Shown: positions 1 to 64,000, counted from the first letter of the stretch. The stretch: 64,000 nucleotides of DNA from Holdemania sp. Marseille-P2844 (GCF_900120005.1 NZ_LT635452.1:186001-250000), one strand, 5' to 3'. A program made the numbers and translations. The notes: generated by a model not told the origin, from the sequence alone.

Positions 1-935
1 TAAAACGAATTCCATTACATAATTTAAGCAGCATTGTCATGTTTAATTACCAGGGAATCAGTCCGGCATTGATGGGAAAATGTATGTCACAGAATATAAC
101 GCTCAGTTTTCTTTCACCTGCAGGCTATTTTTTAGGCCGTGTCGTTGGAGAATATCAAGGTAATGTTTTACTTAGAAAAAAGCAAATACTTGTTTCCGAG
201 AATAATCAGCAAAGTGTATTGATCGCGAAAAATATGATTTTAGCCAAAGTTTATAACAGTAAATGGATTCTTGAACGTGCTATTCGCGATTATCCGCTGC
301 GAATTGATATTGAGAAAATGCGAGCAATTTCCAAACAATTGAGTGAAATACTCAATTCGATTGAGAAGGTGCAGAGTCATGACGAACTGCGTGGTTTTGA
401 AGGCACGGCAGCGAAATTGTATTTTAGCAGTTTTGATGATTTGATTTTGCGCCAGAAAGAAGACTTTGTTTTTACCACAAGAACCCGGCGGCCTCCTTTA
501 AATAAGGTGAATGCCCTGCTTTCTTTTGTTTATACTTTGTTGTCTCATGACTGTGCCTCGGCGTTGGAAAGTGTGGGGTTAGATTGTTATATTGGTTTCT
601 TTCATATTGATCGACCCGGTCGAATGTCTTTGGCTTTGGATTTGATGGAAGAATTCCGCCCTTGCCTGGCAGATCGTTTTGTTTTGTCATTAATTAATCG
701 TAAAGAGATAGATAGCTGTGATTTCTTTGATTATGAGAATGGCGCTGTTTATTTAAATGATGATGGAAGAAAAAAAGTAATCCAAGCCTGGCAGCTTAAG
801 AAAAATGAAGAATTAACACATCCTTATTTGTCAGAAAAAATGAATTGGGGATTAGCTCCTTATCTGCAAGCTCAATTGTTATCGCGCTACTTAAGGGGAG
901 ATTTAGATGCTTATCCGCCATTTATGTGGAAGTAG
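1..935 (+). CDS. cas1: CRISPR-associated integrase Cas1, type I-C (5' end outside window)
   Basis: Catalytic subunit of the Cas1-Cas2 complex that inserts new spacers at the leader end of CRISPR arrays. The reading frame is open back to base 3, and the residues before the first ATG (base 39) match the family (RIPLHNL-type segment), so the gene starts outside the window and that ATG is internal; 310 residues are visible. The expected metal-binding residues are present: Glu in RGFEGTAAKLYF, His in GFFHIDRPGR and Asp in SLALDLMEEFRP. The C-terminus RGDLDAYPPFMWK is typical of type I-C Cas1. cas2 follows after 9 bases. The interference genes (cas3, cas5, cas8c, cas7, cas4) would be expected upstream, outside the window. 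Confidence 0.97.
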   Translation, partial: KRIPLHNLSSIVMFNYQGISPALMGKCMSQNITLSFLSPAGYFLGRVVGEYQGNVLLRKKQILVSENNQQSVLIAKNMILAKVYNSKWILERAIRDYPLRIDIEKMRAISKQLSEILNSIEKVQSHDELRGFEGTAAKLYFSSFDDLILRQKEDFVFTTRTRRPPLNKVNALLSFVYTLLSHDCASALESVGLDCYIGFFHIDRPGRMSLALDLMEEFRPCLADRFVLSLINRKEIDSCDFFDYENGAVYLNDDGRKKVIQAWQLKKNEELTHPYLSEKMNWGLAPYLQAQLLSRYLRGDLDAYPPFMWK

Positions 936-944
936 AGGCAGTTT

Positions 945-1235
945 ATGTTGGTTTTAATTACTTATGATGTGAATACGGAGACGAAAGCGGGGCGGACGCG
1001 TCTGCGGAAAGTTGCTAAGCAGTGTGTTAATTATGGTCAGCGAGTCCAGAACTCAGTTTTTGAATGTTCTTTGGATAATGCAAAATTAATAGAAGTGCAG
1101 CATTTGTTGGAGGGCTTGATTGATAAAAATGTTGATAGTTTGAGATTTTATATTCTCGGCAATAAATATAAAAATAAAGTAATTCACATAGGTGCAAAGC
1201 CAAGCTTTGATGTCAATGATCCACTTATCATTTGA
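945..1235 (+). CDS. cas2: CRISPR-associated protein Cas2, type I-C
   Basis: Small structural partner of Cas1 in the spacer-acquisition complex. 96 residues, normal for the family. It opens with MLVLITYDVNT, the ferredoxin-like first strand with the conserved Asp8, followed by the Arg-rich GRTRLRKVAK helix. It lies 9 bases after cas1 with GAGGCAG upstream of the ATG, so the two are surely cotranscribed. The CRISPR leader begins directly after its stop codon. Confidence 0.97.
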   Translation: MLVLITYDVNTETKAGRTRLRKVAKQCVNYGQRVQNSVFECSLDNAKLIEVQHLLEGLIDKNVDSLRFYILGNKYKNKVIHIGAKPSFDVNDPLII

Positions 1236-1393
1236 ATAATAGTTTAGTGCGAACCTGAAGTAAACATAAAATGTCTGGAGTGTTCGCACTTAAAATCAGG
1301 CTAAGTTTAATGAAATATCACAAGTTAAATTTAATGAGTTAATTAAGTTCTTAAATAAGAAACTATATTCTATATTTTCGTTTCTTATTTGCG
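1236..1393 (+). promoter_or_regulatory. CRISPR leader of array 1
   Basis: AT-rich 158-base stretch between cas2 and the first repeat. It carries a perfect inverted repeat GTGCGAAC (1247-1254) / GTTCGCAC (1282-1289) enclosing TGAAGTAAACATAAAA, and ends with GTTTCTTATTTGCG immediately before the first repeat. Both elements recur, at matching distances, next to array 2 (48703-48850). The part next to the repeat is the expected leader-anchoring site for Cas1-Cas2; the roles are inferred from position and conservation. Confidence 0.85.
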
Positions 1394-2119
1394 GTAGCAT
1401 CGTTTGCGTACGATGCGTGGATTGAAATCTGCCCTGGGGCATACTGATTTTCATTATACATGTAGCATCGTTTGCGTACGATGCGTGGATTGAAATGGCG
1501 AAAATCATGGCTATGTTTGAAGCTATGAAAGTAGCATCGTTTGCGTACGATGCGTGGATTGAAATTTATGTAGAATTTCTGGAAAACCAGAAACGGATCT
1601 AGTCGCATCGTTTGCGTACGATGCGTGGATTGAAATTCCAATATGCTTCAGCTTTGGGATTAACACCAAAGTCGCATCGTTTGCGTACGATGCGTGGATT
1701 GAAATCGATTGTATGGTACGGTGGAGCGGATTTATCGAGTCGCATCGTTTGCGTACGATGCGTGGATTGAAATCACTGGTCCGTAAAATCGAATGACAAT
1801 CTGAATCTGTCGCATCGTTTGCGTACGATGCGTGGATTGAAATGAAAACTGACTCCTCCAAGTACCGGCCAACCTTGTCGCATCGTTTGCGTACGATGCG
1901 TGGATTGAAATGTCGTACATGATATCGAGTTCTTCTTCAGTAAAGTCGCATCGTTTGCGTACGATGCGTGGATTGAAATCGACCAAAAAGCAGCACGATC
2001 GCACAAAGGAGGAAGTCGCATCGTTTGCGTACGATGCGTGGATTGAAATAGCCCATCGAACAACCTTAATATTTGTCCCCATAGGTCGCATCGTTTGCGT
2101 ATGATACGTGGATTGAAAT
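1394..2119 (+). CRISPR. CRISPR array 1, type I-C, 11 repeats / 10 spacers
   Basis: Eleven 35-base repeats begin at 1394, 1462, 1531, 1602, 1671, 1739, 1809, 1877, 1945, 2015 and 2085. Spacers are 33-36 bases. Each repeat has an 8-bp stem CGCATCGT/ACGATGCG around the loop TTGCGT and ends in the I-C handle GTGGATTGAAAT. The first three repeats start GTAGC instead of GTCGC. The last repeat has two changes (TATGATACG for TACGATGCG), the usual decay at the leader-distal end. At 35 bases the repeat is longer than the 32-33 typical of I-C. Transcription is expected left to right from the leader at 1236-1393. Confidence 0.98.
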
Positions 2120-2426
2120 TTCAGAATACAGGGGTTGCTGTTAGATCTATTCAAATCCTATTATCAGCACCCAATGTAAGGAACAAAACTAAATAGGTTA
2201 TACCATTTATAAATGTAATGTTGATCAAATCTCGAAGTATACAGGAAGTATGAGACAAATATCTATGAGGTGGAATCTATTGAATATTAAAGATATGATG
2301 CGAACCCCCGGATGGCATTTTAAGACTGAATAAACACAGACATCTCCGATCCATTTAGCAATTCCTTGGAAATAGACTCTGATAATTAGTAAACTGTGGT
2401 ATACTAAAGAAAAAGGAGTGATCCCG
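2120..2426. other. Gene-free stretch between array 1 and busR
   Basis: No convincing open frame. It holds a possible relic of a CRISPR leader element on the minus strand near 2297-2325 (TGCGAACCCCCGG on the plus strand) and the busR promoter at its right end: an extended -10 TGGTATACT (2397-2405) about 22 bases before the busR start codon, with no clear -35. Confidence 0.5.
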
Positions 2427-3050
2427 ATGCAAGCCAAGAATGCCCCGCGCTATCAACAAATCGCAGCGGATATCGCTGCTAAAATTGCCGGCGGCGAATA
2501 TAAAATAGGAGATAAAATTTTTGCCCGTTCCTCCCTGGCTTCACAATACCACGTTTCCAGTGAAACAGCGCGCCGCGCTATTTGCGTTCTTTGCGATATG
2601 AAAATTGTGGAATCCATTCAAGGCGTAGGCGTGGTGATTCAATCGCCGGAGAACGCCGTAATGTATGTCCGTCAATTTGATGAAGAATATACGATATCCG
2701 CGATGAAGGAAGGTTTAATCGAAGCGCTTAACGAACAAAATCAAAGAAATAATGAAATTAAAAACCAATTAGAAAGCTTGCTGGATACAGTAACACGTTT
2801 CAAAGCTTTGAATCCTTTCATTCCCTATCAAATTGAATTGACCGAAACCATGAACCACATCGGGAAAAATCTCTCTGAAATTAATTTCTGGCATAACACG
2901 TTGGCGACAGTCATCGCGATCCGGCATCAGGAAGAACTGGCTCTTTCTCCAGGGCCTTATGCTCGATTACATGTGGGGGATATCATTTATTTTATTGGTC
3001 AGGAAGACTGTATTATCCGGGTCGAACAGTTCTTCAGCGGAAATCATTAG
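2427..3050 (+). CDS. busR: BusR-type GntR/RCK_C c-di-AMP-responsive repressor
   Basis: Likely represses a compatible-solute transporter when c-di-AMP is bound. 207 residues. The order is a GntR winged helix-turn-helix (about 7-72, with YHVSSETARRAI as recognition region), a coiled-coil segment (about 90-125) and a TrkA-C/RCK_C domain (about 143-203, ending in HVGDIIYFIGQEDCI). This order and length match BusR of Streptococcus and Lactococcus, whose RCK_C domain binds c-di-AMP. The ATG at 2427 is preferred over the GTG at 2418 because AAAGGAG (2412-2418) is correctly spaced only for the ATG. The target is probably the opuC operon downstream, now separated from it by an insertion sequence; a matching operator lies at 4645-4676. 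Ligand and target are inferred. Confidence 0.88.
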   Translation: MQAKNAPRYQQIAADIAAKIAGGEYKIGDKIFARSSLASQYHVSSETARRAICVLCDMKIVESIQGVGVVIQSPENAVMYVRQFDEEYTISAMKEGLIEALNEQNQRNNEIKNQLESLLDTVTRFKALNPFIPYQIELTETMNHIGKNLSEINFWHNTLATVIAIRHQEELALSPGPYARLHVGDIIYFIGQEDCIIRVEQFFSGNH

Positions 3051-3055
3051 TTCTC

Positions 3056-3084
3056 AAATCGTTCAATAACGGACGATTTTTTTC
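3056..3084 (+). terminator. busR rho-independent terminator, split by an IS
   Basis: Stem AAATCGT (3056-3062) / ACGATTT (3073-3079) followed by a T tract, starting 5 bases after the busR stop codon. The ISL3 element is inserted in the T tract: TTTTTTTC at 3077-3084 is the left copy of its target duplication. Confidence 0.8.
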
Positions 3085-4575
3085 GGCTCTTTCAAAAATA
3101 GTGTTGGTGAGAGAAAAACCGAAACAAGAAAGACGCAGATGAGTTCCAGAAATGGGGCTCATTTTTAATTGAGAAAATGGCAGGGAACTAAGGTGTTAGA
3201 AATAAGTAAAATGCGGGTCTTAAATTGAATGAAAGAACGATAACCGAAAGCCAGGCGCTTGATGACCTTAATCAGATTATTCGTACCTTCAATCATGCCA
3301 TTGGAAAATGAGTAAGTCAAGGCGTTGATCACTGCCTCTTTCCGTTCCACTAAGGACTGAATGGCGGTATTCATGGGCTTGGAGATCAAAGGATCAGGAT
3401 TCAGACAAGCTTGGAGGAAGGCGTCAGGATCTTTCCGGTTGAGCGCGGTAAGGAGACTCTGATAGAGCTCATAAGTCGCCTTGAGCTCGGGATCCAGTTC
3501 AACTAAGAAGTGGACAAGGTCAATTTCGCGCATCAGAGATGGAAAGCAAACCCATTTTTTGAAGTCCTGATCATTCAGGTCATCTTCAAATTTAAGAAGG
3601 AGTTTCCAATAGCGTTTGAGCTTATTGTAATGAGGCTTACTCTGATTCATGAAATTGACGCGGGTCTTATTGAGAGCGCGGCTGAGCAGCTGAACGATGT
3701 GGAAGCGGTCAAGAATGATCTTGGCGTGAGGGAAACAGTGGTGAACGACAGAGAAGTAAGGGGAATACATATCCATACAAACGGTTTTAACGGCTTCGCG
3801 GGCTTTCCTGGAATAGCTCATGAAATAGCGGATGAGAACGGGCATTCTGCGATCAGGAAGGATATTGAGAATCTGACCGGATTCCGCGTTAAGAAAGAGA
3901 AAAGACATTGAAGCATCAACCCCTTTGACAGAGCGAAACTCGTCAAAACAGAGATGAGGGGGAAGAAAATTCCGCTGGACTTTAAAATCCTGATAGAGCT
4001 GTTGAAGAAGGGAATTCACCGTGGCATGAGAAACAGAGTGACGGAAAGCGATATCTTTTTCAGAAGTCTTCATCTTGGCGTCGAGGGCAATGGAGAGACG
4101 AGTGTTATTGGAAATGAAACAATGAGGGAGAACGATGGAAGTCGAAGCCGTAAAAGTATGGCCGCAATGTTTACAAAGGAAGCGTTGTTTTTTGAGGCGG
4201 AGATAAGCGGGGCGGCGGGAAACGGAAGGCAGGGTGATGAGGGAGGATTTCGTACCATGTTTGATGATAGCCGAGCCGGGGTTGGAGGACCCGCAGAGAG
4301 GACAGGAAGAGGGAGGGTCATAAGAAAGCGAGCCGGAAAAGACAAGGGAGTCAACACCACGAATCGACTGAGAAGAGACACAATCCTCAGAGAAATGAAG
4401 ATGAGGGTCTTTTAAATTGAGAACAGATACGATAGAATGAGTAATGGACATAGTGAGATTTCCTTTCTGTAATTTGTGGTGATTTTATTGTAACGGAAAT
4501 TCTTACCTATGTCTCTTTTTTTATGCTCAAGAAAAAAAGGCTTTGGTTTCCACCAACACCAAAATTTATAGAACC
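3085..4575 (-). mobile_element. ISL3-family insertion sequence, complete
   Basis: 1491-bp element with imperfect terminal inverted repeats: GGCTCTTT... reading in from 3085 and GGTTCTAT... reading in from 4575 on the other strand, 18 of the first 25 positions identical, with GTGTTGGTG at the same offset in both. It is flanked by perfect 8-bp direct repeats TTTTTTTC at 3077-3084 and 4576-4583, the duplication length known for ISL3. It contains one transposase gene. The intact ends, duplication and open frame argue for a recent insertion. Confidence 0.93.
3165..4451 (-). CDS. ISL3-family transposase
   Basis: DDE transposase moving the surrounding element. 428 residues, full length. It has an N-terminal zinc-binding pair (CPLCG near residue 50 and CKHCG near 93), a helix-turn-helix segment around 130-150, and the catalytic region with candidate acidic residues in CFDEFRSVKG (Asp170), CMDMYSPYF or IILDRFHIVQ (Asp227/Asp248) and MIEGTNNLIK (Glu387), the last followed by the family's KRLAFGYR. 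GAAAGGAAATC precedes the ATG. No frameshift or stop is seen, so the element could be active. Confidence 0.95.
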   Translation of the reverse strand: MSITHSIVSVLNLKDPHLHFSEDCVSSQSIRGVDSLVFSGSLSYDPPSSCPLCGSSNPGSAIIKHGTKSSLITLPSVSRRPAYLRLKKQRFLCKHCGHTFTASTSIVLPHCFISNNTRLSIALDAKMKTSEKDIAFRHSVSHATVNSLLQQLYQDFKVQRNFLPPHLCFDEFRSVKGVDASMSFLFLNAESGQILNILPDRRMPVLIRYFMSYSRKAREAVKTVCMDMYSPYFSVVHHCFPHAKIILDRFHIVQLLSRALNKTRVNFMNQSKPHYNKLKRYWKLLLKFEDDLNDQDFKKWVCFPSLMREIDLVHFLVELDPELKATYELYQSLLTALNRKDPDAFLQACLNPDPLISKPMNTAIQSLVERKEAVINALTYSFSNGMIEGTNNLIKVIKRLAFGYRSFIQFKTRILLISNTLVPCHFLN

Positions 4576-4636
4576 TTTTTTTCTTTCTTTTCTTGAAATA
4601 AAAGTGAAAATTAAATGAAAGGGATTTCAAGAGGAA

Positions 4637-4676
4637 TTGATAAAGTGACAACCTTGTGATAAAATAAAGTTGTCAC
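4637..4676 (+). promoter_or_regulatory. opuC promoter overlaid by a BusR-like operator
   Basis: Promoter TTGATA (4637-4642), 17-base spacer, TAAAAT (4660-4665). Over it lies a perfect 8-bp inverted repeat, GTGACAAC (4645-4652) and GTTGTCAC (4669-4676), 16 bases apart. One arm falls between -35 and -10 and the other at the start site, so a bound repressor would block transcription. BusR is known to bind a bipartite motif with widely spaced half-sites of this GTGACA/TGTCAC kind. The identity as a BusR operator is inferred from sequence type and proximity to busR. Confidence 0.75.
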
Positions 4677-4708
4677 ATAGATGGAGAAAGAAATGAGGAG
4701 GGATAAAG

Positions 4709-5836
4709 ATGATTGAGATAAAGAACATCGTAAAACAATATAATGGCGTACCCGTAATCAATAACTTGAATCTGACGGTTAACGATGGAGAATTCGTCGT
4801 TTTAATCGGACCTTCTGGCTGCGGAAAGACAACAACTCTGAAAATGATCAACCGATTAATCGAAGCAGATTCCGGGGATATTCTGATCAATGGAAAAAGC
4901 ATACATGAACTGAACGGTGAAAAGCTGCGGCGGAATATCGGATATGTCATTCAACAAATCGGTTTGTTTCCCAACATGACTGTAGAAGAAAATATTTGCG
5001 TTGTTCCTAAACTGCTGAAATGGTCAAAAGAGGAGATGAGCCAGCGGACTCACGAATTGCTTGAGCTGGTGCACATGCCTTATGAAGAAAATGCCAAGAA
5101 ATATCCCAATGAGCTCAGCGGTGGTCAGCAGCAGCGAATCGGCGTACTTCGGGCTCTTGCGGCAAAACCACCGGTAATCCTGATGGATGAACCGTTTGGA
5201 GCCTTGGATCCGATCACCCGCGATACGCTGCAGGATGAAGTTAAAGCGCTGCAGAAAAGTTTGGGCATCACAATTATCTTTGTTACTCACGATATGGATG
5301 AAGCGATTAAAATGGGCGACCGGATCATTTTCATGGATAAAGGCGTGATCCAGCAGGATGCCGCTCCTGAAGAAATGCTGCGGCACCCGGCCAATGAAAT
5401 TGTCCGGAATTTCATGGGCAAACACAGCGCGGCTTACCGCAGCCAGGGAGAAGATATGACCTGCGAAAGCTTGATGAAAAAGCGTGTCTACACGACAACT
5501 GAAAACCGCAAGACATTGGAATGTATTGAAATGATGAGCCACCGCGAAGTTGATTCTCTTGTCATTACCGACGAATCCCATCACTTCAAAGGCGTCGTCA
5601 CGATTGACATGCTGAAAAGCGAAGGCGTCGCCGGCGAATCTGTTGGCAAGGTTATGCGTACGGACTATCCGACGGTTCATCTGCAGGATGAAGCCCGCAA
5701 GGCCTTTGACTGGCTGACAAAAACCAATTTGCCGTATGTTCTGGTCGTCGATAATGAAAATGTAGTGAAAGGTATCATCACCAAGACGAGCATGTCAAAA
5801 GCGCTGGCGAGTGTAGTTTGGGGTGATCAGGGATGA
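4709..5836 (+). CDS. opuCA: Glycine betaine/carnitine/choline ABC importer, ATPase with CBS pair (OpuCA-like)
   Basis: Powers uptake of quaternary-ammonium osmolytes. 375 residues: nucleotide-binding domain with Walker A GPSGCGKT (about 34-41), Q-loop region GYVIQQIGLFP, signature LSGGQQQR, Walker B VILMDEPFGALD and switch VTHDMDEA, then two CBS domains (about 250-370) ending in GIITKTSMSKAL. CBS domains of OpuCA bind c-di-AMP in Listeria and Staphylococcus, which would give a second level of c-di-AMP control besides BusR. AGGAGGGA stands 5 bases before the ATG. First gene of a four-gene operon; the stop overlaps the next start. Confidence 0.92.
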   Translation: MIEIKNIVKQYNGVPVINNLNLTVNDGEFVVLIGPSGCGKTTTLKMINRLIEADSGDILINGKSIHELNGEKLRRNIGYVIQQIGLFPNMTVEENICVVPKLLKWSKEEMSQRTHELLELVHMPYEENAKKYPNELSGGQQQRIGVLRALAAKPPVILMDEPFGALDPITRDTLQDEVKALQKSLGITIIFVTHDMDEAIKMGDRIIFMDKGVIQQDAAPEEMLRHPANEIVRNFMGKHSAAYRSQGEDMTCESLMKKRVYTTTENRKTLECIEMMSHREVDSLVITDESHHFKGVVTIDMLKSEGVAGESVGKVMRTDYPTVHLQDEARKAFDWLTKTNLPYVLVVDNENVVKGIITKTSMSKALASVVWGDQG

Positions 5837-6471
5837 TGGAATGGGCGAACCGGTATGGCGCGGATCTGATTCAAGCCATAATCACACATCTCTATTACGT
5901 TTTGATTCCGGTTGCGCTCGGCTTTGTGATCGCCGTAATTCTCGGTGTCCTGCTGAGCCGGGTTCCTAAGATTTCAGGTTATATTCTGCCAGTTCTGTCC
6001 GTATTCCAGACGATCCCGGGAATTGTCTTCGTCGGTATTTTGTTCCTTTATGTAGGGATGGTACCGGCGACGGTCTTGATCGCGCTGACAATTTACGCGG
6101 TCTTTCCGATTCTGAAGAACACCTATGTCGGTCTGCTGAACGTCGATGAAAAAGTGAAAGAAGCCGCCCGCGGCTGCGGGATGTCGCCGCTGCAGATTTT
6201 GATCAAGATTGAATTGCCGCTGGCAATGCCGAATATCTTTGTCGGGCTTCGGCTGTCAACGATTTATACTGTCAGCTGGGCGGTGCTGGCCGCGATGATC
6301 GGTTTGGGCGGCCTGGGTGATTTTATCTACCGGGGCGTAGGAACCAATAACAACATGCTGATTTTGACAGGCGCCATTCCGGCGGCAATTCTGGCGCTGA
6401 GTCTGGGCGCGTTGGTGGATTGGATTCAAAAACGGCTGACGCCGCGAGGGTTAGGAGGGAAGCGCGGATGA
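5833..6471 (+). CDS. opuCB: Osmolyte ABC importer permease (OpuCB-like)
   Basis: Membrane channel subunit of the compatible-solute importer. 212 residues with about six hydrophobic segments and the permease EAA loop EAARGCGMSPLQILIKIELP (about 113-132), which docks on the ATPase. The start ATG overlaps the opuCA stop as ATGA, giving translational coupling; a second in-frame ATG follows at 5836. It pairs with the second permease encoded next. Confidence 0.9.
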   Translation: MMEWANRYGADLIQAIITHLYYVLIPVALGFVIAVILGVLLSRVPKISGYILPVLSVFQTIPGIVFVGILFLYVGMVPATVLIALTIYAVFPILKNTYVGLLNVDEKVKEAARGCGMSPLQILIKIELPLAMPNIFVGLRLSTIYTVSWAVLAAMIGLGGLGDFIYRGVGTNNNMLILTGAIPAAILALSLGALVDWIQKRLTPRGLGGKRG

Positions 6472-7061
6472 GTATAAATGTCATTGTGGATCATCTCAGC
6501 GTCGTTGTGGCGGCCATCTGCCTGACCTTGGTGTTTGGCCTGCCGTGCGGAATTTTGGCTTATTTTAACAAGACCTTCAAAGTCGTGATCTTTAAAATCA
6601 CGGATGTGCTGCAGACGATTCCGTCGTTGGCGCTGTTAGGCATCATTATGATTTTCTTAGGCGGCAATAAGCTGACGGTCGTCGTCGGGTTGTTCCTCTA
6701 TTCCCTGCTTCCGGTCGTTCGCAACACGTATACCGGATTGTCCGGCATCGATCCGGCGGTGAAGGAAGCGGCCAAAGGGATGGGGATGGGCAAGCTGTAT
6801 CAGCTGATTCATGTAGAACTGCCGATCGCCTTCCCGGTCATCTTTACCGGGATCCGCATCGCGGTGATCAATCAGATCAGCGCGGCGGTTTTCGGAACCT
6901 TTGTCGGCGGCGGCGGTCTGGGGACAGTGATCTACCGCGGCATGGCCAATATGAATATGAAACTGATTTTGTTCGGAACCGTTTCACTGATGATCATGGC
7001 GGTCTTCTTCGACACGCTGATGGGCTTCATTGAGAAACGGCTTTATGCAAGAACCCGATAA
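6468..7061 (+). CDS. opuCD: Osmolyte ABC importer permease (OpuCD-like)
   Basis: Second membrane subunit of the importer, 197 residues. The start is placed at 6468, where ATG overlaps the previous stop as ATGA and TTAGGAGGG lies upstream; an earlier in-frame ATG at 6420 lies inside the previous gene and would add a non-hydrophobic Arg-rich piece. The EAA loop EAAKGMGMGKLYQLIHVELP is present. A heterodimeric channel (two different permeases) is normal for OpuC-type systems. Confidence 0.9.
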   Translation: MSINVIVDHLSVVVAAICLTLVFGLPCGILAYFNKTFKVVIFKITDVLQTIPSLALLGIIMIFLGGNKLTVVVGLFLYSLLPVVRNTYTGLSGIDPAVKEAAKGMGMGKLYQLIHVELPIAFPVIFTGIRIAVINQISAAVFGTFVGGGGLGTVIYRGMANMNMKLILFGTVSLMIMAVFFDTLMGFIEKRLYARTR

Positions 7062-7075
7062 GAAAGGAAGGGAAG

Positions 7076-7984
7076 ATGATGAAAAAAGGACTAGCCTTAT
7101 TGTTGACGCTCTGCCTGCTGCTGATCCCGGGCTGCAGTTCCAAAAAAGAAAATGTAATCAAGATTGTCGACGGCCGCGTTACGGAACAGAAGCTGGTGCA
7201 TCGAATGATCAAGATGTTGGTGGAGGACCGTACGGATCTGACCGTCAGTATCGGCGAGGAGATGACCGCGGTCAACGCTTACAATGAAATGAAAAAACGG
7301 GTCTATGACGTGTATATGAGCTATGACGGCACGGTGCTGACGACATTCCTGCACCGGGATCCGTCGGAAGTGCCGGCCGGTTCCACCTTGTTTGATTATA
7401 CAAACGAGTTGTTTCAGGAACAGGATAAACTTGTCATGGTGAATAAGCTGGGGCTGGACAATACCTATGCCGTCGCAGTTCCGAAAGAAATTCAATCCAA
7501 GTACAATCTAAAAACAATTACCGATCTGGTTGCCGTCGCTCCGGAATTGGTCTTCAGCGCAGAACATGAATTTTTTGACGATGAAGGCACAATGAAATTT
7601 GATCCGTTTACTACTTTTTACGGCCTGACGTTTAAAAACACGCGGCCGGTTGATCTGAGCCTTAAATATTCGACAATGGAAAGCGGCAATGCGGATGTTA
7701 CCGTCGCGTATGCCACCGATGGCCGGAATAAAAAAGTTCAGCTGCAGATTCTGGAAGATGATCAGCATTTCTTCCCGGAATATAACGGCGTCATCGTTGT
7801 GCAGGAAGATTTGTTCGAGCGTGTAAAAGCGATTGCACCGGATCTGGAAGCGACACTGCACTTGTTGGATAATATCTTTACGAATGAATCGATGACTGAT
7901 TTGAGCTATCAGGTTGACATTGAAGAAAAGAATCCCGACGATGTTGCGCGGCAGTTCCTGATCGATCAAGGGTTATTAAAATAA
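7076..7984 (+). CDS. opuCC: Osmolyte-binding lipoprotein (OpuCC-like)
   Basis: Extracellular substrate-capturing subunit anchored to the membrane. 302 residues with a signal peptide and lipobox LIPGC (Cys20), then a substrate-binding fold of the OpuAC/OpuCC type. Gene order ATPase-permease-permease-binding protein differs from the Bacillus order, where the binding protein lies between the permeases. Two ATGs in tandem (7076, 7079) follow GGAAGGGAAG. Which osmolyte is bound cannot be told from the sequence. Confidence 0.88.
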   Translation: MMKKGLALLLTLCLLLIPGCSSKKENVIKIVDGRVTEQKLVHRMIKMLVEDRTDLTVSIGEEMTAVNAYNEMKKRVYDVYMSYDGTVLTTFLHRDPSEVPAGSTLFDYTNELFQEQDKLVMVNKLGLDNTYAVAVPKEIQSKYNLKTITDLVAVAPELVFSAEHEFFDDEGTMKFDPFTTFYGLTFKNTRPVDLSLKYSTMESGNADVTVAYATDGRNKKVQLQILEDDQHFFPEYNGVIVVQEDLFERVKAIAPDLEATLHLLDNIFTNESMTDLSYQVDIEEKNPDDVARQFLIDQGLLK

Positions 7985-8132
7985 CGAGACTTGAGCAGGT
8001 CGCAAAGATGGACAGAAAACGACAGATAACTATTCCGGGATCATTAAAAGTTACATGTGCGAATGTATAATCCAATTTAACGGGAAAGAGTCAATTTGCT
8101 TCTGATTCAATCAGAAACGATGGATAACCAAG

Positions 8133-8187
8133 AAAAGCACGGATTTCAAGATGGCCTCCGGGTCACCGCGATTTCCGTGCTTTTTTA
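8133..8187. terminator. Bidirectional terminator between opuC and the ABC-F gene
   Basis: Stem AAAAGCACGGA (8133-8143) / TCCGTGCTTTT (8174-8184) with A and T runs on both sides, placed between convergent genes, so it can end transcripts from either side. The 150 bases between opuCC and this hairpin show nothing else. Confidence 0.85.
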
Positions 8188-8206
8188 TGGACTTCATGCG
8201 TTTTAA

Positions 8207-9166
8207 TCAGATGAATTGCCGCAGCTGAACAATCAAGGCGTCCCGCTGATCCTGCAATGCTGGATTCTCCGGTTGCTGGCGCAGCGCTTCTTCCAGAGAA
8301 ATCAGCCGCATCTGCAGGATTGTTTTTTCCAAAGGCGGCTTCGAAGTTCGGGTCGTTGACCAATCCTCCACCGCCAGGGAGATCAGCTTCTGATTTTCAA
8401 AGCGCAGCAGCTGTGTGCAGGTTTGACGAATGAGAGCCGGATCATGAGAAATAAGAATCACACATTGTCCCGCCGTCTGAAGCAGCTGAGTCAGTGCCTG
8501 AATCGAGGGCAGATCGAGGTAATGCGTCGGTTCGTCCAGAATTAACATGTTGCATGCCGAACAAAACAGGCAGACCAGGGCCAGCCGGACCCGCTCGCCA
8601 CTGCTGAGAACGGCCGCTTTTTTGTTTAAAGTATCCTGCGGAAATAACATCCGGCTTAAAACGGTGCGGATCACTTCTTCTTTCTGAACACTGAGCCGCA
8701 GCGCGTTCTGCAGGATCGTTTCGTCAGGATTTAATAAATCCAGCTGTTGATCATGACTGACCAGAATGAAACTGTCCAGCGTTGCCAGCTGAGCTTCGAA
8801 CGTCTGCCGGCTGGGCAAATCCAGATGGGTAGTCGGTTCATCCAGAAACGCCAGAGCGGTGGGACGTGTAAAAAAAGCTTGCAGCCGGGCCGCGGTTTGC
8901 TGGCCCTGACTCATCCGGGACAGGGAAGGCGTGATTTCCTCAGGCAGCGGCTGCTGATGAAAGAAACGGATTGGTACAGGATTGATGATCACGCCCTGAT
9001 CGGGTTCGCATTCCCGGGCCAAGAGCTTGAGCAATGTTGTTTTTCCGCAGCCATTTGCGCCGATCAATCCAATTTTATCGCCGGTATGAATCTCAAACTG
9101 ATCGAGTTGGAATAGAATTTCGCCGCGAAAACGCTGGACGAGATGAGCGACTGAACAAAGCAACAT
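8207..9166 (-). CDS. ABC-F family ATPase with internal deletion
   Basis: ABC-F proteins bind the ribosome; many protect it from antibiotics. Known members have about 500-550 residues and two complete nucleotide-binding domains joined by a linker. This one has 319. The first domain is recognisable: Walker A GANGCGKT (36-43), signature MSQGQQ (85-90), Walker B LAFLDEP and LVSHD. Straight after it (about residue 142) the sequence resumes in the second domain beyond its Walker A: NPDETILQNA, signature LSSGERVRLAL, Walker B MLILDEPTHYLD, LISHD. The inter-domain linker and the second P-loop are missing, yet the frame is open, with a good ribosome site. It may be a deletion derivative or a specialised short form; resistance function is doubtful. 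Confidence 0.85.
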   Translation of the reverse strand: MLLCSVAHLVQRFRGEILFQLDQFEIHTGDKIGLIGANGCGKTTLLKLLARECEPDQGVIINPVPIRFFHQQPLPEEITPSLSRMSQGQQTAARLQAFFTRPTALAFLDEPTTHLDLPSRQTFEAQLATLDSFILVSHDQQLDLLNPDETILQNALRLSVQKEEVIRTVLSRMLFPQDTLNKKAAVLSSGERVRLALVCLFCSACNMLILDEPTHYLDLPSIQALTQLLQTAGQCVILISHDPALIRQTCTQLLRFENQKLISLAVEDWSTTRTSKPPLEKTILQMRLISLEEALRQQPENPALQDQRDALIVQLRQFI

Positions 9167-9170
9167 AAGA

Positions 9171-9193
9171 TTTCCTCCTCTTTTTCAAAGGAG
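9171..9193 (-). promoter_or_regulatory. Ribosome site of the ABC-F gene held in a hairpin
   Basis: On the minus strand the upstream CTCCTTT (plus 9187-9193) can pair with AGAGGAG (plus 9175-9181), which is the core of the Shine-Dalgarno AGAGGAGGAAA in front of the ATG at 9166. The pairing is about 7 bp with a 5-base loop. Such masking is typical of translationally attenuated resistance genes; its use here is inferred. Confidence 0.45.
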
Positions 9194-9795
9194 CGGACAT
9201 CGTTGAAAAAACCTTCCCCTGATTCGATTTTTTCTCTATCCAAGAATCGCCTGTAACGATGAAATCGGATCCCAATGAATTTTAAAAAGCGGCCTGATGA
9301 AAAATACAGAAATGAAAGGAAGCGCCATCCGATACACCGCGAATCATGTAAGCTTTGGCTTGTAGCTCATGATCCATGGATCAGAAGCGCGATTCAGACT
9401 TCTGTCCACACGGGAATTCTCCTAATATCAGAATGAAATCGATAAAAATGAATCGCACGGCCCCAAACAATAAAGCGTGGGTTCAGGCAAAACGAAAAAT
9501 AGGAATCAAATTTATGAGAATGATCTGAAATTAAAGTGGGGATGACCCGTAAAACTGGAACTGGAAGCGCATGAAAAAAGAATTCGATGGTCCGCTCAGG
9601 CATGGCGAAAACAGCCGGTGCCGAATGATTTGATTTTCAGGGGACTATCGAATTCTCATGATGGTTTTTCCTTTTCCCTTTCGTTAATTTCATTATAAGA
9701 AGCAGGGAGATGAAAGTCAACGGACATTCGCTGCGAGATCGGCAGAACGTTATGGTATAATAATTCCAGAAAGAGAAAGAATGGAGGGAGTTTTA
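9194..9795. other. Gene-free stretch
   Basis: No credible gene on either strand. The only clear signal is the promoter of the following gene: extended -10 TGGTATAAT (9753-9761), without a good -35. The ABC-F gene promoter must also lie here, but I cannot place it. Confidence 0.5.
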
Positions 9796-10821
9796 ATGCA
9801 GAGAAAATCAATCGTCCTGACGGGCAATGCTCAGGCTGAATGCCAATGTGAGGATTTCCAGTTTGACGCTGCCGAGCTTAAAACCAACGAAGCCGTTATT
9901 GAAACGTCAATGTCCTTAATCAGCGCGGGAACAGAGCTGTCGCGGGTCTATGCGATCAAACAGGGGTTCAGTTATCCGGTGTATCCGGGATATTCGGCGA
10001 TCGGAACCGTTTTGGCGAAGGGGCAGGGCCTGACGTCGCTGAATGTCGGCGACCGGGTTTTCTATTCTGGTCCGCATGCTTCGGTCAACCGCTTTTCCCA
10101 TGTCGGAACGACGCAGGGTGATAAAATTATGAAGATCGACGATCGGCTGAGCGACAAACAGGCCTGTATCATTCCGCTGGGGCTGATTGCGATGAATGTG
10201 ATCACGGCGTGCGAGGGAAAGCTGACCGATACCGCTGCGGTGTACGGATTGGGAACGATCGGTATTTTGACCGCACTGCTTCTGAAGCAGGCTGGACTTC
10301 GTGTTTTAGCGCTGGATCCGGTGGCTTCCCGCTGTGAGGAAGCCCGCGCCTTGGGATTAGAGGAAGTGTTCAGCTGTTCCCCGCAGGAACAGGTCGAACA
10401 GATTAGGCAGCTGACGCAGGGCCGAGGCAGCGATATCAGCGTGGACGCGAGCGGAATTTCCGGGGCGATCGTCAACGCCGTTCTCGGCTCGGCGAAGCAT
10501 GGACAGGTGATTCTGTTAGGTTCGCCGCGGGCTTCCTATACCTGCGATATCACGCCGGTGCTCAATGCGATCCACATGAAAATGCTGAATGTCAAGGGAG
10601 CGTTCAATGAGCTGAATCCATTCCCGGTAACTGATGGTTTGCGGCGGAATGTGCTGCGGGATTTTGAGACGGTTCAGCGGTTGATTTTAAACGGTGTTTT
10701 TGACGCGGAGAAGCTGATCAGCCATGTGATCAAACCGGATCAGATCATGGAAGCCTATCAGGGCTTGATGTTTGAGAAGGAAACGTGGCATTGCGTCGCG
10801 ATTGATTGGAAAGCGGATTGA
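9796..10821 (+). CDS. MDR-superfamily (alcohol dehydrogenase-like) oxidoreductase
   Basis: NAD(P)-dependent dehydrogenase/reductase of the medium-chain superfamily, substrate unknown. 341 residues from the ATG at 9796, chosen because GGAGGGAG lies just ahead; an ATG at 9781 has no ribosome site. The N-terminal GroES-like catalytic domain has ISAGTELSRVY and PVYPGYSAIG where zinc alcohol dehydrogenases have the zinc-ligand Cys and a GHE motif, so the catalytic zinc is probably absent. The Rossmann domain has VYGLGTIG (about 150). The same GTEL/PGYSAIG variant occurs in BchC-like and sugar-modifying dehydrogenases. Upstream of a phosphatase and a kinase-like gene. Confidence 0.8.
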   Translation: MQRKSIVLTGNAQAECQCEDFQFDAAELKTNEAVIETSMSLISAGTELSRVYAIKQGFSYPVYPGYSAIGTVLAKGQGLTSLNVGDRVFYSGPHASVNRFSHVGTTQGDKIMKIDDRLSDKQACIIPLGLIAMNVITACEGKLTDTAAVYGLGTIGILTALLLKQAGLRVLALDPVASRCEEARALGLEEVFSCSPQEQVEQIRQLTQGRGSDISVDASGISGAIVNAVLGSAKHGQVILLGSPRASYTCDITPVLNAIHMKMLNVKGAFNELNPFPVTDGLRRNVLRDFETVQRLILNGVFDAEKLISHVIKPDQIMEAYQGLMFEKETWHCVAIDWKAD

Positions 10822-10948
10822 TTTTAACACTGCGTTATAATTCAAGCCGGTTAAAAAGCGGTATTCAAGGTGAGCCTGAGAACAATCAAAGCGGATGGCG
10901 ATCGTCGCGCAAAGAGGAGGAAAGCGCAAAATAAAGGGGAATGAAGGA

Positions 10949-11446
10949 ATGAAAACAGCGTTTTTAGATCGTGACGGGACGATCAACCGGGACTACCCGG
11001 ACGCGGAATGGAAAGGCAAAACGGAGCCGGAGCTGATCGACGGGGCAATGGAGGGACTGCGCTTTTTACAGGATCAGGGATATGCTTTGATCATGATCAC
11101 CAACCAATATCTGATTGACGAAGGAATCATCACATTCGCCGATTATCAGAATTTCACCGACCGCTTAGTTTGGCGATTAGCGCAGCAGGGGATTCATCTG
11201 CAGGATATTTTCTTCTGCCCGCACCGCCGCGATGCTGGCTGCCGCTGCTGCAAGCCGAAACCAGGGATGATTGAACAGGCGCTGGAAAAATATCCGGAGA
11301 TCGATTTGAAGCAGTCAATTTTAATCGGGGATTCAGCCGGAGACCGCGAGTTAGCCCGGTCGCTGGCGATTTCATTTTATGAAATTGCGGATGAAGGGCG
11401 GCATCCAAGGAAGAATTGGAAGGCAGTTTATGCCCTGGGCCGATGA
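10949..11446 (+). CDS. HAD-IIIA phosphatase (GmhB/HisB-like)
   Basis: Small-molecule phosphatase related to heptose-1,7-bisphosphate and histidinol-phosphate phosphatases. 165 residues. The catalytic motif FLDRDGTIN gives nucleophile Asp7 and acid Asp9; motif II is MITNQ; the Cys/His zinc loop CPHRRDAGCRCCKPKPGM characteristic of the GmhB/HisB group is complete; motif IV is IGDSAGD. The ATG at 10949 is preferred to an earlier in-frame one because AAAGGGGA precedes it and the HAD fold starts there. It overlaps the next gene by 17 bases, indicating coupling. True substrate unknown. Confidence 0.85.
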   Translation: MKTAFLDRDGTINRDYPDAEWKGKTEPELIDGAMEGLRFLQDQGYALIMITNQYLIDEGIITFADYQNFTDRLVWRLAQQGIHLQDIFFCPHRRDAGCRCCKPKPGMIEQALEKYPEIDLKQSILIGDSAGDRELARSLAISFYEIADEGRHPRKNWKAVYALGR

Positions 11447-12515
11447 AGCGCTGGATCAGGCGATCCAAGAACGGAGAGCCCGCTGGCTTTCTGCTTTTGC
11501 GATTCAGGCGCAGCCGCTGCGGCAGGAGATTTTATTGGCGATCGACGAATGTGATCCGGCAGCCTGGAAGCAAAAACGAATTCTGCGGCTGAACTGGGCA
11601 GAAGGAAAGACCCGAATTATGAAAATCACACAGGAAGCGCAGGTGACTCCGGATCAGATTGAAGCTCGCTGTGGCTTCTGCGAAGCGCTTCGTCAAGGCG
11701 GCGTGCGGACAATCCGCTATCTGAAAACAAAATCCGGATATTGCCTTAAGGATGAGGGCTACTTGATTACGCTGGAGGAAGACGCCGGTCCGGCTTTGAA
11801 AAAAATCAGTCTTTCTCTCGCTGCGAAAATTGGTGCACTGACAGCGCAGATGCACAAAACAGCGCTGGCTATGGAGCTGCATCTGCCCTATTCGACAATC
11901 TTTGAACCGATGGGACGGAATGAAGTCAATACTCTGCCGCTGTTTTCACAATGGATTCAGCAGGGAAGGCTGGATTGCTGGATTAACCTTGTCCGGCAGA
12001 TCGTCCGGGAGAGAATCCGCACGGAAGCGGCGTTGGATTTCGTGTGGGATTCGTTGCCTCACGCTGCGTGTCAGGGCGATTTATCCCTTGGCAATCTGGG
12101 GTGTACGGCAGAGGGAGATTTAATTATATTTGATTATAATATAGCTGGGGAAGCAGTCTTGGTTTCCGATATGATTCTGGAGGGGTTATTGATCTGCCGC
12201 GAATATGAAGCGGCAGATCAAGCGTCGGCTGAAGCTTGCTTTCAAAGCTATGTCCGCGCTTATTGCAAGGTCAGGCCGCTGACGGAAAAGGAGCGCATTG
12301 CGGCGGAACTGCTTTATTCACTGAATTCGGCCTTCTGGTTTACCTGGATCGCCTATCGTGAAACCTCGCTGGAAAAAGCGCTGGCGCAGAATGCGGCCGA
12401 GGCGGTCGAAAAGCATCTTCATCGGATTCTGGCAGAGCTCACAGCGAGGAACTTTTCAACCTTCTTGGAAGAATCAGAAAGAACTTCAGATAACGGAAGA
12501 GAAAAACGGAGATAG
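11430..12515 (+). CDS. Aminoglycoside phosphotransferase/choline kinase-like protein
   Basis: Protein-kinase-fold small-molecule kinase, substrate unknown. 361 residues from ATG 11430, which overlaps the end of the HAD gene. The catalytic loop is AACQGDLSLGNLG, with Gln where most family members have His before G-D, and the metal site is IIFDYNIAG. The N-lobe is divergent. The pairing with a HAD phosphatase suggests a small modification or salvage pathway on a phosphorylated metabolite. It could be an active kinase or a divergent paralogue. Confidence 0.7.
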   Translation: MPWADEALDQAIQERRARWLSAFAIQAQPLRQEILLAIDECDPAAWKQKRILRLNWAEGKTRIMKITQEAQVTPDQIEARCGFCEALRQGGVRTIRYLKTKSGYCLKDEGYLITLEEDAGPALKKISLSLAAKIGALTAQMHKTALAMELHLPYSTIFEPMGRNEVNTLPLFSQWIQQGRLDCWINLVRQIVRERIRTEAALDFVWDSLPHAACQGDLSLGNLGCTAEGDLIIFDYNIAGEAVLVSDMILEGLLICREYEAADQASAEACFQSYVRAYCKVRPLTEKERIAAELLYSLNSAFWFTWIAYRETSLEKALAQNAAEAVEKHLHRILAELTARNFSTFLEESERTSDNGREKRR

Positions 12516-13336
12516 GAAAAAAAGATCACAACGGGTCAAGGATCTGGCGGTGCTCTTTTTTATGGCCAAATGGCAAGCACTTGTCATTTGAGATTACTGG
12601 TAAAAGCTTTGGGAAAAGAAGTAAATTGGATTTCTGATCAAAACCTGTATATGTTATGAAAGTCTTGGAAAAGTAAGTGAGGAAGAAGGATTTATTTCCT
12701 TGATGATGAAGGTCTCTTTGATTTTATCTGACAAGTGATGAAGCCCTGAGGACTGAAACCGGCAGTGGAAAAACTCGACGCCTTGATTGATCATCGCCGC
12801 TGAAGGATTATGAACGGCAGTTCTGCATCTTTCCATCGAGAAATATTGGCTTTATAAAAAACTGTTGAATTTGATCAATCAGGTTAATCAGGTTTTAACT
12901 GCGGACAGGGATTAAAAGATTCTCTCTTGCCTTTTTAAGTATGCGCTGAGGTCTGGATGATTTGAGCAGCACAAGATCAAAGTTCAGGAAGAAAAACAAG
13001 TGCTTTGGAAGTTGCTTGCCGGATTTTGCTTTCATTGCAGAGACAAGCGCAGTCTGATCATGAACATGAATGCGTAGCGCATCGTTTATCTGTGAAAATT
13101 CAGAAATAAAAAATGGAAGATTTTGCGGAGGCTGCCGAAAAAGCAGGATCTTTTTAAGAGTTTGAAAATTATATTTTCTCATACTTCTGCAACGTTTCTA
13201 TATTCAGGCAAATAAATGAATCTAATCACCGATTTTTATGCGAATTTAACCAAAAAAATAGGAAGCCGTTTTCGAAACATTCCCATTTTTTAACTTTTTG
13301 TATTTTTTTATCAGTTTCCAGCAAGGCAGACTGTTT
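12516..13336. other. Gene-poor stretch, possibly a decayed gene
   Basis: No intact gene. A plus-strand frame across about 12820-13110 reads protein-like (for example SIEKYWLYKKLLNLINQ and EEKQVLWKLLAGF) but is broken by at least four stops, as expected of an old pseudogene; I do not recognise the family. A weak hairpin AAGATCAC/GTGCTCTT followed by TTTT (12523-12560) may end the upstream operon. A minus-strand frame at 12895-13182 is not convincing. Confidence 0.4.
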
Positions 13337-13837
13337 TTATGCGTCTTCGTGCTTTTCCTGCAGCTGATCCCAGAACGGAAAGGTGAGACCCAGCTCCTGC
13401 TCTAACGCATGCAGGCGGGGGATTTCCCGCCGGATTAGCATCTTATAATTGAACACATGATCGAGCACATCCGCGTCTTTCAGCACTTCGTCCAGGGGCG
13501 TCTGGATGTGTTCCTTGTCGCTGTGGCGCTGAACAGCCAATGCGATCTCTTCCTGCTGCTGAGGTGTGCCCAGCTGCAGATCGCTTAAAATCCGTAAGGT
13601 GAGCGCCGCGCCTTTGCGGGCGTGATCCTCATGCTCGCCGGTAATATAGGTTGAAATATCATGAAGCAACCCTGCCAGTTCCGCCGCTTCGCTGTCTACG
13701 CTTCGTTTCATCGCTAACATCGCTGCGAAATGAGCGGTTCCCAATAGATGCGTGTAGACCGCGCGCCGCTGCTGAAATAAAAACGGATCGGGAATTGCCG
13801 CTTCGATCCATTGTTGAAGAATTTCTGACTTTTCCAT
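13337..13837 (-). CDS. HD-domain phosphohydrolase
   Basis: Metal-dependent phosphohydrolase of unknown substrate. 166 residues. Metal ligands are visible: His30 in YTHLLGTAHF, His59-Asp60 in LLHDIS, His105 in QRHSDKE and Asp121 in LKDADVLDH. This is the small single-domain type seen in YedJ- and YqeK-like proteins. GGAGGAAC precedes the ATG. The promoter is at 13929-13957. Confidence 0.85.
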   Translation of the reverse strand: MEKSEILQQWIEAAIPDPFLFQQRRAVYTHLLGTAHFAAMLAMKRSVDSEAAELAGLLHDISTYITGEHEDHARKGAALTLRILSDLQLGTPQQQEEIALAVQRHSDKEHIQTPLDEVLKDADVLDHVFNYKMLIRREIPRLHALEQELGLTFPFWDQLQEKHEDA

Positions 13838-13928
13838 GGTGTTCCTCCTGGTTTGATAAATTGTAAAGATCTGGTTTTACTGCGACTCTCGGCGAAGTTC
13901 GCAATGCTTGCCGGCTGTTGCAATGAAA

Positions 13929-13957
13929 ATAATAATAGGCGATGTATGTCACGTCAA
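13929..13957 (-). promoter_or_regulatory. Promoter of the HD hydrolase gene
   Basis: Reading on the minus strand: TTGACG (13952-13957), 17-base spacer, TATTAT (13929-13934), about 90 bases before the start codon. The leader between promoter and gene shows no recognised riboswitch. Confidence 0.6.
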
Positions 13958-14006
13958 CCCCCGCGTTTGCCTTTTTTGAATTGCCGCGTGAAGTTATCCC
14001 GCGCAG

Positions 14007-14714
14007 TCAAAGCGCCTGCGGATTTTCGTCGATAAAGCAATAACCCTTCCCCCACACGCTTTGCAGCAGCTGCGGATCAGCGGGATCCTGCTCGATCTTC
14101 TTGCGCAGATTGTGAATGTGAACGACAACGGTCCGGTGATCGCCATAGCTGGATTTGCCCCAGATATGATTGTAAAGCTCGCTGGCTTTATAGCACTGTC
14201 CGGCATGCTGCATCAGAAACGCCAGAATCTTAAATTCCATCGGGACTAACGGATAGCACGTTCCGTCCGTTTTCGTCAGCTTATGGGTTTGAGCGTTGAG
14301 CGTGAACGAAGCGCAGCGCAGCTCGTTGACGGTCTTCTTTTGTTGGCGGTCATTCCGCCAGCGGCGCAGATTTGCCTGAATCCGGGCGTGGAGAATCTCG
14401 TTGTCAAACGGCTTCACGATGTAATCATCCCCGCCCTGCTGCAAAGCTGATATAATAGTGTTATTGTCATCCAGGCAGCTGATAAACAGAATCGGGCAGT
14501 CGTGCCATTGCCGCAGCTGCGCGCAGAGGTCGATCCCGCTCTGATCCGGAAGCCCGACGTCCAGCAGAATAATATCGTAGGCGTCACGCGCTAAAAACAG
14601 CGCTTCCTCGGCACTGGCGGCGCTGACGACTTCGTACAGATTGTCCTGGCTGAGATAATAACGGATGATGCGGGCGATTTCTTTATCGTCCTCTACGATC
14701 AATACACGATCCAT
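14007..14714 (-). CDS. OmpR/PhoB-family response regulator
   Basis: DNA-binding output protein of a two-component system. 235 residues from the ATG at 14714, with AGGTGA six bases upstream; a GTG at 14723 has none. Receiver domain with acidic pair ED9-D10, phosphoacceptor Asp52 in LLDVGLPD and Lys in IVKPFD, then a winged-helix domain with VVVHIHNLRKKIE and GKGYCF. The partner sensor kinase is on the opposite strand, only 38 bases away start to start, an unusual divergent arrangement. Confidence 0.92.
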   Translation of the reverse strand: MDRVLIVEDDKEIARIIRYYLSQDNLYEVVSAASAEEALFLARDAYDIILLDVGLPDQSGIDLCAQLRQWHDCPILFISCLDDNNTIISALQQGGDDYIVKPFDNEILHARIQANLRRWRNDRQQKKTVNELRCASFTLNAQTHKLTKTDGTCYPLVPMEFKILAFLMQHAGQCYKASELYNHIWGKSSYGDHRTVVVHIHNLRKKIEQDPADPQLLQSVWGKGYCFIDENPQAL

Positions 14715-14752
14715 GATGATCACCTGAACTCATTATAAAGGAGCGATGCCGG

Positions 14753-16621
14753 ATGTTCAAACGATTTAGGGTACTTGTGCTGTTTTTCGCCTTACTGCTG
14801 CTGCCGCTGGGGCTTTTTCTGCACATCAACCACAACACCGCGGCCCTGGCGGAACAGGATGAAATTCCGATTTCGATTGAAACCCGGCCAATGCGGCTTG
14901 TCAGCGGAATGAGTGCGGATCAGCAGCGTTGTTCGATCACGCTGAAAGTGCCGGCGGCGGTGCAGTCGCTGACCTTGATTCTGGATAATGCGGGACCGGT
15001 TCAGGTCTGGGTTAACGATCAGTTAATCTATCTTTCCTCGAGTCAGGATCCTTATCAGCGGATTCAATTTGTCAGACTGCCGCAGGCAGACGGTACGCTG
15101 ACCCTTTCACTGGCTCCCAGCGAGCTGCAGCGCAACGACGCGGTTTCGACATCGCAGCCCTATTCCCCGCCGGGTATGCTGCTGGCAGGACCGCAGGCGG
15201 CGCTTTCCGCTTCGCATGTCGCCTTCGGCATCACGATGTTTTATGCCGGCTTTTATTTACTGCTGATGATGTCCTCGCTAACGTTGTTCCAAAAGAAAAA
15301 GGAAGAAACATATCTGCTGTTGTTGGCTGCGGCTTCGCTGGTTTCGCTGCTGCGGGTGCTCGTTCTGTCCGCTTTCCCCTTGTTTCCATTGAGCTATGCG
15401 CAGTGTTCTTTGATCATGCCGGGAATCTTTTTGATGACGACCTTATGCCAGCTGCTGATCATCATGATGCTGCTGAAGCCGGCGATTCCCGCGCGGCTGC
15501 AGGCCATGCTTACGCCGCGTATTCTGGCAACAGGCTTTGTCATAATGCTGCTGCTTCAATATATCACCCCGGAAGGGGTGGAAACGTTGATTCGGATTCT
15601 GGCTGTGATTCCCCTTCTGATTCTGTTTGTCCGCGCTGATCAACGCCATCTTTCGGGAACCTTTCCGCTGGTATGCGGATATGCAGTGTGGGAAAGCATA
15701 CTTTTCTTTTATTATTTAATCTATAACCGCGGGGCGATGCAGGCGGGCGAGCTGATGATCGTCTACATGCTGCCGCAGTTCGGCTTTTTGTTCTTTATGA
15801 TGATGGCGGCATTGGTGATCAATCGTAAATTTGCCGCAAAATTTGATGAATCAGAATCGCTGAACCGGGAACTGGAACAGATGAACGCGAATCTGGATCG
15901 TCTTGTGGATGAACGAACGCAGCAGCTGCAGAAGGAACAGGTGCAGAAGCAGCGGATGATCATGAAGGTGCTGCATGACGTGCGTTCCCCAATCTTTGTT
16001 CTTAAAGGCTGTCTTCAGCAGATGGAGGCGAAGGATGAGGGACAGCAGCGGAACTTGTCGACGATGCGCCAGCGCTTAGAGGTGCTGGAAGGTCTGAGCG
16101 ACGATTTGTTTTTAAGCGTCAAGCTGGAAAATCATGAGCTGGCATTCGTCTTTGATGAGGTATGTTTGAACGACTTGCTGACACATCTGATGGAAGCCCA
16201 TCAGGTCAGCGCCCGGCAGAAACAGATCCGGATGAATCTGATTTTGCCAAAGCAATCCGTTTGGGTGTGGGCAGATGATCTGCGGCTGCAGCGGGTGTTT
16301 GATAATCTGCTGCGCAACGCTCTCGCGCATACGCCGGAAGGCGGGCAGATCGACTGTGTCTGCTCGATCAGGGGGGATCAAATAGAAATCCGGATTCGGG
16401 ATACCGGAGAAGGGATCGATCCGGAGGAACTGCCGCAGTTATTCGATGCTTTTTATACCGGCAACCGATCGCAGGGGAGCGGTCTGGGCTTGGCGATTGC
16501 CCGGGAAATTGTCGAAGCGCACCGCGGAACGATTGAAGTCGAAGCGACAAGCAAGGAAGGCACAGTGTTCCTTGTCCGGTTAAAGATGTTAAATTCCACC
16601 TCGGATTCTATGATAAAATAA
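14753..16621 (+). CDS. Sensor histidine kinase with 7TMR-DISM-like sensor
   Basis: Membrane sensor of the divergent two-component system. 622 residues: first membrane segment or signal anchor (about 6-26), an extracellular beta-rich region (about 35-150), some seven membrane helices (about 155-355), a coiled coil (about 360-400), H-box VLHDVRSPIFVLKG with His408, and an ATPase domain with N-box NLLRNALAHT, G1 DTGEGID and G2 GSGLGLAI. The overall plan is that of 7TMR-DISM proteins; the ligand is unknown. GGAGC precedes the ATG at 14753. The next gene starts 22 bases after its stop. Confidence 0.9.
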   Translation: MFKRFRVLVLFFALLLLPLGLFLHINHNTAALAEQDEIPISIETRPMRLVSGMSADQQRCSITLKVPAAVQSLTLILDNAGPVQVWVNDQLIYLSSSQDPYQRIQFVRLPQADGTLTLSLAPSELQRNDAVSTSQPYSPPGMLLAGPQAALSASHVAFGITMFYAGFYLLLMMSSLTLFQKKKEETYLLLLAAASLVSLLRVLVLSAFPLFPLSYAQCSLIMPGIFLMTTLCQLLIIMMLLKPAIPARLQAMLTPRILATGFVIMLLLQYITPEGVETLIRILAVIPLLILFVRADQRHLSGTFPLVCGYAVWESILFFYYLIYNRGAMQAGELMIVYMLPQFGFLFFMMMAALVINRKFAAKFDESESLNRELEQMNANLDRLVDERTQQLQKEQVQKQRMIMKVLHDVRSPIFVLKGCLQQMEAKDEGQQRNLSTMRQRLEVLEGLSDDLFLSVKLENHELAFVFDEVCLNDLLTHLMEAHQVSARQKQIRMNLILPKQSVWVWADDLRLQRVFDNLLRNALAHTPEGGQIDCVCSIRGDQIEIRIRDTGEGIDPEELPQLFDAFYTGNRSQGSGLGLAIAREIVEAHRGTIEVEATSKEGTVFLVRLKMLNSTSDSMIK

Positions 16622-16643
16622 TCTTATAAGGAGGGCTTTGACA

Positions 16644-17897
16644 ATGAAAATTGCGGGATTTACCTCGATCAGCGATGATAATAAGCGGCAGCTTGGACTT
16701 TTCATAAAGATAGAACGGGAAAGCCAGGGATTGTCGCAAAAAGAATTGATCAATGATGCAAATCAGAGGCAGATTTGTTCTGTATCAACCCTTCATCGGA
16801 TCGAAACTGGACAAATTATAAAAGATGATGTCATTTATCACGAGTTGATTCAGCGGCTGGGATATGCGTTCAAAGAAAATGTTAGTTTAGACAAAGTGCT
16901 GCCGGACTTAAATCAACAATGCCTGCATTATTTTGAAACTTTAAATTTATCGGAAGCGGAAATGATTTTAGATCGTGTTCAAGCTTTATTTAAAACGTCC
17001 TCTTTCTATTATGATCAATTAAAACAATGTTACCTGGATTTGATTCACATCAGTCTCAATAAAGAAAAGCTTTCAGACAGTAAATATAAATGGTATCAAA
17101 TGATGAGAAACGTTGTTCCAAGTCCTTTGAATGTTTTATTGCTGCATCTGTGTTTTTGTCATTCGATGAATTATTTGCAGAGCTTAAATGAAATTATCAG
17201 CTACGAAAAAGAACTGGAGTTTTGTGATCATTATTTAATAATAAAATTTGATTTGCTGTATGTCTTGAAATATAAAGGAAATTATGGAAAACTCATTGAA
17301 TTAATGAATGAAGTTCGTGAAGAATGTGAAATGAAGAATTTGCCGAATCAACAGTTGAAATGTTTAGCATTTTTAGTTGGCACAGCCTGTATCATTAATA
17401 CTTTTGATATTCATTCAGCAATTTGTGAATTAGAAAAGTTCATCATGGAGAATAAAAATAAGTTAAACCCAGAGATTCTTAATAATGGCTACTATACTCT
17501 GGCAATGACATATTATGAAGATTTACGAAATTATACGAAAGCTTTGGAAATGTTTCAGAGCCTTTTAATTCTCAATCCGCTAAAAATATACGCTTGCGGC
17601 CTGTTTTATTTTACATGCTGTGACTACTTAAAAATAGAACCGGATTCTAAGATTCTCAAAAGCATAGACACGAAACAAGCTAATTTGTTTTTGCAGTATT
17701 TCATTTATAAATATAGCTCGAAAAGTACAATGAAAGATCTGGGCAATTATATCAATAAAACACTCATACCAGAGTTAAAAAAAGAGAAAAAACCAATGAT
17801 CATTAGTGTGTTTAAGAAACAATGGGGTTTTATATTAGAAAAAGACCATAATAAATATTATAAACCATTTTACGACTTTATGCGCGAATTTGAATGA
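16644..17897 (+). CDS. RRNPP-like peptide-sensing transcriptional regulator (XRE HTH + TPR)
   Basis: Probable quorum-sensing type regulator. 417 residues from ATG 16644 (AAGGAGGG at 16628-16635; a TTG at 16638 is less well placed). The N-terminal helix-turn-helix spans about 14-70 (KIERESQGLSQKELIND, STLHRIETGQ). The rest is helical with repeats of the tetratricopeptide type, as in Rgg, PlcR, NprR and PrgX, whose repeat domain binds a short secreted peptide after import. Base composition is clearly more AT-rich than upstream genes. It follows the kinase by 22 bases and is followed by a small secreted-peptide locus with its own promoter. Its target promoters are inferred, not seen. Confidence 0.75.
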   Translation: MKIAGFTSISDDNKRQLGLFIKIERESQGLSQKELINDANQRQICSVSTLHRIETGQIIKDDVIYHELIQRLGYAFKENVSLDKVLPDLNQQCLHYFETLNLSEAEMILDRVQALFKTSSFYYDQLKQCYLDLIHISLNKEKLSDSKYKWYQMMRNVVPSPLNVLLLHLCFCHSMNYLQSLNEIISYEKELEFCDHYLIIKFDLLYVLKYKGNYGKLIELMNEVREECEMKNLPNQQLKCLAFLVGTACIINTFDIHSAICELEKFIMENKNKLNPEILNNGYYTLAMTYYEDLRNYTKALEMFQSLLILNPLKIYACGLFYFTCCDYLKIEPDSKILKSIDTKQANLFLQYFIYKYSSKSTMKDLGNYINKTLIPELKKEKKPMIISVFKKQWGFILEKDHNKYYKPFYDFMREFE

Positions 17898-17970
17898 CAA
17901 TTATGAAATTTATACCTAAAGTATGATTTTTTGTTCCAACCTTTCAAAATAATAATTTTCAGGATATAAC

Positions 17971-17988
17971 TGATATAATGCAATTATA
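17971..17988 (+). promoter_or_regulatory. Promoter of the small peptide gene with palindrome
   Basis: Extended -10 TGATATAAT (17971-17979), 31 bases before the ATG at 18010. It is part of the palindrome TATAATGCAATTATA (17974-17988), six-base arms around three bases, a possible operator over the -10. No good -35, as often with activator-dependent promoters. Confidence 0.5.
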
Positions 17989-18009
17989 AAAAGAAAAGAG
18001 GATAATCCA

Positions 18010-18352
18010 ATGGTAAAAAAATTATTAATCTTGCTTCTTCTTGCGGCATCTCTATCTTTAATGGGTTTCAGTATTAATGCAGCAGGAAAAGTTGAAGCCC
18101 GTTGTGGATATCCTGAATGTGATTTCGGATCTTATTGAAATTCAATAAAGTAGATTCTATCAAAGCAAAAGCGCTAAGAATGCAATGGAAACAATGACAA
18201 AAAGTAACCTGTTTGAAAGTCGAATTATGTTAATGTTTTTTTCTTTACGATGCGGTCCAAGAACTGAGGGATCAAAAACCTAACCTTTGTAACAGGAAAT
18301 TATGAAGTGAGAGGATATAAAGAAGAAAAGTCAGCTGGTATTTATATCTAAG
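18010..18352 (+). pseudogene. Small secreted peptide/protein gene, probably frameshifted
   Basis: The first frame encodes 42 residues (18010-18138): signal peptide MVKKLLILLLLAASLSLMGF, then a short tail with RCGYPECDFGSY before TGA. AGAGGA is well placed. Protein-like sequence continues in other frames: RFYQSKSAKNAMETMTKS (about 18146 on), YDAVQELRDQKPNL (about 18246 on) and, back in the first frame, TFVTGNYEVRGYKEEKSAGI, which stops at 18350-18352 just before a terminator. Each change is in the same direction and one lies at a run of T (18235-18242). The best reading is a broken gene for a secreted protein of about 110 residues. An intact 42-residue peptide is the alternative. Confidence 0.55.
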
Positions 18353-18353
18353 T

Positions 18354-18394
18354 AAAGAAGCACTGTTACACTCTGATAGTAATAGTGCTTCTTT
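18354..18394 (+). terminator. Hairpin ending the small peptide transcript
   Basis: Perfect 11-bp stem AAAGAAGCACT (18354-18364) / AGTGCTTCTTT (18384-18394), two bases after the last stop of the broken peptide gene. The T run after the stem is short, but the stem itself ends TTCTTT. Bases 18395-18593 show no gene. Confidence 0.65.
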
Positions 18395-18593
18395 AACATA
18401 AGTCTTTAATCTTGATTTAAATAAAAGAAGTCAAAAACAAGATTAAATTTAGGTTGTTGAGAAAGCTGCGAGTGAAATAAAAAGTTATAATTCCAAATGC
18501 GAGCAATAATTAAATCATGGTAAGGAGAGGATCAAATCAGAGTAGGGTGTTAATTTCTGAATGCAATGTTCTATTAAGAGGAGGAATAGCGTT

Positions 18594-19994
18594 ATGAAAA
18601 GAATATGCCTAATAATTATGTGTCTTGTTTTACTAAGCACAGGATGTAGTGAACAAAAAACAACAACGCTTAATATCTATTATATGATTGGAGGATATTT
18701 TCGTAAGGAAGAAACAGCTGAAATTAATGCTTATCTAAAAAAGATTAATTCCGGATATCAAATCAATTTTGTTAATATGATCAACACTATTCCTTACGAT
18801 AATGAAACTGAAAATATTGTCTATACTTCAATGTCACAACGTATTTTAGAATATTTAAAAGAAGCACGGGAACAACATCTTGAAATTGATATTTTAAATG
18901 CAAATCAGCTAGGTTCTATGGATTTTTCCAGGACATATTTGGTCGATGAAGGACTTCTAACAGAATTGGATCCTTATTTTAAAAATACGGAATCTGGAAA
19001 AATAGTTTATAACGCTTATCCTGAAATAATATTCGATTCGCAAAAAATTGATGGTAAATCTTATTTTGTCCCTGGCAGTCTTTTTGATTTAGTGGAGACG
19101 AAATCCAGCTGTTTTGATAAAGTAGCCTATATGGCAATAAAAAAAGATTATTTAGATCAAGCACAATTTGATCAACCGTTGGGATATAATCTTTCGCAAT
19201 ATAATAATTTTTTGCGGAAAATAGGAATGCAGGATGAAACTCAACTTTTGTTTTATAATTCGTTTAGAATTATGAACAACTTTCCTGGCTTAACGCCTGT
19301 TTGCGGAAGTTCTTTACGCGTAAGTCCATTTGTAATTGATGAAAAAACACAGACTGTTAAAATTCTTTATGAATGTGAAGACTGGCTGGATTCTTTAAAT
19401 ACTTTTCAGGGAATTTTCCAAGATGATTATTATGTTTATGATAGTGATTATATTGATATGAACGCTGTTGTTTGGTATGACTATGTGAATGATGAAGAAG
19501 AGAATGATCGTATTTATATAGCTGAAAATTATAATTATATAAATGTTATTCCTTATTGGGGATTAGCGATTCCATCCTGGTGTGATAAAAAAGACGAAGT
19601 TATGGATTTTTTCGGATTGTTGTACAGCGATCCTGAACTTAGCCGCTTATTTTTTCCCGATGCTCTGAATCCAGGGGAAAAGATGTTTTTTGGATATGGT
19701 AATCCATATATTGTAGAAGGTTCGACATTACCAAAAGATTTAACCAAAGAGAATCATCAGAAATTTTATGAGTCCTTAAATAAATCCTGTGCGTATGGGT
19801 TTACTTTTGATTTCAGTGAATATTTTGATGAAATGCAGGATCTTGTTGTCAAGCATAACGAATATTATACTTTCTATAATGATACGAGTTTTATCGATAT
19901 GGAAAAGTATAAAGAAGTGATGAAGGATACGCGTATTGAAGAAATCCGCGATGATCTCAATGCACAATTGCAGCGATATTTGAAGGGAGATTGA
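18594..19994 (+). CDS. Extracellular solute-binding-like lipoprotein (family 1)
   Basis: 466 residues from ATG 18594 (AGAGGAGGAA ahead). Signal peptide with lipobox LLSTGC (Cys18), so membrane-anchored outside the cell. The body resembles family 1 solute-binding proteins: LNIYYMIGG first strand, YLVDEGLLTELDPYF, VIPYWGLAIPSWCDKKDEVMDF and DPELSRLFFPD. No sugar-type import permeases follow; instead the operon encodes a second lipoprotein and an ABC-2 type exporter. It could deliver or sense a ligand for that system. AT-rich like its neighbours. First gene of a four-gene run with spacings of 3 bases or overlaps. Confidence 0.75.
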   Translation: MKRICLIIMCLVLLSTGCSEQKTTTLNIYYMIGGYFRKEETAEINAYLKKINSGYQINFVNMINTIPYDNETENIVYTSMSQRILEYLKEAREQHLEIDILNANQLGSMDFSRTYLVDEGLLTELDPYFKNTESGKIVYNAYPEIIFDSQKIDGKSYFVPGSLFDLVETKSSCFDKVAYMAIKKDYLDQAQFDQPLGYNLSQYNNFLRKIGMQDETQLLFYNSFRIMNNFPGLTPVCGSSLRVSPFVIDEKTQTVKILYECEDWLDSLNTFQGIFQDDYYVYDSDYIDMNAVVWYDYVNDEEENDRIYIAENYNYINVIPYWGLAIPSWCDKKDEVMDFFGLLYSDPELSRLFFPDALNPGEKMFFGYGNPYIVEGSTLPKDLTKENHQKFYESLNKSCAYGFTFDFSEYFDEMQDLVVKHNEYYTFYNDTSFIDMEKYKEVMKDTRIEEIRDDLNAQLQRYLKGD

Positions 19995-19997
19995 GTC

Positions 19998-21137
19998 ATG
20001 AAAAAGGGAATCCTGGCAGTCTTGATTTTTACGCTGTTAACAGGTTGTGCTTCAAGTCAAAAGGCTGTTCCAACAATGTCAGAAGAAGACTATTATTTAG
20101 TCACTTATCGAAATATTAATAATGTAGGAATATTTCAATTTGGCGATGAAGAAACAGGAATGGCTTACTTTGATTTTACGACAGGCAAGGTTATTCGTAT
20201 TCCGGAAAAAAATATGAAAAATGATCCGCACATGTATCCTGCGTATATCAGTGGCATCGCTTATTATGATAATTTCATTTATTATACATATCATAATGAA
20301 AATTACTTAGCTTTTATGCGAATGGATCCCGATGGGAAAAATGTAAAAGAATTGTACCGATATAAAAATAAAAAATATAATGAAATAATGCCGGATAGTT
20401 ATTCGTTTATTTATCATGATCATAAAATTTATATGGAAATCATCGGCAGTCAGTTCCAGAAAAACGGAAGTTTAGTGGAAGAAAGTCAGTTAGCTTATTT
20501 TGATTTGAAGGATGACTCGTTACATTTATTATACGAACCGACCCTGCAACAGACGGCGGAATGCCGGAAGCTCGTAGCGGCAGATCATCAATTCATATTT
20601 TTTAAAACATCGGAGGATCAGGAACAAAACGAAAATCCGAAGGAATTTTTAAATTGTTATAATCTGGAAACGAAGGAAACGCTCATTTTGGATGAAGCTG
20701 AGAAAATTCGGATCACGTTGATGAAGAATATTGATCATGAAAAAAAATGTTTATATTATTTAGATCAGGATTATTCGCTTGTTGAATTGAATTATCAGCA
20801 ACAAACACATCGTATTGTTTTAAATAACCCGGATCCGATCGATTTCCGCTTCTATGATCACGGGAAAGCCTTTTATTCTAATTTAACGGTTGATATGACA
20901 CAAAGACCGGAGAAAGTGACTTATGGATATATTGACATCGAAAGCGGAGAAAATTATCCGGATTTCAATAAAGAAGGTCAGCAATTTTTTGTTACAGAAA
21001 GCAATGATCAATACTTTATAGGCACGAAACGGAAGTATGGCGAAGCAGTAGATTCTCTTTGGTATTATCTTGAGAAAGAAGCGTATTTTAAACAAGAATT
21101 TGAGAAGGCAAAACCAGTCACAGGATTGGATTGGTGA
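19998..21137 (+). CDS. Lipoprotein of unknown function, beta-propeller-like
   Basis: 379 residues starting 3 bases after the previous stop. Lipobox LLTGC (Cys17). The rest is rich in repeated short beta-strand units of the form YDNFIYYTYHNENYLAFMRM, YHDHKIYMEI and KKCLYYLDQDYSLVEL, the look of propeller-type proteins (DUF5050-like). I do not recognise a family with certainty. The stop TGA overlaps the region where the next gene's ribosome site lies. Probable surface partner of the binding-protein-like lipoprotein and the ABC transporter. Confidence 0.65.
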   Translation: MKKGILAVLIFTLLTGCASSQKAVPTMSEEDYYLVTYRNINNVGIFQFGDEETGMAYFDFTTGKVIRIPEKNMKNDPHMYPAYISGIAYYDNFIYYTYHNENYLAFMRMDPDGKNVKELYRYKNKKYNEIMPDSYSFIYHDHKIYMEIIGSQFQKNGSLVEESQLAYFDLKDDSLHLLYEPTLQQTAECRKLVAADHQFIFFKTSEDQEQNENPKEFLNCYNLETKETLILDEAEKIRITLMKNIDHEKKCLYYLDQDYSLVELNYQQQTHRIVLNNPDPIDFRFYDHGKAFYSNLTVDMTQRPEKVTYGYIDIESGENYPDFNKEGQQFFVTESNDQYFIGTKRKYGEAVDSLWYYLEKEAYFKQEFEKAKPVTGLDW

Positions 21138-21142
21138 AATTT

Positions 21143-22015
21143 ATGATTCTGGAAATCAAAGAACTGACAAAACGCTATCATGAAAAATCAGCGCTGGATC
21201 ATATCAATCTAACGCTGAAAGAAGGGGTTTATGGACTTCTTGGTCCCAATGGGGCAGGGAAATCGACCTTAATGAATATCTTAGTTGGAAATATAGAAAA
21301 AACGTCTGGAGAAATTCTTTGGAATGGGAAACCACTTAAAGAATGTCGAGCTCAATTCAACCATGGTTTAGGTTATATGCCGCAGAATCAGCCTTTGTAC
21401 GAAGATTTTACAGGTTATGATTTTATGGGATATTTTGCGGCGTTGAAGGAAATACCGCGGGATCAGATTTCAAATGAAATTGAACGTGGGCTGAAACAAG
21501 TCTTTCTATGGCCGGAGCGAAATCAACGAATTAAAGAATATTCAGGTGGAATGAAACAGCGCCTGTTATTGGCGGCAACTCTTTTAAAAGATCCTGAAGT
21601 GATCATTCTTGATGAACCTACGGCAGGATTGGATCCGATGCAGCGTGTACAAGTAAGGAAAATCCTCGCCCAATTATCCAAGGCAAAAATTATTATTTAC
21701 GCTACGCATGTCATCAGCGACGTGGAATTGATCGCAAACGAATTTATTTTTCTGAAGCAAGGGAAAATCATCCAACGAGGAACAATGAACGAATTGACGG
21801 AGTTGTTTCCTAATCATGTTTATGAAATTACCTGTGATGAAGAAACCTGTGAAAAACTTAAGCGGGAATGCTGCGTAACTCGGATTCAGAAAAAAAATGA
21901 AGGCTATACTGTCAGAGTGATAACAAAAGAAATTTGGAAAGACTATAAATCAATATCGCCATCCCTGGAGGATTTGTATCTTAACGATTTTGAGGATGAA
22001 CAGTTATGGATTTAG
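21143..22015 (+). CDS. ABC-2 type transporter ATPase
   Basis: Energy subunit of an export-type ABC transporter. 290 residues from ATG 21143, with GGTGA five bases upstream inside the end of the previous gene. Walker A GPNGAGKST (about 34-42), Q-loop GYMPQNQPLYEDFT, signature YSGGMKQR, Walker B VIILDEPTAGLDP and switch ATHVISDVE. The C-terminal 75 residues form the accessory domain common in ABC-2 ATPases. Overlaps the permease gene by 10 bases. The family includes bacteriocin, lantibiotic-immunity and drug exporters; the cargo is unknown. Confidence 0.88.
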   Translation: MILEIKELTKRYHEKSALDHINLTLKEGVYGLLGPNGAGKSTLMNILVGNIEKTSGEILWNGKPLKECRAQFNHGLGYMPQNQPLYEDFTGYDFMGYFAALKEIPRDQISNEIERGLKQVFLWPERNQRIKEYSGGMKQRLLLAATLLKDPEVIILDEPTAGLDPMQRVQVRKILAQLSKAKIIIYATHVISDVELIANEFIFLKQGKIIQRGTMNELTELFPNHVYEITCDEETCEKLKRECCVTRIQKKNEGYTVRVITKEIWKDYKSISPSLEDLYLNDFEDEQLWI

Positions 22016-23982
22016 TAAGATATGAAATTAAGAAATGTCTGAGACATTCGCCATTTCGTAAAGTCGTTATTTTCATTATTCTTTTCCATTGTGCAGCGAC
22101 GACATTTCTATTGTTTCAAAAAGAAAATGGTGTTTCATGGGTTAGCTTGGCCTGCTCATCTGACGAAGTGAGCCGGCAATTTTATGAAAATCAAATCGAA
22201 GAAGCAAAGGCTTATCCACAGTTTGTTGAGCAGGTTTTAAGCGAGGATGACCGCCTTCGCCAATCCACTTTATTTAGTGACCCGGGGTCTTATGCTTTTT
22301 TAAGCAGTGAACGCAAAGCGGAATATTATAGAAAATTAAGCCATCGTCAATTTCAATTACAGCCAGCATTTTCGTTGAGCTTCATTTTACAGGAACCCGT
22401 GAGTTTGGCGATGGTGCTTATTTTTATAATTTTCAGTGTTTATTCGTTATTGATAAAAGAAAAAGAAGACCATCTTGAACCTTTGTTAATGCCAATCCCA
22501 CGATATAAAACGAAAGCTGCAGTACATAAATTTATAAGCCTTTTTCTTATGGGAAGCGGCATGTTTATATTTTTAGAACTGCTGAAATGGGGAATCAGCC
22601 TTTCGTTATTAGGGTGGAAGTGCGATTTAAGTTTGCCGATCCAGACTGTCATGGGTTTTCTCTATGTTCCCTACGCTATGAGTGCAGGTTCTTTTTTAGC
22701 GGTCTATTTAAGCATGAAAGCTTTTATTACTTTATTTTTTCTGCTTTTTATCAGTGCTATTGCCGTTCGGTTAAATCAAGGGCCTGCATTTTATCTTTGC
22801 ATAATTCTGCTGTTTGGCGCAGAGATCGGACTTTATAACAAGATTGTGAACGAATCATTTTTAATTTTATTGAAATATGTGAATCTTGCTGCTTTACTGC
22901 AGTTCAATCAATATTTATCTGCTTTTATGAGTGTGCCGATAGGAAACTATCCGATAGAAATCTGTTATTTGATAATTTTAACATGTTTATTAGGCGTGGT
23001 CAGCAGCGGTATTTTCTTTCGCTATGCAACGAAGCATCCAAAACCAGAGATAAAAAGAAATTGGAAATTAAATTTGAAACATGATTTTCACCCGCGTTCC
23101 TTATTGAATTATGAATTCCGTAAATTCTGGATGAATGGAGAAAATCTTTTTGTCTTTATCGCACTGATCATTTTACAATCATTTTATTGCTGGCAATATT
23201 CACCGTATATCGGAAAAGATGAGTATTATTATCAACAGTTTTCATTTCAACTGCAGGGAACATTGGACGAAAGACAGACGAAGTGGGTTGCCAATCAAAA
23301 TCAGTATTATGCCGGTATTCAAAGTCAAATATCGAAATTATATGAGCAGTACGCAGACAAAAAAATGGATCAGAGAACATTGGAAAGAGAAGTGTTTACT
23401 TTAACGTTGAATCTGGAAAGTATGGAGGGATTCCAAAGAGCAGAGCAGCAAATGGAGCAGCTTCAATCGTTAGGGAAAACTGAATATGTATACGAAACTC
23501 CTGTAATTCAGATTTTTAAAGCTAAAGAAGAAATATTGCTTAAAGCTGGATTTCTGTTTTTAGCGATCAGCTTCTGGATCGCGGCTGCTGTTGGAAGAGA
23601 TAATGCGCTGCAGATGAATCATTTAATCCGAATTTATGAACAAAGAAAGCATAAAGTCGATGTTCAAAAACGGAAAATCGTATATTTCGTCAGCGGGGGT
23701 GTCTATAGTTTTTTGTTTCTCTCTACGGTTATTGTAAAATTAAACTATTATGAAGCCAATATTCTTTCTTACTCTGCAGCGAATGTCCTTGCCTTGGGAG
23801 TTTCCCTGCCATTTTCAATATTAGGCCTGCTTTTCATTCTGTTTGTTCTGGGCTTGGGATATGTCATCATTTTCGATGAAGTTCTGTTTCGACTGACGTC
23901 GGGTCAACGAAATCGGAATTCAGCACTATGGACAAATATTGGTTTATCGGTGATTTTCTTAATGATTCTTGGAGTTTGCTGA
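22006..23982 (+). CDS. ABC-2 type permease, large, apparently duplicated
   Basis: 658-residue membrane protein coupled to the ATPase gene by overlap. It opens VRYEIKKCLRHSPFRKVVIFIILF with a first membrane helix (about 19-37), then about 90 external residues and a block of helices (about 131-340). Near residue 366 the plan starts again: LLNYEFRKFWMNGENLFVFIALI, a helix, a long external helical stretch (about 395-500), then four helices to the C-terminus. This two-fold layout suggests fusion of two ABC-2 units in one chain, so one copy could form the whole channel. The large external loops could meet the two lipoproteins encoded upstream. Confidence 0.75.
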   Translation: MDLVRYEIKKCLRHSPFRKVVIFIILFHCAATTFLLFQKENGVSWVSLACSSDEVSRQFYENQIEEAKAYPQFVEQVLSEDDRLRQSTLFSDPGSYAFLSSERKAEYYRKLSHRQFQLQPAFSLSFILQEPVSLAMVLIFIIFSVYSLLIKEKEDHLEPLLMPIPRYKTKAAVHKFISLFLMGSGMFIFLELLKWGISLSLLGWKCDLSLPIQTVMGFLYVPYAMSAGSFLAVYLSMKAFITLFFLLFISAIAVRLNQGPAFYLCIILLFGAEIGLYNKIVNESFLILLKYVNLAALLQFNQYLSAFMSVPIGNYPIEICYLIILTCLLGVVSSGIFFRYATKHPKPEIKRNWKLNLKHDFHPRSLLNYEFRKFWMNGENLFVFIALIILQSFYCWQYSPYIGKDEYYYQQFSFQLQGTLDERQTKWVANQNQYYAGIQSQISKLYEQYADKKMDQRTLEREVFTLTLNLESMEGFQRAEQQMEQLQSLGKTEYVYETPVIQIFKAKEEILLKAGFLFLAISFWIAAAVGRDNALQMNHLIRIYEQRKHKVDVQKRKIVYFVSGGVYSFLFLSTVIVKLNYYEANILSYSAANVLALGVSLPFSILGLLFILFVLGLGYVIIFDEVLFRLTSGQRNRNSALWTNIGLSVIFLMILGVC

Positions 23983-24071
23983 GTCTTTGAAAACAGATCC
24001 GCGGTTTGCCTATTTTTATAGTTACGCCTGAAAGTGTCTGATCTTCAGTCAGAGTAGATCATTGTGTTAAG

Positions 24072-24108
24072 TCCCGGAAATGACTGCCATTTCACCGGGA
24101 TTTTCTTT
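24072..24108 (+). terminator. Terminator after the ABC-2 cassette
   Basis: Stem TCCCGG (24072-24077) / CCGGGA (24095-24100), with an inner AAATG/CATTT pairing, followed by TTTTCTTTT. It closes the accessory block about 90 bases after the permease stop. Confidence 0.8.
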
Positions 24109-24176
24109 TGTTTCAGAATCGCCAGAAACTGGAAAGACGGATATATCACTTGCCTTGAACAATGTCAAGAACATAA

Positions 24177-24204
24177 CTTGAATTTTATTCTTGTAAAATT
24201 CAAG
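24177..24204 (+). promoter_or_regulatory. Perfect 11-bp palindrome in front of dinB
   Basis: CTTGAATTTTA (24177-24187) / TAAAATTCAAG (24194-24204) with a 6-base centre, ending two bases before the dinB ribosome site AGAGGTG. A further CTTGAAC lies at 24154-24160. It does not match the Bacillus LexA box. It is a candidate operator or 5' hairpin for DNA-damage control of the polymerase. Confidence 0.55.
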
Positions 24205-24219
24205 GCAGAGGTGATGAGA

Positions 24220-25488
24220 ATGGAACGGGCGATCGTTCACAGTGATATTAACCATTGTTACGCGCAGATCGAGGAGATGCTGAATCCCGAGCTGAAGCAA
24301 CGGCCGATGGCGGTCGGCGGCAGTCAGGAAGAACGGCATGGGATCATCCTTGCCAAGAATCTGCATGCCAAGAAATACAAGATTCAGACCGGGGAAACCT
24401 TAGACGAGGCCCGGATCAAATGTCCTCAGCTGCTGATCCTGCCCCCGGATTACCGCCGTTATCAGCGGATAACAGATCAGGTCAAGGCGATTTATCGGGA
24501 ATATACCGACCGGGTTGAGGAATACGGACTGGATGAAGCCTGGCTGGATCTGACGCAGTCGCAGCGGCTGTTCGGCCCTGCTTCGCAGATTGCCCGAACA
24601 ATCCAGCAGCGGGTCTATGCGGAACTGGGATTAACGATTTCAATTGGTCTGTCGTTCAACAAGATCTTCGCTAAAATGGCTTCGGATTTCGTTAAGCCCA
24701 GCGGGTTTGTGACAATTACCCGGGCCAATTTCCAGGAGAAAATCTATCCGCTATCAGTGCGTGAGCTGTTTTATGTCGGAGCGGCGACACAGAAGAAGCT
24801 GGAAGCCTGGGGGATTACGACGATCGGCGATCTGGCCAGCCGCGACCGGCAGTTCATGCGCCGCTATTTCGGCAAGGTTGGGGAGATGCTGCACTGGTTC
24901 GCGTTGGGCGAGGATATCAGTGAAGTCGCGCTGGCCAGCGAGGCGATTCCGGTCAAATCCGTGGGCAACAGCGTCACGGCGGTCCATGATCTGCATACGC
25001 ATGGAGAAGCGCAGCTGGTGCTGCGGGTGCTGGCGGAGTCCGTCGCTTCCCGGCTGCGTGATCAGGGCTTGAAAGGCAAGGGTATCGCTTTGAGTCTGCG
25101 GGATATTCATTTATTCCGCTGGAGCCTGCAGCGCAAGCGTGCCCGTCCGACCCAGCTGGCGGAAGAAATTCTGGAGGACGCGGAAATTCTTTTACGCCAG
25201 GCCTGGCAGAACGCGCTGCCGTTGCGCAGCATCGGGATCAGCGTATTTGATTTGTGCCTGGATCAGACCGGGGAACAGCTGGATTTGTTCGTCGACGAGC
25301 AGCGACGCCAGTCGTTATTGCAGCTGGAAAAGACAGTCGACGGGATCCGCCGCCGGTTTGGCTTTGAAAAGATCCAGCGCTGCAGCCTGCTGCTCGACAA
25401 GCCGCTGACCAGCTTTAACCCCAAGCAAGACCAGACAATCCATCCGATCGGTTTCCTCAAGGAACCGATTCAGGCCGGCGGCCGATAG
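24220..25488 (+). CDS. dinB: DNA polymerase IV (Y family, DinB/UmuC-like)
   Basis: Error-prone translesion DNA polymerase. 422 residues from ATG 24220, preceded by AGAGGTG; the open frame extends upstream to 24064 but that part overlaps a terminator and a palindrome. Catalytic features: first metal site AIVHSDINHCYAQIEEM (Asp9), second in YGLDEAWLDL, fingers/palm SIGLSFNKIFAKMASDFVKP, helix-hairpin-helix around VGAATQKKLEAWGITTIGDL and a little-finger domain in the C-terminal third. His where most DinB proteins have an aromatic residue (NHCYA) is a small oddity. No clamp-binding motif is obvious apart from QLDLF near residue 365, which fits the beta-clamp consensus. Confidence 0.93.
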   Translation: MERAIVHSDINHCYAQIEEMLNPELKQRPMAVGGSQEERHGIILAKNLHAKKYKIQTGETLDEARIKCPQLLILPPDYRRYQRITDQVKAIYREYTDRVEEYGLDEAWLDLTQSQRLFGPASQIARTIQQRVYAELGLTISIGLSFNKIFAKMASDFVKPSGFVTITRANFQEKIYPLSVRELFYVGAATQKKLEAWGITTIGDLASRDRQFMRRYFGKVGEMLHWFALGEDISEVALASEAIPVKSVGNSVTAVHDLHTHGEAQLVLRVLAESVASRLRDQGLKGKGIALSLRDIHLFRWSLQRKRARPTQLAEEILEDAEILLRQAWQNALPLRSIGISVFDLCLDQTGEQLDLFVDEQRRQSLLQLEKTVDGIRRRFGFEKIQRCSLLLDKPLTSFNPKQDQTIHPIGFLKEPIQAGGR

Positions 25489-25595
25489 TAAAAATTAAAT
25501 CGGGCCGTGAATCCGCAAAAGCAAGTTCAGACCGAGGGGAAGAAAGGGATTTCAAGCCGCGGACAACTCGCTGTCCTAAACCTGAAAAACCATGA

Positions 25596-25601
25596 TATAA
25601 T
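25596..25601 (+). promoter_or_regulatory. Extended -10 of the nucleotidyltransferase gene
   Basis: TGATATAAT (25593-25601) about 40 bases before the chosen start codon. No clear -35. Confidence 0.5.
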
Positions 25602-25642
25602 GAATTTAATAAAAAAGAATGGAAAAGGAGATTAGAAATAAG

Positions 25643-26554
25643 ATGAAAAAACCAGTTTTAGTCATTCTGGCAGCCGGTATGGGCAGCCGCTACGGCGGGC
25701 TGAAGCAGATAGACGCTCTCGGCAGCAATGGCGAACCGATCATTGACTTCTCGATTTACGACGCGCATGAAGCCGGATTTGACAAGGTCGTGCTGATCAT
25801 CCGCAAGGAACATGAGGAAGCCTTCCGTAAGAATCTGACCGATAAAGTATCCAGACATATGGAAGTCGAGTTCGCTTATCAGGATCTCAACGACGTGCCG
25901 GAGGGAATCACGGTGCCGGAAGGCCGTGAAAAACCATGGGGAACAACCCATGCGCTGCTGGCCTGCCGCAACCTGGACGCTCCGTTTGCGATCATCAACG
26001 CCGACGATTATTATGGCAAGGACGCCTTCCGCGTCATCTACAACTTCTTATCCAACGAAGTCAAAGACGGCGAATACGGCATGGTCGGCTATGTGCTGGA
26101 AAACACGCTGACAGACCACGGCACCGTTTCCCGGGCGATCTGCGAACGGGATGAAAACGGCTTCTTGCAGAAGATTGTGGAATGCCCGAAGATCGCGAAG
26201 GACGGCGACCGCGCGAAGCTGACCAACGACGATGGCAAGACCTGGGAACCGATTGCGAAGGGTTCTGTCGTTTCGATGAATTTCTGGGGCTTTACGCCGA
26301 AAATCTTTGAACAGTGCGAGCCGATTTTTGAGGAATTCATCCGTAAGGGTATCGTTGAAAATCCGATGAAGTGCGAACACGTCATTCCGACGGCAATCGG
26401 AACGCTGCTGGAACAAAAGGCCTGCACAGTTAAGGTGCTGACCTCCAACGACCGCTGGTTCGGCGTTACCTATAAAGAGGATAAACCGTATGTCGTCCAG
26501 TGCCTGAAAGAATATAAGGATCAGGGACTGTATCCATTCGATTTGTGGAAATAA
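25643..26554 (+). CDS. Sugar-1-phosphate nucleotidyltransferase-like protein
   Basis: Probable NDP-sugar pyrophosphorylase-fold enzyme. 303 residues. N-terminal nucleotide-binding motif ILAAGMGSRYGGLKQID, metal-binding INADDYYG in place of the usual DGD-type loop, and GSVVSMNFWGFTPKIF further on. AAAAGGAG lies 12 bases before the ATG at 25643, rather far; an in-frame ATG at 25619 precedes that site and would add eight residues, so the start is uncertain. Stand-alone gene with its own promoter and terminator. Substrate unknown. Confidence 0.85.
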   Translation: MKKPVLVILAAGMGSRYGGLKQIDALGSNGEPIIDFSIYDAHEAGFDKVVLIIRKEHEEAFRKNLTDKVSRHMEVEFAYQDLNDVPEGITVPEGREKPWGTTHALLACRNLDAPFAIINADDYYGKDAFRVIYNFLSNEVKDGEYGMVGYVLENTLTDHGTVSRAICERDENGFLQKIVECPKIAKDGDRAKLTNDDGKTWEPIAKGSVVSMNFWGFTPKIFEQCEPIFEEFIRKGIVENPMKCEHVIPTAIGTLLEQKACTVKVLTSNDRWFGVTYKEDKPYVVQCLKEYKDQGLYPFDLWK

Positions 26555-26578
26555 TCCACAGTTACTATAAAATAAAGG

Positions 26579-26618
26579 AAGGACAGTGCTGAAAAGTTAT
26601 CAGCGTCTGTCCTTTTTT
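26579..26618 (+). terminator. Terminator of the nucleotidyltransferase gene
   Basis: Stem AAGGACAG (26579-26586) / CTGTCCTT (26607-26614) with inner GCTGA/TCAGC pairing and TTTTTT. Confidence 0.9.
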
Positions 26619-26666
26619 AGTCTGTAAAATCAGAAAGCCAATCAAGCAAGCAGGAATTTCAAGTCT

Positions 26667-28142
26667 TTATTTCAAATTGGGATGCAGACTGTTGACGCCT
26701 GGATAATGCTGCAGGGAAACGTTGGACGGGGAATAAAGACTGCGTCCGTCCAGCGTGAAGCGCGAACCGTGGCATGGGCAGTCCCAGGTTTGATCGGCGG
26801 GGTTGTAGTGCAGCGGACAGCCCATGTGCGGACAGGTCAGATCGACCAGAAATTCCAGACCCTCCTCAGGAATGACGACGCCGTAACGGCGTCCATGCAG
26901 ACGCACGACGGTTCCGGTGCGGCGCGGCTGGTTTTCCGGGGTGACGGTAAAGCGATCCTTGAAGAACGCTTCCGTCAAGGTCGCGGCGTTGCCCAACGTA
27001 TACAAACTGAATAAATCACCCTTGCGCCGGGCCCGCAGATACGCCGGAATGACGAAGGCCGGATCCTGCACCTGCGCGCTGATCATTTCCGCGGCGATCA
27101 TTGCCCAGGTATAACCCCATTTGGAATATCCGGATGCGATCCAGTAATGATCCTGAATCTGCCCGATAAACGGCAGGTGGCGGCGGGGAATCAGATCCTG
27201 CGCACTCCAGCAGGCCAGCGGCTGATGCACGCCCAGCGTTTTTGCGGTTTGTAACAGCGGCGCGTACGGATCCTTGGGATAATGATGGATGCCGATGGCC
27301 GGACCCGCCAGAATCAAGGTCGGCTGATCCTCTTTGCGCGCAAACCGCAGTGAAAGCGCCTGACCGGGGTCGACGGTGTTGAGCATCAGACCGTCGAGGG
27401 CCGGATCGCAGCGAAAGGCTGCCGCCGCTTCGCGCTGGTAGTGAAACCGTGCGGCATACAGCTGCAGCCGGTCAAAGGCCGGGAACTGCGTGGTGAGAAT
27501 TAAATCCTTGAACCGCAGGCGGTAGCTGCCGTCGCTGATCAGGCAATGATCCTGAATCTCAACGACCGGCGATTCTTCGTAGAGCGTCACTTTGTCTTTT
27601 AACGCTTCCAATAAACCAGCCTGGAACAACCAGGGATCGAGCAGCGCCTGATCTGCCATGGCCAGCTGATCGGCCCAGGTCAGCGGCAGGGGAAAGCTTG
27701 GCGGATCGCTCAGCTGGGCTCCGAGAGCTGACAGGGCAGCTTTTTCCTGGTTCAGAATCGCCGCGCCTTCTTCGCTCTGCGCCGCTAAGACCGCGCTAGT
27801 CCGTTGCCAGTGACACGCGATGTCCGCTGTGCGGATCAGCTGTTCGTAGTGATCGACGGCCGTGCGATTGAGCTGGTATACGGACTGCGCGATGTCCGCG
27901 GGCAGCGTGTGATAAAACGCACCGTGCAGCGCGCTGACCTTACCGGTGTTGCGGGCGGAGTTATTTTCCAGAAACCGCCGTTTTTCAATCACGGTGACGC
28001 GCCGGCCGCTGTCTTTGAGCATCCAGGCGCATAACAATCCGGTTAACCCGCCTCCGACAATCGCGATGTCGGTTTCCTGATCCTCATTGAGCTGCGGACA
28101 CTCCCACAGCGGACGTTGTTTCTGCCAATATGATTTCTGCAT
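26667..28142 (-). CDS. FAD-dependent oxidoreductase with C-terminal Rieske domain (YhfW-like)
   Basis: 491 residues. N-terminal DAO-type FAD domain with dinucleotide motif IAIVGGGLTGLLCAW (about 27-41) and ENNSARNTGKVSALHGAFYH near 60-78, as in glycine oxidase-like proteins. The C-terminal 70 residues are a Rieske [2Fe-2S] domain with both ligand boxes, CPHMGCPL and CPCHGSRF. The fusion matches Bacillus YhfW. The electron donor and substrate are unknown. It reads toward the nucleotidyltransferase terminator. Confidence 0.9.
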   Translation of the reverse strand: MQKSYWQKQRPLWECPQLNEDQETDIAIVGGGLTGLLCAWMLKDSGRRVTVIEKRRFLENNSARNTGKVSALHGAFYHTLPADIAQSVYQLNRTAVDHYEQLIRTADIACHWQRTSAVLAAQSEEGAAILNQEKAALSALGAQLSDPPSFPLPLTWADQLAMADQALLDPWLFQAGLLEALKDKVTLYEESPVVEIQDHCLISDGSYRLRFKDLILTTQFPAFDRLQLYAARFHYQREAAAAFRCDPALDGLMLNTVDPGQALSLRFARKEDQPTLILAGPAIGIHHYPKDPYAPLLQTAKTLGVHQPLACWSAQDLIPRRHLPFIGQIQDHYWIASGYSKWGYTWAMIAAEMISAQVQDPAFVIPAYLRARRKGDLFSLYTLGNAATLTEAFFKDRFTVTPENQPRRTGTVVRLHGRRYGVVIPEEGLEFLVDLTCPHMGCPLHYNPADQTWDCPCHGSRFTLDGRSLYSPSNVSLQHYPGVNSLHPNLK

Positions 28143-28207
28143 CTCCGCTCACCTCGTCTTGTTCTATTCGTTCCTTAGTATGGACAGGCGGACTGAACTT
28201 CAAACAA

Positions 28208-28237
28208 AAAAACCGGTTCTTCTCAGAACACGGTTTT
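28208..28237 (-). terminator. Terminator of the TraB gene
   Basis: On the minus strand, AAAACCGTGTTCT pairs with AGAACCGGTTTT around GAGA, followed by a T run. The hairpin includes the stop codon of the gene (28223-28225). Confidence 0.7.
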
Positions 28238-29395
28238 CAGGAAAGTTTTGATGATGTCGGTGCCGCCGATGAAGGTGCCCAGCGAGCTGAAGACGTTGGC
28301 GAGAATGACGACCAGCAGGATTCGGGTCACGCGGTTTTTCCACATGCCTTTAACGGAATTGACGTCTTCAGTCAGATTTTCAAAATCTTTGACCTTCGGC
28401 TTGCGTACCGAGGCTTCGACCAGACCGGCGAACCAGCCGGCGGCCAGCAGCGGATTGAGCGAGGTGATCGGCGCCGCCACAAACGCCGTGAGGATCGACA
28501 GCGGATGACCGCCTGCCAGCAGCGTGCCGAGGGCGGATAACGTGCCATTCCATAAGATCCAGCTTTGGATTTGTTCCCAGCCGGCGCTGTGCGAGCTTAG
28601 AAAGGTGGCGCAGACCAGCGCGATGATCGCGATCGGAATGCCCCAGCCGATCACTTTGCCCCAGATCGATTTGGGGGGCAAGGAATCCAATTCGTTCAGA
28701 TCGGCCAGCTTGCCGCTTTCAATCAAAGCGCTGACGCCCGGAACATGCGCCGCCCCCAGCACGGCGACAACCTTCGGCCCTTTGGCCTTGGCAATTTTTG
28801 TGGCGAGATATTGATCACGTTCGTGAATCAGGACATCGGCGACGACCGGGAAGCTGTCGCCGACTTCCTTTAACGCGCTTTCCAGCATATCACTTTGCTT
28901 GAGCTGTTCCAGATCCGCTTCCGTGATGTCTTCGTCGTCAAACAGCGAAAAGAGAATGCTGGTAAGCAGCTTGCATTTCTGCCAGAAGCTGTGCTTGCGC
29001 CAGATGCGGGAGAACGTCGTTTGGATCCGTCGATCTGCCAGCACCAGCTCAGCATTCAGTTCCTTGGCGCTCTGGATGCCCTGCATCATTTCCGCGCCGG
29101 CGCTGATGTCCATTTTTTTGGCAATTTTCTTCTGGTACGAGCTTAGAATAATATTAGCGAGCAGAAAACCTGTTTTTTTCTGCTTGATGACCTGTACGAT
29201 ATCAGTTTGTTCCCATTGCCCGGGATGCATCAGCGACTGATAGCGATCCTCGTCCAGTTCCACGCAAATGCTGTCGGGATGAATTTCCTCAAGCGCCTCC
29301 TTGACCTGCTGGGCGCTGATTTTGGAAACGTGCGCCGTGCCGATCAAGGTGATTTCTTTTCCTCCGGTTTGTAGAGTAGTCCATTGTTTTTCCAT
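28223..29395 (-). CDS. TraB/PrgY-family membrane protein
   Basis: 390 residues from the ATG at 29395; GAGGTTGG lies upstream. N-terminal TIKI/TraB hydrolase-like domain with GTAHVSKIS, CVELDEDRY, ILADRR-type strand (LVLADRRIQTTFSRIW) and VLGAAHVPG, then four or so membrane helices (about 235-390). Plasmid-borne PrgY/TraB in enterococci lowers export of sex pheromone; chromosomal members are widespread and mostly uncharacterised. No pheromone gene is beside it. Divergent to the next gene. Confidence 0.87.
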   Translation of the reverse strand: MEKQWTTLQTGGKEITLIGTAHVSKISAQQVKEALEEIHPDSICVELDEDRYQSLMHPGQWEQTDIVQVIKQKKTGFLLANIILSSYQKKIAKKMDISAGAEMMQGIQSAKELNAELVLADRRIQTTFSRIWRKHSFWQKCKLLTSILFSLFDDEDITEADLEQLKQSDMLESALKEVGDSFPVVADVLIHERDQYLATKIAKAKGPKVVAVLGAAHVPGVSALIESGKLADLNELDSLPPKSIWGKVIGWGIPIAIIALVCATFLSSHSAGWEQIQSWILWNGTLSALGTLLAGGHPLSILTAFVAAPITSLNPLLAAGWFAGLVEASVRKPKVKDFENLTEDVNSVKGMWKNRVTRILLVVILANVFSSLGTFIGGTDIIKTFLKTVF

Positions 29396-29526
29396 CAAGC
29401 CAACCTCATTTCCCGTCTATTGTACCGCAACCTGTTTGGATTTTCCATCTTTTGAAATTCAAACTGCGGTTTCAGGATAAAAAGTGGATCGCCGAGCATA
29501 CTTCTGGATAGAAAGGAGCCGCTTTT

Positions 29527-30234
29527 ATGAAACCCCAATCACGGATATTCGACATCCTTTTAGCATTTTGCTGGGTGATGATCGTCGTTACCGGTTCGTT
29601 GGCGTTAGGATCCTATTGGAGCCGCCGTCCGGTTTCTTCCCTCCAGCCTCAATCCAGCGCCGCGCCTGCCGCTCCGCTGCTGCCGGAACTATCCCAAGCG
29701 CTGCCCGACACCGAGCAGCTGATCAGCCAGCTGACGCAGATTGCCAAAGGTCAGTTTACTGCCAAAGGGACGCAGCTGCTGCAGCTGAACCTGTCGGAAC
29801 AACAGCTGGGGGAATTATTGAAAACTGCGGTCGGCGATATGCTTTCCGATCCGCAGATCACGCTTGAAAACGGCGATGAAGTAACGATTGAAATGACGGT
29901 TAACGATCCCGAAGCGCTCGTGAAGCTGTTTCCCAAGCTGAAAGAGTACAGCGCGCTCTTGACGCTGGCGAAGGGCTGCCGCATTGCGGTGGAAGCCAGG
30001 CTGAGTGGTCAGGATGACGTAGTCGCCGTAGAGCTGCAGCGGATCAGTCTGGCCGGGGTGGATCTGCCTTCCACACTGGTGAAATCTACGAATACCGCGG
30101 TCAATAAGAACTTAAAAACGATTCTCGATAAAATGGACGGATTGCAGATCAGCGTCCTCGAATTGGAAGATCAGGCCCTTCGTTTTGAGGGCACGGTGCC
30201 GCAGACTCTTATATTGCAGGGAAAACAGCCATGA
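29527..30234 (+). CDS. Single-pass membrane protein, unknown function
   Basis: 235 residues. One N-terminal membrane helix (about 11-29), a Pro/Ala/Ser/Gln-rich linker (35-60) and an external domain of mixed alpha and beta prediction without a motif I recognise. GAAAGGAG precedes the ATG. Own terminator; not in an operon with the c-di-AMP genes that follow. Confidence 0.6.
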   Translation: MKPQSRIFDILLAFCWVMIVVTGSLALGSYWSRRPVSSLQPQSSAAPAAPLLPELSQALPDTEQLISQLTQIAKGQFTAKGTQLLQLNLSEQQLGELLKTAVGDMLSDPQITLENGDEVTIEMTVNDPEALVKLFPKLKEYSALLTLAKGCRIAVEARLSGQDDVVAVELQRISLAGVDLPSTLVKSTNTAVNKNLKTILDKMDGLQISVLELEDQALRFEGTVPQTLILQGKQP

Positions 30235-30236
30235 TG

Positions 30237-30270
30237 ACACAGACCCTCGACGGATCTGTGTTTTCTTTTT
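30237..30270 (+). terminator. Terminator before cdaA
   Basis: Stem ACACAGA (30237-30243) / TCTGTGT (30255-30261) followed by TTTCTTTTT. Between it and cdaA the only signal is the promoter at 30465-30473. Confidence 0.85.
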
Positions 30271-30464
30271 GTGAATTTGCAATTCCTGTTTTCCTTTTAA
30301 TCAGAAAGATTTCTATCTTCAAATTCAATGGCTGCCCGGCAACCGGCGACGGTTGAAAAAACGCCGATCGGCAACGGCCGTCCTTTTTGCCGGATCGCCT
30401 GAAAACGGATGAAACATGCCCGAAGGGTTTCAGGCAATTTCAGTTTTCAAGGCTTTTAGAACTG

Positions 30465-30473
30465 TGCTATAAT
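30465..30473 (+). promoter_or_regulatory. Promoter of the cdaA-cdaR-glmM operon
   Basis: Extended -10 TGCTATAAT (30465-30473), 25 bases before the cdaA ATG, with a weak TTTCAA at 30445-30450 as -35. The upstream 190 bases are GC-rich with small hairpins, but no known riboswitch core. Confidence 0.6.
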
Positions 30474-30498
30474 AATTCAATGAAAGGAGGATTCACCA

Positions 30499-32109
30499 AT
30501 GGTTAATTATTACACTACCATTCAGTCGATCCTGAACTACACGCGGATGTTTTTCGACATCCTGATCATGTGGCTGCTACTCTATTACACAATAAAAATC
30601 GTTCGGAATAACTCCCGGACGATTCAGATATTTAAGGGAATTGTCCTGATTCTTGTGATCAAAGCGGTCGCCAACGTCTTCGGCCTGAACACGGTCGGCT
30701 GGATTGCCGACATGTTTGTGTCGTGGGGCTTCATCGCCGTCATTATTATTTTCCAGCCGGAAATTCGGTCGCTGTTGGAAAAGCTGGGAAAATCCAATGT
30801 TTTTTCACGTATTTCCACCCTTTCAGGAAACGAGAAGGAGCATCTGGTCGACGAGCTGGTCAAAGCCGTCATGATTTTGTCCAAGGATCAGACCGGAGCG
30901 CTGATTTCATTGGAACAGTCCCATTCCTTAAACGATTATGTCAAAACCGGAACGCCGATGAATTCGATGGTCACCGCCGAACTGCTGACCTCGATTTTTG
31001 TGACATCCACGCCGCTGCATGACGGCGCGGTCATCATCCAGGGCGACCGCCTGGCATGCGCCAGCGCATACTTCCCGCCGACCAATCAGGAGCTGCCATC
31101 GCGTTACGGCGCGCGGCACCGCGCGGCGATCGGGATCAGTGAAATCACCGATTCCGTAACGATCGTCGTTTCTGAAGAAACCGGCAACATTTCGATTGCC
31201 GAGGGCGGACAGATCACGACGGTATCCAAGAAGGAACTGCGCGATTATCTGCTGCGCGTTGTCTGCAACGAGGAAACCGTTGTGCGGGAAAAAACACCAA
31301 AGACGCAGACCCGGAAATCCTATTTCGTGATCGACGAACCGCAGTTAGTCGTTGAGAAAGAAATTGAAACGAAAAAGTCAGAAAAAGGCTTGCTGAACAA
31401 GATCGCCGTCAAGAAGCAGGACGGCGGGGAAAGCGGCGAAGCGGAGAAAAAGAATGCCGAGCATAAGGGCAATCTGTTCTCCGGGATCTTTAATAAGAAG
31501 AAAGACGCGGAAGTTCCGGCAGACCGGCTGAGCGAACTTGAAAAAGAAGAAGAAAACATCAAGCTGCCGAAAAAGAAAAAGAAGAAAGCCCCGTCTTCGT
31601 CCATGTTTGAGGACCCGGAAATTCTTGAGCAGCAGATCGCGGCTCAGGAAGCCGAGAAGAAAGCACAGGCTGATGCTGAGATCAAAACTGAGGCTGCCTC
31701 GGAAGAACCGGTTCAGGCGGCGGTGACCGAAGTGCTTGAGATTAAAACCGCACAGAGCGAGGATGAAGCCAGAGCTAAGAAAAAGCCGCGGGCCAAAAAG
31801 CCAAAGGACGCGGAAGAATCTGTGGAGAACAAGGCGAAGCGCACCCGGAAGAAGGCTGAGGAGAAAGCATCCGAAGATAAAGAAGCCGCGGCCAGAGAAA
31901 TTGCAGAAATGGAAAACGCCGGGAAAGAAAATCCGGAGGTTAAGGTGAATACCACAACCACCGCCGACATCACTGCCGAAAATCAAAATCATTCCCCGAT
32001 TGATGATGTCAAGCTGGAATTCAGCGCTTCCGAGGAAGTGAACGAACACTCTCTGGAAGAAGCGGTGAACTCCGCCGATCAGGAAGGAAGTGACAAGCAT
32101 GAAGAATAA
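30499..32109 (+). CDS. cdaA: Diadenylate cyclase CdaA with long charged tail
   Basis: Makes the second messenger c-di-AMP from two ATP. 536 residues: three membrane helices (about 18-35, 42-61, 72-88), DAC catalytic domain (about 105-255) with both signature motifs DGA (175-177) and RHR (206-208). CdaA proteins normally end near 275-290; this one continues for some 260 residues of Lys/Glu/Ala-rich, low-complexity sequence with KKKKKK-type runs, probably disordered. AAAGGAGG precedes the ATG. First gene of cdaA-cdaR-glmM, whose products form a regulatory complex in Bacillus and Listeria. The c-di-AMP sensors BusR and OpuCA are at 2427-5836. Confidence 0.93.
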   Translation: MVNYYTTIQSILNYTRMFFDILIMWLLLYYTIKIVRNNSRTIQIFKGIVLILVIKAVANVFGLNTVGWIADMFVSWGFIAVIIIFQPEIRSLLEKLGKSNVFSRISTLSGNEKEHLVDELVKAVMILSKDQTGALISLEQSHSLNDYVKTGTPMNSMVTAELLTSIFVTSTPLHDGAVIIQGDRLACASAYFPPTNQELPSRYGARHRAAIGISEITDSVTIVVSEETGNISIAEGGQITTVSKKELRDYLLRVVCNEETVVREKTPKTQTRKSYFVIDEPQLVVEKEIETKKSEKGLLNKIAVKKQDGGESGEAEKKNAEHKGNLFSGIFNKKKDAEVPADRLSELEKEEENIKLPKKKKKKAPSSSMFEDPEILEQQIAAQEAEKKAQADAEIKTEAASEEPVQAAVTEVLEIKTAQSEDEARAKKKPRAKKPKDAEESVENKAKRTRKKAEEKASEDKEAAAREIAEMENAGKENPEVKVNTTTTADITAENQNHSPIDDVKLEFSASEEVNEHSLEEAVNSADQEGSDKHEE

Positions 32110-33520
32110 CGATCCAAGACAGAATCCGCAGATGAAGGATTCTGAATCCAAGCTGGAGCTGGCGAATAAGATTGCCCGTCAAAGCAAGAAAGTAGTCAAG
32201 ACCTACGCGACGATCGAAGACGGACTGTTTAAAGGCGTGCGCTGGTTAAGCTCCTGGATCGACCGGATCCTGTTTAATCCGCGGTATGGGAAAATTGTTT
32301 CGCTGGCGCTGGCCGTACTGTTGTATCTGACGGTCAATTTTACGAACACCAGTTTGTCCAACAACATCCAGAGTGTATTTGAATTGCCTTCCGTGCCGGT
32401 CACGATCAACTACAATTCCGATATGTTTGAAATTTCCGGTTTGCCGGGGGAGGTCGCCGCTTACGTCATGGGTGAGATGTCCGACGTCCAGCTGGTCCGC
32501 ACGCAGAAAAGCTACAGCGTGGTCGCCGATCTTTCCGGTCTGACCGAAGGCACTTATCAGGTGAAGCTGCAGCCGAAGGATTTCTCCGAGCGGGTCAACG
32601 TCAAGCTGGAACCGTCGACCGCGATGGTGACGATCAAAAAGAAAGTCACGACGCAATTTGATTTGAGCTATGACTTTATCAATACCGATAAGCTTGATAA
32701 CATCTATATTCTGGGTGAACCTCAGTTTGAAGCGACAAAGGTGAACGTCCGGGCCGCTTCCGATACGCTTGACAGCATCGCGTTTGTCAAGGCGCTGATC
32801 GACGTTTCCGGCAAGACCGCCGACTTTGAACAGGACGCGGTGCTGGTTGCTTATGATCAAACCGGAACTCCGGTCAAAGCGGATATCATCCCAAGCACGG
32901 TGAAGGTCAACGTCAAAGTGACATCGCCAAGCAAGGATGTGCCGGTCGCCGTGGAATTGCAGGGCGAAATGCCGCAGGGCAAAGCGATTGAAGAAATTAT
33001 CTTCGATCATTCATCCGTCAAGATCTATGCGCAGCAGTCCGTATTGGACAAGCTGGACAAGGTTTCCGTTCAGCTGGACGCGACCAAGCTGACCTCCGAT
33101 ACCAAGATGTATCAGACGATCACCTTGCCGACCGGCGTCCGCCAGATCAATCCGGCTCGTGTGAACATGGATATCAAGCTGGGCGACGCCGTATCCAAGA
33201 CGATCGACAACGTCGCGATCAATGCCATCAACAATACAAACCGCTACAACGTGCAGACTAAAGATGATCAGATCGCGGTCAGCGTTACGGTCTATGGAAC
33301 GCAGGCGAATGTGGATAAAATCACCGCCGGCGACATTTATGTATACTTTGATATGAAGGACCTGCAGCCGGGCGAGCAGGAAGTCACCTTGCAGGTAAAT
33401 CAGGATGCAGGGACTTATGTGAAGTACACGCTGCAGCAGGCATCCTTAACCGTCAACGTCACGGATCCAGGCAATTCCGCGGCAGCTGATGACAATGACA
33501 GCGATGGAGGAACAAATTAA
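32099..33520 (+). CDS. cdaR: CdaA regulatory protein CdaR (YbbR domains)
   Basis: Membrane-anchored regulator of CdaA. 473 residues from ATG 32099 (AGGAAGGA at 32081-32088), overlapping the end of cdaA by 11 bases. N-terminal cytoplasmic segment of about 60 residues, one membrane helix (about 65-83), then an external region of about four YbbR repeats (for example VPVTINYNSDMFEISGLPGEVAAYV, broken here into VPVTINY and ISGLPGEV motifs) and an acidic Asp/Gly tail. The cytoplasmic part is longer than in Bacillus, which could relate to the long CdaA tail. Confidence 0.9.
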   Translation: MKNNDPRQNPQMKDSESKLELANKIARQSKKVVKTYATIEDGLFKGVRWLSSWIDRILFNPRYGKIVSLALAVLLYLTVNFTNTSLSNNIQSVFELPSVPVTINYNSDMFEISGLPGEVAAYVMGEMSDVQLVRTQKSYSVVADLSGLTEGTYQVKLQPKDFSERVNVKLEPSTAMVTIKKKVTTQFDLSYDFINTDKLDNIYILGEPQFEATKVNVRAASDTLDSIAFVKALIDVSGKTADFEQDAVLVAYDQTGTPVKADIIPSTVKVNVKVTSPSKDVPVAVELQGEMPQGKAIEEIIFDHSSVKIYAQQSVLDKLDKVSVQLDATKLTSDTKMYQTITLPTGVRQINPARVNMDIKLGDAVSKTIDNVAINAINNTNRYNVQTKDDQIAVSVTVYGTQANVDKITAGDIYVYFDMKDLQPGEQEVTLQVNQDAGTYVKYTLQQASLTVNVTDPGNSAAADDNDSDGGTN

Positions 33521-34854
33521 TGGGACGTTATTTTGGAACTGACGGCATCCGCGGCAAGGCCAATGAAACGCTGGACGTACAGCGGGCCTTCCAGGTCGGA
33601 CGGTATTTGGGCTACTACTTTTCCAGGCAGGGAAAAGGCCGGATTCTGGTAGGCAAGGACACGCGCCTGTCTTCCGGTATGTTTGAAAACGCGATCGCAG
33701 CCGGTGCCTCGGCCAGCGGCGCCGATGTGTATTTGTTAGGCTACTGCCCGACGCCAAGCGTGGCGTATCTGGTCAAGCGCGAACAGTTCAGCTGCGGCGT
33801 GATGATTTCCGCCAGCCACAATCCGTACTATGACAATGGAATCAAGGTGTTCTCCCAGGCCGGAATTAAGCTGTCCGCTGAAATTGAAGCTCTGGTAGAA
33901 GACTATATCGACAATCTGACGGAAATCCCGCTTGTCAGCGGCGAGAAGATCGGCCAGGTCATCCGCTATGACGAAGGTTTGGAGCATTATCTGGACTGGC
34001 TGGAATCATTGTTTGATTTCCGGCTTGAACAGTTCCATCTGGCGCTGGATCTGGCCAACGGTTCGGCGACGACGACCGCGGAGAAGCTGCTGCGGCGGAT
34101 GGGCGCGCACTGCACGGTGATTCACAGCGAGCCCAATGGCGTTAACATCAATACCCAATGTGGTTCCACGCATCCGGAGTCGCTGCAGGAACTGATGAAA
34201 AGCGGGATCTTCGATCTGGGACTGGCGTTTGACGGCGATGCAGATCGTTTGATCGCTGTGGATCCGCAAGGCAACCTGATCAATGGAGATTACGTTCTGT
34301 ATATCTGCGGGAAATATCTGAAAGAAAACGGACATCTGCGCGGGAATACGGTTGTCAGCACAGTCATGGCGAACCTGGGTTTCTTCAAGGCGATGGATCA
34401 GCTGGGCATTGCGACGGAATCGACGCAGGTCGGCGATAAATACGTTTATGATTGCATGGTGAAAAACGATTACATGCTTGGCGGTGAACAGTCGGGTCAT
34501 ATCATTTTCAAAGAACATGCGACAACCGGCGACGGCCTGCTGACGGCGCTGAAGCTGTTGGAAGTGATGCACAAAACCGGCAAGAATATCCGGGAGCTGG
34601 AGGAAGGACTGAAGATTTATCCGCAGCTTCTGGTCAATGTGCCGGTGAAGGACAAAGAGGCGGCAATGCAGGCGGAACCGATCGTAAACGAAGTTGCGGC
34701 GATCAATGAGGAACTGCACGGCAACGGCCGTATTCTCGTTCGTCCTTCAGGCACGGAACCGTTGGTACGGGTCATGGTCGAAGCGGAAAGCGATGAGCTG
34801 TGTCATCATTATGTCTACCGCGTCGTTGATTTGATTGAAAAATCGGGACTGTAA
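33520..34854 (+). CDS. glmM: Phosphoglucosamine mutase
   Basis: Converts glucosamine-6-phosphate to glucosamine-1-phosphate for peptidoglycan precursors; in Bacillus and Listeria it also inhibits CdaA. 444 residues, full length. N-terminal GRYFGTDGIRGKAN, active-site phosphoserine loop MISASHNPYYDNGIK, metal loop FDGDADR, sugar-binding GGEQSGH and C-terminal phosphate loop RPSGTEPLVRVM. The start overlaps the cdaR stop by one base (TAATG). Confidence 0.96.
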   Translation: MGRYFGTDGIRGKANETLDVQRAFQVGRYLGYYFSRQGKGRILVGKDTRLSSGMFENAIAAGASASGADVYLLGYCPTPSVAYLVKREQFSCGVMISASHNPYYDNGIKVFSQAGIKLSAEIEALVEDYIDNLTEIPLVSGEKIGQVIRYDEGLEHYLDWLESLFDFRLEQFHLALDLANGSATTTAEKLLRRMGAHCTVIHSEPNGVNINTQCGSTHPESLQELMKSGIFDLGLAFDGDADRLIAVDPQGNLINGDYVLYICGKYLKENGHLRGNTVVSTVMANLGFFKAMDQLGIATESTQVGDKYVYDCMVKNDYMLGGEQSGHIIFKEHATTGDGLLTALKLLEVMHKTGKNIRELEEGLKIYPQLLVNVPVKDKEAAMQAEPIVNEVAAINEELHGNGRILVRPSGTEPLVRVMVEAESDELCHHYVYRVVDLIEKSGL

Positions 34855-34881
34855 GAGAAATTACGGCAAAGCCGGGAAATG

Positions 34882-34916
34882 AAAGGGAAGGTGGATTCAG
34901 CGGCCTTCCCTTTTTT
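34882..34916 (+). terminator. Terminator of the cdaA-cdaR-glmM operon
   Basis: Perfect 10-bp stem AAAGGGAAGG (34882-34891) / CCTTCCCTTT (34904-34913) with T run. Confidence 0.92.
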
Positions 34917-35064
34917 CAAGCTTCCAGCGCTCTCTTTGATTTGATGATGCCATGGCTGCGGGCTTCAGAAAAATATAGCTTTCCGAAGCTGGAAACGATA
35001 CAATAAAGAAAGATAAGACAGCGGGAGAAGTCCGACTTGTTAATAAAAGAAAGAAGGTATTCCT

Positions 35065-35799
35065 ATGAAAGAGAATCGTTATGATGATCCGGATTTTTTT
35101 GAAAAATACAGCCGTATGAGCCGTTCGGAAAAAGGACTGGCGGGCGCCGGGGAATGGCCGGTGCTGCAGGCGATGCTGCCGGATTTCACTTTGAAGCAGG
35201 TATTGGATCTGGGCTGCGGTTATGGCTGGCATTGCCGGTACGCGATGGAAAACGGCGCGTCTTCCGTGCTGGGTATTGATCTGTCGGAAAAAATGCTGAA
35301 TCAGGCGCGAAAAGTGAATCAGCTGGAGGGGATCGAATATCAACAATGTGCACTGGAGGATTATGCTTATCCTGCGGAAATGTTTGACGTCGTCATCAGC
35401 TCGCTGACGCTGCATTACATTGAGAATCTGACAGCTTTGTTCCAAAAAGTCGCCCAGACGCTGCGGCGGGGTGGGGAATTCATCTTTTCGATGGAGCATC
35501 CGGTCTTTACCGCGGAAGGCAGCCAGCAGTGGCTGGATCAGACTTCTGCCGGCAATCCAGTGTGGCCGGTAACCCGCTACTTTCTGGATGGCCGCCGGGA
35601 TTCGATCTTTTTAGGTGCAGCGGTTGTGAAATACCATCATTCGCTGACGACGATCGTGCAGGCGCTGCTCGTGAATGACTTTGAACTGGAGGATATTCGG
35701 GAGCCTCAGCCGACAGCAGCGCTGATCCGTGAAGTTCCGAAGATGGAGGAAGAATTGCATCGTCCGATGATGATTATTTTCAAAGCGAAGAAACGGTAA
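35065..35799 (+). CDS. Class I SAM-dependent methyltransferase
   Basis: 244 residues. Rossmann methyltransferase with motif I VLDLGCGYGWH (about 46-56), acidic residue LGIDLSEKML after the second strand, and FDVVISSLTLHYIENL as motif IV. The closest general match is the UbiE/COQ5-like group of small-molecule methyltransferases; substrate unknown. AGAAGG lies before the ATG. Stands alone. Confidence 0.88.
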   Translation: MKENRYDDPDFFEKYSRMSRSEKGLAGAGEWPVLQAMLPDFTLKQVLDLGCGYGWHCRYAMENGASSVLGIDLSEKMLNQARKVNQLEGIEYQQCALEDYAYPAEMFDVVISSLTLHYIENLTALFQKVAQTLRRGGEFIFSMEHPVFTAEGSQQWLDQTSAGNPVWPVTRYFLDGRRDSIFLGAAVVKYHHSLTTIVQALLVNDFELEDIREPQPTAALIREVPKMEEELHRPMMIIFKAKKR

Positions 35800-35898
35800 C
35801 CGCCGCCTTCGTTTTCTTTTTTAATCCTGATTCCTGTTCGGAGTTTCATGGATTTCCCAGCTTAAATTTGATACAATGGAAACGTGGGGTGAGACGCA

Positions 35899-36558
35899 GT
35901 GAAGAAAGTAATAGCGATTGTAGAAGATGAAAAAGATCTCAATGAACTGGTCAAGCGGTATCTGGAAAAGGAAGGCTATGAAGTCCGATCTTATTTGACT
36001 TACGAGGAAGCTTCCGCCCATACCTCGGACGACGACGTACATTGCTGGATCCTGGATATTATGCTCGATGATAAAAGCGGTTTTGATCTGATTGAAGAAA
36101 TCCGGATGCAGTCTCCGGAGGTGCCGGTCGTATTCATGTCGGCGCGCGATAAAGAATTTGACCGGATTATCGGTCTGGAAAAAGGCAGCGACGATTACAT
36201 CACCAAGCCATTCTCGCCGAAGGAACTTGTGCTGCGCATTAACAACATCATGAAGCGGACGTATAAGGAAGATGCCAACCGGATTGTGATTGATGGGTAT
36301 GAAATTGACGAAGCGCAGCGGCTGGTATTTGAGAAGGGCCGGGAGCTGGATTTGACGACCAAGGAATTCGACCTGTTGATGCTGTTTGTAAAAAACAAAG
36401 GCACCGCCTTTTTGCGGGAACAGATTCTTGAACAGGTGTGGGATGTGAACTATTTCGGTTCCGATCGGGTTGTGGACGACACGCTGCGGCGGCTGCGCAA
36501 GAAGATGCCGAATCTGAGTATCCATACGATCTACGGCTTCGGCTACCGGCTCGGATAA
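35899..36558 (+). CDS. OmpR-family response regulator
   Basis: 219 residues, starting at a GTG (35899) with GGGGTGAG six bases upstream. Receiver domain with VEDEKD, phosphoacceptor Asp in WILDIMLDDKSG and KPFSPKEL; winged-helix output ending VDDTLRRLRKKMPN and YGFGYRLG. Its stop codon touches the start of the sensor kinase gene. Target genes unknown. Confidence 0.93.
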   Translation: MKKVIAIVEDEKDLNELVKRYLEKEGYEVRSYLTYEEASAHTSDDDVHCWILDIMLDDKSGFDLIEEIRMQSPEVPVVFMSARDKEFDRIIGLEKGSDDYITKPFSPKELVLRINNIMKRTYKEDANRIVIDGYEIDEAQRLVFEKGRELDLTTKEFDLLMLFVKNKGTAFLREQILEQVWDVNYFGSDRVVDDTLRRLRKKMPNLSIHTIYGFGYRLG

Positions 36559-37980
36559 ATGAAGCGCCTGCGCATTTGGCTCAAGGAGCTGTCGCTGTCT
36601 CAGCAGCTGCTGACGCTGATCTTTCTGGTCGTTACCGTCTTCACCGTATTCTTCTTCGTCTATCTGTCGGAGAGCGTGAATGAATTTGTTGAAAAACAGA
36701 TGTACAGCATGCTGCACCGCGCCCAGAACAATATCGCCTTCAACTATTCGATGGATATGGACATCGAAGAAATCGCTGAAAATACCGATCCCAGCATCAT
36801 CCATTTATTTTATGATAAGGAAACCCGCCAATTTTCCAAAATTGGGACAATGACGTTGGATCCGCAGCTGACCTCTCATCTGCTGGAAGAAGCTGACGGT
36901 TTAGCTCAGGAGGTGGCGGACCGCGCCTATGTGCAGGACCGCAAGACGTATTTCTATTCATTGGCGAGACTGGATTCTCATACAATTTTAATCTCACTGA
37001 TGAGCGACAGCTACCGCAGCGATTTTAAAAACATGCTGCTCAACAGCGTGATCAATCTCAACGTGCTCGTTGTGTCGCTGTTGTTTGTCTGCCTGATGTT
37101 GTGGATCAGTTCCTTGATCCATCCGCTGAATCAGATCCGCAATTATATCGAAAAGGTCAGCCGCGGCGAAGACGCCGAGCTGCATATCGAGCGCCGTGAT
37201 GAGATCGGCCAGGTGGCCCAGGCGTTAGTTGCGATGAAGGATGAGCTGGATAAACAGGAGAAAATCAAGGAAGAAATGATCCAGAATATATCGCATGATC
37301 TGAAAACGCCGATCGCGACGATCAAGTCGTACGGCGAAAGCATCAAAGACGGAATTTATCCGTATGAGACGCTGGAAAAGAGCGTCGACGTTATCATCGA
37401 GCACGCTGACCGTCTGGAAAAAAAGGTTTACAGCCTGATCATGCTGAACAAGCTGGGTTACCTGACTGACGATGGCATGGCCGGGGATACGCTGGACATG
37501 AGTTCGGTGATCAACAAAGCGATTTTGTCTTTAAAAGTCATCCGGCCGGAGCTGGCGATCACAACCCATCTGGAAAAGATTTATTTCCATGGCGAGGAGG
37601 ATCCGTGGCGGGTTGTCGTCGAGAATCTGCTGGATAACTCTATTCGTTATGCTACCCATGAGATTGTCATTACCTTAAATGAAAAAGAACTGACAGTCGC
37701 TAACGACGGACCGTTAATGAGCGAGGAACGGCTGAACAAGCTGTTTAAACCGTATGAAAAAGGAACGGATGGCAAATTCGGCCTTGGCTTGTCGATCGTC
37801 TACCGCGTCTGCACGACCTACGGATATCGGGCAGAGGCAGAGAATCTCAACAATGGCGTTATCTTTAGAATCTCCCGACCAGGCGGACTGAAACGTGAAA
37901 AGCCGCGGAAGCTGGAAGGGAAATTCAAGGGAAAAAAGGAGAAAATCCGGGAGGAAAAGAATGAAAATTCAAACAGTTAA
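36559..37980 (+). CDS. Sensor histidine kinase (CssS-like layout)
   Basis: 473 residues. Two membrane helices (about 15-37 and 165-187) around an external sensor domain, HAMP (about 188-240), H-box ISHDLKTPIATIKSYGES, N-box ENLLDNSIRYA, G-boxes (ANDGPL, GLGLSIV). The ATG directly follows the stop of the regulator gene. The C-terminus is a very basic tail (KREKPRKLEGKFKGKKEK) that overlaps the next gene by 20 bases. Confidence 0.92.
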   Translation: MKRLRIWLKELSLSQQLLTLIFLVVTVFTVFFFVYLSESVNEFVEKQMYSMLHRAQNNIAFNYSMDMDIEEIAENTDPSIIHLFYDKETRQFSKIGTMTLDPQLTSHLLEEADGLAQEVADRAYVQDRKTYFYSLARLDSHTILISLMSDSYRSDFKNMLLNSVINLNVLVVSLLFVCLMLWISSLIHPLNQIRNYIEKVSRGEDAELHIERRDEIGQVAQALVAMKDELDKQEKIKEEMIQNISHDLKTPIATIKSYGESIKDGIYPYETLEKSVDVIIEHADRLEKKVYSLIMLNKLGYLTDDGMAGDTLDMSSVINKAILSLKVIRPELAITTHLEKIYFHGEEDPWRVVVENLLDNSIRYATHEIVITLNEKELTVANDGPLMSEERLNKLFKPYEKGTDGKFGLGLSIVYRVCTTYGYRAEAENLNNGVIFRISRPGGLKREKPRKLEGKFKGKKEKIREEKNENSNS

Positions 37981-39118
37981 ACTCAACATCAATCCCCGCG
38001 AGCCGATCCGGGCGGCGGGCTTTGCGCAGCAGGTCGCACCTTTGGATACCGTGCGCGATCCATTGTTTGCGCGCGTCCTTGTGCTGGAACAAAACGGCTG
38101 CCGCTATGTGCATGCCGCATTGGACTCGCTGCAGGCGCCGATTGCGTTAGTCAATGAGGTTCGCGAACGTCTCGAACAAGCCTGGGGATTACCGACCCAT
38201 GTGATCATCAGCGGAACGCACACCCATTTTGCACCGGATATGCGCGTGGAAAGCTATCGCAATCAGGTCCGCGATCAGTTGTGCGAAGCCTTGATTCCCT
38301 TGACGCTGCGGGAAGCGGAGCTGACATGCAGCTATGTGAGGGAGCCGTTTACCGAAGTCGGCCAGAGCCGGATCAGTCACTGGACAACTGATCAGATTTT
38401 TGCGCATGCGCTGTGTTTCTATGAAGGGGACAGACGGATTGCTTCCTTGCTGATCTATAACTGCCATCCTACTTCATTAAATGGGGACACGCCGTTTTTC
38501 ACCTCGGAATATCCCGGTTATGCGATGCGTCAGCTGGACGCGAAGTATCCGGGCGAGTTCTTCTCCTTCTTACAATCTGCGGCCGGCGACGTCAGCACCC
38601 GCTTTACCCGGAAGGAACAGACCCCGGCCCAGATGGAACAATTCGGCGCGGTTATGGCGGAAGAGTTTGAGCGGCTGTTAGCCCGGCCCGCTGAGAAATA
38701 CCCGGTGGAACTGGATTATGCCGAGCGTGTCGTTGAGCTGAAGCATGAGCTGAAAGATCCGGCAGATCTGGTGATTCCGGATTATTACAGCGAGCGGGAG
38801 CGGATTACGCTGCAGTATGGCATTGAACGGAGTAAGGAGAACCTGGCTCATCCGGAGAAACTGCGGCATCAGACGACATTCACAGCGTTGAAAATCGGCC
38901 CGTTCCGGTTGATCTTCAGTGAATTTGAGCTGTTCAGCGAGTACAATACCGCGACCCTTCCTGGCCGCAGCGCCCTGATCTGTTATTCCCAGGGGTACAG
39001 TCACTATGTCGCGGGTCCATCGTTTGACGGCATGACCTATGAATCACTGCAGGATACGCTGAGCGCAGATACCCGCCGCGCGTTTTTGGACGTAATCCGT
39101 CAGCTTTCAGAAAATTAA
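37961..39118 (+). CDS. Neutral/alkaline ceramidase-like hydrolase
   Basis: 385 residues from ATG 37961 (GGGAGGAAAAG upstream). N-terminal domain with the zinc-binding THTHFAPD motif and YNCHPTSLNGD, FTSEYPG and QSAAGDVSTR blocks, the pattern of the neutral ceramidase family. No signal peptide, so presumably cytoplasmic and acting on some other amide or ester. Translationally coupled to the sensor kinase (20-base overlap), which implies that the two-component system may respond to, or control, its reaction. Confidence 0.7.
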   Translation: MKIQTVKLNINPREPIRAAGFAQQVAPLDTVRDPLFARVLVLEQNGCRYVHAALDSLQAPIALVNEVRERLEQAWGLPTHVIISGTHTHFAPDMRVESYRNQVRDQLCEALIPLTLREAELTCSYVREPFTEVGQSRISHWTTDQIFAHALCFYEGDRRIASLLIYNCHPTSLNGDTPFFTSEYPGYAMRQLDAKYPGEFFSFLQSAAGDVSTRFTRKEQTPAQMEQFGAVMAEEFERLLARPAEKYPVELDYAERVVELKHELKDPADLVIPDYYSERERITLQYGIERSKENLAHPEKLRHQTTFTALKIGPFRLIFSEFELFSEYNTATLPGRSALICYSQGYSHYVAGPSFDGMTYESLQDTLSADTRRAFLDVIRQLSEN

Positions 39119-39259
39119 TCAATTCAAAACTTGGATCCGGGTATGACATTGGGAGCGCACCGCAAAAATCAGGATTCAGAAAACAGTCATCCAGGAGTGA
39201 GGGGCTTCAGGGTGAGCGATATGATTTCCGATTTGATCACAGTGCTCAATTAAGCCGAG

Positions 39260-39297
39260 AACGTCAGTTTTTAAACAAACTGGCGTTTTTGTTTTTA
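39260..39297 (+). terminator. Terminator after the two-component operon
   Basis: Stem AACGTCAGTTT (39260-39270) / AAACTGGCGTT (39277-39287) with T-rich tail. The remainder of 39119-39445 holds only this and the next promoter, extended -10 TGGTATAAT (39411-39419). Confidence 0.88.
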
Positions 39298-39445
39298 TTT
39301 CGATCCAATCGAAACTTGATGCCCCACTTCTATATTAACTTTGTCCTGTCGCATCAAGGAAGCTGCCGATTGCAAATTTCAGGTAAACAGGAAAGGGGTG
39401 GGAAATTTCGTGGTATAATAAAACGGTTTAAAGGAGAATATGACC

Positions 39446-40315
39446 ATGCGTAAGAAGGGAAAATGGTTGGGAAAACTCGTGCAATTTGAACTTTTGTATC
39501 GGGTTTGTTTATATTTGTTCGTCAACCCGCTGCTCAGTCAGCTGCTGCGGTTATATTTAAGCCGGGCGCGGTCGGGAATGACGTTTAATTCAGATATTAT
39601 CTTGCGTTTTTTATCCTTGCCGGGGATTTTATTAGCTTTATTTTACATGCTTGTGGGTACCGGGCTGATTGTTTTTGAATTCAGCGTGATCCTGCATTTA
39701 ATCGATAAAGGCCAGCGGAATGAAGAACTGTCGATCCGCGAAGCCTGCCGTCAGTCGCTGTTTTCATTGAAAGGAATCCGCAGCTTTCAATTACCGTTGT
39801 GCACACTGTATTACGCTTTATTTTTGCCAGCCGTGCACCTGGTGTATGTCAACGCGCTGATTCCGCGGCTGCGGGTGCCGGAATTTGTGATTGGTGAATT
39901 GCGAATGACAGCTTCCGGCCGCCTGTTGATCGGCGCTTTCTGGTTCTGTCTGTACGGCCTCGGGATTTTCTTCCTGTTTGTCCCGATCTTGATGATCTAT
40001 CGCCGCTTAAAGCTGAGTCAGGCTGTGCAGGAGAACATCAGATTGTGGAAACATCTGACGATCAGAGAACGGGGACACCTGGCAGTGGGGTGCGGTCTGT
40101 GGTTTCTGGCAGAGTACCTTGTCGTTGATTTCCTGCCGAAAGCGTTGCTGATCAACTCTGATTTTAACCGGTACTTTTTAAAAAATCTGATTTTATCGCC
40201 GACATTCCGTCATTATCTGCTGCAATCGGTCCTGATTCAGCTGGCGTTCTTTTTGATGAGCTTAAGTTTTTTCTATTCTTTAGTCCGCATGTGCGCAGGC
40301 TTGGCGTGGAGATGA
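39446..40315 (+). CDS. Membrane domain protein of a split glycerophosphodiesterase
   Basis: 289 residues, about six membrane helices, no catalytic motif. ATG 39446 is nine bases after AAGGAG; an in-frame ATG at 39440 is too close. It resembles the N-terminal membrane domain that in many Bacillota is fused to a glycerophosphodiester phosphodiesterase. Here the phosphodiesterase is a separate gene, starting in an ATGA overlap. The two products probably form one membrane enzyme. Confidence 0.75.
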   Translation: MRKKGKWLGKLVQFELLYRVCLYLFVNPLLSQLLRLYLSRARSGMTFNSDIILRFLSLPGILLALFYMLVGTGLIVFEFSVILHLIDKGQRNEELSIREACRQSLFSLKGIRSFQLPLCTLYYALFLPAVHLVYVNALIPRLRVPEFVIGELRMTASGRLLIGAFWFCLYGLGIFFLFVPILMIYRRLKLSQAVQENIRLWKHLTIRERGHLAVGCGLWFLAEYLVVDFLPKALLINSDFNRYFLKNLILSPTFRHYLLQSVLIQLAFFLMSLSFFYSLVRMCAGLAWR

Positions 40316-41544
40316 TCGAAGAAGAGCCGGAAAGCGAGAATGTGGAAAAACTGAATGAGGCGGTATCTCGGGTGCGCGGGGTCACTGCGGCAGGCATACG
40401 GAAAGTGAAGTCCCATGCCGGTCTGCCACGTTGGCTGCGCCGGCATCCGTGGATCGGCGGGCTGCCGCTGATTCTTGTTTTCTGCTTTGGTCTCTTCGAA
40501 ATCTTCCCTGATTTTATAACATTCCTGCTGCCGATCATTCTGGTTGTCAGCGCGCTGTATCTTTTGGGAGCGCTGGCGACGAAGCTGCGCCCGCAGTCGG
40601 CAGGGAAACTGAATTGGGTTTATGTCAGAGTCCATAGTTGGCTGAGCCGGCGGCGGGTCTATCAGCGTCATCCCTGGATGGTGCGGGTTCTGCTGCTCTT
40701 GATGGTCATGTACAGTGCCGATCTCTATCTGCGGCCGCTGTCGCGTGAACATCAGCCGTGGGCGATCGGACATCGCGGATCAGCTTATGCGATTGAAAAT
40801 ACGATTGAAGCTGTGCGGCAGGCAGCGATCGCGCATGCCGATTATGCTGAAATTGACGTTCAGCTCAGTGCCGACGGCATCCCTGTCGTTTATCACGATC
40901 CCACTTTGACGCGGTTGAGCGGTGTAAATAAAAAAGTAGAAGAGCTGACGGCGGAGCAGCTGCAGTCGCTGACGCTTCATTCAGAAGGTCAGTATATCAA
41001 AGGAAAAATTCCAACACTGAGGCAGATGATTCAGACGATGAAGACCTGGGAAGGGGAAACCGGTCTGCTGATCGAACTGAAACCGGTTAACGGCAATCAG
41101 ACGAAACTGGTTGAAAAAGTAATTGAAGTGGTGGAAAGCGAGAATTTTGCGGCACGTTCCATCTTCATGTCGCTGGATTATGAAGCCGTACAAAGCTTAC
41201 AGCGCCAGCGGCCGCAGTGGTGGATTGGGTATTGCGTGTATGGAACAGCCGGAGAGATGGATTATCGAATCTGGAATTGGAATATCGACTTTCTGGCGGT
41301 TGAGGAAAGTCAGATTTCCGTCAGCTTTCTGGAACAGGCCGGCCGCGCCTGGATGCCGATCTATGTCTGGACGGTAGACGATTACAATAAGATGAGCAAT
41401 TATCTCGATATGGGCGTCAGCGGCCTGATCACAAATTACCCGGATCTGGCACGGGAGGAAGCGGACGCTTACATGGATCGCTATCCGCAATATTACCAAT
41501 ACCAGGGCAGGGGATACCCGATCTACGAATGGGAAACGGAATAA
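40312..41544 (+). CDS. Membrane-anchored glycerophosphodiester phosphodiesterase
   Basis: Hydrolyses glycerophosphodiesters, releasing glycerol-3-phosphate or a related polyol phosphate. 410 residues from ATG 40312, overlapping the previous stop; a GTG at 40291 has no ribosome site. Membrane helices near 45-85 and 125-142, then the GDPD barrel with IGHRGSAYAIENTIEA, DYAEIDVQLSADG, PVVYHD and LLIELKP, which supply the catalytic His pair and metal-binding Glu/Asp. The C-terminus is Tyr-rich (QYYQYQGRGY). Confidence 0.9.
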   Translation: MIEEEPESENVEKLNEAVSRVRGVTAAGIRKVKSHAGLPRWLRRHPWIGGLPLILVFCFGLFEIFPDFITFLLPIILVVSALYLLGALATKLRPQSAGKLNWVYVRVHSWLSRRRVYQRHPWMVRVLLLLMVMYSADLYLRPLSREHQPWAIGHRGSAYAIENTIEAVRQAAIAHADYAEIDVQLSADGIPVVYHDPTLTRLSGVNKKVEELTAEQLQSLTLHSEGQYIKGKIPTLRQMIQTMKTWEGETGLLIELKPVNGNQTKLVEKVIEVVESENFAARSIFMSLDYEAVQSLQRQRPQWWIGYCVYGTAGEMDYRIWNWNIDFLAVEESQISVSFLEQAGRAWMPIYVWTVDDYNKMSNYLDMGVSGLITNYPDLAREEADAYMDRYPQYYQYQGRGYPIYEWETE

Positions 41545-41831
41545 GCGGCAGGACTGCGCAGGGGAAGACACGATTGGAGAACGAGGATCATTTGATTAAC
41601 GTGCCAGACGGCCATCTGAAGAGCAGTGAAGGCAAGAGACGGCAGGAAAAGAGCGTTTATTTGAATTCTTATTGAAAAAATAGAAAACAGGCATAAAAGA
41701 CAGCGCAATCAGAGAGTGAACCGGACTCAAATCAAATTGAGCATTCCGGGATCTCGGGAGCAGCTGTCTTTATTTTCTGGGATTGGACAGGGGGAAAATC
41801 AGGTTTTATGCGGCATACTGTCTGCGTCAGC

Positions 41832-42749
41832 TTACTCAAAAACCAACCAGGCGCCGAAGGTGATAAAGCGGATCAGGTCAGCCAGAGTATGCGCGCCGAC
41901 TGCGGAAGTCAGATCGACAATCCATTGCAGCAAGGCAAACGGTAGACCGAAGGCAGCGGTCATGACGAGCAGACTGCCGATTTCAGCCATGCCGGGGAAA
42001 TGAATCAGAACCTGCGGCGGGATCATGATCAAAAGGCAAAAAAACGTCTGGATGTGACTGAATTTTTTCTTTCCAGCGACTTCGACGTAAAATGCGTAAA
42101 GGAAGGTGCGGAATAAAATCTCCTCAAACAAGCCGGCCCGCAGCGCATCAAACAGGAAGATCAGACAAAAGCGGCAGCATCGTTAACTGACCCAGACAAG
42201 GCCCAGATTCAAACGTCCCAGAACGATCCCCGCGCCTGAAATCCACCCCATCGTCCGCTGAAATTCTTTTTTTCCATTGGTCAGAAGATAAAATGAGGGG
42301 ATGCGGCGTCTTTTGCAACCTGGCTGTGGAAGCGATATAACCGGACAGGACAAAGAACCCCATTAAAGGATGGAAAACCATGGCGATGGCCGCAAAAACC
42401 ATCACAAAACAAGATCAGACCGGCGGATGTTGTTTTAATAACGGATCAGAAAATCCATGCCCAGAGCCGCAAATAAGACAAACCACAAAACCATCATGTT
42501 TAGAATTACAGTAAGAATGCCCAATCCAATGAATCCGGCACAGAGAAGTCCCGGACGAAATGTTGACGACCTGTTTTTTGTCGTTGATAATCCTCTTTTT
42601 AACGTTTTTTCACCAAGGGGGTGGAGGATGAAGAAGCAGGATGAAGGACGAAGAAAGCTCTGAATTGCGATCGTAAACGAGAAAATAAAATCAGGCTGAA
42701 CAGACTTGAACAGGCTGGAGAGAACGTGGGAAAATCCTGTCAGGATCAA
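41832..42749 (-). pseudogene. CPBP-family intramembrane protease, broken
   Basis: Three minus-strand pieces in different frames form one former gene: an N-terminal part (42749 to 42435) ending in membrane sequence GLLCAGFIGLGILTVILN, a middle part (about 42405-42320) MVFAAIAMVFHPLMGFFVLSGY, and the catalytic part (about 42175-41832) LIFLFDALRAGLFEEILFR with the EExxxR motif, then VLIHFPG and GAHTLADLIRF. Frameshifts lie near 42420, between about 42320 and 42180, and near 42165. CPBP proteases process prenylated or peptide substrates and often serve bacteriocin immunity. Bases 41545-41831 hold nothing else. Confidence 0.75.
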
Positions 42750-42787
42750 AGCCGGGAATCCGGGAAGCTGATGTTCTTTCGGCAGAT

Positions 42788-42814
42788 TAAAAAAAGGCGC
42801 CCAACGGACGCCTT
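42788..42814 (-). terminator. Terminator of the SPFH/NfeD operon
   Basis: On the minus strand, AAGGCG / CGCCTT stem (42794-42799, 42809-42814) followed by TTTTTTT. Confidence 0.9.
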
Positions 42815-42820
42815 GTGGTC

Positions 42821-43735
42821 TTATTCTTTATTTTCGACAGGTTTGACGACTTCCGCCAGCGAAGCCAGCGTGCCGGTGATATCCTGCAGGTTGCTTGGGA
42901 CGATCAGCTTGGTCGCCTTGCCGTCCGCCATCTTCTGCAGCGTTTCATAACCCTTCAAGGTTAAGAATTCCAGGCTTGGATCGGAATTCTTGATCATTTC
43001 AATACCTTTAGCCTGTGCAGCGTACAGCCGTTCAGTTGCCTGAGCCTGGCCTTCCGCTTCCGCGATCATGGCTTCCTTCTTCGCCGTAGCGCGCAGAATC
43101 ATGGATTCCTTTTCGCCTTCCGCGGTCAGGATTGCCGATTTCTTTTCACCTTCGGCACGCAGGATCGCTTCACGACGTTCCCGTTCCGCCCGCATCTGCT
43201 TTTCCATTGATTCCTGGATGTCGCGCGGCGGGATGATGTTCTTGACTTCAACACGGCCGACCTTGACGCCCCATGGATCCGTTGCTTCGTCCAAAATTGC
43301 GCGCATCTTCGTATTGATGATATCGCGGGAAGTCAGCGTCTCATCCAGCTCCAGCTCACCGATGATGTTTCGCAGCGTTGTCGCCGTCAGATTTTCCAAA
43401 GCGCTGATCGGCCGTTCGACGCCGTAAGTATACAGCTTCGGATCGGTAATCTGAAAGTAGACGACCGTATCGATCTGCATCGTAACGTTATCCTTGGTGA
43501 TGACCGGCTGCGGATCAAAATCCTTGACGATCTCTTTTAACGAAACCTTGTTGGCGACGCGGTCGATAAACGGTACCATGAAATGCGGACCAGTATGCCA
43601 CGTGCTGTGGTAAGCGCCCAGGCGCTCAACGACATAAGCTTTGGCCTGCGGCACGATTCGGACGCAGTAGCAAATCACTGCAATGGCAATCAGGAAGATG
43701 ACCAGGAAGACTAATATTTGTAAGAACCCATTCAT
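42821..43735 (-). CDS. SPFH/band-7 membrane protein (QmcA/stomatin-like)
   Basis: 304 residues. N-terminal membrane helix (about 7-27), SPFH domain (about 28-190, with VPQAKAYVVERLGAYH and the GVERPISALENLTATTLRNIIGE-type block), then a long Ala/Glu-rich coiled coil with AEGEKKSAILTAEGEKES repeats. Such proteins organise membrane microdomains and work with NfeD partners. The nfeD-like gene lies immediately upstream in the same operon. Confidence 0.94.
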   Translation of the reverse strand: MNGFLQILVFLVIFLIAIAVICYCVRIVPQAKAYVVERLGAYHSTWHTGPHFMVPFIDRVANKVSLKEIVKDFDPQPVITKDNVTMQIDTVVYFQITDPKLYTYGVERPISALENLTATTLRNIIGELELDETLTSRDIINTKMRAILDEATDPWGVKVGRVEVKNIIPPRDIQESMEKQMRAERERREAILRAEGEKKSAILTAEGEKESMILRATAKKEAMIAEAEGQAQATERLYAAQAKGIEMIKNSDPSLEFLTLKGYETLQKMADGKATKLIVPSNLQDITGTLASLAEVVKPVENKE

Positions 43736-43762
43736 AATTTATTTCCTTTCTCGACTGAAACC

Positions 43763-44194
43763 TCAGTCCTCTATTTTTTTCACGAGGAGTTTTGCGCCCT
43801 CGATCGCAACGATTTCCACTAACGATCCCTCATTGATCGGATGCCCGTCGACGCTGATCGCGTTCCAGACCACACCGTTCACCTTGAGTTCGCCCCAGGC
43901 TTCCCCGGTAATGTCTTTCAGAAGCTGGACATGTCGGCCGATCACCCGGTCGGCGTTCGTCGCGACAATATTGCCTCGTAAATACTGGGAAGCCATCGGC
44001 CGGATCGCTGCCAGACAAACTAACGACGCCGCAAAGAAGATGACGACCTGCCAGATAAAGGCCAGATTCAACGCCAGCGCGCCCAAGGCAAACAACGCTC
44101 CGACACAGAACCAGATACTGACAAGGCTGGTCGCCGTCGCCAGTTCAACGACCAGCGCCCCCAAGAATACCAGAATCCATAAACCGAAATACAT
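43763..44194 (-). CDS. NfeD-like membrane protein
   Basis: 143 residues: two or three membrane helices in the first 75 residues, then an OB-fold domain with GEAWGELKVNGVVWNAIS and INEGSLVEIVAIEGAKLLVKK. This is the short NfeD form that pairs with SPFH proteins. AGGAGGTGAGG precedes the ATG. Middle gene of the operon. Confidence 0.9.
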   Translation of the reverse strand: MYFGLWILVFLGALVVELATATSLVSIWFCVGALFALGALALNLAFIWQVVIFFAASLVCLAAIRPMASQYLRGNIVATNADRVIGRHVQLLKDITGEAWGELKVNGVVWNAISVDGHPINEGSLVEIVAIEGAKLLVKKIED

Positions 44195-44208
44195 TTTTCC
44201 TCACCTCC

Positions 44209-44574
44209 TTATACGGGATTGTTCAGATCAATAATCAGCATTTTTTCGCGTTCATCAAACTGCGCGGGAACTTTAATCCCGTTGCATTCGATGCCTGTCA
44301 GCTGGGCGATTTCCTCAATCAGCGCTTTGTTGCTGATGCGGGCATATCCCTTTCCCATGGATACTTTATGCAGCTGCTCCAGCGGGATGAGCTTTAAATC
44401 TACCTCTCGCTTGGTCACGGGGCGGATTGCAACTTTCCGTTCTTCCCGGTCGAGTCCGATACAGCACCATCGAATATCTTCAAAATAGGCAGCCGCTACG
44501 TTGTTTAACGTGAAATTGTTCGGATACAAGGTCACTAACATCGTGTAGGCGTTGCCCTTAACCCACTCAAACAT
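44209..44574 (-). CDS. Conserved hypothetical protein ahead of nfeD
   Basis: 121 residues from ATG 44574, with GAAAGGAGATCG upstream; an earlier start (44634) lies before that site. No membrane helix or signal. Contains VTLYPNNFTLNNVAAAYFED, which resembles ATG-start regulators of small regulatory families only loosely, so I assign no function. First gene of the nfeD-SPFH operon, 14 bases before nfeD. Confidence 0.7.
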   Translation of the reverse strand: MFEWVKGNAYTMLVTLYPNNFTLNNVAAAYFEDIRWCCIGLDREERKVAIRPVTKREVDLKLIPLEQLHKVSMGKGYARISNKALIEEIAQLTGIECNGIKVPAQFDEREKMLIIDLNNPV

Positions 44575-44725
44575 GACTTCGATCTCCTTTCTATACCATG
44601 CCCTTATTATACGCTGAATCCTCAAAATCTTCAATATCTTATTTTGCTTATTCTGAATATTATTTTTGTACTTTCCAAGCTTGTGAAGATTGCATATAAT
44701 AAAGTAGAAACAATGGAGGATTTTT

Positions 44726-45484
44726 ATGCCGCAAATTAAAATTAACGGACTGAATATTGAAGTTGCGACGGAAGGTCAGGGCCGCGATGTAGTGCTGTTG
44801 CACGGCTGGCGGCAGCGGATGATCATGATGGAACCCATCTACAATCATCTTAAAGCCCATTTTCGGGTTTTTAATTTCGATTTTCCCGGTTTCGGTAAAA
44901 GCGACGAACCGCCGGTTGCCTGGGGCGTCCCGGAATATCGGGAGTTTCTCGAAGCGTTTTGCCGGACCTTTGATATCCATGATCCAATTCTGATCGGTCA
45001 TTCCTTCGGCTGTCGGGTGGCCGTTCACTACGCGGTAAAGAATCCCGTGCATAAGATGGTGCTGACCGGCGCGGCGGGAATCCGGCCGAAGCAAACCTGG
45101 CAGGCCAAGCTCAAAATTGCAGGCTACAAAGCGGCGAAAAAAGCGATCACGCTGGTCGGCAGCGAAGCGATGCTGGAAGACTTCAAACGTAAATCCGGTT
45201 CCGACGATTACCGCAGCGCAACCGGCATTATGCGCGAAACCTTTGTTAAAGTTGTCAACGACGATGTCAGCGGGATGCTGGAAGACGTTACGGTTCCGGT
45301 CTTGTTGGTCTGGGGCGAAAACGACGAAGCAGCGCCTTTATGGATGGGGAAACAGATGGAAGCGAAGATGAAGAATGCCGGACTGGCAATTTTTGAAGGG
45401 GACGATCATTTCGCGTATTTCAACCAGAGCGCCCGGTTTAATCGGTGTCTGGATGTCTTTTTAAAGGAAGACTGGGAGGAATGA
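44726..45484 (+). CDS. Alpha/beta hydrolase
   Basis: 252 residues. Nucleophile elbow GHSFG, oxyanion segment LLHGWRQR, acid in VWGENDEAAP and catalytic His in GDDHFAYF give a complete triad. Substrate unknown. ATGGAGGA ahead of the start; extended -10-like TGCATATAAT at 44691-44700. Cotranscribed with the Mur ligase-like gene, which begins two bases after its stop. Confidence 0.88.
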   Translation: MPQIKINGLNIEVATEGQGRDVVLLHGWRQRMIMMEPIYNHLKAHFRVFNFDFPGFGKSDEPPVAWGVPEYREFLEAFCRTFDIHDPILIGHSFGCRVAVHYAVKNPVHKMVLTGAAGIRPKQTWQAKLKIAGYKAAKKAITLVGSEAMLEDFKRKSGSDDYRSATGIMRETFVKVVNDDVSGMLEDVTVPVLLVWGENDEAAPLWMGKQMEAKMKNAGLAIFEGDDHFAYFNQSARFNRCLDVFLKEDWEE

Positions 45485-45485
45485 C

Positions 45486-47093
45486 ATGGAGTTTTTAAGA
45501 CAGATTCAGGATTTATTAGAGAAAGTGCTGTTTTCAGCACTGCTTTTGTGTATGATGGTGATTCCCTGGAAGCATGCTTTGCACATGTTCCAGCAGAACC
45601 GGTATGAGCCGGGGCGGTATATTCAGTGGGGAAAAGATCAGCTGAAAGTGTGGAAGCACTGGCTGTTTCCTGTGCTGATTCTCGTTCTGGCGCTCGGCTG
45701 CATAGTGATTCCGGATTACCGGCTGGGGAAGATCGCGACGGTGTGGCTGGCGGTGTTTGTCGGCGGGATTACTTTATATCGGGAAAAGAAAAAAAACTAT
45801 ATCAAACCGCTGGCGGTGACCGCGCGGGTTAAACGGCAGATCGCCGTCATGCTTGTGCTGAACTGCCTGTGGCTGATCCCGGCGGTCATGCTGACGGATT
45901 ATCCGTTATGGGCGTTGTGGGTTGTCGCAGCGTGCTGGATCAACTGGCTTTTAATCTTTCCCATGGCCTGGATTACCAGTCCGTTTGAGAAGTTGATCAA
46001 AAAACACTATATGAAGCTGGCAAAGGAAATTTTGAAGAGTCATGACCGGTTGATTAAGATCGGGATTACGGGCAGCTACGGCAAGACCTCTTCAAAAAAT
46101 ATTCTTCAGCAGATTCTTTCTGAGAAGTTCTATTCGCTGCCGACGCCGGCGTCGTTCAACACGCCGATGGGAATCACGATCACCATCCGCGAACAGCTGA
46201 AACCGACGCATGAGGTGTTCATTTGCGAGATGGGGGCGGATCATGTCGGCGATATCGAGCAGCTGATGGATTTTGTGCAGCCGCAGATCGGCTTAGTAAC
46301 CTCGATCGGTCCGCAGCATCTGAATACGTTTGGTTCTCAGGAAAATATCGTCACGGAAAAAATGAAGATGATCGAGAAGCTGCCGGTCACGGGCTTCGGT
46401 GTATTGAATAAGGATAACGAGCTGATCCGGAATTACTATATCAAAAATAAGTGTCCGATCGCCTGGTATGGCATCGAACAGGAAGACGTGGATTACCGGG
46501 CTGTGAATATCAGCTTTGGTCCGCAGGGATCCTCGTTTGATATCCATACGCGCGAGGGTGCGGATATTCCGTTTAAAACGCGTTTATTGGGTGAACACAA
46601 CATTGCGAATATTCTGGCGGCTGTGGCGGTTGGCCGGCATCTGGGTGTCAGTTGGGAACAGCTGCAGAGTGCAGTGGCGCAGGTGCGGTATGTCGAGCAT
46701 CGGCTGGAAGTGAAGAAGATTAATGGTTATACGTTTATTGACGACGCGTTTAATTCAAATCCGGTGGGCTCTGCGATGTCTTTGCAGGTGCTGAAGACAA
46801 TGCCGGGCACCCGGTTTATCGTCACGCCGGGGATGATCGATCTGGGTCCGCGTCAGCATGAGATCAATAAGCAGTTCGGCATGAAGATGAAGGATTGCGC
46901 GGATGAGGTCATTCTGGTGGGCAAACGGCAGACGGAGCCGATTGTCGAGGGATTACAGGCTTGCGGATTTGATATGGCGCATGTGCATATCGTCGCGACA
47001 GTGAAGGAAGCGTTTGGTCTTGTTTATCAAAAGGCAGCCTACACGGATACCATTTTATTGGAAAATGATTTGCCGGATGCGTTTAATCAATAA
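45486..47093 (+). CDS. MurF-like Mur ligase with N-terminal membrane region
   Basis: 535 residues. The first 175 contain about five membrane helices in place of the usual MurF substrate domain; the central ATPase domain has IGITGSYGKTSSKN, ICEMGADHVGDIEQL and GVLNKDNELI; the C-terminal ligase domain has LGEHNIANILAAVAVGRHLG and FIDDAFNSNPVGSAMSL. It probably joins D-Ala-D-Ala (or a related dipeptide) to a UDP-muramyl peptide at the membrane, although MurT-like or other amide-ligase roles are possible. The D-Ala-D-Ala ligase gene is 3 kb away. Sits between an alpha/beta hydrolase and an Ntn hydrolase. Confidence 0.82.
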   Translation: MEFLRQIQDLLEKVLFSALLLCMMVIPWKHALHMFQQNRYEPGRYIQWGKDQLKVWKHWLFPVLILVLALGCIVIPDYRLGKIATVWLAVFVGGITLYREKKKNYIKPLAVTARVKRQIAVMLVLNCLWLIPAVMLTDYPLWALWVVAACWINWLLIFPMAWITSPFEKLIKKHYMKLAKEILKSHDRLIKIGITGSYGKTSSKNILQQILSEKFYSLPTPASFNTPMGITITIREQLKPTHEVFICEMGADHVGDIEQLMDFVQPQIGLVTSIGPQHLNTFGSQENIVTEKMKMIEKLPVTGFGVLNKDNELIRNYYIKNKCPIAWYGIEQEDVDYRAVNISFGPQGSSFDIHTREGADIPFKTRLLGEHNIANILAAVAVGRHLGVSWEQLQSAVAQVRYVEHRLEVKKINGYTFIDDAFNSNPVGSAMSLQVLKTMPGTRFIVTPGMIDLGPRQHEINKQFGMKMKDCADEVILVGKRQTEPIVEGLQACGFDMAHVHIVATVKEAFGLVYQKAAYTDTILLENDLPDAFNQ

Positions 47094-47106
47094 GGAGCCA
47101 AAATCA

Positions 47107-48024
47107 ATGAAGTGGACTTTAATCGCAACGTGGAAAATGGCGGCGGAAGGCATGCGGCTGGCGGAAGCGAATTTGCGAAAATCAGGCTCGGCCGATCAGG
47201 CGCTGGAGACGGTGATCACCGCAGTCGAAAGGGATCCGCGGTTTCATTCCGTCGGTTATTCGGGACTGCCGAATCAGGCGGGCGTCGTGCAGTTGGACGG
47301 TGGTTATATGAACGGTGATACGTTATCCATCGGAGCGGTCGGCTGTGTTGAAAAGGTAGCGTCGGCGTTTAAACTGGCGCGGCATTGTGCGGATCAGCAG
47401 TTTAATAATTTTCTGGTTGGCGAGGGTGCATCGCAGTTTGCGGTTCAGTCAGGCATGGAAACGATGGAATTATTAACTCCGGAAGCGCAGGTGATTTATG
47501 AGCAGCGCCGGGCGGAGCCGGAACCGTTATCCAGTTATAAAGGACATGATACGGTTGGGGTTTGTTGTCTGGATGGACAGGGAACGTTGGCGGCTGGAAC
47601 ATCGACTTCGGGACTGTTCATGAAGAAGCCGGGGCGCGTGGGCGATTCGCCGGTCTGCGGGAGTGGTTTCTATGCGGATAGTGAAATCGGGGCTGCGGCC
47701 GCTACGGGCGTGGGTGAAGAAATCATGAAAGGGTGTCTGAGCTATGAGGCGGTACGCCGACTGCAGCAGGGACAGGATCCCCAGAGAGCGGCTTCATCGC
47801 TCGTTGCAGAATTCACGCGGAAGTTAATTCGGAAACGGGGCAGGGCTGAAGCGATTTCCTTAATTTGCGTCGATAAGGAAGGGCGCTGGGGTGTTGGTAC
47901 GAATATCAAGTTTGCTTTCGTGGTCAGTGATCAGGATCATCCAGCCCAGGTTTATGTTGCGGAGCCGGATCAGGATGGTTGTACGATCCGAGCTTGGAAC
48001 GATACAGATCAGGATGTAGATTAG
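47107..48024 (+). CDS. N4-(beta-N-acetylglucosaminyl)-L-asparaginase family Ntn hydrolase
   Basis: 305 residues from ATG 47107, with AAGGAG overlapping the stop of the previous gene; an upstream in-frame start lies inside that gene. Self-cleaving Ntn hydrolase: the nucleophile is Thr149 in GHDTVGVCCLD, followed by GTSTSGLFMKKPGRVGDSP and GSGFYADSEIGAAAATGVGE of the beta subunit. Removes the sugar from glycosylasparagine or acts as isoaspartyl peptidase/asparaginase. No signal peptide. Third gene of the hydrolase-ligase operon. Confidence 0.9.
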   Translation: MKWTLIATWKMAAEGMRLAEANLRKSGSADQALETVITAVERDPRFHSVGYSGLPNQAGVVQLDGGYMNGDTLSIGAVGCVEKVASAFKLARHCADQQFNNFLVGEGASQFAVQSGMETMELLTPEAQVIYEQRRAEPEPLSSYKGHDTVGVCCLDGQGTLAAGTSTSGLFMKKPGRVGDSPVCGSGFYADSEIGAAAATGVGEEIMKGCLSYEAVRRLQQGQDPQRAASSLVAEFTRKLIRKRGRAEAISLICVDKEGRWGVGTNIKFAFVVSDQDHPAQVYVAEPDQDGCTIRAWNDTDQDVD

Positions 48025-48040
48025 AGTGAAATGAAAAAGG

Positions 48041-48080
48041 CCTGTTTTCTCAGCTTAAGGTGGCAGAAAACAGGTTTTTT
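48041..48080 (+). terminator. Terminator of the Mur ligase operon
   Basis: Perfect stem CCTGTTTTCT (48041-48050) / AGAAAACAGG (48065-48074) and TTTTTT. Confidence 0.93.
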
Positions 48081-48138
48081 AGTGTGTGAGTACAAGGATA
48101 GGTATGAACGGGTGGATCAGCAGGTATACAGGTCTTAG

Positions 48139-48702
48139 ATTTCAATCAACGTACCGATTGCACGATATGACGTGAACCTATAGCGTAGACCTATATAGGT
48201 AATAAACTTCAATCCACATACCGCTCGCACGGTATGACCCAGGTGTTTTTTCAATGATTAGGAATTTGTCAATTTCAATCCACATACCGCTCGCGCGGTA
48301 TGACATGATCGAATTCATGCTTTATCGAGCATGGTGTATTTCAATCCACATACCGCTCGCGCGGTATGACCACAGAAATCCGGCGTGTGAAAGAGCGGAT
48401 CAAATTTCAATCCACATACCGCTCGCGCGGTATGACAGCAGATTTTATCCGAATAATTGAATTACAAGTAATTTCAATCCACATATCGCTCGCGCGGTAT
48501 GACAGATGAGTTGGCAGATGGCGGTTGTCCTGATGGATTTCAATCCACATACCGCTCGCGCGGTATGACAGAAGCCGAAGCGAACAGAGAACGGGTTCTA
48601 AAAATTTCAATCCACATACCGCTCGCGCGGTATGACGGAATATGGTTCATTGTCGCCGGTGTCCGCGGTATTTCAATCCACATACCGCTCGCGCGGTATG
48701 AC
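48139..48702 (-). CRISPR. CRISPR array 2, type I-C-like, 9 repeats / 8 spacers, no adjacent cas genes
   Basis: Nine 33-base repeats begin (plus coordinates) at 48139, 48206, 48272, 48338, 48404, 48471, 48537, 48604 and 48670; spacers are 33-34 bases. On the minus strand each reads from GTCATACCGC, an 8-bp stem CATACCGC/GCGGTATG around the loop GCGA, to the I-C handle GTGGATTGAAAT. The two repeats at the low-coordinate end are degenerate (48139 strongly, 48206 slightly), so the array reads right to left from a leader at 48703 upward. Repeat stem and length differ from array 1. No cas gene is nearby. Confidence 0.97.
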
Positions 48703-48850
48703 CGCAGATAAGAAACTGAATTAAGATCATATGTTTCCTATCTCACTCTTATCATAAACATTCTTGAGTGTACTTGCAACATTTTCCTTAATATTCACAT
48801 TTTTACGGTGCGAACCTCCCTGGGTTTTTATGTTCACTTCATGTTCGCAC
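48703..48850 (-). promoter_or_regulatory. CRISPR leader of array 2
   Basis: On the minus strand it ends GTTTCTTATCTGCG directly before the first repeat, and further out has GTGCGAAC (48843-48850) and GTTCGCAC (48808-48815) enclosing TGAAGTGAACATAAAA. The same elements flank array 1: the 14-base end differs by one base, and the gap between inverted repeat and first repeat is 105 bases here against 104 there. Confidence 0.85.
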
Positions 48851-48860
48851 TCAAATTGAC

Positions 48861-48890
48861 AAAAAACGCAAGGCCTTTGAAGACCTTGCG
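48861..48890 (-). terminator. Terminator of the AI-2E transporter gene
   Basis: Minus strand: CGCAAGG / CCTTGCG stem with inner TCTT/AAGG-type pairing, then TTTTTT. It lies immediately upstream of leader 2, shielding the array from read-through. Confidence 0.85.
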
Positions 48891-48897
48891 CTTAAGC

Positions 48898-50163
48898 TTA
48901 TTGATTCTCGTTCGAAGATGAAGAGTCCTGCTTAGGACTTGAAATTGAATCCAGACTGAGCAATCCGGATTCATCCAAAATCTGTCCCTTTTTCCGCATC
49001 CGGCCATTGACGAATTCACCTAACAAGGTGTATAGAACTGCCGTTGCCGGAACTGCGATCAACATTCCGAACAACCCTAACAGACCGCCGAATACTACGA
49101 TGGATAACAAGACCCAGATCCCCGGAAGACCTACGGAATTCCCCACAACCCGCGGGTAAATCAAATTGTTTTCAAACTGCTGCACGATCTGGAAATAAAC
49201 CATGAAAAACAAGGACATCCACGGGTTGATCGCGAAGATCAGAACACAGCCGAACGCCATTCCCAACATCGCTCCGAACATCGGAACGATACTGGTAACG
49301 CCGATGACCGTGCTGATTAACATGGCATACGGCATCTTGAACAAAGTCATGGAAACATAATACAACATCGCCAGAATACACGCTTCTAACAGCTGCCCTG
49401 AAATGAAACTGGAGAATGTCTGATTCGTTTTTCGTCCCAATGTCAAGACGCGGTTTGCCGCCGATAAGGGAAGCAGGGCGCCGATCAATTTCTTCAGCTG
49501 ACGGATGAATTTCTCTTTGCTGGAAAGCAGATACAGACTTAACATGAAGCCCATTACCCAGTTGCTTACACCGACGGTGATCGCGGAAATGTTGTTGATC
49601 ACCGTCATGCCGGTACCGCCGACCCAGTTGGTTGCGGTCTGGAAAATTTTATCAGCGCTTAAGCCCAGCTGATCCAGCGCAGCCTGCAGCTTCGTCGTAT
49701 CCAGATCCCATTCAATGTTTTCCAGATGCAGACTGGCTAACAAATTGTTGATGTTTTCCACAATATTGCCGGCATAGACAACACAGTTATTGAACAGCTG
49801 TACGATCGACGTGATTAGCTGAGGGAAAATAATACTCGACAAGACAAACAAGACAGCCAGCGCCAGAAGCAGCGTCAGGAAGATCGAAATACCGCGGACC
49901 TTCGGTTCTTTCTGCGGTGGGTTCTTTTTGCTTCGCGGCAGCGCCTGGATCAGTCTGATCAATCCCTTTTCAATAGCCTTCATCGGCTGATTCAGCACAA
50001 AGGCGATGCCGATCGCGTAAAATAATGGGGTTAACAGATGCATTACTTTCCCCAGTACACCCATTAAATCCTGAAAATGAACGAGAGCGAAAAGCAGTAA
50101 AACAATATACGTCGACAGCCACATCCAGGGCTTGATCTTTTTTAAGATATCTTTAGGAATCAT
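48898..50163 (-). CDS. AI-2E family transporter
   Basis: 421 residues, about eight membrane helices with the characteristic internal hydrophilic stretch (about 150-190) and the C-terminal block VVGNSVGLPGIWVLLSIVVFGGLLGLFG, given here as GLPGIWVLLS and GLLGLFGML motifs. Members move AI-2, Na+/H+ or other substrates, so the family name should not be read as function. GGAAAGGACAGG precedes the ATG. The C-terminus is Ser/Asn/Gln-rich. Divergent to ddl. Confidence 0.9.
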   Translation of the reverse strand: MIPKDILKKIKPWMWLSTYIVLLLFALVHFQDLMGVLGKVMHLLTPLFYAIGIAFVLNQPMKAIEKGLIRLIQALPRSKKNPPQKEPKVRGISIFLTLLLALAVLFVLSSIIFPQLITSIVQLFNNCVVYAGNIVENINNLLASLHLENIEWDLDTTKLQAALDQLGLSADKIFQTATNWVGGTGMTVINNISAITVGVSNWVMGFMLSLYLLSSKEKFIRQLKKLIGALLPLSAANRVLTLGRKTNQTFSSFISGQLLEACILAMLYYVSMTLFKMPYAMLISTVIGVTSIVPMFGAMLGMAFGCVLIFAINPWMSLFFMVYFQIVQQFENNLIYPRVVGNSVGLPGIWVLLSIVVFGGLLGLFGMLIAVPATAVLYTLLGEFVNGRMRKKGQILDESGLLSLDSISSPKQDSSSSNENQ

Positions 50164-50256
50164 AATCCTGTCCTTTCCTTCAACAGTTATCGGTTGGTTA
50201 GTTATAGATTATAATGATTAAGCTTAAAATACAAGGTCAACCTGACGAAAATCTGC

Positions 50257-50262
50257 TATAAT
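50257..50262 (+). promoter_or_regulatory. Extended -10 of ddl
   Basis: TGCTATAAT (50254-50262) with no strong -35; leader of about 80 bases to the ddl ATG, ribosome site TTAGGAG. Confidence 0.5.
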
Positions 50263-50345
50263 AGACGAGGATTTCCTGCAAATAAAGGAAATGACAAGCT
50301 ATCTCCGGCATACAGTAGGGAGAGGCCAGATTAGGAGAGTGAAGT

Positions 50346-51581
50346 ATGAAAATTCGTGTTGGAGTTGTTTTCGGCGGTGAATCTGTCGAGCATGAAGTCA
50401 GCGTGATTTCAGCTCTGCAGGGTATTGAAGCCCTGGATAAAGAACGTTATGAAGTGATTCCCTTATATATTTCAAAGCAGCGTGATTTCTATTCGTCGCC
50501 TGCGCTGCTGGATGTTGAAAATTATAAAAATCTCGATGAGCTGATTCAGAAAGCGACGCCGGTTGTGCTGGTGAAAAAAGGCAAGGAAGTCGTTGTGGAA
50601 CCGATTAAAAAAGGTCTGTTTACCAAACCGATCGGCACGGTCGACGTCATCGTTCCGATCATGCATGGTACCAACGGCGAAGATGGAACGATTCAGGGGT
50701 ATCTGGAAATGCTGAAAATTCCGTATGCCGGCTGCGATGTGATCGGCGCTGCTGTCGGTCAGGATAAAGTTGTGATGAAGCATATTCTGCAGAACAGCGG
50801 GTTGCCGGTCTGCCCTTGGTTCTGGCTGTATGGCCATGAATTCGCGCACAAGCAGGAAGCGGTTTTAGCTCAGGTGCATGAATTAGGCTATCCGGTGGTC
50901 ATGAAGCCAGCTTGCCTGGGTTCTTCGGTCGGCATCACGATCGCGCATAATGACGAAGAATTTATCGCCGGGGTCGAAGACGCACGGCAATATGATAACA
51001 AGATCGTTGTCGAACAGATGGTAAAGAACCTGCGGGAGATCAACTGTTCAGTTCTGGGCAGCTGCTTTGATTGTCAGGCCAGCGTCCTGGAGGAAGTCGG
51101 CAAGCAGGATGAAATCATGAGTTTTAAAGATAAATATTTAGGTCAGGGCGCAACGAAAAGCGGTTCCAAAGGCGGAGCTAAGTGCGGGACCAAGAGCGGC
51201 GATGGCGGAATGGCCAGTGCGGCGCGGATCGTGCCGGCGCCGGTCGATGAAGCGACGACGGAAAAAATCCGGAATCTGGCGATTGAAACCTTCAAGGTGC
51301 TGAGCGCCAGCGGCGTATGCCGGATTGATTTTATGATGGATGGCGATAACGGGATGATATACGTCAATGAAATCAATACAATTCCAGGCTCGCTGGCCTA
51401 TTATCTGTGGCAGCCGGTCGGCGTCAGCTTTACTCAATTAATGGATACGCTGGTATCTCAGGCGATTGACCGCCAGCGTCGGCGGGAGAAAATGATTTTC
51501 TCCTATGAAACCAATCTGTTGGCCAGTTACAGCGCAAACAAGAACAACGGCGGAACGAAAGGTACCAAAGGAACGAAATAA
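50346..51581 (+). CDS. ddl: D-alanine--D-alanine ligase with low-complexity insert
   Basis: ATP-grasp enzyme making the D-Ala-D-Ala dipeptide for peptidoglycan. 411 residues, longer than the usual 350-370. Family motifs are complete: VVFGGESVEHEVSVIS, MHGTNGEDGTIQGYLE, MKPACLGSSVGI, RIDFMMDGDNGMIYVNEINTIPG broken here as RIDFM and NEINTIPG. Where others have a short flexible loop after the KYL motif, this one has about 20 extra residues rich in Gly, Lys and Ser with two Cys (ATKSGSKGGAKCGTKSGDGG). The C-terminus ends in a similar GGTKGTKGTK tail. The active site otherwise looks normal. Confidence 0.93.
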   Translation: MKIRVGVVFGGESVEHEVSVISALQGIEALDKERYEVIPLYISKQRDFYSSPALLDVENYKNLDELIQKATPVVLVKKGKEVVVEPIKKGLFTKPIGTVDVIVPIMHGTNGEDGTIQGYLEMLKIPYAGCDVIGAAVGQDKVVMKHILQNSGLPVCPWFWLYGHEFAHKQEAVLAQVHELGYPVVMKPACLGSSVGITIAHNDEEFIAGVEDARQYDNKIVVEQMVKNLREINCSVLGSCFDCQASVLEEVGKQDEIMSFKDKYLGQGATKSGSKGGAKCGTKSGDGGMASAARIVPAPVDEATTEKIRNLAIETFKVLSASGVCRIDFMMDGDNGMIYVNEINTIPGSLAYYLWQPVGVSFTQLMDTLVSQAIDRQRRREKMIFSYETNLLASYSANKNNGGTKGTKGTK

Positions 51582-51736
51582 CCTTTGAACCCCGGTCAGT
51601 TAGACGGGTCCTTCCTTAGTTTAGAAAAGTCTGGCAGAAGCCATCTTCGATCCGTTTCTGAAGAAGGGGTTGAAGTAAGGAACAGCCTGAAATCCCGATG
51701 AATGTTATTCAAGACGAAACAGCCAAATTGAAAAAT

Positions 51737-51803
51737 AAGAAAAACCAGTTTGATCAACCGGCGTCTTCCATGGAAGCGCAGGAGTTCAAGCTGGTTTCTT
51801 TTT
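51737..51803 (+). terminator. Long hairpin terminator downstream of ddl
   Basis: Outer pairing AGAAAAACCAGTTTGA with TTCAAGCTGGTTTCT, inner CTTCCATGGAAG, then TTTTT. It lies 155 bases after ddl; nothing else is seen between. Confidence 0.65.
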
Positions 51804-51869
51804 ATCACTTTTCTGCCATCCCTGATTCACAGGGAAATCCGTTGACCTTGCGGTGACGGCAAGAGGGTA

Positions 51870-52802
51870 TTAGTTATGAATCGTATAATTGACGCCGTCG
51901 CTTTCGATCAGAATCGTTCCCAGCTGATCGGTGCGGTAAATGGAAAATCCCATCTTTTCATAGCGTTTCAGCACATCTTCCGAAGGCAGACCATAATCGT
52001 TGTTCAAGCCGACGGAGAGGATCACATCTCGGGGATTGACAGCTTCCAAGAATGCTTGAGTAGAAGATGTCTCTGAACCATGATGGGGAGCTTTCAGGAT
52101 ATCGGCCTGGACGTTGGCATAGCTGGCCAGCACATCCTTCTCAGACTGCGCCTGCATGTCGCCGGTGAACAGAATGGAAGTTTGTCCATGGACATAACGC
52201 AGGACAATCGAGGAATTGTTGACTTCGGAATACTCCTCGCTAAGCGGTCCCAAGATCGTAAACTGATCTTCACCCAAGGTGAAGGTATCGCCCGGCTGCG
52301 GATGGATCAACGACGTCTGCGTCGTTTCGATCGCCTGAATGACGTCTTTGTACGTTTTCGAATCCAGCGTGCGCTGAGGAAGCATGACCGTTTCCACGTC
52401 GAAGGAATACAGGACGGCGTCCAGCGAGCCTACATGATCTTCATGGGCATGCGTGCCGATCGCATATTTTAAATGAGTGATTCCCTGCTGCTGCAGATAA
52501 TCGGTGACCAGTTTCGCGTCGGCATTGTTGCCGGCGTCGATGATCATCGCTTCTGCGCCGGACTGAATCAGAATCGCATCCGCCTGACCGACGTCGATAA
52601 AATGAACGGTCAGCGCCGAATTCACCTGCGTGTGAACGGGCGTCGCCGCCGTGTTGTTTCTTAAAGCATCAGATTCAGGCAGCCATTGGGGGCTGAAATA
52701 ACTCAGACCCGCCAAGATCAAAGCGCCCAGTAACGAACCCAGCGTGACTTTAGCCGTTTTTTTCGATCGGCGGACAGAACGTCTGCGCGTTGTTTTTCTC
52801 AT
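51870..52802 (-). CDS. Membrane-anchored ComEC/Rec2-like metallo-beta-lactamase-fold hydrolase
   Basis: 310 residues from ATG 52802 (AAAGGAG upstream; an earlier frame start at 52940 precedes that site). A very basic N-terminus (RKTTRRRSVRRSKKTAK), one membrane helix (about 20-38), then the beta-lactamase-fold domain: FIDVGQADAILIQ, zinc motif GTHAHEDHVGSL, LFTGDMQAQSEKD and KAPHHGSETSS. The same domain occurs in ComEC, where it degrades the non-transported DNA strand, but stand-alone relatives are poorly known and may act on nucleic acid or other substrates outside the cell. Confidence 0.87.
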   Translation of the reverse strand: MRKTTRRRSVRRSKKTAKVTLGSLLGALILAGLSYFSPQWLPESDALRNNTAATPVHTQVNSALTVHFIDVGQADAILIQSGAEAMIIDAGNNADAKLVTDYLQQQGITHLKYAIGTHAHEDHVGSLDAVLYSFDVETVMLPQRTLDSKTYKDVIQAIETTQTSLIHPQPGDTFTLGEDQFTILGPLSEEYSEVNNSSIVLRYVHGQTSILFTGDMQAQSEKDVLASYANVQADILKAPHHGSETSSTQAFLEAVNPRDVILSVGLNNDYGLPSEDVLKRYEKMGFSIYRTDQLGTILIESDGVNYTIHN

Positions 52803-53084
52803 AATTCTCCTTTCTTCCGTGACGGCTTTGCCGCTTCTTTCGGGAATCTTTTTTCCTTTGAGCGAACCGGCACAGATCTTTGAATTGAATACCGAAAAAG
52901 AATTCGTTTTTATTATGCCGAAAAACTTACCGGACGACAAGTCTTGTCTTTTTTGAAAAGCGAAATGTCAGCTTTTATCCTGTTAAAAACAGCTTTCCTG
53001 CTCAGACTGTGAAAGCTGTCAGAATCTTGATCGCCGCCCACCATCGCGGCTTAAAAAAGTTTAGCGGATGATCAAGGTAGAAAA

Positions 53085-53735
53085 TCATTCCAACGGTTGT
53101 GATGCCGGATTGCAGCCCTTTGGCGTGCAGACCAGACCCGCCATGGTTTTCTCTGCCTGATCCAGAATGATCGCCCGCCATTCCTTGGGGGTGTGATAGC
53201 CTTGGATCTTTTCGCCATTCATTTGATAGGCCGGGATGCCTTCGAGGTTCAGCGCCGGCTTCGCTTCCCAATCCCGATCGACCTCCGCAAGGAAGGTTCC
53301 GTTCGTTAAAGCCTGCGCAAACGCCGCGCCGTCCAGTCCCAACTCATCCATGACCATTCGCAGCACCGCCGGATCGCCGATATCTTTCTGCTGCCGGTAG
53401 AAAACGTCAAACGTCAGCCGCACATAATCCAGCTCCCGGCCTGCCTGTCTGGCAAAATAAAACCCTTGAAACGCATCGGTCGTGTAGGGATGCGGACTGA
53501 TCCAGGGCAGATTCATCTCGATTCCCAATGCCTGCGCCATCGGCTTCAACACTTCGTCAAACCGCTTCAGCCGCTTTTCATCATGCATCGGATCGACCTT
53601 CGGCGTTGGAAAGCGCCGCAGCTCATAAGGGTGAAAATCCAATTCAACATCCAGACCTTCGATCGCCCGGGATAGCGAATGAAGCCCGACATAACAAAAT
53701 GGACAGACAAAATCAAAGAAAATCGAAATTTTCAT
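53085..53735 (-). CDS. DsbA-family oxidoreductase (FrnE-like)
   Basis: 216 residues from ATG 53735 (AGAAGG upstream). Thioredoxin-fold protein with active site CPFC in FFDFVCPFCYVG and the helical insertion typical of FrnE/DsbA-like proteins, and EGIPAYQMNGEKIQGYHTP carrying the cis-Pro loop. No signal peptide, so cytoplasmic. C-terminal CTPKGC is a possible second Cys pair. Bases 52803-53084 hold no gene. Confidence 0.9.
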   Translation of the reverse strand: MKISIFFDFVCPFCYVGLHSLSRAIEGLDVELDFHPYELRRFPTPKVDPMHDEKRLKRFDEVLKPMAQALGIEMNLPWISPHPYTTDAFQGFYFARQAGRELDYVRLTFDVFYRQQKDIGDPAVLRMVMDELGLDGAAFAQALTNGTFLAEVDRDWEAKPALNLEGIPAYQMNGEKIQGYHTPKEWRAIILDQAEKTMAGLVCTPKGCNPASQPLE

Positions 53736-53895
53736 AACAGGCCTTCTTTCTGAACCGATCATAGCCGGCCAGTGCCCCGTTGTCAATGCTTGTGCTTTTT
53801 CTGCGGAATTTCCTGCACAATCCCGGCCGCTTATCCATCGCTTCCAGCCGTTAAACATGCTATAATACATCTGGAAAATAAGGAGGAACTCAACT

Positions 53896-54606
53896 ATGTC
53901 AACACCGCACAACAGTGCCGAAAAAGGGCAGATCGCCAAAACCGTCCTGATGCCGGGGGATCCCCTGCGCGCCAAATTCATCGCTGAAACATTCCTGGAA
54001 AATCCTGTCCAGTTCAACGCCGTCCGCAATATGTTCGGCTACACCGGAACCTATAAGGGTAAAACGATTTCCGTCATGGGCAGTGGCATGGGGATGCCGA
54101 GCATCGGCATTTATTCCTATGAGCTGTTCAGCCAGTATGGTGTCGAAAACATTATCCGAATCGGCTCAGCCGGCGCGTATTCGCCGGATTTGAAAGTCTT
54201 TGATGTCGTGCTGGCCGACAGCGCCTACAGCGAATCCAGCTATGCGAAAGTCCAGAGCGGTTATGATCAGGATAAAACCTATCCGTCGGAAACGCTCAAC
54301 CAGCGGATTAAAGACGCGGCAGAAAAACTGGGCATGCCGCTGCATGTCGGCTGCATTCACTCCAGCGACGTCTTCTACCGCGAAGGCGGCAACGATTACA
54401 TCAAGGAGCTGACAGACGTTCATCATTGCCTGGCTGTAGAAATGGAAAGCTTCGCGCTGTTCCACAACGCCCATGTCTTAGGCAAAAACGCTGCATGCCT
54501 GATCACGGTCTCCGATTCCTTTGTCACTTCGGAAGTGACAACCCATGAACAGCGCCAGACATCCTTCACCAAAATGATGGAGATCGCGCTGGAAGCGGCG
54601 GAATAA
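53896..54606 (+). CDS. deoD: Purine nucleoside phosphorylase, DeoD type
   Basis: Cleaves purine (deoxy)ribonucleosides with phosphate to base and sugar-1-phosphate; hexameric family. 236 residues, full length. VLMPGDPLRAKFIAE, GSGMGMPSIGIYSYEL phosphate site, IRIGSAGAY, AVEMESFALF and TVSDSF are all present. AAGGAGGAA before the ATG; extended -10 TGCTATAAT upstream near 53860. Confidence 0.96.
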   Translation: MSTPHNSAEKGQIAKTVLMPGDPLRAKFIAETFLENPVQFNAVRNMFGYTGTYKGKTISVMGSGMGMPSIGIYSYELFSQYGVENIIRIGSAGAYSPDLKVFDVVLADSAYSESSYAKVQSGYDQDKTYPSETLNQRIKDAAEKLGMPLHVGCIHSSDVFYREGGNDYIKELTDVHHCLAVEMESFALFHNAHVLGKNAACLITVSDSFVTSEVTTHEQRQTSFTKMMEIALEAAE

Positions 54607-54645
54607 GCACATCTCACGTTTTTCCAATTATCACAAAGCAGAAAG

Positions 54646-54668
54646 AACCGGCAGCCGCCGGTTTTTTT
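54646..54668 (+). terminator. deoD terminator
   Basis: Stem AACCGGC (54646-54652) / GCCGGTT (54657-54663) with seven T. Confidence 0.92.
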
Positions 54669-54747
54669 CTGACTTCAGTTTGGGCAAGCTCCCGGTTGTC
54701 TTCCGCTCTCCCTCATAGTCTAGGTTGAAGACGAAAGGGGCTGGATT

Positions 54748-55494
54748 ATGGAAATCTGTGTTATCAAATTCGGGGGGACATCGTTAAAAGAGGAAGCTGC
54801 CCGCAATCGCGCTGTCCGCCTGATCCGCCGCCTGATTCCGGAAATGAAAGTGATTGCCGTGGTCTCCGCCATGGGCCGGTATCCTGATCCCTATGCGACG
54901 GATACGCTGATGTCCCTTGCCAAATATCTGACCCCTCAGCAGCGCGACCGGCTGGTTTCAGCCGGCGAGATGATCAGTACGCTGGTCATCAATTCCCTGT
55001 GCCGTCAGAATGGAGTCCTCAGCGATACCCTCAGCACGCAGGAGCTGGGGATCATCACCAACGATCATTATGGCGAGGCCGAGGTTCTAACGGTGACAAC
55101 CGGAAAATTGCTTGAAAAACTCGATCATTGCGACTGTTTGATCGTCCCTGGTTATCAGGGAATCACGCTCGATCATGAGATTACGACGCTGGGCCGGGGC
55201 GGCAGCGATTATACGGCGATGCTGCTGGCCCAGGCACTGGGGCTGGAAGACGTCTATATTCTGACGGATGTGAGCGGTATTTACGATCGTGATCCGAAAG
55301 TTTATCCTGATGCCCGTCATTGGGATGAGATTGATTATGATCAGATGCTGCGGATGATCGACGCCGGCGCGCGGGTGATGCAGCGGCAGAGTATTTTATT
55401 TGCGCGCGAACATCAGCTGCGGGTGTGGGTAGGCTCCTCGCTGCAGATTGGGAAAGGAACGTGGATTCAACCATGCGCAGACTCCGAACGTTAA
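54748..55494 (+). CDS. Aspartokinase lacking regulatory ACT domains
   Basis: Phosphorylates aspartate, first step of lysine/DAP, threonine and methionine synthesis. 248 residues: only the kinase domain, with VIKFGGTSLKEEA, ISAGEM-type loop (LVSAGEMISTLV), GRGGSDYTAMLLA and LTDVSGIYDRDPK. Normal aspartokinases have about 400-450 residues with two C-terminal ACT domains for feedback inhibition; these are absent and the frame ends cleanly, so the enzyme may be insensitive to lysine or threonine. The next gene overlaps it by 22 bases and encodes a degenerate relative of the next enzyme in the pathway. Confidence 0.9.
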   Translation: MEICVIKFGGTSLKEEAARNRAVRLIRRLIPEMKVIAVVSAMGRYPDPYATDTLMSLAKYLTPQQRDRLVSAGEMISTLVINSLCRQNGVLSDTLSTQELGIITNDHYGEAEVLTVTTGKLLEKLDHCDCLIVPGYQGITLDHEITTLGRGGSDYTAMLLAQALGLEDVYILTDVSGIYDRDPKVYPDARHWDEIDYDQMLRMIDAGARVMQRQSILFAREHQLRVWVGSSLQIGKGTWIQPCADSER

Positions 55495-56321
55495 TCGTGA
55501 CTGACAAACCGGCGCAGGTCCGCCGGCTGATCGGCGAATGTGAAATCCTGGGCTGTCCATGCAGCCTGAATTGGGCAAGCAGTCAGAAAGGACTGTCGCC
55601 TTTAAGCTTGACAGGCGGACAAATTCGTCCCCAGCCGCTGACCCGAATGCTTCTGGAACGCGCAGAACTCATTGTGATTCTGCCGCCCAGCCGTGATGGC
55701 GAGGGAATAGGTCAGCTCAGCCACCGTTTGAAAGCAGGGGTGATCAGCGGGCAATCCATCGACAGTTTGCCTTGCCAGCTGGGGTTGGAAACCGGCCCTG
55801 CCTGTCAGTTCCGATTCCCGGCGCCGGAAGCCTGGATGATCGCCACCGCGCTGCAGCCTTTGATGCAATGTCAGGCTGTTCGCCGCATCGGGGTACAGAC
55901 CACGCGTCAGGAAGAAAATTTGAAAATCAATTCGGGGCTGACTGCGCAGATGCTGCAAAGTCAGCTGAAAACGCTGCTGCCAGGAATCGGCATCGACGTC
56001 CGAAATCCCCGCCTGCTGGAAGGAACTCCCTATGTCGAAGCACGCCTGGATCTCTTGCTCAGCCGTTCGCTGAAAGATGGTCAATTCCGCGCTCTTTTAC
56101 AACATCCGGACCATTCGCTGCTGCTGCCGGTGGAAAAACCGCTGGATAACAGGCAGACTGCCAGCCAGGAAACACGGATTTTGATTGATCAGATCCAAAA
56201 GGGGCAGAATGAGAATCAGTGGCGTCTGCGGCTGATTTCCGATCCGCTGCAGGCGTGCCAGATCGCGGCAATCGCCCGTCAAATTGCTGCTGCGGCCGGG
56301 CTGACTTTGAAGAATTCCTGA
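55473..56321 (+). CDS. Aspartate-semialdehyde dehydrogenase-like pseudoenzyme
   Basis: 282 residues from ATG 55473, inside the end of the aspartokinase gene. It follows the plan of Asd but without the catalytic parts: TLIVTDKPAQVRRLIG sits where Asd has the GATGxVG nucleotide motif, NWASSQKGLSPLSL where Asd has LLASxRSAGK, FPAPEAWMIATALQPL where Asd has NPxCST (active-site Cys lost), and IDVRNPRLLEGTPYVEARL in the place of the RVPVxxGHSExV strand. It could regulate the ACT-less aspartokinase. The relation to Asd is read by eye, so moderately certain. Confidence 0.6.
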   Translation: MRRLRTLIVTDKPAQVRRLIGECEILGCPCSLNWASSQKGLSPLSLTGGQIRPQPLTRMLLERAELIVILPPSRDGEGIGQLSHRLKAGVISGQSIDSLPCQLGLETGPACQFRFPAPEAWMIATALQPLMQCQAVRRIGVQTTRQEENLKINSGLTAQMLQSQLKTLLPGIGIDVRNPRLLEGTPYVEARLDLLLSRSLKDGQFRALLQHPDHSLLLPVEKPLDNRQTASQETRILIDQIQKGQNENQWRLRLISDPLQACQIAAIARQIAAAAGLTLKNS

Positions 56322-56338
56322 AACTTGAATCCTTTTTC

Positions 56339-56367
56339 TTGGCAAGCGTCAGGAAACTCGCTATAAT
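56339..56367 (+). promoter_or_regulatory. Consensus promoter of the small HMA-like gene
   Basis: TTGGCA (56339-56344), 17-base spacer, TATAAT (56362-56367), 27 bases before the ATG. One of the best sigma-A matches in the window. Confidence 0.8.
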
Positions 56368-56393
56368 GAACACGCAGAACAGGAGGCCAGGAA

Positions 56394-56585
56394 ATGAAGA
56401 CGATCATTTTTGTCCGGGAGTTGAAAACCGAGGATCAGGCTGCCCGCATTCGTGCGGCGCTGGACGATACCCGGGTTGAATATAAGGTAGCGCTGCAGAG
56501 CGGCGCGGTGGTGATCGAAGGTTCCAACGATTTGGTATACGCCGCCAAGACTGCAATCCGCGAAGCGGGATTCACAGTTCAATAA
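56394..56585 (+). CDS. Small HMA-like protein without metal-binding cysteines
   Basis: 63 residues of the ferredoxin-like fold: KTIIFVRELKTEDQAARIRAAL, broken here as IIFVREL and ARIRAALDD, then VEYKVALQSGAVVIEG and AAKTAIREAGFTV, the strand-helix order of heavy-metal-associated domains. The CxxC metal motif is absent. GGAGG lies before the ATG and the promoter is strong, so it is surely expressed. Function unknown. Confidence 0.72.
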   Translation: MKTIIFVRELKTEDQAARIRAALDDTRVEYKVALQSGAVVIEGSNDLVYAAKTAIREAGFTVQ

Positions 56586-56783
56586 GAAGCAGAGCGCAGA
56601 AAACGCTCTTTTCTTTTGGTTAGATCGCAGCTCTGCTTCTCCGCTTTTTTCACAGAAGTCCGCTCATCTGGCCGTAAAAAAATGAATTCTCACAAAGCGG
56701 AAGTTCAAGTTTTAGATTCTATCCGGCAACCGAGAACTCCGGGATTGTGCATGGATGGTTTTTATAATCAAGGATAGACAGAC

Positions 56784-56978
56784 TTAATCGGAATCGGCGG
56801 AAAACCATAAGATATTGATCATCCCGCAGGCGGCGAAGATCACTTTCAAAATCACGGCGATGCCGGGGGCGTAAAGCGACAGACTGGCGATCAGATCCAG
56901 CTGAAAGATACCTTCAATCCCATAAAGCAAACAAGCGAGGATTGACAGGAAAAGACTGATATTAAGAATTCGCTTCAT
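56784..56978 (-). CDS. DUF378-like small membrane protein
   Basis: 64 residues with two membrane helices: ISLFLSILACLLYGIEGIF (about 7-25) and GIAVILKVIFAACGMINILWF (about 39-59), here named by GIEGIFQLDLIA, the family's G-xx-G-x-F signature. TAGGAGGAACTG precedes the ATG. Function unknown. Opposite strand to its neighbours. Confidence 0.75.
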   Translation of the reverse strand: MKRILNISLFLSILACLLYGIEGIFQLDLIASLSLYAPGIAVILKVIFAACGMINILWFSADSD

Positions 56979-57076
56979 GAACAGTTCCTCCTATTACAGG
57001 ATAGCGGACGTGCATGGATTTATGCATGAACCGACACAAAAGCGCATACCTTGTGTTGAAAAGGAAAGGTGGAATT

Positions 57077-58063
57077 ATGAAGAAGAAAGTCGCAGTGATC
57101 GTTGGGGTCCTTTTGTTGGCCGTCGCCTTGTTTCTTGTGCTGAAGCCCAGCTCGTTTGAAAAGAAGGCAGACAAAACCATGCAGAAGCTGACCAGCTACA
57201 AGCTGGAAGGAAATATGGAAATTTCCAGCGGCGAAGAATTCAAGAACTACGCGATTACATCCTCATGGATGAAGGAGGGCGAAGACGAGTATTTCAAGGT
57301 CAGCATGATTGATAAGTCGCTGAACCAGGAACAGATCATTCTGAAGAATAAAGAAGGCGTCTTCGTTGTCACCCCTTCGCTCAACCAGGTGTTTAAGTTC
57401 CAAGGCGAATGGCCGATGAACTCGCCGAAGCCGTATTTATTGCAGACGATGATGGAAGTGCTGAAAAACGACCATCAGACGAAAAAAGAAAAGGACGGCA
57501 TTCTGATCAGCGCGGACGCGAAATATCCAAGCGCTGCGCAGCTTGTCCGACAGGAGATCAAGTTTAACAAGGATACAAAACCGTTGTATCTGATTGCCTA
57601 CGACGCAAATAACGCTCCGGCATTGACCATGGAATTTACAGCGGTCAGCTATAATGAAGGTTTTGAAGCGGGGTATTTTGAGACGCCGAAAAGTTCGATT
57701 GAGACACCGACGAGCGGCTATACTGGTCTGATTGAATTGCCGTTGTATCCGATGACCGTTTTTGATTCCAAATTAATCGCTTCCACAGTCTCTTCTGTCA
57801 ATGGGCAGCCGCAGCATATTCTGGAATTCAGCGGCGAGCGGGATTTCACAGTTGTGCAGACGGAAAGAGCGCCGAGTCAGGAGCTGACAGTGACGGAAGT
57901 CAGCGGTGATCTGATCGAAGGGTTGGGACTTGTCGGTTATTATGATGGAAACCGGCTGACGATCACGAACAGTCAGGTCGAGTATTCCGTATATTCCAAT
58001 GATCTGACGCCGCAGGAGATGATGCAGGTTGTAGAAAGCATGCAAGTATCGGTCATGAAATAA
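57077..58063 (+). CDS. Secreted LolA/DUF4367-like protein
   Basis: 328 residues from ATG 57077 (AAAGGTGG upstream; an in-frame ATG at 57014 has no site). N-terminal membrane anchor VAVIVGVLLLAVALFLVL, without lipobox Cys, then a beta-rich region resembling LolA/GerS-type lipid- or lipoprotein-binding folds (KLTSYKLEGNMEI, KNKEGVFVVTPSLNQVFKFQGEWP in parts VFVVTPSLNQ) and a C-terminal part with the SGDLIEGLGLVGYYDGNRL look of DUF4367. Its stop shares a base with the start of a MazF toxin gene. Confidence 0.7.
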   Translation: MKKKVAVIVGVLLLAVALFLVLKPSSFEKKADKTMQKLTSYKLEGNMEISSGEEFKNYAITSSWMKEGEDEYFKVSMIDKSLNQEQIILKNKEGVFVVTPSLNQVFKFQGEWPMNSPKPYLLQTMMEVLKNDHQTKKEKDGILISADAKYPSAAQLVRQEIKFNKDTKPLYLIAYDANNAPALTMEFTAVSYNEGFEAGYFETPKSSIETPTSGYTGLIELPLYPMTVFDSKLIASTVSSVNGQPQHILEFSGERDFTVVQTERAPSQELTVTEVSGDLIEGLGLVGYYDGNRLTITNSQVEYSVYSNDLTPQEMMQVVESMQVSVMK

Positions 58064-58407
58064 TGATGGTGCGCCGAGGGGATGTGTATTATGCTGACCT
58101 GGCGGGGAGCGTCGGAAGTGAACAGGGGGGATTGCGGCCGGTCGTGGTCATCCAGAATGATAAAGGGAATCGGTTTTCGCCGACATTGATCGTGGCGCCG
58201 ATTTCCAGCCGGCTGACAAAACCGCCGATTCCCACGCATGTGATTCTGCCGGCGGATTCTTTGGAGAAGGCGTCGATCGTCCTGCTGGAACAGATCCGGA
58301 CGATTGATAAACAGCGATTGGGGCAGTGGGTTTGCACCCTGGATCGAAAAACCTTGCAGGCAATCGACGAGGCCTTGTGCGTGAGCCTGGGGTTGGAGTG
58401 GGGATAA
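58063..58407 (+). CDS. MazF/PemK-type endoribonuclease toxin
   Basis: Cuts mRNA at short sequences. 114 residues: VRRGDVYYADLAGSVGSEQGG, GLRPVVVIQND, PTLIVAPISSRLTK and LEQIRTIDKQRL are the family's strands and the active-site Arg and Ser/Thr (RPVVV and APISS). A MazE-type antitoxin is expected just upstream but is missing; instead the start overlaps the stop of the LolA-like gene (TAATGATG, starts at 58063 or 58066). In Bacillus the comparable ndoA follows its antitoxin ndoAI. Confidence 0.92.
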   Translation: MMVRRGDVYYADLAGSVGSEQGGLRPVVVIQNDKGNRFSPTLIVAPISSRLTKPPIPTHVILPADSLEKASIVLLEQIRTIDKQRLGQWVCTLDRKTLQAIDEALCVSLGLEWG

Positions 58408-58471
58408 CCGAGGTATTGTCTTGAAAGCTATGACTGATTTTGGGCGGTGTTCTAATTTCTATTTATTAAAA

Positions 58472-58517
58472 ACTGACGGCGTAAAGGTAAATGACACCTT
58501 GAGCCGTCAGTCTTTTT
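58472..58517 (+). terminator. Terminator after the MazF gene
   Basis: Perfect stem ACTGACGGC (58472-58480) / GCCGTCAGT (58503-58511) with inner AAGGT/ACCTT pairing and TTTTT. Confidence 0.92.
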
Positions 58518-58861
58518 CGTTGGAAAGGGAAGGGAAAGTGGTTTCTGTTCCAGGCTGAGTTAGATTGATGAAATGGACAGATTATGAAAATTTATCATTT
58601 TCCTTGATGAAGTTAAGGAAATTCGGTTCAGAAGTCGGTTAGGATGGGGCTGCCCGACGGAGGTCGGGTAATGGCGGCATGGGGAGCGAAAGTCGGAATG
58701 GATGGGCTGGTGGGAAAGCGGAGGTGAGCACGGGTTCAAGTTCTGGATTCGGGAAAAATCGCAGGGGTGATTGAGTTAGGGACAAGCTTGCCTGAACGAA
58801 ATGGCTGGAGATTCCCGGCGACTTCTGAAACGGGGATTGCGAAACGGAGTGCGGATGACAT
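58518..58861. other. Gene-free, G-rich stretch
   Basis: About 340 bases with no credible gene. It contains a compact hairpin CCCGAC-GGAG-GTCGGG (58653-58668) without a T run. The right end borders the tRNA operon terminator. A non-coding RNA cannot be excluded, but no promoter is obvious. Confidence 0.4.
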
Positions 58862-58897
58862 AAAAAAATGACCTTGATTCATTCAATCAAAGTCATT
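58862..58897 (-). terminator. Terminator of the tRNA operon
   Basis: Minus strand: AATGACTTTGAT pairs with ATCAAGGTCATT (one G-U), then TTTTTT. Confidence 0.88.
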
Positions 58898-58907
58898 GTT
58901 ATCGCAA

Positions 58908-58981
58908 TGGAGCAGGTGAAGGGAATCGAACCCTCGTGTCAACCATGGCAAGGTTGCGTTCTACCATTGAACTACACCTGC
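58908..58981 (-). tRNA. tRNA-Gly (anticodon GCC)
   Basis: Acceptor stem GCAGGTG / CACCTGC, anticodon loop CTTGCCA with GCC, T-loop GGTTCGATTC, discriminator T, and encoded CCA. 74 bases with CCA. Last of three tRNAs on this strand. Confidence 0.96.
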
Positions 58982-58986
58982 GATAA

Positions 58987-59062
58987 TGGCGGTCCGGACG
59001 GGACTTGAACCCGCGATCTCCTCCGTGACAGGGAGGCATGTTAACCACTACACCACCAGACC
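58987..59062 (-). tRNA. tRNA-Asp (anticodon GTC)
   Basis: Acceptor GGTCTGG / CCGGACC (one G-U), anticodon loop CTGTCAC with GTC, T-loop GGTTCAAGTC, discriminator G, encoded CCA. Five bases from the Gly gene. Confidence 0.96.
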
Positions 59063-59094
59063 AATATCGTTGTTTCGGCGCGCGCACTGTAATG

Positions 59095-59185
59095 TGGCGA
59101 AGAAGGCGGGATTTGAACCCGCGCGCCGCTTTCGCGACCTATGCCCTTAGCAGGGGCACCTCTTCAGCCTCTTGAGTACTTCTTC
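59095..59185 (-). tRNA. tRNA-Ser (anticodon GCT)
   Basis: Acceptor GAAGAAG / CTTCTTC, anticodon loop CTGCTAA with GCT, long variable arm typical of Ser, T-loop GGTTCAAATC, discriminator G, encoded CCA. First gene of the tRNA operon. Confidence 0.95.
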
Positions 59186-59210
59186 ACTTGGTAACTCACA
59201 GCGCTTTTAT

Positions 59211-59239
59211 ATACTACCATGAAGAAGTACATTTGACAA
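59211..59239 (-). promoter_or_regulatory. Promoter of the tRNA operon
   Basis: Minus strand TTGTCA (59234-59239), 17-base spacer, TAGTAT (59211-59216), about 26 bases upstream of tRNA-Ser. The rest of 59240-59444 is very AT-rich and holds no gene. Confidence 0.65.
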
Positions 59240-59444
59240 GTCTTTTTTTAAAATTTTTTTGAAAAAAATAAAAAAATTGAGATTGTCCAAATCGGACGCT
59301 TTTATTCCAAATAAGGATGACCTTAAATTATGCCTGTATTCTAAGGCTTAGAAAAAATTTTAAAAGTTTTTTGACTTTTTTAGGGGACTTTTTCAAAAAA
59401 CGCGCAATATTATAAGTGTAGGGATCATCACTCAAGGAGGGGAT

Positions 59445-60506
59445 ATCCTATATCTTACCAGCCGCATTTTATTAAAAACGGATGAAAACACGTCGCGGAT
59501 ACTCACATTCATGGTGAAAGCCTACCAAAATGAAGTAAACAACTTACTTCAGCTCTACATCCAGAACAAACACCCGGTTTACGTCTCATACGGTGATTTC
59601 TGTACCTTCATCCCGTTTTGGAGCCGGGCTATGGTCGTTCAGGATGCGAAGGACATTTTTAAACATGTTCAGAAGTTTAACAATCCGAAGCTTAAACTAA
59701 AAGCTCCGCAATGCTGCTGGCATCAACCTAACTTCCGAATTACGAACAACGAACTCGAAATTCAAGTCGGCGGCCGTTTTGGCATCGGCGACACGCTGAA
59801 ACTGCCGATCATGGCCGAACCCTATCAGCAGCGCTATCTGAAAATGGAACTCGGGAAGCTGACCATCCATCCCTGCAAACAAGGATGGGCCGCCGAATTT
59901 AATGTGAAGGTTCCGGAAAAACCACGGAGCCTATCGACAAAACGAATGGGAATCGATCTGGGAATTAAAGTTCCGGCGGTCGCGTATACCGACGATGGCA
60001 AAATTCGTTTCTTCGGTAATGGCCGTGAGGCCCGCTTCCGCCGCAATGCGTTTTATGCCAAGCTTACGGAGCTGCAGAAAAAAGAAGACTACAAGCGAAT
60101 CAAAGAATTAAATCATGGACTTTATCGCTGGGAGATTACGCAATGTCATATTCTCAGCTCGCAGTTGATTCAGTTTGCGCTGGAACAGAATGTCGGCGTC
60201 CTTTGCGTGGAACAACTTCATGGAATTGGAAAACGCGAAGTCAAGCATTCCCGGGATAAGCGGGATTTAAATCAATGGTCCTACTATCGGCTGATCGACA
60301 ACCTTCGTTACAAAGCCCGGCGCGAGGGACTTCGCGTAGTTTTCGTTAACCCCCGCAATACATCAAAACGATGTCCGCAATGCGGCAGACTCAACACCCC
60401 TGACAAACGTTTTTATCACTGTGTCTGCGGTTTTCGCTGTCATCGGGATCTTGTCGGCGCGATGAATATTGTTCATGCGCCTGAATCCGGTCCTGTGGCC
60501 GGATAG
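59445..60506 (+). CDS. tnpB: TnpB, IS200/IS605-type RNA-guided nuclease
   Basis: TnpB cuts DNA guided by an RNA from the right end of its element. The catalytic RuvC parts are intact: RMGIDLGIKVPAVAY (first Asp), VGVLCVEQLHGI (Glu), FRCHRDLVGAMN (last Asp), plus zinc ribbon CPQCGRLN and CVCGFRC. From the ATG at 59511 the protein has 331 residues, but the frame is open upstream to AAGGAGGGGAT (59433-59444) and reads ILYLTSRILLKTDENTS, like a TnpB N-terminus, so the real start is probably near 59445 with no ATG, GTG or TTG (an ATC). No tnpA transposase is seen. The element may be immobile. Confidence 0.85.
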   Translation: MLYLTSRILLKTDENTSRILTFMVKAYQNEVNNLLQLYIQNKHPVYVSYGDFCTFIPFWSRAMVVQDAKDIFKHVQKFNNPKLKLKAPQCCWHQPNFRITNNELEIQVGGRFGIGDTLKLPIMAEPYQQRYLKMELGKLTIHPCKQGWAAEFNVKVPEKPRSLSTKRMGIDLGIKVPAVAYTDDGKIRFFGNGREARFRRNAFYAKLTELQKKEDYKRIKELNHGLYRWEITQCHILSSQLIQFALEQNVGVLCVEQLHGIGKREVKHSRDKRDLNQWSYYRLIDNLRYKARREGLRVVFVNPRNTSKRCPQCGRLNTPDKRFYHCVCGFRCHRDLVGAMNIVHAPESGPVAG

Positions 60507-60616
60507 CCTGGTAAACTATACGTTCTGTGCCAGGACGGGTCTTTGCGTGCCCTTATCTCAATCACGCTGTGAGGTTTGAACCCAAAAATAATCTTTGAGA
60601 TAAGGGGATCTCAAAG
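60480..60616 (+). ncRNA. Candidate omega RNA / right end of the TnpB element
   Basis: Structured segment at the 3' end of tnpB, where omega RNAs are known to lie. Hairpins: ATCCGG/CCGGAT (60485-60504, across the stop codon), CCTGG/CCAGG (60507-60534), CCCTTATCTCAA/TTGAGATAAGGG (60550-60606) and the competing TTTGAGAT/ATCTCAAA (60594-60615). The position and density of stems support an omega RNA scaffold; the exact end and guide are not determined. Confidence 0.45.
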
Positions 60617-60621
60617 TGCAT

Positions 60622-60667
60622 AAGGATCGGTCTGTGCCGCTGTTGACAAAAGCCGATCCTTTTCTTT
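60622..60667 (+). terminator. Terminator containing the dut promoter
   Basis: Stem AAGGATCGG (60622-60630) / CCGATCCTT (60653-60661), then TTCTTT. The loop holds TTGACA (60643-60648), and TACAAT follows at 60667-60672, 18 bases on: a promoter for the dUTPase gene, embedded in the terminator. Confidence 0.8.
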
Positions 60668-60723
60668 ACAATGAAGGCGATCTTTGAAACAGAATCGAAT
60701 CCCAAAGGAAAGGAACAAATTCC

Positions 60724-61239
60724 ATGCAGAAAATCGCGAAATTTCAAAAAGTAAGTGAAACACAATTCATTCAGGACTGGCTTGATACATTTCCTGGCTC
60801 AACGGCGGCGGAAGCGGCCCAGATTTATGATCAGATTCAACTGCCGAAGCGGGCGACCCTCGGTTCCGCCGGCTATGACTTCTTTGCGCCGCAAAGCTTC
60901 AGTCTCAACCCCGGCGAGTCGCTTAAAATTCCAACCGGCATCCGCGTCCAAATCGCAGCCGGCTGGGTGCTGAAATGCTATCCGCGCAGCGGCCTGGGAT
61001 TTAAGTACCGGCTGCAGTTCAACAATACCGTCGGCATTATCGACTCGGATTATTATGGTTCCGATAACGAAGGCCATATTTTCTGCAAGCTGATCAACGA
61101 CTCCCGTGAAGGAAAGACGCTTTCTCTGGCGCAGGGGGAGGGCTTCATGCAGGGAATTTTTGTTGAATACGGCATTACGGTCGACGATGACGCGGATCAG
61201 CTGCGCAACGGCGGCTTCGGCAGCACGACCCAGAAATAA
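60724..61239 (+). CDS. dut: dUTP diphosphatase (trimeric type)
   Basis: Hydrolyses dUTP to dUMP and pyrophosphate, keeping uracil out of DNA. 171 residues. The five motifs are recognisable: GSAGYDFFA (1), YPRSGLGFKY (2), GIIDSDYYG (3), GEGFMQGIF-type (4) and GGFGSTT (5). It has about 40 N-terminal residues more than the minimal family form. AAAGGAA before the ATG. Promoter at 60643-60672. Confidence 0.92.
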   Translation: MQKIAKFQKVSETQFIQDWLDTFPGSTAAEAAQIYDQIQLPKRATLGSAGYDFFAPQSFSLNPGESLKIPTGIRVQIAAGWVLKCYPRSGLGFKYRLQFNNTVGIIDSDYYGSDNEGHIFCKLINDSREGKTLSLAQGEGFMQGIFVEYGITVDDDADQLRNGGFGSTTQK

Positions 61240-61270
61240 ATTGAATAGCATAGAATCAAAATCATAAAGA

Positions 61271-61328
61271 AAAAACGCAGGTTTTCTCTCCCCTTTGTAA
61301 CAGTGGGGCAGGGCAATTCTGCGTTTTT
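61271..61328. terminator. Bidirectional terminator between dut and porAB
   Basis: AAAAACGCAG (61271-61280) / CTGCGTTTTT (61319-61328) around a 38-base loop that contains CTCCCC/GGGGCAG pairing. Serves convergent genes. Confidence 0.8.
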
Positions 61329-61458
61329 CTGATGTTTAAAAACTTTATTAAAAACGGGCACGCCGGGTTATCCTGCGATCTGATTTTTCTGAACGAATAT
61401 CAAGCGTTCGTTCCGCGGATTAACATCCATTGTCCTTAGTTAAAATCAACGTTTGCTT

Positions 61459-63681
61459 CTACAACACTTCACTTTCCGCCCGTGCCTTCAGCCGGATCCA
61501 TCGCTTGTCAATTTCCTTCTGGATGTGATCGACAACCTCGGCGTACTCCGGCTTTCCCAGATGCCGCGTGCGGCCCATCATTTTCAGCCAGTCGAGCGCC
61601 GGAATCTGTTTTCCCGTTTTCTCCGGATTGTAATTGATCGTCGTGACACCTTCCTCAATTTCGTACAGCGGGAAATAACCACAGTCCACCGCGGCCTGGA
61701 TCACCTTGCGTTCCTGGCTCGGCACATCCGCCCAGTTCAGCGGACAGGCAGACAGTGCTTTTAAATACACAAAGCCTTTATTCTTCGCGTAATACTGTGC
61801 TTTAGCCGCCTTTTTCAAGAAATCCACCGGCTGCGATTCGGCAACGGTAGCCACATACTGCGCGCCCGCGGCCGCCATGATCTGCGGTGTATCTTTATTG
61901 ACGAACGTTTTTCCATACTGCGTCTTGCCGATATGCGAAGTAGAACTCCGTGCTCCCATCGGTGTCGAGTAGGAGAGCTGGTAGCCGGTGTTCATGTATC
62001 CTCCGTTGTCATATTCCATTAAAATAAACGCATCGTTGCGCAGAGCCGCGCCGATGGCGGAACCCAGACCGATGTCCATACCGCCGTCGCCGCTGATCAT
62101 GATGAAGGTGATCTCTCCTTTCGGTAATTCTCCGCGCTTCTGACGTTGATGAAACATTTCAGCCAGTCCGGCGACTGTCGCCGCGCCGTTTTGGAATAAA
62201 TTATGCAAATAAGGAACTTTAAAGGAAGTCTTCGGATAGGAGGTCGTGACGACCATGCCGCAGCCGGTCTGAAACAACAAAACGACCAGGCCTTCGATAC
62301 CTCGCAGCAACAGGTTCACATTGACGGGAATGCCGCATCCCGGACACGCTCCATGACCGGGCGCCAGCCGTTTCGGCATCGCGGTCGTCGCCGCGATCTG
62401 TCCGCCCTGCACCTGCGGCCGGCCTTGTTCATTGAGCACACAGCGGGTGAATCCCAGCTCGGTATCGCCGGCGGACAACGGTTTAAAATACTCAGGCTCC
62501 TGAACTGGCTGACCTTCGCTGATCTGCAGATAATCGAACTTCGGCAAATCCTGTCCAACGCATTCCTTGACCAGCTTTACCGCTTCTTCATAGTAAAAAT
62601 CCTTGCCGCCCAAACCGTAGATCCGCGTATAAACCTCGCAATCCAGCTTTGCCTCCTGCAGTGCCGCCCGGATTTCCAGCGACATATTGCCGCCCTGCGC
62701 CCCATAGCTGTCCTGCCGGTCCAGGATGATTAACGTCTGAGCGTGCGCGATCTTCTCGATCAGCTTTGCTTTGGGAAATGGCCGGATCATCGTGAGGGTC
62801 GCCGCTCCCGCTTCGATGCCCTCTTTGCGCAGTTGATCGACGGCTTCTTTTAAGGTGTGGAACGTTGAGCCGAGCGCGAAAATCACGACGGCGGCGTCCT
62901 CGGCCCGATAGGTTTCGACCAGATGCTGCGGCCGTCCGCTCAGTTCCTCAAATTCCTCAAACAACGGTTCGATTTCATTCAGCGCCTGTTCCATCGCTTC
63001 GTGCAGCTGATATTTGTTATTGATCAGATCCGGCTCATTCATATAGGATCCGATCGTCACCGGATGTTCTGTGTCCAAGATGTTAGTGCGTTTTCTGACC
63101 GGCCCGACGTAATCCTGAACGTCCTGATCGTCTGCGAAAATCATGCAGCGGCGTTTCTGATGACTGGTGAAGAAACCGTCGAAAGCGACCGCGACCGGCA
63201 GATTGACGGCTTCAGCCAGCTTCAGTCCGATCAGGTTGTAATCGTAGACCATCTGCACGCTGTTGGCGAACAGAATAATCCAGCCGCAGTTCAGCATCAT
63301 CATGATGTCGCTGTGATCGCCCTTGATCGACAGCGGTCCGGACACCGTGCGGCAGGCAACGTTCATAACCATCGGAAACCGGGTGCCTGACTGAACTGGC
63401 AGCTGCTCTAGCGCATAAAGCAGACCGTTGGCGCTGGTGGCGTTGAACACACGCCCGCCGCCGGTGCTGGCGCCGTAACAAATGCCGGCGGCGCTGTGCT
63501 CGCCTTCAGCCGCGATCAGGGAAATATCATGCAGTCCCTGGGCTTTCATGAGATCGAGGTTTTCGGCGATCTGCGTCGACGGGGTGATCGGATAATAGCC
63601 CATCACATGATAGTTGATCTGTTTGGCGGCCATCGCGGCCAGCTCGTTGCCGCTTTCGTACAGACTGATCTGTTTTTTCAT
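61459..63681 (-). CDS. 2-oxoacid:ferredoxin oxidoreductase, fused alpha and beta subunits
   Basis: Oxidises a 2-oxoacid (pyruvate or branched-chain) to the acyl-CoA with transfer of electrons to ferredoxin. 740 residues: residues 1-380 are the alpha (PorA) part with YYPITPSTQIAE, AEGEHSAAGICYGAS and RPFPKAKL; 430-740 are the beta (PorB/TPP) part with GHGACPGCGIPVNV and the thiamine-diphosphate motif ISGDGGMDIGLGSAIG. These are usually separate genes or part of a larger single chain. The start overlaps the stop of the ferredoxin-type subunit gene as ATGA. Substrate not settled. Confidence 0.9.
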   Translation of the reverse strand: MKKQISLYESGNELAAMAAKQINYHVMGYYPITPSTQIAENLDLMKAQGLHDISLIAAEGEHSAAGICYGASTGGGRVFNATSANGLLYALEQLPVQSGTRFPMVMNVACRTVSGPLSIKGDHSDIMMMLNCGWIILFANSVQMVYDYNLIGLKLAEAVNLPVAVAFDGFFTSHQKRRCMIFADDQDVQDYVGPVRKRTNILDTEHPVTIGSYMNEPDLINNKYQLHEAMEQALNEIEPLFEEFEELSGRPQHLVETYRAEDAAVVIFALGSTFHTLKEAVDQLRKEGIEAGAATLTMIRPFPKAKLIEKIAHAQTLIILDRQDSYGAQGGNMSLEIRAALQEAKLDCEVYTRIYGLGGKDFYYEEAVKLVKECVGQDLPKFDYLQISEGQPVQEPEYFKPLSAGDTELGFTRCVLNEQGRPQVQGGQIAATTAMPKRLAPGHGACPGCGIPVNVNLLLRGIEGLVVLLFQTGCGMVVTTSYPKTSFKVPYLHNLFQNGAATVAGLAEMFHQRQKRGELPKGEITFIMISGDGGMDIGLGSAIGAALRNDAFILMEYDNGGYMNTGYQLSYSTPMGARSSTSHIGKTQYGKTFVNKDTPQIMAAAGAQYVATVAESQPVDFLKKAAKAQYYAKNKGFVYLKALSACPLNWADVPSQERKVIQAAVDCGYFPLYEIEEGVTTINYNPEKTGKQIPALDWLKMMGRTRHLGKPEYAEVVDHIQKEIDKRWIRLKARAESEVL

Positions 63682-64000
63682 CGCGCGGTTCCTCCTTTTT
63701 CCAGTATTTCTTCATTCGGCGATTCACTGGTAACCCAGCTGTTGGCACCGGTATGCGTCTGCCGCAGGTCTGGCGTTAACAGATCGCGCACCGGGGTAAA
63801 ATAATCCGGATGCGGATGTTCTTTTTCCTCACCGCGGGTCAGCGCGTGGGTCGGGCAGATGTCGACGCAGCGCAGGCAGCCTTTGCAGAACCGATAGTCC
63901 AGACCGCGGTTAAGCATCGTTTTCCGGCCTTTCAGCTCACCGGGGAAGAACTGAAACACCATATCCGGGCAGGTAGAATCGCACAGACCGCAGTGAATGC
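63678..64000 (-). CDS. 2-oxoacid:ferredoxin oxidoreductase, delta (ferredoxin) subunit, 5' end outside window
   Basis: 107 codons are visible and the frame is open to the window edge (HCGLCDSTCPD at the very end), so the ATG at 63962 is internal. Two [4Fe-4S] motifs: CGLCDSTCP and CKGCLRCVDICP. It shuttles electrons from the TPP site of the fused subunit. The C-terminal 60 residues are a Pro/Asp-rich linker. A gamma subunit gene would be expected further upstream. Confidence 0.87.
   Translation of the reverse strand, partial: IHCGLCDSTCPDMVFQFFPGELKGRKTMLNRGLDYRFCKGCLRCVDICPTHALTRGEEKEHPHPDYFTPVRDLLTPDLRQTHTGANSWVTSESPNEEILEKGGTAR

Follow-up and report, generated by a model that had tools for sequence, protein, structure and literature searches.

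An RRNPP-like regulator and a candidate cysteine-tail peptide signal beside a lipoprotein and ABC-2 exporter operon in Holdemania

INTRODUCTION

In the genome of Holdemania sp. Marseille-P2844 (assembly size 3.68 Mb), genes for a regulator, a small secreted peptide, two lipoproteins and an ABC-2 exporter lie side by side in an AT-rich block, which raises the question of whether they form one peptide-dependent system or separate modules that are only adjacent. The original prediction for this block, made from a stretch of 64,000 nucleotides (NZ_LT635452.1:186001-250000, hereafter the window), was that the lipoproteins capture the peptide or a target outside the cell and that the exporter expels it or confers immunity, under the control of an RRNPP-like regulator.

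The RRNPP(A) systems, among them Rap, NprR, PlcR-PapR, Rgg-SHP, PrgX and AimR-AimP, are encoded by adjacent gene pairs in which a 250-500 aa HTH-TPR receptor accompanies a secreted pro-peptide of 10-100 aa (PMC9765709, PMC10075063), and the arrangement in the window is alike. RRNPP_Detector, used in a 2023 survey, requires a TPR match with E < 1e-5 (PMC10075063). The texts of PMC9765709 and PMC10075063 contain no mention of Erysipelotrichaceae or cysteine, and no paper was found that links Holdemania or Erysipelotrichaceae to RRNPP signalling or peptide quorum sensing.

RESULTS

Layout and history of the cassette

All six predicted genes were confirmed as real open reading frames, all on the + strand between positions 16644 and 23982 (Table 1), and the AT-rich block that holds them is likewise real (~30-38% GC against ~50% for the genome). 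The flanking kinase gene, which encodes a histidine kinase, and the terminator, a terminator-like hairpin near 24073-24099, are also present on either side as had been proposed, but both belong to the chromosomal backbone and are kept at the empty site of a close species. That species (G104) has flanks 93-96% identical, and ~50 bp separate its kinase gene from its polymerase gene; within this junction, TGCCGGACTTAAATCA still matches the regulator gene (window ~16900). In G078, a second species with flanks ~80% identical, there survive a decayed regulator gene that has suffered an internal deletion and the beginning of the peptide gene, while all that lay beyond is gone. Judging from these remnants, the cassette has long been present in the genus, has been lost on two or more occasions and is no recent arrival in this strain.

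Table 1. Features of the cassette, with positions counted from the first nucleotide of the window
Feature	Position	Strand	Evidence
Regulator P0001, N-terminal helix-turn-helix and helical TPR-type domain, 417 aa	16644..17897	+	Pfam, 44-member family profile, paralogue
Putative promoter of the peptide gene, extended -10-like element TGATATAAT	17971..17979	+	Conservation, TAACTGATATAAT being present also in the decayed copy of G078
Secreted pro-peptide P0002, 42 aa, C-terminal tail ARCGYPECDFGSY	18010..18138	+	Signal-peptide-like N-terminus, purine-rich ribosome-binding site
Possible terminator for the peptide gene, a perfect inverted repeat with 11-bp arms (AAAGAAGCACT/AGTGCTTCTTT) and a loop of 19 nt	18354..18394	+	Read from the sequence; loop exceeds the loop limit of the terminator scan
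Solute-binding-protein-like lipoprotein P0003	18594..19994	+	Lipobox LSTGC, family profile A3
Second lipoprotein P0004, putative beta-propeller	19998..21137	+	Lipobox LLTGC, 12-member alignment A2, gene neighbours
ABC exporter ATPase P0005	21143..22015	+	ABC_tran 8e-32
Duplicated ABC-2-type permease P0006	22006..23982	+	Homologues in relatives, duplicated YE-x-[KR]-K half starts

The regulator and its HTH-TPR family

Taken alone, P0001 has the length and the N-terminal helix-turn-helix of an RRNPP receptor, the latter as a sub-cut-off match (Pfam HTH_31, E 6e-5), and its TPR_6 match is also below the cut-off (0.076). Single-sequence searches with P0001 gave no significant TPR or RRNPP match, and the AlphaFold model made without an alignment was poor (pLDDT 47), with no significant hit in a fold search. 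Significance was reached only with a profile of the family, in which the 44 member sequences together matched designed TPR proteins (4e-73, over many stretches), Rap3T, an RRNPP protein of phage origin (1.5e-5), and RapF (1.6e-4), and of which the N-terminus matched a HipB HTH. Unlike in the known RRNPP(A) receptors, the TPRs of P0001 are too degenerate to be called in a single sequence; with Pfam's TPR models it misses the E < 1e-5 of RRNPP_Detector, which shows that such pairs can escape current screens.

The regulator family occurs in 44 of the 244 genomes of the host's family, which gene content and genome size suggest to be the Erysipelotrichaceae, a gut family, and in roughly one in six of the order's genomes. 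The regulator alignment (A6) found no confirmed relatives among named-organism genome contigs and viral contigs.

Small secreted peptides recur beside the regulators

The P0002 reading frame starts 112 bp downstream of the regulator gene. Two paralogues of P0001 are encoded in the same genome, C16 (41% identical) and the more distant C14; the former is followed, 80 bp on, by a 48-aa peptide ending ARCSFPECGFGG, and the latter by a small secreted peptide ending GCTAPDCMFG. The spacing is 80-113 bp, on the same strand, at all three loci, and since matching peptides stand at the paralogous loci, the 42-aa frame is more than a chance open reading frame. Similar tails were found in same-genus species (GCSSPDCMFQ, GCSSPDCMWQ, GCTSPDCMFQ) and in other genera (CSPECWGI, CSPECWGV, CTPDCWL, CDSPECLDID, CNKPGCNEA and more). 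Altogether, an adjacent small pro-peptide gene with a secretion signal, as in RRNPP systems, is present in the window and in ~20 further cases, in which signal peptides were called by a crude, simple rule and not by SignalP. At more than half of the regulator loci, no Cys-tail peptide was found under the criteria used. The original prediction is thereby supported as far as it concerns a peptide-sensing regulator of RRNPP-like HTH-TPR type that is accompanied by a small secreted peptide gene of its own.

In order to evaluate the enrichment of such peptides, open reading frames of <=115 aa were counted that passed the crude signal-peptide test and had a C-x(2-4)-C ending within 6 residues of the C-terminus, with those within 900 bp of a regulator taken as near it. 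By these counts, in which near relatives are included so that the loci are not independent events, the 84 kb near regulators contained 20 Cys-tail frames, against 7 across the other 394 kb (P 1.9e-10, binomial). Because the tail pattern had been defined after the first cases were seen, the count was repeated on 21 held-out regulators that were retrieved afterwards, and gave 3 in 37 kb and 1 in 150 kb, respectively (P 0.026). Among the held-out peptides, the clearest has the C-terminus FCSSPGCWVIA. Beside several regulators of this set, the secreted peptides encoded on the same strand end differently, indicating that Cys-tail peptides are one class among those that accompany the regulator family.

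Regulator and peptide diverge together at a sister locus

Co-diversification was measured at the C14-type locus, a sister of the window's locus, of which the relatives are decayed. There, the peptide is under purifying selection (pS 0.60-0.73 versus pN 0.15-0.25 in two species pairs). Between the close species G000 and G104, amino acid identity is 97% over the first 90 residues of the regulator (HTH), but 48% over the rest (TPR) and 63% for the peptide. Identities of 94% and 91% were found for two genes downstream, where the nucleotide identity of a 201-aa gene is 93%. The remaining species pairs diverge in the same direction. Hence the ligand domain and the peptide co-diversify within the genus at this locus, as in RRNPP(A) systems, where receptor and peptide vary together. 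A fixed HTH beside a fast-changing TPR part and peptide is as expected of a receptor that would have its own private signal.

The lipoproteins are linked to an ABC-2 exporter

The family profile of P0003 matched solved solute-binding proteins (SBPs; 5suo, 5mlt and 5swa) at ~1e-28 and DUF3502 weakly, indicating that by its profile P0003 is of SBP ancestry, shared with the DUF3502-bearing lipoproteins of carbohydrate ABC importers. Unlike those, it is encoded with an ABC-2 exporter: neither the cassette nor the surroundings of its exporter-linked relatives (L038, L040, L063 and the L027/28/29/32 group, all adjoining the same exporter) contained importer permeases, and the two permeases of a sugar importer are accordingly missing, whereas ordinary SBP matches (L064-L066) adjoin ~300-aa frames of importer-permease size. 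The SBP-like lipoprotein is therefore tied to the exporter rather than to a sugar importer, and the original prediction of a lipoprotein lacking importer permeases was borne out. No confirmed relatives of P0003 were found among named-organism genome contigs and viral contigs.

P0004 is divergent within its family, the genes of which normally adjoin those of the exporter. For its putative propeller fold no relative was found in the PDB, and a single-sequence AlphaFold model was poor, though beta-rich. It does not have the C-x4-C-x-H-x4-C motif conserved in most relatives in the 12-member alignment, and for this reason may differ from them in function.

Regarding the exporter itself, P0005 scored best in NCBIfam against GldA, DrrA and lantibiotic-protection ATPases, in every case below the cut-off (161 bits against 309.75 for the lantibiotic-protection family). 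P0006 has homologues in 19 of 194 relatives, and the motif with which both of its halves begin includes residues invariant in 12 homologues (E7/K10 and E370/K373), which is consistent with an internal duplication; the ATPase with a duplicated permease was thus recovered as predicted. As a unit, lipoprotein, ATPase and permease are widespread in the order, where genes for a response regulator and a histidine kinase often adjoin them, and the relatives of P0003 mark a subset of these units that also has the SBP-like lipoprotein. Secreted proteins of 105-131 aa are encoded near some exporter or regulator relatives (L040, L028, L130), and those of 105-154 aa near related loci matched no meaningful Pfam family.

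Do the two modules belong together?

A lack of co-occurrence elsewhere had been named as grounds for refuting the original prediction, and for the gene set as a whole no second example was found among the loci examined, although each half recurs by itself. In the first 51 regulator loci studied, the exporter or its lipoproteins are present in the window alone; the ~20 regulator-peptide pairs elsewhere have no such genes nearby, and none of ~25 exporter loci elsewhere has the window's regulator family. From this separation it follows that the lipoproteins go with the exporter and not with the peptide.

These observations also give some weight to a reading in which a signalling pair merely adjoins a separately regulated exporter and lipoprotein operon. 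The lipoprotein gene begins 456 bp past the peptide stop codon, the inverted repeat lies between the modules, and a search for an operator shared between the lipoprotein operon and the promoter of the peptide gene found none, so that independent regulation of the two is possible. Against this, both modules share one strand and one low-GC block and are absent together in G104 and G078, and secreted or lipoprotein genes also follow other regulator-peptide pairs, so a local-target arrangement seems common. We regard such independence as unlikely, though it carries more weight than the other alternatives; it contests the exporter link only, and overlaps with the signalling half of our preferred explanation without excluding it.

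It is less probable still that P0002 is a Cys-bridged antimicrobial for which the lipoproteins and exporter provide immunity and the regulator acts as a local switch. The signal peptide and short Cys-pair tail of P0002, the good if sub-cut-off score of P0005 against lantibiotic-protection ATPases and the 105-131 aa secreted proteins noted above would suit a bacteriocin locus, and an exporter plus lipoprotein with an ATPase resembling that class recalls LanFEG with LanI. On the other hand, the window differs from LanFEG/LanI in its two lipoproteins (one of them SBP-like), single fused permease and sub-cut-off ATPase; the cassette has no lantibiotic genes and does not classify as LanFEG/LanI. 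Most regulator-peptide pairs, moreover, have no such exporter or lipoproteins nearby, the mature tail would be only ~10-18 aa, and it is the TPR part of the regulator that diverges along with the peptide.

The integrated device first envisaged, in which extracellular peptide would be bound by the lipoproteins and either passed to the exporter or shielded from it, was not upheld and is now very improbable: only physical adjacency speaks for it, peptide and lipoproteins were not found together elsewhere, and relatives of P0003 are encoded beside the same exporter with no peptide. Finally, that the 42-aa frame is the front end of a longer, broken secreted protein with frame fragments up to the hairpin is scarcely credible, for although a secreted-like fragment, LTFVTGNYEVRGYKEEKSAGIYI, can be read just before the hairpin, the paralogous peptide in the same genome stops at the equivalent place, as do ~20 others.

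DISCUSSION

In length, architecture, adjacency and co-variation, the regulator-peptide pair fits RRNPP systems. On this comparative evidence, P0001 and P0002 probably constitute, with a likelihood that we put at roughly two in three, an RRNPP-like quorum-sensing pair with an unusual Cys-tail pro-peptide, which perhaps controls an export or self-protection module. Agr-type signalling finds no counterpart here, since an AgrB-type protease gene is not in the cassette and the upstream kinase, as part of the backbone, stays at the empty site.

In the mechanism we propose, P0001 would be a cytoplasmic HTH-TPR receptor-regulator paired with the pro-peptide of its own pheromone. By analogy with RRNPP biology, P0002 would be exported by Sec and then trimmed to a short C-terminal peptide containing the C-x(2-4)-C pair, a C-terminal pheromone being a likeness to RRNPP(A) systems that we infer here. 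The mature peptide would be re-imported by an Opp-type importer (the genome encodes 12 OppA-type binding proteins) and bound in the TPR groove, changing the DNA binding of the regulator and so acting as a transcriptional switch. With less certainty, the regulator may control not only the promoter of the peptide gene but also the operon downstream, which encodes the two lipoproteins and the ABC-2 exporter. That operon could be an envelope module, most likely one that expels or protects against a membrane-active compound, whether the cell's own or a rival's, although this step is speculative.

The pro-peptides here differ from those of RRNPP(A) systems in ending with a C-x(2-4)-C tail. To our knowledge, such a tail is not a feature of any validated RRNPP pheromone. 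The recurring pairing of these peptides with the regulators suggests a family of signals between cells that has yet to be described, and a recognisable receptor family with cognate Cys-tail peptides offers directly testable signals. More tentatively, and with considerable doubt, the family might be a distinct clade of intracellular peptide-sensing regulators that use cysteine-pair pheromones (e.g. RCGYPECDFG), disulphide-cyclised or otherwise redox-sensitive and opened on import, which would report both cell density and the redox state of the gut. If this is true, the cysteine-pair pheromone would be the first RRNPP-type ligand of such chemistry.

Secreted proteins and lipoproteins at related loci, and OppA-type receptors

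Secreted proteins of ~105–154 aa adjoin exporter or regulator-peptide loci (Table). Pfam returned no meaningful match for them, and they may be bacteriocin-like effectors. One of the regulator-peptide loci, L115, also includes a gene for a Matrixin-like secreted metalloprotease, which may either serve as a target or carry out peptide maturation. A lipoprotein family that matches no Pfam family and is encoded with an ABC-2 exporter has a conserved C-x4-C-x-H-x4-C motif (L025, L030, L031, L033, L035–L037 and others), and a response regulator and kinase often adjoin these loci; the window's member is without the motif. In the genome that contains the window, peptide-binding proteins of the OppA type are encoded by eight genes within 29 kb of C17; such an array of receptors for peptide import is unusual.

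Arrangement and decay of regulator-peptide loci

At loci L090 and L097, two or three family regulators are grouped around peptide genes, one peptide sitting between two oppositely oriented regulators. An additional paralogue of 440 aa is encoded in the genome and has a counterpart in the close species G104, and no peptide with C-x(2-4)-C near its C-terminus was detected near either. Between the window peptide gene and the hairpin that follows it, reading frames are fragmentary, including LTFVTGNYEVRGYKEEKSAGIYI. In the second related species, G078, the regulator at the site syntenic to the C16 pair of the window's genome is cut down to 99 aa, indicating that regulator-peptide pairs undergo repeated decay within the genus.

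Table. Coordinates of the features described
Feature	Position	Remark
Matrixin-like secreted metalloprotease	L115:7741-8418	Peptidase_M10, 4.9e-8
OppA-type genes, n=8	G000:C17:385688-414498	L137-L144
Peptide stop to hairpin	window 18139-18353	fragmentary reading frames
Secreted protein	L040:5639-5986	
Secreted protein	L028:5987-6346	
Secreted protein	L130:4051-4446	
Secreted protein	L097:10316-11144	
Secreted protein	L115:7332-7664	
Truncated regulator	L093:6677-6976	G078
Paralogous regulator	L145:5469-6791	own genome
Its counterpart	L146:5078-6400	G104
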